DNA of 10,616 nucleotides from Candidatus Desantisbacteria bacterium CG1_02_38_46 (GTDB lineage Bacteria; Desantisbacteria; UBA1551; UBA1559), in contig MNUO01000098.1 of assembly GCA_001871015.1 (NCBI GenBank), forward strand, positions 1-10,616, given 5' to 3'. How positions within the stretch are numbered: position 1 is the stretch's first letter; every line of letters begins with the position of its first letter. The position numbers and the translations under genes were made by a program. The notes beneath the pieces are model-generated. The model was not told the DNA's origin. It made no database searches and saw only the letters and a program-made list of their open reading frames with translations. This document shows positions 1 to 10,616 of the stretch, piece by piece.

Positions 1-142
1 CGGCCACTACATTGGAGCAGAGTAAACTCTGCACTTCCAGAGTGCCTACTTTCGGCCACTACATTGGAGCAGAGTCCACTCTGCACTTCCAGAGTGCCTA
101 CTTTCGGCCACTACATTGGAGCAGAGTAAACTCGGCCACTAC
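1..142. repeat. 52-bp tandem repeat array (2 full copies, 2 truncated)
   Basis: Two full 52-bp units lie at 1-52 and 53-104. They differ only at two adjacent bases (AA at 24-25, CC at 76-77). A third copy is truncated to 28 nt (105-132), and 133-142 repeats the first 10 nt of the unit. Each unit contains the palindrome GCAGAGT-NN-ACTCTGC (17-32 and 69-84). A second possible stem, ACTCTG/CAGAGT, shares the ACTCTG arm, so the two folds exclude each other. The window begins at a unit boundary, so the array probably continues upstream. No unique spacers separate the units, so it is not a CRISPR. Parts of the unit recur in inverse orientation inside aroA. Confidence 0.9.
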
Positions 143-165
143 TGTAGTGGTCGAGCTTGCTCGAC
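131..165 (+). promoter_or_regulatory. Two overlapping, mutually exclusive hairpins ahead of ispD
   Basis: Bases 131-155 form a near-perfect 12-bp stem around T143, with one G-T wobble. Bases 150-165 form a 7-bp stem, GTCGAGC/GCTCGAC, around TT. They share 150-155, so only one can form at a time. The first arises where the tandem array runs into an inverted fragment of itself (143-150 is the complement of unit positions 4-11). The second ends only a few bases before the ispD Shine-Dalgarno site. A role in controlling ispD is inferred from position only; there is no U-tract to make either an obvious intrinsic terminator. Confidence 0.5.
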
Positions 166-182
166 AGAAAGGGGTGATGAGG

Positions 183-875
183 ATGAAAGTTAGCGTAATT
201 ATTGTTGCAGCTGGTAAAGGAATTCGACTTTCCGATGAAGGCTCGTTTAAACAGTTTTTGTCATTGGTTGGGAATCCAGTTTTAGTCCACGCAATAAGTG
301 TATTTGATACATCACCATTGGTTGATGAAATAATAATTGTTGTGCCTGCTGAAAAAGTAACCTATTGTCGGGGACTGGTGAAAAAATATAAATTTAAGAA
401 GGTTGCAGGAGTAATTGCCGGAGGAAAATTTCGCCAGGATTCCGTATATAATGGGTTGCTTAAAATAGGAAAGACGAAACCAGACATTGTGCTGATTCAT
501 GACGGAGTTCGTCCTCTTGTTACATCTGTATTAATTCAAAAATGTATAGGAAATATAAGAAAGGATGGAGCCGTTGTTCTGGCAGTTCCGGTAAAAGATA
601 CGATTAAACTTGTCAGGAAATCATTCGTTGAAAAAACATTAGAGAGGAACAAATTATGGTCAATTCAAACCCCACAGTGTTTCAGCTATGATTTAATATT
701 TAAAGCCCACAAGAAAGCAAGGGCTGATGGGTTTCTGGGTAGTGATGATGCAAGTTTAGTGGAAAGGTTAGGGTGCCCGGTTAAAATAGAAATGGGGGCA
801 GGTCAGAATATAAAGATTACCACTCCTGAAGACCTTATCCTTGCAGAGGAAATATTGAAAAGAAGAGGCGTGTAA
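183..875 (+). CDS. ispD: 2-C-methyl-D-erythritol 4-phosphate cytidylyltransferase (IspD)
   Basis: IspD joins CTP and 2-C-methyl-D-erythritol 4-phosphate to give CDP-ME, the third step of the MEP isoprenoid pathway, in the cytoplasm. The 230-residue product has the usual family length. Visible motifs are the CTP loop AAGKGIRL (9-16) with K23 in SFKQF, GGKFRQDSV (80-88), HDGVRP (106-111), the AVPVKDTIK segment (134-142), QTPQ (162-165), and the C-terminal DDASLVE and NIKITTPEDL (209-218). The frame stays open back to an ATG at base 12, but that extension is repeat-array sequence. ATG 183 is preferred because AAAGGGGTGATGA (168-180) closely matches the anti-16S consensus with 8-nt spacing; ATG 177 is a weaker alternative. 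The gene is followed without a gap by tyrA. The downstream MEP enzyme IspH is encoded in the same gene run. Confidence 0.95.
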   Translation: MKVSVIIVAAGKGIRLSDEGSFKQFLSLVGNPVLVHAISVFDTSPLVDEIIIVVPAEKVTYCRGLVKKYKFKKVAGVIAGGKFRQDSVYNGLLKIGKTKPDIVLIHDGVRPLVTSVLIQKCIGNIRKDGAVVLAVPVKDTIKLVRKSFVEKTLERNKLWSIQTPQCFSYDLIFKAHKKARADGFLGSDDASLVERLGCPVKIEMGAGQNIKITTPEDLILAEEILKRRGV

Positions 876-1736
876 GTGAAGAAATTTGGGATTGTAGGTA
901 TAATCGGGGTTGGAATGATCGGAGGTTCCATAGGGATGGCCCTGAGGAAAAGGAGGCTGGCAGATAAGGTTATTGGTCTGGGCAGGAATCCAGTTAAACT
1001 GAGAAGGGCCAAAGTTCTTGGCGCAATTGAAGAGGGATATACTGATTTTGATAAAGGTTTGAAAAATGCAGGACTTGTGATAGTTGCTACTCCAGTAGGG
1101 TTGATTCCCGTGATGATAAAACGGGCATTTCCATATCTTGAGGATGGCTCTATTATAACTGATGTGGGCAGCGTCAAATGCCAACTGATAAGAAAGATTG
1201 AAAGATTTCTGCCTCAACGCATTCATTTTGTAGGTGCTCATCCCATTGCAGGACTGGAAACTTTCGGTGTAGAAAACGCTAAACCAACTTTATTTCAAGA
1301 GTCTAACTGTGTTCTAACTCCCACTCCGAGTACCGATGCGAATGCCCTTAGAGTAATTGGGGAAATGTGGAAGGGAATTGGCGCGCGTGTCCTATTGATT
1401 AATCCTGTGCAACACGATGAACTTTTAGCTTTTACAAGTCACCTGCCACATCTTATTGCAGTTTCATTAATCGAGGTGCTGTGCAATCTCAATAAAAAAT
1501 ATAAAAATACTAAGGAATTCATTGGTGGAGGATTCCGTGACACCACAAGAATTGCCTGCGGTTCTCCAATAATGTGGAGAGATATTTGCCTTGCCAATAA
1601 GAAGGAAATTTTGAATGCCTTAAGAAAATTTAAATCCACTACAAATCAAATTGAAGAAATAATTTCCAATGAGAAATGGGATATGCTTTTGAGGAAACTT
1701 ATCAGAGCAAAGAAAGAAAGGGACTCTTTAAAATAA
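876..1736 (+). CDS. tyrA: Prephenate dehydrogenase (TyrA)
   Basis: TyrA oxidatively decarboxylates prephenate to 4-hydroxyphenylpyruvate with NAD(P), committing chorismate to tyrosine. Arogenate specificity cannot be excluded by eye. The 286-residue protein is a stand-alone dehydrogenase with no chorismate mutase or ACT domain. An N-terminal Rossmann fold is marked by GVGMIGGS (11-18). TDVGSVK (95-101), GAHPIAG (120-126, with the family's catalytic-type His at 122), HDELLAFTSHLPH (180-192) and GGFRDTTRIA (218-227) follow, all diagnostic for the family. The start is GTG, directly after the ispD TAA, so translation is probably coupled. The stop shares one base with the aroA ATG (TAATG). Pairing with aroA, which makes the chorismate precursor EPSP, fits an aromatic amino-acid operon. 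No ACT domain means no obvious built-in feedback by tyrosine. Confidence 0.94.
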   Translation: MKKFGIVGIIGVGMIGGSIGMALRKRRLADKVIGLGRNPVKLRRAKVLGAIEEGYTDFDKGLKNAGLVIVATPVGLIPVMIKRAFPYLEDGSIITDVGSVKCQLIRKIERFLPQRIHFVGAHPIAGLETFGVENAKPTLFQESNCVLTPTPSTDANALRVIGEMWKGIGARVLLINPVQHDELLAFTSHLPHLIAVSLIEVLCNLNKKYKNTKEFIGGGFRDTTRIACGSPIMWRDICLANKKEILNALRKFKSTTNQIEEIISNEKWDMLLRKLIRAKKERDSLK

Positions 1737-3817
1737 TGAACATAGCAGTAAAGAAATCTTTTTTAAAGGGGACAATAAATGTTCCGGGAGATAAATCTAT
1801 TTCCCATCGTGCGGTTATGTTAGGTGCAATCGCTAAAGGAATAACGAGGGTAAAAAATTTCCTTAATAGTGAAGACACCCGCAGGACTATTAAGGCGTTC
1901 AGGCAGATGGGTGTAAAAATAAGTGTCATAGAGTCGGAATGTAGTGGCAGAGTGGACTCTGCTTGCAGTGACAGAGAAATTATTATTGAAGGGAAGGGAC
2001 CATACCTTAAAAAACCAAAAGGGAAAATTGATGCGGGTAATTCAGGAACCACCATACGTCTGCTTGCAGGGATTCTTGCAGGGCAACCTTGGACTTCCTG
2101 TATAACAGGGGATAAATCATTGTGCTTCAGGCCTATGCGCAGGATAATCCTTCCTCTGCGGAAGATGGGAGCAAGAATAAAAGCAAGGCAGGATAATTAT
2201 GCTCCTATTTATGTAAGAGGCGGAAATTTGAAACCTTTGTCTTCCCCTCATAAATTAGAGATTGCCAGCGCACAATTAAAATCCTGTGTTCTGCTTGCCC
2301 ATCTTTATACGGGTAAAAAAATCGAATTGATTGAACCCGAGAAGTCCAGAGACCACACAGAGCGGATGCTTAAATATTTCGGAGCAAATATAAAAGTGAA
2401 AGGCCGGCATATAATTTTAAATCCAGATTCATCTCTTTCTGGCAGGGTTATTTCAATCCCGGGCGATATTTCGAGTGCTGCATTTTTTATAATTGGCGCG
2501 ATAATAACGAAAAATAGCGAAGTTTTTATCAAGAAGGTTGGTATTAACCCAACCCGCATGGAAATACTTTCAGTGTTGCAGAAGATGGGCGCAAATGTAA
2601 AATTAGACAATAAATCTATGGAAGGAGGGGAGCCTGTTGCAGATATTTCAATAATTTCTTCTGGATTGAAGGGGATATCAATCCGCGGAAAATCTATTCC
2701 GCTCATAATAGATGAAATTCCTATTCTAACAGTTGCGGCAACACAGGCAAGAGGCAAAACTGTGATTCGAGATGCCATTGAACTGAGGATTAAAGAAACA
2801 GATAGAATTAAGTCAATGGTAACTGAACTGAAAAAGATGGGTGCTGATATAAGGGAGTTGAGAGATGGAATGGTGATTAATGGTCCAACCCAATTAAAAG
2901 GTGCAGACTTGAATAGTTATGCAGACCACCGCACTGCAATGGCACTTGTCATTGCTGGCCTTATTGCCGAAAGTAGGCACTCTGCCAAAAGTAGGCCCTC
3001 TGGAAGGGGAAGTGCCAATGGCAAAACAACTATTCATGATGTAGAATGTATAAATACTTCTTCTCCTGAATTTGCTAAAATATTGAAAAAACTCGGAGCA
3101 GATATTAGTATTGCAAAAGACGACCCGCCTACGCTGAAGCTTCGGCGGGCAGGTGAGCGACGATTAATCATTGCAATCGATGGCCCCGCAGGTTCAGGGA
3201 AGAGCACTGTAGCTAAAGAAATTGCAAAGAAGTCAGGTTATGTTTATCTTGACACAGGGGCTATGTACCGCGCGCTTACTCTAAAAGCTATGAGAAAAAA
3301 AGTGAACTTAAGAAGTCCAAAAGCATTGGTGAATTTGGCAGAAAAGACTAAAATTTCTTTTAAGGGAGAGAAAGTTTTTTTAGACAATAGAGATGTTTCT
3401 GCTGAAATAAGAGCCCCGAGTGTGAGCAATAATACACATTTTATTGCAACTGTGCCAGGGGTTAGAGAAAGAATGAAAATTCTTCAGAGAAAAATGGGTG
3501 ACAGAGGTGGAATAGTTGCAGAAGGAAGAGATATGGGGACAATAATTTTTCCAAACGCACATAGGAAATTTTATCTTGATGCTAAAATTATGGTGCGTGC
3601 AAAGCGTAGATATAAGGAATTAAAGGAGAAAGAGTATTCTGCCACTTTTAAAAAGGTTTTACAGGATACAATTAGAAGGGATAAAAGAGATAGTGAAAGG
3701 GATATAGCACCCCTCAGAAAGGCAAAAGATGCTGTTCTCATAGATACTACAAATATGACAATTAAAGAAGTTGTTCAAAGGTGTCAGGTCTTGACAAATG
3801 ACAAATATCAGGACTAA
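1736..3817 (+). CDS. aroA-cmk: Fusion of EPSP synthase (AroA) and cytidylate kinase (Cmk)
   Basis: A single 693-residue frame carries two enzymes. Residues 1-461 are 3-phosphoshikimate 1-carboxyvinyltransferase: PGDKSISHR (17-25), DAGNSGTTIR (99-108), GDKSLCFRPM (125-134), SAQLKS (178-183), the catalytic-type Asp in IIDEIP (D327), KETDR (353-357) and DHRTAM (397-402). Residues 477-693 are CMP kinase: P-loop GPAGSGKST (483-491), YLDTGAMYRALT (504-515), EGRDMGTIIFP (596-606) and RDKRDSERDIAPLRKA (648-663). AroA makes EPSP for chorismate; Cmk phosphorylates CMP and dCMP. ATG 1736 overlaps the tyrA stop (TAATG); the frame also opens at 1676, but inside tyrA. Oddities: repeat-derived in-frame segments at about residues 66-80 and 411-428, a palindrome-encoded linker (462-476), and a C-terminus (about 683-693) lying in a repeat element. 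AroA-Cmk bifunctional proteins are also annotated in Burkholderiales, so the architecture is not unique; the linker here looks distinctive. Confidence 0.94.
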   Translation: MNIAVKKSFLKGTINVPGDKSISHRAVMLGAIAKGITRVKNFLNSEDTRRTIKAFRQMGVKISVIESECSGRVDSACSDREIIIEGKGPYLKKPKGKIDAGNSGTTIRLLAGILAGQPWTSCITGDKSLCFRPMRRIILPLRKMGARIKARQDNYAPIYVRGGNLKPLSSPHKLEIASAQLKSCVLLAHLYTGKKIELIEPEKSRDHTERMLKYFGANIKVKGRHIILNPDSSLSGRVISIPGDISSAAFFIIGAIITKNSEVFIKKVGINPTRMEILSVLQKMGANVKLDNKSMEGGEPVADISIISSGLKGISIRGKSIPLIIDEIPILTVAATQARGKTVIRDAIELRIKETDRIKSMVTELKKMGADIRELRDGMVINGPTQLKGADLNSYADHRTAMALVIAGLIAESRHSAKSRPSGRGSANGKTTIHDVECINTSSPEFAKILKKLGADISIAKDDPPTLKLRRAGERRLIIAIDGPAGSGKSTVAKEIAKKSGYVYLDTGAMYRALTLKAMRKKVNLRSPKALVNLAEKTKISFKGEKVFLDNRDVSAEIRAPSVSNNTHFIATVPGVRERMKILQRKMGDRGGIVAEGRDMGTIIFPNAHRKFYLDAKIMVRAKRRYKELKEKEYSATFKKVLQDTIRRDKRDSERDIAPLRKAKDAVLIDTTNMTIKEVVQRCQVLTNDKYQD
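1937..1962 (-). repeat. Relic of the 52-bp repeat inside aroA (site 1)
   Basis: Bases 1946-1962 match exactly, in reverse complement, bases 68-84 of array copy 2 (17 nt, including the GCAGAGTGGACTCTGC palindrome). Bases 1937-1947 match the complement of unit positions 3-13. The two pieces overlap in the order expected of an inverted array that lost about 22 nt between them. The segment is read in frame and encodes ECSGRVDSA, in a stretch (about residues 66-80) that has no clear counterpart in typical EPSP synthases as I recall them. Confidence 0.75.
2966..3018 (-). repeat. Relic of the 52-bp repeat inside aroA (site 2), internally duplicated
   Basis: Bases 2966-2983 are an exact 18-nt reverse-complement match to array positions 39-56 (and 91-108). 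Bases 2984-3001 are a second copy with two mismatches, followed by GGAAG, which continues the repeat's own order. The two 18-nt copies are read in frame as AESRHS and AKSRPS (residues 411-422), then GRGSAN before the conserved C-terminal AroA sequence resumes at about 429. The insertion falls after the DHRTAM...LIAGLI core, so it would sit in a loop near the end of the AroA domain. Confidence 0.8.
3124..3149. repeat. GC-rich palindrome encoding the AroA-Cmk linker
   Basis: CCCGCC (3124-3129) pairs with GGCGGG (3144-3149), and GAAGCTTC (3136-3143) is itself a palindrome. An alternative 8-bp fold, CGCTGAAG/CTTCGGCG, occupies 3132-3147. The element is markedly more GC-rich than the flanking coding DNA. 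It encodes the PPTLKLRRA part of the linker, exactly between the natural end of AroA (GADISIAK) and the start of Cmk (LIIAIDGPAGSGKS). Confidence 0.75.
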
Positions 3818-3957
3818 AGTCCTGAGTTGACAAATGACAAATATCAGGACTAAAGTCCTGAGTTACAAGTTGTTCAAATATCAGGACTAAAGTCCCAAGT
3901 TACAAGTTGTTCAAATATCAGGACTAAAGTCCCAAGTTACATGTCAAGACCTGACAC
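3781..3957. repeat. 177-bp element with 16-bp perfect terminal inverted repeats
   Basis: GTGTCAGGTCTTGACA (3781-3796) and its exact reverse complement TGTCAAGACCTGACAC (3942-3957) bound a 145-bp interior. The interior is almost wholly tandem repeat with no coding capacity of its own. The layout recalls a non-autonomous miniature element (MITE or REPIN-like), but no transposase is present in the window and no clear target-site duplication is visible. The left end lies within the cmk coding region and encodes CQVLT. The right end stops 12 bp before the plsC ATG. Confidence 0.7.
3791..3936. repeat. Four tandem 36/37-bp units (two subtypes)
   Basis: Units at 3791-3826 and 3827-3862 are identical 36-mers beginning TTGACAAATGACAAATATCA. 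Units at 3863-3899 and 3900-3936 are identical 37-mers in which the first half is replaced by TTACAAGTTGTTCAAATATC. All share ATATCAGGACTAAAGTCC. The 36-mers end in a palindromic core CAGGAC-TAAA-GTCCTG; in the 37-mers this core is broken (GTCCCAAG). The 12-nt AAGTTGTTCAAA of the second subtype also occurs in the true cmk coding sequence at 3768-3779, suggesting that the unit captured host sequence. The cmk stop codon (3815-3817) lies in the first unit. Confidence 0.9.
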
Positions 3958-3969
3958 CACGGATTTAAA

Positions 3970-4605
3970 ATGATTAGAGCTGAAAGAGCGCATCTGAGGC
4001 GGGTGTTGTATTCAATACTGCATTTTTTCTTACGGTTATCCTTTCGTATTCTTTTTCAAATGGAAATCATTGGTGAAGAGTATGTGCCCAGGGATGAAGC
4101 AGTTATTATTGTGACGAATCATACCAGTTATATAGACCCTGTGGTAATGGGGATAGCAGCACCGCAGGAATTAAATTACATCGCAAAGAAGGAGTTATTT
4201 AGAAACGTCCTTTTTCGCTGGCTCATCATGTCCTTCAGAGCTTTCCCTTTGCGCAGAGGGATAGTTGACAGATATTCCCTGAATCGGGCCCTTGCTCTTT
4301 TAACCAGGAAAGAACCTTTGCTGATTTTTCCAGGGGGAACCAGGAGCGAGGCGGAAGCGATATTACCCACAAAGCCAGGTGTCGGAATGATTATATATAA
4401 ATCAAAAGTAAAAGCGGTCCCGGCATTAATGAGGGGTACAAATAATATTTTACCCAGGAATGCGAAGTTTATCCATTTTCACAAATTGAAAGTCAGTTTT
4501 GGAAAACCACTTGAATTAGATAAGTTTTTCCAGATGCCTGAATGTAAGCAAACCTATGAATTAATTGCTCAGGAAATAACTTCTAACCTGAAAGCATTAG
4601 TATGA
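3970..4605 (+). CDS. plsC: 1-acyl-sn-glycerol-3-phosphate acyltransferase (PlsC family)
   Basis: PlsC-family enzymes acylate lysophosphatidic acid to phosphatidic acid at the cytoplasmic membrane. The 211-residue product has a hydrophobic N-terminal segment (about 12-30), the catalytic H-X4-D motif NHTSYID (H51, D56), the substrate region IAKKELFRNVLFRWLI (71-86), FPLRRGIVDR (92-101), motif III as FPGGTRS (120-126), and motif IV around VKAVPALMRGT (147-157). The usual motif III is FPEGTRS; here Gly122 (GGG codon) replaces the conserved Glu. No good Shine-Dalgarno precedes ATG 3970. GTG 4003 or TTG 4006, with TGAGG at 3995-3999, would give a start nearer the family norm. The gene is separated from cmk by the repeat element and overlaps ispH through ATGA, as in the cmk-plsC-ispH blocks of other bacteria. 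Confidence 0.88.
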   Translation: MIRAERAHLRRVLYSILHFFLRLSFRILFQMEIIGEEYVPRDEAVIIVTNHTSYIDPVVMGIAAPQELNYIAKKELFRNVLFRWLIMSFRAFPLRRGIVDRYSLNRALALLTRKEPLLIFPGGTRSEAEAILPTKPGVGMIIYKSKVKAVPALMRGTNNILPRNAKFIHFHKLKVSFGKPLELDKFFQMPECKQTYELIAQEITSNLKALV

Positions 4606-5453
4606 GAATTAAACTTGCTAAAAATGTGGGTTTTTGTTTCGGCGTTAAAAGGGCGATGGGTTTAACCCTGAAGGCTTTAAGGGAAAATCCCGGTAAACCT
4701 ATTTATACCTTTGGACCCCTGATTCACAACCCCCGAGCTATAAAGAAATTAAAGGATATAGGTGTAAGAGTAATCCACTCCCTGCAAAATATTAAGACCG
4801 GTATACTCATTATTCCTTCACACGGTCTTGCCCCATCAATTATTGTGCAAGCCCGAAAGAAAAAATTATTCATTATAGATGCTACCTGCCCCTATGTTTT
4901 GAGGAGCCAGCGACTTGCAGAACTGCTGGCAAAACAGGGATACAGGGTGATAATTGTGGGAAAAAGCTCTCACCCGGAAATAAGGGGAATCATTGGCGGG
5001 ATTAAAAGGATGGGAAAAGTAATCGGGAAAACAGAAGATTTAAAATCATTGCCTAAATTTAAAAAAATAGGTGTAATTACACAGACTACGGAATCATTAT
5101 CAAATTTTAAAAGTGTAATTGAATCAATACTTGATAAGGGCTTTGAATTAAAGGTCTACAATACTCTTTGCGCTCATACACTAAAACGTCAGGAGGAGGC
5201 GCGGCGGATTGCTAAAAGCGTAGATTTAATGCTTGTAATAGGGGGTCGTAATAGTGCAAACACTTCTAGACTTTTTGAGATTTGCAGGGCACGTGTGACC
5301 ACATACCAGATTGAATCTCCGGATGAGTTAAGTCCTGACTGGCTTAGAGGTAAGAAGAGTATTGGATTAGTCTCTGGTACATCCACACCGCTTTCCGCGG
5401 TTAAAGAAGTTGTAAGAACCTGCAACTTCGTTGCAGAACCTTGTTGCTCGTAA
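4602..5453 (+). CDS. ispH: 4-hydroxy-3-methylbut-2-enyl diphosphate reductase (IspH/LytB)
   Basis: IspH uses a [4Fe-4S] cluster to reduce HMBPP to IPP and DMAPP, the last MEP step. The 283-residue protein has all three cluster cysteines: C12 (GFCFGVKRA), C96 (DATCP) and C190 (NTLCAHTLKRQ). Substrate-site residues are also present: H42 (LIHNP), H74 (SHG), H124/E126 (SHPEIRG), T162 (QTT), S218/N220 (NSANTSRL) and S261 (SGTSTP). The last is normally AGASTP, so there are two conservative changes around the conserved Ser. The start overlaps the plsC stop (ATGA), implying translational coupling. The final residues (about 272-283, RTCNFVAEPCCS) run past the normal end of the family, are cysteine-rich and are partly encoded by a small hairpin. 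The gene is followed by rpsA, a common neighbour; ispH and rpsA are fused in some bacteria but separate here. Confidence 0.95.
   Translation: MRIKLAKNVGFCFGVKRAMGLTLKALRENPGKPIYTFGPLIHNPRAIKKLKDIGVRVIHSLQNIKTGILIIPSHGLAPSIIVQARKKKLFIIDATCPYVLRSQRLAELLAKQGYRVIIVGKSSHPEIRGIIGGIKRMGKVIGKTEDLKSLPKFKKIGVITQTTESLSNFKSVIESILDKGFELKVYNTLCAHTLKRQEEARRIAKSVDLMLVIGGRNSANTSRLFEICRARVTTYQIESPDELSPDWLRGKKSIGLVSGTSTPLSAVKEVVRTCNFVAEPCCS
5420..5436. repeat. Small palindrome in the 3' end of ispH
   Basis: CTGCAAC-TTC-GTTGCAG forms a 7-bp perfect stem with a 3-nt loop, inside the last codons of ispH (encoding CNFVA). No U-tract follows, so it does not look like an intrinsic terminator. It may be another short palindromic element extending a protein C-terminus, or an RNA processing or stability element between ispH and rpsA. 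Neither role can be decided from the sequence. Confidence 0.5.
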
Positions 5454-5502
5454 CTAAACGTCGAAAAAATGTCGCAATAAAAAAAGTAGGAGGAACAAAG
5501 AA

Positions 5503-7200
5503 ATGGACTCAATAGTAAATCTAAATAAAGAGTATGAAGAAACTATGGGAAGGGCCAAGGATTTGAAAGAGGGAAGCATTATTAAGGGTAAGGTTGTTCA
5601 TATTGGCAAAGAAGAAATACTGGTCGATATCGGTTATAAATCCGAGGGTATCATTCCAATTTCTGAATTCTACAAAAAAGGAAAAAAGGTGCTGTCAGAG
5701 ATTAAAAACGGTGATGAAATTGATGTTTTCCTGTTAGACAAGGAAGATGAATCAGGGAAAATGTTTCTTTCTTATGAAAAGGCAGTGCTCATTCTTGTAT
5801 GGGAGAGAATCGTTCATTCATTTGAAAAGAACGAATCGATAAATGGTAAGGTAACGGGTGTTTGCAAAAATACTGCTGGGAAAATATCGGGTTTTACCAT
5901 TGATGTGGATGGGATAAAGGGATTTCTTCCATTTTCTGCATCTGAGATGAAAAAATCAGGAGATTTTAACCAATACATCGGGAAAAAGATGGAGTTAAAA
6001 ATAATTGAACTTGACAAAAAAAAGCATGATGTTGTCTTTTCCAGAAAAGCTCTTCTGGATGAGATGAGGAAAAAACAGAAAGAAGCATTTTTCAAATCGC
6101 TTAAGGTTGGAGAAGTTAGAGAAGGAGTGGTTAGCACATTGACGCCATTTGGTGCATTCATAAATTTAGGGGGGATTGATGGGTTAGTTCACCTTAATGA
6201 CTTAAGTTGGGGAAGAAGGAAGCCTGAAGAACTTTTGAAAAAGGGAGATAGAATTAAAGTCAAAATTTTAGATTTCAATGAAGATGAGGACAAGATATCC
6301 CTGGGTATCCGTCAGCTTAAGCCTGACCCATGGAATGAAATAGAGAAGAAATACCCGGTTGGTACAAAAGTTAAGGCAGGAGTAATGAAAATTGCTCCAT
6401 TCGGTGTCTTTGTGGAAATTGATGAGGGCATTGAAGGTCTGGTGCGACTTGAAGACCTTTCGTGGAAGAGGACAATAAAACATCCTTCAGAATTGGTCAA
6501 AGAAGGAGATGAACTTGACCTTGTGGTTATTTTTCTGAATGTCGCAGAGAAGAAACTTGCACTCGGGTTGAAACAGATTCAGTCAGACCCATGGTTTATT
6601 TCAGCTCAAAAGTATGCTCCAGGCACAAAAGTAAAGGGTAAAATTGTGAAATTGACTTCATTTGGTGCCTTCGTTAGATTAGAAGAAGGCATAGATGGTT
6701 TAATTCGTCTTAAAGATATACGCTGGGATGATAAGGTCAAACATCCGTCTGAAGTGTTCTCGAGGGGTAAAGAAGTTGAAGCTGTTGTTTTGAGTGTTGA
6801 TAAGGAAAATAAAAAAATTGCACTTGGAGCAAAACAATTAATTAATTCACCCTGGGATAAATATAAGAAAGGAGTAAATGTAAAGGGAAAGGTTATAAAG
6901 ATGGATGATTTTGGAGCTTCTGTCCAGCTGGAAGATGGCATGGAAGGATTCATCCATGTTTCAGAATTGAGCAAGAATTATGTAAGCAAACCCGAAGAGG
7001 TAATCTCTCCCGGACAGGTTCTCGACCTGAAGGTTATCAAGGTTAATCCAAAACAGAAAAAGATTGAGTTGAGCCTGAAACAGTTTATTGAAGACCAGGA
7101 GAAGCATGAAATATCGCATTTCATCAATAGCCAGGAAAAAGATACAGTTACACTTGGAGATTTGCTAAAGCGTGAAAAAGGGGACAGGCTACTTTTTTAA
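5503..7200 (+). CDS. rpsA: 30S ribosomal protein S1, six S1 repeats
   Basis: S1 binds mRNA on the 30S subunit and helps initiation on structured or weak-SD messages. The 565-residue product has six S1/OB-fold repeats at about 21-92, 111-182, 200-272, 285-359, 371-446 and 455-528. Repeats 3-6 show the full RNA-binding pattern, for example FGAFI-GIDGLVHLNDLSW and FGAFV-GIDGLIRLKDI. Repeats 1 and 2 are divergent, as expected for the ribosome-binding end of canonical S1; repeat 2 carries a short insert (CKNTAGKISG). Repeats 3, 4 and 5 are each followed by a DPW or SPW spacer. The charged tail ends KREKGDRLLF. AGGAGG (5490-5495) lies 7 nt before the ATG, one of the better ribosome sites in the window, fitting high expression. 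Forty-nine bases separate it from ispH and two from mtlD. Length and six repeats match proteobacterial-type S1, rather than the four-repeat Firmicutes form. Confidence 0.96.
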   Translation: MDSIVNLNKEYEETMGRAKDLKEGSIIKGKVVHIGKEEILVDIGYKSEGIIPISEFYKKGKKVLSEIKNGDEIDVFLLDKEDESGKMFLSYEKAVLILVWERIVHSFEKNESINGKVTGVCKNTAGKISGFTIDVDGIKGFLPFSASEMKKSGDFNQYIGKKMELKIIELDKKKHDVVFSRKALLDEMRKKQKEAFFKSLKVGEVREGVVSTLTPFGAFINLGGIDGLVHLNDLSWGRRKPEELLKKGDRIKVKILDFNEDEDKISLGIRQLKPDPWNEIEKKYPVGTKVKAGVMKIAPFGVFVEIDEGIEGLVRLEDLSWKRTIKHPSELVKEGDELDLVVIFLNVAEKKLALGLKQIQSDPWFISAQKYAPGTKVKGKIVKLTSFGAFVRLEEGIDGLIRLKDIRWDDKVKHPSEVFSRGKEVEAVVLSVDKENKKIALGAKQLINSPWDKYKKGVNVKGKVIKMDDFGASVQLEDGMEGFIHVSELSKNYVSKPEEVISPGQVLDLKVIKVNPKQKKIELSLKQFIEDQEKHEISHFINSQEKDTVTLGDLLKREKGDRLLF

Positions 7201-7202
7201 AA

Positions 7203-8372
7203 ATGAAAAAGGTTGTGCAGTTTGGAGCAGGCAATATTGGGCGTGGTTTTTTAGGTCAACTTTTCTATGAATCTGGATATGAAATTGTATTTGTGGAAAT
7301 TAGAAATGAAATCATAAATTTACTCAACCAGAAGAGAAGTTATACTCTCAGGATAATAGGTGACAAACCCTATGAAATTGTGATTAAAAACATCCGCTGT
7401 GTAAATGCAAGAGATGCGGACACCGTAGCAGGAGAAATTTCCACGGCATCCCTTCTTGCCACTGCTGTTGGTGCAAATACTCTGAGATTTGTGGCACCTT
7501 TAATTGCAAGGGGTTTCGAGAAAAGAATAAAAAATGGTAATTTTTCACCACTCAATATTATTATTTGTGAGAACCTGATGAATGTAAGGAAAATATTCAA
7601 GGAGATGGTTCACGAGTCCATCTGGATTTCTTACCAGAAGTATGCAGATGAGAAACTTGGTTTTGTGGAAGCAGTTGTAAGCAGGATGGTGCCAGTGATT
7701 CCAGTTGAATTAAGTTCGACCGACCCATTGCTCATTCTTGCTGAAGCATATAAGGAGTTGCCTGTAGACAAACTCGGTTTTAAAGGAGAAATTCCCAAGA
7801 TTGAGGGGATGAAACCAATTGACAGCTTTCATGCTTACGAAGAGAGAAAACTATTTACCCACAATGCAGGACATGCAATTGCTGCATACCTGGGATATAA
7901 AAAAGGTTACACCTATATTTATGAGTCAGTAAGTGACCAGGAAATTCGCAATGTTGTGCTGGGTGCAATTATGAACGAGTCTGGGCAGGCATTAATTAAA
8001 AAACATTCTTTTAATCCTGTAGATTACCAGTCCCATGTGAACGACTTAATACATCGTTTTTCCAATAAGGCACTCGGTGATACAGTTGTTAGAGTCGGCA
8101 AAGACCCTATAAGAAAATTAGGAGCAGATGACAGGCTTATCGGGGGTGCAAGATTAGCGCTGGAATATGGAATTAAACCTGTAAATTTTTTGAAAGGTAT
8201 CAAGGCAGCACTTACTTATGATAATTCAGGGGACAGGGAAGCAATGGAACTGCAATTACTGCTGAAAACCAGAGGGCTGGATACAGTTCTTCAAGAAATC
8301 TGTAGTTTAGCCCCCGGGGAAAAGTTGTTTGACTTACTAATTAAAGATTGTTTAGACAAGGAGGTACCATGA
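7203..8372 (+). CDS. mtlD: Mannitol-1-phosphate 5-dehydrogenase
   Basis: MtlD interconverts mannitol 1-phosphate and fructose 6-phosphate with NAD. The 389-residue protein matches the family in length and layout: an N-terminal Rossmann fold with [12 protein letters not shown] (7-18), an ENLMN segment (123-127), and the polyol dehydrogenase catalytic signature K-X4-N-X2-H as K216, N221, H224 in [17 protein letters not shown], followed by the family's C-terminal helical region. It starts 2 nt after the rpsA stop with no convincing Shine-Dalgarno at the right distance, so it probably depends on read-through or coupling from rpsA. Its last codons contain the ribosome site of the transaldolase gene. 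No mannitol PTS gene is present in the window, so the direction could be biosynthetic (mannitol as reserve or compatible solute). A role on a related sugar phosphate cannot be excluded. Confidence 0.9.
8358..8365 (+). promoter_or_regulatory. Strong ribosome binding site deciding the transaldolase start
   Basis: AAGGAGGT lies inside the last codons of mtlD, with GGAGG ending 4 nt before ATG 8369. It favours that start over the in-frame ATG at 8348, which would add seven residues (MFRQGGT) before the conserved MKFFIDTA. The ATG overlaps the mtlD stop as ATGA. Confidence 0.85.
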
Positions 8373-9013
8373 AATTTTTCATCGATACGGCAATGGTGGA
8401 TGAGATAAGGGAAGCTCAGGAGCTGGGAGTTATTGACGGGGTGACTACAAACCCATCACTTGTGGCAAAGACCGGCCATAGTTTTCGCGAGGTCATCGGT
8501 GAGATTGTGAAGATTGTTGACGGACCCATTAGCGCTGAGGCAGTGAGTCTTAAGAAAGACGGGATTATTGCTGAAGCAAGAGAGTTATCAAAGATTCACA
8601 AGAATATTGTAGTAAAAATTCCATTCATTCCCGAAGGGATAAAAGCAGTGAAAGTTTTGAGTTCAGAAGGAATAAAGACAAATGTTACACTTGTATTCAG
8701 TCCTAACCAGGCGCTTATAGCCGCAAAGGTCGGCGCAAGTTATGTGAGTCCTTTTATCGGAAGACTTGATGACATAAGCCACATAGGTATGGACCTTGTC
8801 AGGCAAATTGTGACGATTTATAAAAACTATGGATTTAAGACTGAGATAATTGTAGCAAGCGTGCGCAATCCTATTCATGTGGTAGAGGCAGCACTTGCTG
8901 GAGCCCATATTGTTACAATTCCATTTGAGGTGGTACAGAAATTGTTTAGACATACCCTTACTGATGTAGGATTAAAAAAATTCTTAGAGGATTGGGAAAA
9001 AGTCCCTAAATAG
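8369..9013 (+). CDS. tal: Transaldolase, small TalC/MipB-type family
   Basis: This is a 214-residue class I aldolase of the short transaldolase/fructose-6-phosphate aldolase family. Conserved elements are MKFFIDTA (D6), GVTTNPSL (24-31), the Schiff-base lysine K83 in [36 protein letters not shown] (107-135) and ASVRN near residue 170. Two positions argue for transaldolase rather than fructose-6-phosphate aldolase: Glu57 in SAEAVS (Gln in E. coli FsaA) and Phe129 in SPFIGR (Tyr in FsaA). The reaction moves a dihydroxyacetone unit from fructose 6-phosphate or sedoheptulose 7-phosphate in the non-oxidative pentose phosphate pathway. The gene overlaps mtlD through ATGA and has its own strong ribosome site. 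MtlD and this enzyme share fructose 6-phosphate. It is the last gene of the metabolic run before the toxin-antitoxin pair. Confidence 0.92.
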
Positions 9014-9075
9014 ACCATTGGAACCCCAAATGCAATACCGTTTCCAGTTAATTCCATCAAAATCAAATTTTTCCC

Positions 9076-9103
9076 TTGACAAATTCAAAAATATATGTAT
9101 AAT
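9076..9103 (+). promoter_or_regulatory. Consensus sigma-70 promoter for the toxin-antitoxin pair
   Basis: TTGACA (9076-9081) and TATAAT (9098-9103) are both perfect consensus hexamers, separated by 16 nt. Initiation would fall near 9109-9112, only a few bases before the brnT ATG at 9115. The toxin message would therefore be leaderless or nearly so, which agrees with the absence of any Shine-Dalgarno there. Confidence 0.85.
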
Positions 9104-9112
9104 TATATGTAT
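9093..9112 (+). promoter_or_regulatory. Candidate operator: direct repeat over the -10 box
   Basis: Two copies of ATATGTAT (9093-9100 and 9105-9112), separated by AATT, overlap the -10 hexamer and the likely start of transcription. Type II antitoxins with ribbon-helix-helix domains usually repress their own operon by binding paired short repeats at such positions, so this is a good candidate site for the downstream antitoxin, alone or with toxin. Binding is inferred; AT-rich simple sequence could give such a repeat by chance. Confidence 0.5.
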
Positions 9113-9114
9113 AG

Positions 9115-9399
9115 ATGAAAAAGCAATTCAGCAAATTCATTTGGGATGCCAGAAAAGAGCGAGACAATATTTCAAAACATAAGATTGATTTCACCAAGGC
9201 ATTAAGAGTATTTTTGGACCCGAAAAGAAAAATTTTTATTGATTCCAAACATAGCGAAAAGGAAGAAAGATATTTCTGTATTGGAAAAGTAGATGATAAG
9301 ATTGTCACTGTAAGATTTACATACCGTAGCAATAAAATCAGAATAATAGGTGCAGGATACTGGAGAAAAGGGGGAAAGTATTATGAAGAAAAGAGTTAG
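9115..9399 (+). CDS. brnT: BrnT family toxin (DUF497)
   Basis: BrnT toxins are small RelE-fold ribonucleases that inhibit translation until held by a cognate antitoxin. The 94-residue product follows the family pattern: FIWDARKERDNISKHKIDFTKALRVFLDP (8-36), then DSKHSEKEERYFCIGKVDDKIVTVRFTYR (43-71), then the C-terminal strand IRIIGAGYWRKGGKYYEE (75-92). The ending GAGYWRKG replaces the commoner SARxAxxxE ending of BrnT, suggesting a divergent subgroup. ATG 9115 is the first possible start after a consensus promoter, and no ribosome site precedes it. It overlaps the antitoxin gene by 17 nt, the toxin-first order usual for BrnT systems. Strand and compactness suggest an inserted accessory module after the housekeeping run. 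Confidence 0.87.
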   Translation: MKKQFSKFIWDARKERDNISKHKIDFTKALRVFLDPKRKIFIDSKHSEKEERYFCIGKVDDKIVTVRFTYRSNKIRIIGAGYWRKGGKYYEEKS

Positions 9400-9622
9400 T
9401 TTAGATATGCCTATTGGGAAATTAACTAGGGTGGATGATTTTTTACCATCTCCTAAAGAGTTAATGGCGTCTGAAAAAAAAGTAAAGGTTACACTGTATT
9501 TAAAAAAATCAAATGTAGAAACGCTTAAAAACACTGCAAAACAATCCCACACAAAGTACCAGAGGATTATCCGAGAATTAGTGGGTAGATACGTGGAACA
9601 CTATTCACACGTTTCCGGTTGA
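9383..9622 (+). CDS. CopG-type ribbon-helix-helix antitoxin partner of BrnT
   Basis: The 79-residue product begins with a leader (RVSLDMPIGKLTRVDDFLPSPKELM, 4-28) of the type I associate with CopG-family antitoxins paired with DUF497 toxins. A probable ribbon strand KVKVTLYLK (33-41) and two helices with the YQRIIRELVGRYVEHY segment (59-74) follow. This matches a ribbon-helix-helix DNA-binding dimer that neutralises the toxin and represses the operon. ATG 9383 is chosen over the in-frame ATG at 9350 because GGGGG (9370-9374) lies 8 nt upstream and the product then begins MKKRVSLDMP. The start lies inside brnT (17-nt overlap), so synthesis of the two proteins is coupled. It differs from classical BrnA in length of leader, so no symbol is given. 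Confidence 0.82.
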   Translation: MKKRVSLDMPIGKLTRVDDFLPSPKELMASEKKVKVTLYLKKSNVETLKNTAKQSHTKYQRIIRELVGRYVEHYSHVSG

Positions 9623-9720
9623 AGGTGTTAAGCAACTTGACCCTCACAGACGCCTAAACGAGTTATATAAAATTTAGCATATGCAAGGAGGACATTAAAT
9701 TTAGTACGAGGGAGAGGGGA
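9623..9720 (+). other. Intergenic region with an unassigned strong Shine-Dalgarno
   Basis: This 98-bp gap separates the antitoxin from the M23 gene. TTGACC (9637-9642) and TATAAA (9666-9671) resemble promoter hexamers but are 23 nt apart, too far for a normal promoter. AAGGAGG (9685-9691) is a perfect ribosome site with no ATG, GTG or TTG at the right distance. An ATT at 9694 is in frame with the M23 gene nine codons upstream, but its 2-nt spacing is too short. No terminator hairpin is visible. Confidence 0.4.
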
Positions 9721-10616
9721 ATGAAGAAATTTTTTACTGTTTTGATTGTACCGAATAACCAGAGAAAAATACTCAATCTCAAAATACCTCATTGGTTAAA
9801 TAACTCCTTTATTGTTCTTATGGGGATATTGGTTCTTGCCACATTTATTTTTATAAAAAACCACAAGGATTTGAAAGAAGAAGTGGTAGATTTACGCTTT
9901 AAAGAAGAATTGTACAGGGAGCAGACTCAAAAAATTATTTATTTTTCCAATGAGGTTGAGAGTTTGCGCAAAGAAGTTCAGGAATTGAGAAACCTCGGGA
10001 CGAGTGTAAAAGGGTTGTCGAAAAAATTAAAACAGAGCGCGATTCCTTCTGCACCAAATCCAATTGCATCTTCGCAAGCATCAAAGAATCTTGGCCAGGG
10101 TGGCCCTGATAGAAATTTAGATATATCTTCACCGCTTCCTGCCGAGAAACTGAATAAGGATATAGATACATTAAAAAAAGAAATAAATCAACAGAAAAAT
10201 TTGCTGCAGAATTTAAGTAAATACCTGCAAACGCAACTTTCTGTTGTCAGAATTACGCCAAACCGCTGGCCACTTCGTGGATGGATTACATCACGTTTTG
10301 GTTGGAGGCGACTACATGGAGTAAGAGAGTTTCATTCGGGTATCGACATTGCTGCTTTAGAGGGTACATCCATCCGTGCTGCTGCTGATGGAACTGTAGA
10401 ATTCAGTGGCTGGAATGCAGGATATGGAAAGTTGGTTATAATTAACCATGGAAGAGGAATTTCCACTTATTATGGACATAACTCTTCCAATCTGGTAAGT
10501 GCAGGTCAATTTGTAAAAAAAGGTACAATTATTGCCTGTGTTGGAAGCACAGGAAGAACTACTGGTTCCCATCTTCATTACGAAATCAGGGTCAACGGCA
10601 ATCCTGTAAATCCATT
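9721..10616 (+). CDS. M23 family metallopeptidase, membrane-anchored (3' partial)
   Basis: The frame is open from ATG 9721 to the window end (298 complete codons) with no stop, so the gene is cut by the boundary. A short cytoplasmic N-terminus (MKKFFTVLIVPNNQRKILNL) leads to one transmembrane helix (about 29-46). A charged, probably coiled-coil stalk (about 48-105 and 141-172) and a Ser/Pro/Asn-rich break (106-140) follow, then a LytM/M23 domain (about 183-298). The zinc-site residues are present: H205 and D209 in HSGIDIA, and H284-L-H286 in TGSHLHYEI, so it should be an active peptidoglycan endopeptidase rather than an EnvC-like degenerate regulator. GAGGGAG (9708-9714) serves as ribosome site. 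Single-pass M23 proteins with a coiled-coil stalk commonly work in cell-wall remodelling and division in the periplasm; the actual substrate is unknown. Confidence 0.9.
   Translation, partial: MKKFFTVLIVPNNQRKILNLKIPHWLNNSFIVLMGILVLATFIFIKNHKDLKEEVVDLRFKEELYREQTQKIIYFSNEVESLRKEVQELRNLGTSVKGLSKKLKQSAIPSAPNPIASSQASKNLGQGGPDRNLDISSPLPAEKLNKDIDTLKKEINQQKNLLQNLSKYLQTQLSVVRITPNRWPLRGWITSRFGWRRLHGVREFHSGIDIAALEGTSIRAAADGTVEFSGWNAGYGKLVIINHGRGISTYYGHNSSNLVSAGQFVKKGTIIACVGSTGRTTGSHLHYEIRVNGNPVNP

Follow-up and report, generated by a model that had tools for sequence, protein, structure and literature searches.

What kind of DNA is read in frame inside aroA in this window, and how did it come to lie there? 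The window, here meaning the whole 10,616-nt stretch analysed, is contig C100 of an assembly (G000) of 1.73 Mb in 133 contigs, 88% complete. A preliminary description had noticed that the 52-bp unit repeated in tandem upstream of ispD recurs in inverse orientation at 1937-1962 and 2966-3001, and both matches were found by sequence comparison. At site 1, 11 nt of the array unit were matched at 1938-1948 and 17 nt exactly at 1947-1963; at site 2, 19 nt were exact at 2966-2984 and a 23-nt copy (91%) lay at 2984-3006. The reading frame stays open through both, which add peptide: CSGRVDSA at site 1 and 16 amino acids at site 2. The features concerned are as follows.

1736-3817, plus strand: in-frame aroA-cmk fusion ORF with both inserts inside (ORF and domain reading).
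1940-1963, plus strand: site 1, family-2 element TGTAGTG-GCAGAGT-GG-ACTCTGC-T (exact genome-search match at 1941-1961; homologues without the insert).
1964-1976, plus strand: site 1, second family-2 copy, truncated and decayed (TGCAGTGACAGAG versus TGTAGTGGCAGAG, 2 mismatches).
2967-3014, plus strand: site 2, double nested family-1 insert, 48 nt, read as the 16 amino acids AESRHSAKSRPSGRGS (homologue alignment and arm pairing).
2985-3008, plus strand: site 2, inner family-1 element CCAAAAGTAGGCCCTCTGGAAGGG, in the loop of the outer element (exact genome-search match and arm pairing).
1-133, minus strand: 52-bp composite, 2.6 tandem copies, upstream of ispD; unit TGTAGTGG[family 1]CAGAGTNNACTCTGC-TCCAA (repeat search).
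32-55, minus strand: family-1 24-nt hairpin within a family-2 element, composite unit 1 (exact match; flanks GTAGTGG^CAGAGTTTACTCTG).
84-107, minus strand: family-1 24-nt hairpin within a family-2 element, composite unit 2 (genome search and flank comparison).
122-142, minus strand: family-2 copy GTAGTGGCCGAGTTTACTCTG, 1 mismatch (genome search).
144-165, plus strand: GTAGTG-GTCGAGC-TT-GCTCGAC, a family-2 stem variant (sequence; counted among the 100 hairpins below).

The sites had been taken for fragments of one 52-bp unit, but they belong to two independent hairpin families, and the 52-bp unit is itself a composite in which a family-1 element sits within family 2. Family 1 (CCRAAA-GTAG-GCNCT-CTGGA-AGNG) measures 24 nt and has a 5-bp stem; family 2 (GTAGTG-GCAGAGT-NN-ACTCTGC) consists of GTAGTG, a 7-bp stem and a 2-nt loop. 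Site 1 is family 2 alone, its core GTAGTGGCAGAGTGGACTCTG (1941-1961) being read as the peptide given above, and site 2 consists only of family 1. The partial second copy at site 1 lies in the same 24-nt tandem phase as an array in the ispE gene (L129). A single 52-bp mobile unit leaving fragments in aroA was rejected because its halves are each found alone elsewhere; the position of the 24-mer, between GTAGTGG and CAGAG, also speaks against it. Elsewhere in the window, four tandem 36-37-nt copies of a GGACTAAAGTCC hairpin lie between inverted ends GGTGTCAGGTCTTGACA / TGTCAAGACCTGACACC at 3780-3958, an arrangement that is MITE-like, and two small adjoining ORFs at 9115-9622 resemble a BrnT/BrnA-type toxin-antitoxin pair.

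Both families are dispersed. When the genome was searched with the 24-mer CCRAAAGTAGGCNCTCTGGAAGNG, allowing up to 3 mismatches, 48 places were found, against none for the reversed control. The family-2 21-mer GTAGTGGCAGAGTNNACTCTG gave 84 and 85 matches on the two strands (169, strand-counted), again with a control of 0. Chance is therefore ruled out as the origin of the aroA inserts, and the absence of the repeat from the rest of the genome, which the preliminary description had named as an argument against its own proposal, was not found. The variable stem bases of family 1 were complementary in 48/48 sites (A-T, T-A or C-G), so that one stem pair covaries; a separate arm-pairing comparison found 49 of 50 arm pairs complementary.

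The stretches inspected around matches form a biased sample, and L142-L149 (160 kb of longer contigs) alone were picked regardless of matches to either family. One hundred family-2-type hairpins were counted in about 411 kb, 76 with a TT loop and 11 with a TC loop; their stems were mostly of 7 bp, in more than 10 variants. Stems behind the GTAG[TC]G head include GTCGAGC, GTCGAGT, GCAGAGC, GCAGACC and GTGCGAT, and unit sizes of these elements range over 17-30 nt. Within the 160-kb sample, which is 85% coding and bears on whether the elements are mostly extragenic as GTAG REPs are, six exact-repeat hairpins of the GTAG families lay well inside ORFs, and a TCAGGACTAAAGTCCTGA hairpin repeat had 19 copies, none of them in ORFs. 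That GTAG is the top hairpin-tagging tetramer was considered and rejected, other hairpin repeats dominating the unbiased count. A 17-nt tandem hairpin, CCRAGTAGGTCTTRCGA (L096 minus strand 1905-1990, L144 minus strand 10464-10512), has its 5' end and insertion bond in common with family 1, and a length that is not a multiple of 3.

Comparison of AroA with its homologues located the added residues. By local alignment, the 16 residues of site 2 were present in 0 of 32 homologues, and nearly all of them lacked the 13 or so residues that site 1 adds, the exceptions having about ten unrelated residues in one case and about five in another. The claim that relatives do without the inserts thus stood for these homologues and, at site 1, for solved structures, since the PDB chains lack that insert; at site 2 the two best PDB alignments stop. 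An AlphaFold2 model, built on a four-sequence alignment (mean pLDDT 80), drops under a pLDDT of 50 in two stretches: residues 68-78, flanked by strands 61-65 and 81-87, and residues 415-428, flanked by helix 398-413 and strand 431-433. The loop location proposed earlier thus agrees with the predicted structure. The contig search for AroA yielded four relatives, from other groups. Over 1736-3160 of the window, AroA matched distant groups at up to about 53%, versus 34% for the best AroA-like match in G001, a genome of the same order, which suggests that the gene may have been exchanged. Translation passes from aroA to cmk without a stop via CCCGCCTACGCTGAAGCTTCGGCGGG, a 26-nt palindrome in the 3115-3160 segment; this linker hairpin is single copy, with no dispersal in 411 kb of the genome, and the corresponding residues 461-475 are of low confidence in the model.

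How were the two inserts built? At site 2 the arms follow the order left A, left C, right G, right T, and the pairing is nested in 2/2 cases versus parallel in 0/2. Because the arm bases pair in nested order only, site 2 is a nested insertion, the outer element (arms 2967-2984 and 3009-3014) enclosing the inner one; the insert takes in the right arms GAAGGG GAAGTG and is therefore longer than the 2966-3001 first reported. A duplication here and a deletion at site 1 had been proposed, but nesting and the independence of the two families account for the sites instead. An array on C75 and the copy in a Ca-ATPase gene likewise paired in nested order only, making three informative arrays in all. 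At C58 (L087), the nested pair of the Ca-ATPase gene is a 48-mer identical to that in aroA, and the gene for MobA has five 18-nt left arms followed by five 6-nt right arms, that is 120 nt of nested family-1 elements.

The cleanest evidence of insertion in this material came from a third hairpin family, CCCCCC-TGCTTTCTTG^CGAAAGCA-..GGGGGG, with the loop GCTTTCT(T/G)(G/A)^CGAAAGC. L115 and L089 have this loop without any insert. Elsewhere it is filled by 17 nt (CCGAGTAGGTCTTRCGA) in L098 and L105, by 24 nt in L085 and L086, by 41 nt (17+24) in L088 and by 120 nt (5x24) in L108. All inserts sit at one bond, without target duplication. Family 1 inserts as a unit of exactly 24 nt, at defined bonds that often belong to hairpin loops; its own loop and family 2 are among the targets. 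For 19 targets outside the GTAG families, the joined flanks folded with a mean of -3.0 kcal/mol versus -1.4 at control sites whose junction is preceded by G; this hairpin preference is suggestive only, several of the 19 targets belonging to one repeat family and so not being independent.

Nested and tandem copies could instead arise locally, when the polymerase slips or changes template at hairpins, and not by transposition, with another route needed for rare dispersal only. The tandem 24-nt runs, seven in IspE and five nested in MobA, do resemble local expansion, and no transposase flanked by these hairpins was found. We regard this explanation as unlikely, since exact 24-nt and 17-nt units occupy one bond of an unrelated hairpin that is also seen empty, one 48-nt nested pair is shared by two unrelated genes (aroA and the Ca-ATPase gene), and about 40 distinct flanks were seen for family 1.

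Insertion of these dispersed repeats into coding DNA, where they are read in frame, extends to many core genes. Extra residues relative to solved homologues coincide with an element in DapL, LeuC, IspE, Ca-ATPase, Alr, IspG and ASD. The ispE gene (L129:1799-2866) has taken up seven copies of a 24-nt hairpin in frame, which lengthen the protein by about 56 residues in the interval from its first strands to the GHMP motif. The PNP insert falls upstream of the PDB-matched residues, but within the NCBIfam match. Family profiles placed more copies in or between domains of LarA, TopA, the CCA-adding enzyme, MobA, GlmU-GlmM, EtfA and AddA. The coding inserts add about 8-56 residues each, in loops. 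Gene fusions besides aroA-cmk are several in this genome, among them coaE and dapL in one ORF (L086:1817-3676) and GlmU-like and GlmM-like genes (L109).

Tandem family-2 spacing differed inside and outside ORFs. Inside, it was 24 or 30 nt, a multiple of 3 in 11/11 cases; outside, many lengths occurred and 19/41 were multiples of 3 (a hand calculation gave about 0.001 for the one-sided Fisher test, with neighbours that are not fully independent). We count this as support for selection on frame in the ORFs. Intact frames and conserved motifs suggest that the decorated enzymes have probably kept their function, and for AroA the elements are most likely selfish and near-neutral.

Recurring peptides such as AESRHS.., CSGRVYSA, SRVNSATT and RVPTFG in different proteins (a peptide of the insert type is AESRHSAKSRPSGR) might be taken to mean that conserved functional protein parts are at work and that the likeness of the DNA is secondary. 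Depending on the gene, element DNA is translated from one strand or the other and in any of several frames, giving different peptides, and the peptide is therefore not the conserved thing. Intergenic copies occur too, and homologues lack the inserts; in particular, the peptides are not conserved among AroA homologues without the DNA repeat, an outcome that the preliminary description had listed as telling against it. A functional origin of this kind is thus extremely improbable.

Comparison within the order and the phylum drew on one further genome, G001, which represents a different family of that order. Its single family-1 match proved in context to be a nested pair, CCGAAAGCAGGCACTCTG[CCGAAATTAGGCCCTTTGGAAGGG]GAAGTG, which keeps the frame of a ParE/RelE-like gene, itself intact at 106 codons; the peptide there reads AESRHSAEIRPFGRGS (compare AESRHSAKSRPSGRGS in AroA). 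Among the 192 genomes searched, the 190 beyond G000 and G001 gave background at control level only, and no copy of the element was found in viral contigs or plasmids. The second genome also bears on whether the inserts could be an artefact of assembly or binning, an idea to which the 133 contigs and the repeats at several contig ends lend some colour. It is scarcely credible, given that frames are open through the inserts, that both flanks match the family, that a nested in-frame pair recurs in G001 and that spacing in ORFs obeys the frame.

We consider it likely that the aroA inserts are copies of two very small, non-autonomous, GTAG-tagged families of dispersed hairpins, which would be moved as single-stranded hairpins by a Y1-type enzyme. 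An HUH/Y1 (RAYT/IS200-like) transposase may recognise the GTAG tag and the stem-loop, and would paste the hairpins into single-stranded hairpin loops; many gene insertions would be tolerated and selection would clear the rest. For family 1, this tolerance would follow from a length of 24 nt and from the lack of stops in five of the six frames. More tentatively, and with the balance of our judgement somewhat against it, these may be 17-24-nt mobile hairpins that prefer the loop of another hairpin, their own included, as target. They would grow like nested dolls, family 1 in frame-keeping steps of 24 nt, and would have given many core enzymes of one bacterial lineage new loops.

RAYTs are thought to move GTAG REPs; these enzymes bind GTAG hairpins in single-stranded form and cleave at CT or CA (PMC8266576). 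Family-1 junctions fell after G in 37 of 40 cases, which shows a choice of site, though one that departs from the CT rule; family-2 stems were followed by T in 53/100. The genome has three Y1_Tnp matches, none tied to the elements. The Y1 gene on C109 (L123:2440-3475, the protein being encoded at 2487-3470) is intact, with 327 codons encoding Y1_Tnp and a DnaA-type C-terminal domain, and its flanks, AGGGTCAGACCTCAAC...GAGGTCTGACCCT, form a terminal inverted repeat of another kind than the GTAG hairpins. That on C60 (L122:2465-3200) has an early in-frame stop and GGGGACG-type inverted repeats (AAAAAGGGGACG), and the third match is cut by a contig end. No RAYT gene flanked by GTAG hairpins, the arrangement of a REPtron, was found, two fully readable Y1 genes having been checked in a genome 88% complete, whose absent part may contain one. 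The C109 and C60 genes resemble the tyrosine transposases flanked by terminal inverted repeats that are described in PMC3733652. If loop-directed insertion is true, these elements would rank with the smallest mobile units known and would offer a test system for the movement of REP-like DNA.

Insertions of 8-40 residues are found in proteins, and their source is usually untraceable. Here, source DNA, empty sites and nested growth are visible in one genome, so that one can follow, case by case, how protein loops arose from selfish DNA.

The closest known kind is the GTAG-REP superfamily. As defined in PMC3733652, GTAG REPs have an unpaired GTAG beside a 5-13 bp stem, loops that are often TY, and covarying stems; several families occur per genome, in clusters, and some ORF copies add 20-30 or more residues. 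Copies inside ORFs were catalogued in 2013, most of them in Opitutus terrae (Di Nocera et al., PMC3733652). Family 2, with unpaired GTAG at the end of the palindrome, the same stem, loop and covariation, and dispersal in high copy number, fits this published definition, so that the sequence, which had at first seemed of an unrecognised kind, can be assigned. Family 1 (AAA-GTAG-GCNCT-CTGGA-AGNGC) likewise joins GTAG to a hairpin with compensatory stem changes. The likeness thus covers the tag, the stems, the loops, the multiple clustered families and the intragenic copies. The present elements depart from GTAG REPs in that family-1 units, 24 nt in length and with a stem of 5 bp, nest in their own loops, in that numerous core metabolic enzymes carry inserts in a 1.7-Mb genome, and in that a GTAG-flanked RAYT is missing from what was searched; dimers and clusters, not hairpins in hairpin loops, are what the accessible part of PMC3733652 describes. 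The RAYT/TnpA-REP systems (REPtron, REPIN) are alike in that they were proposed to mobilise GTAG REPs and that Y1 genes are present here; they differ in that the Y1 genes here have terminal inverted repeats in place of GTAG hairpins and that family-1 junctions show no CT cut site.

Behaviour like that of the Rickettsia palindromic elements (RPEs) had been pointed out at the start, and it does hold: as with RPEs and their Wolbachia counterparts, dispersed palindromes missing in relatives are read in frame in loops of conserved genes with the ORF kept, apparently tolerated. That the elements actually are of this type is very improbable. RPEs in Rickettsia genes, known earlier, are longer (105-146 bp; PMC2229807) than the 17-30 nt seen here, have long terminal inverted repeats not found here, and differ in sequence and lineage, family 1 occurring in G000 and G001 only, of the 192 genomes searched; RPE-4 and RPE-6 are classed as CGTC repeats in PMC3733652, whereas GTAG is the tag here. 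REP-type hairpins nested in each other's loops were not found described in the open-licence literature. Mobile units of tens of nt that lie within other repeats or hairpins are known as the cyanobacterial SDRs of Elhai and as mitochondrial double-hairpin or repetitive hairpin elements, to which the present ones are likened by description only. Set beside all of these, the self-nesting 24-nt element and the load in core genes look new.
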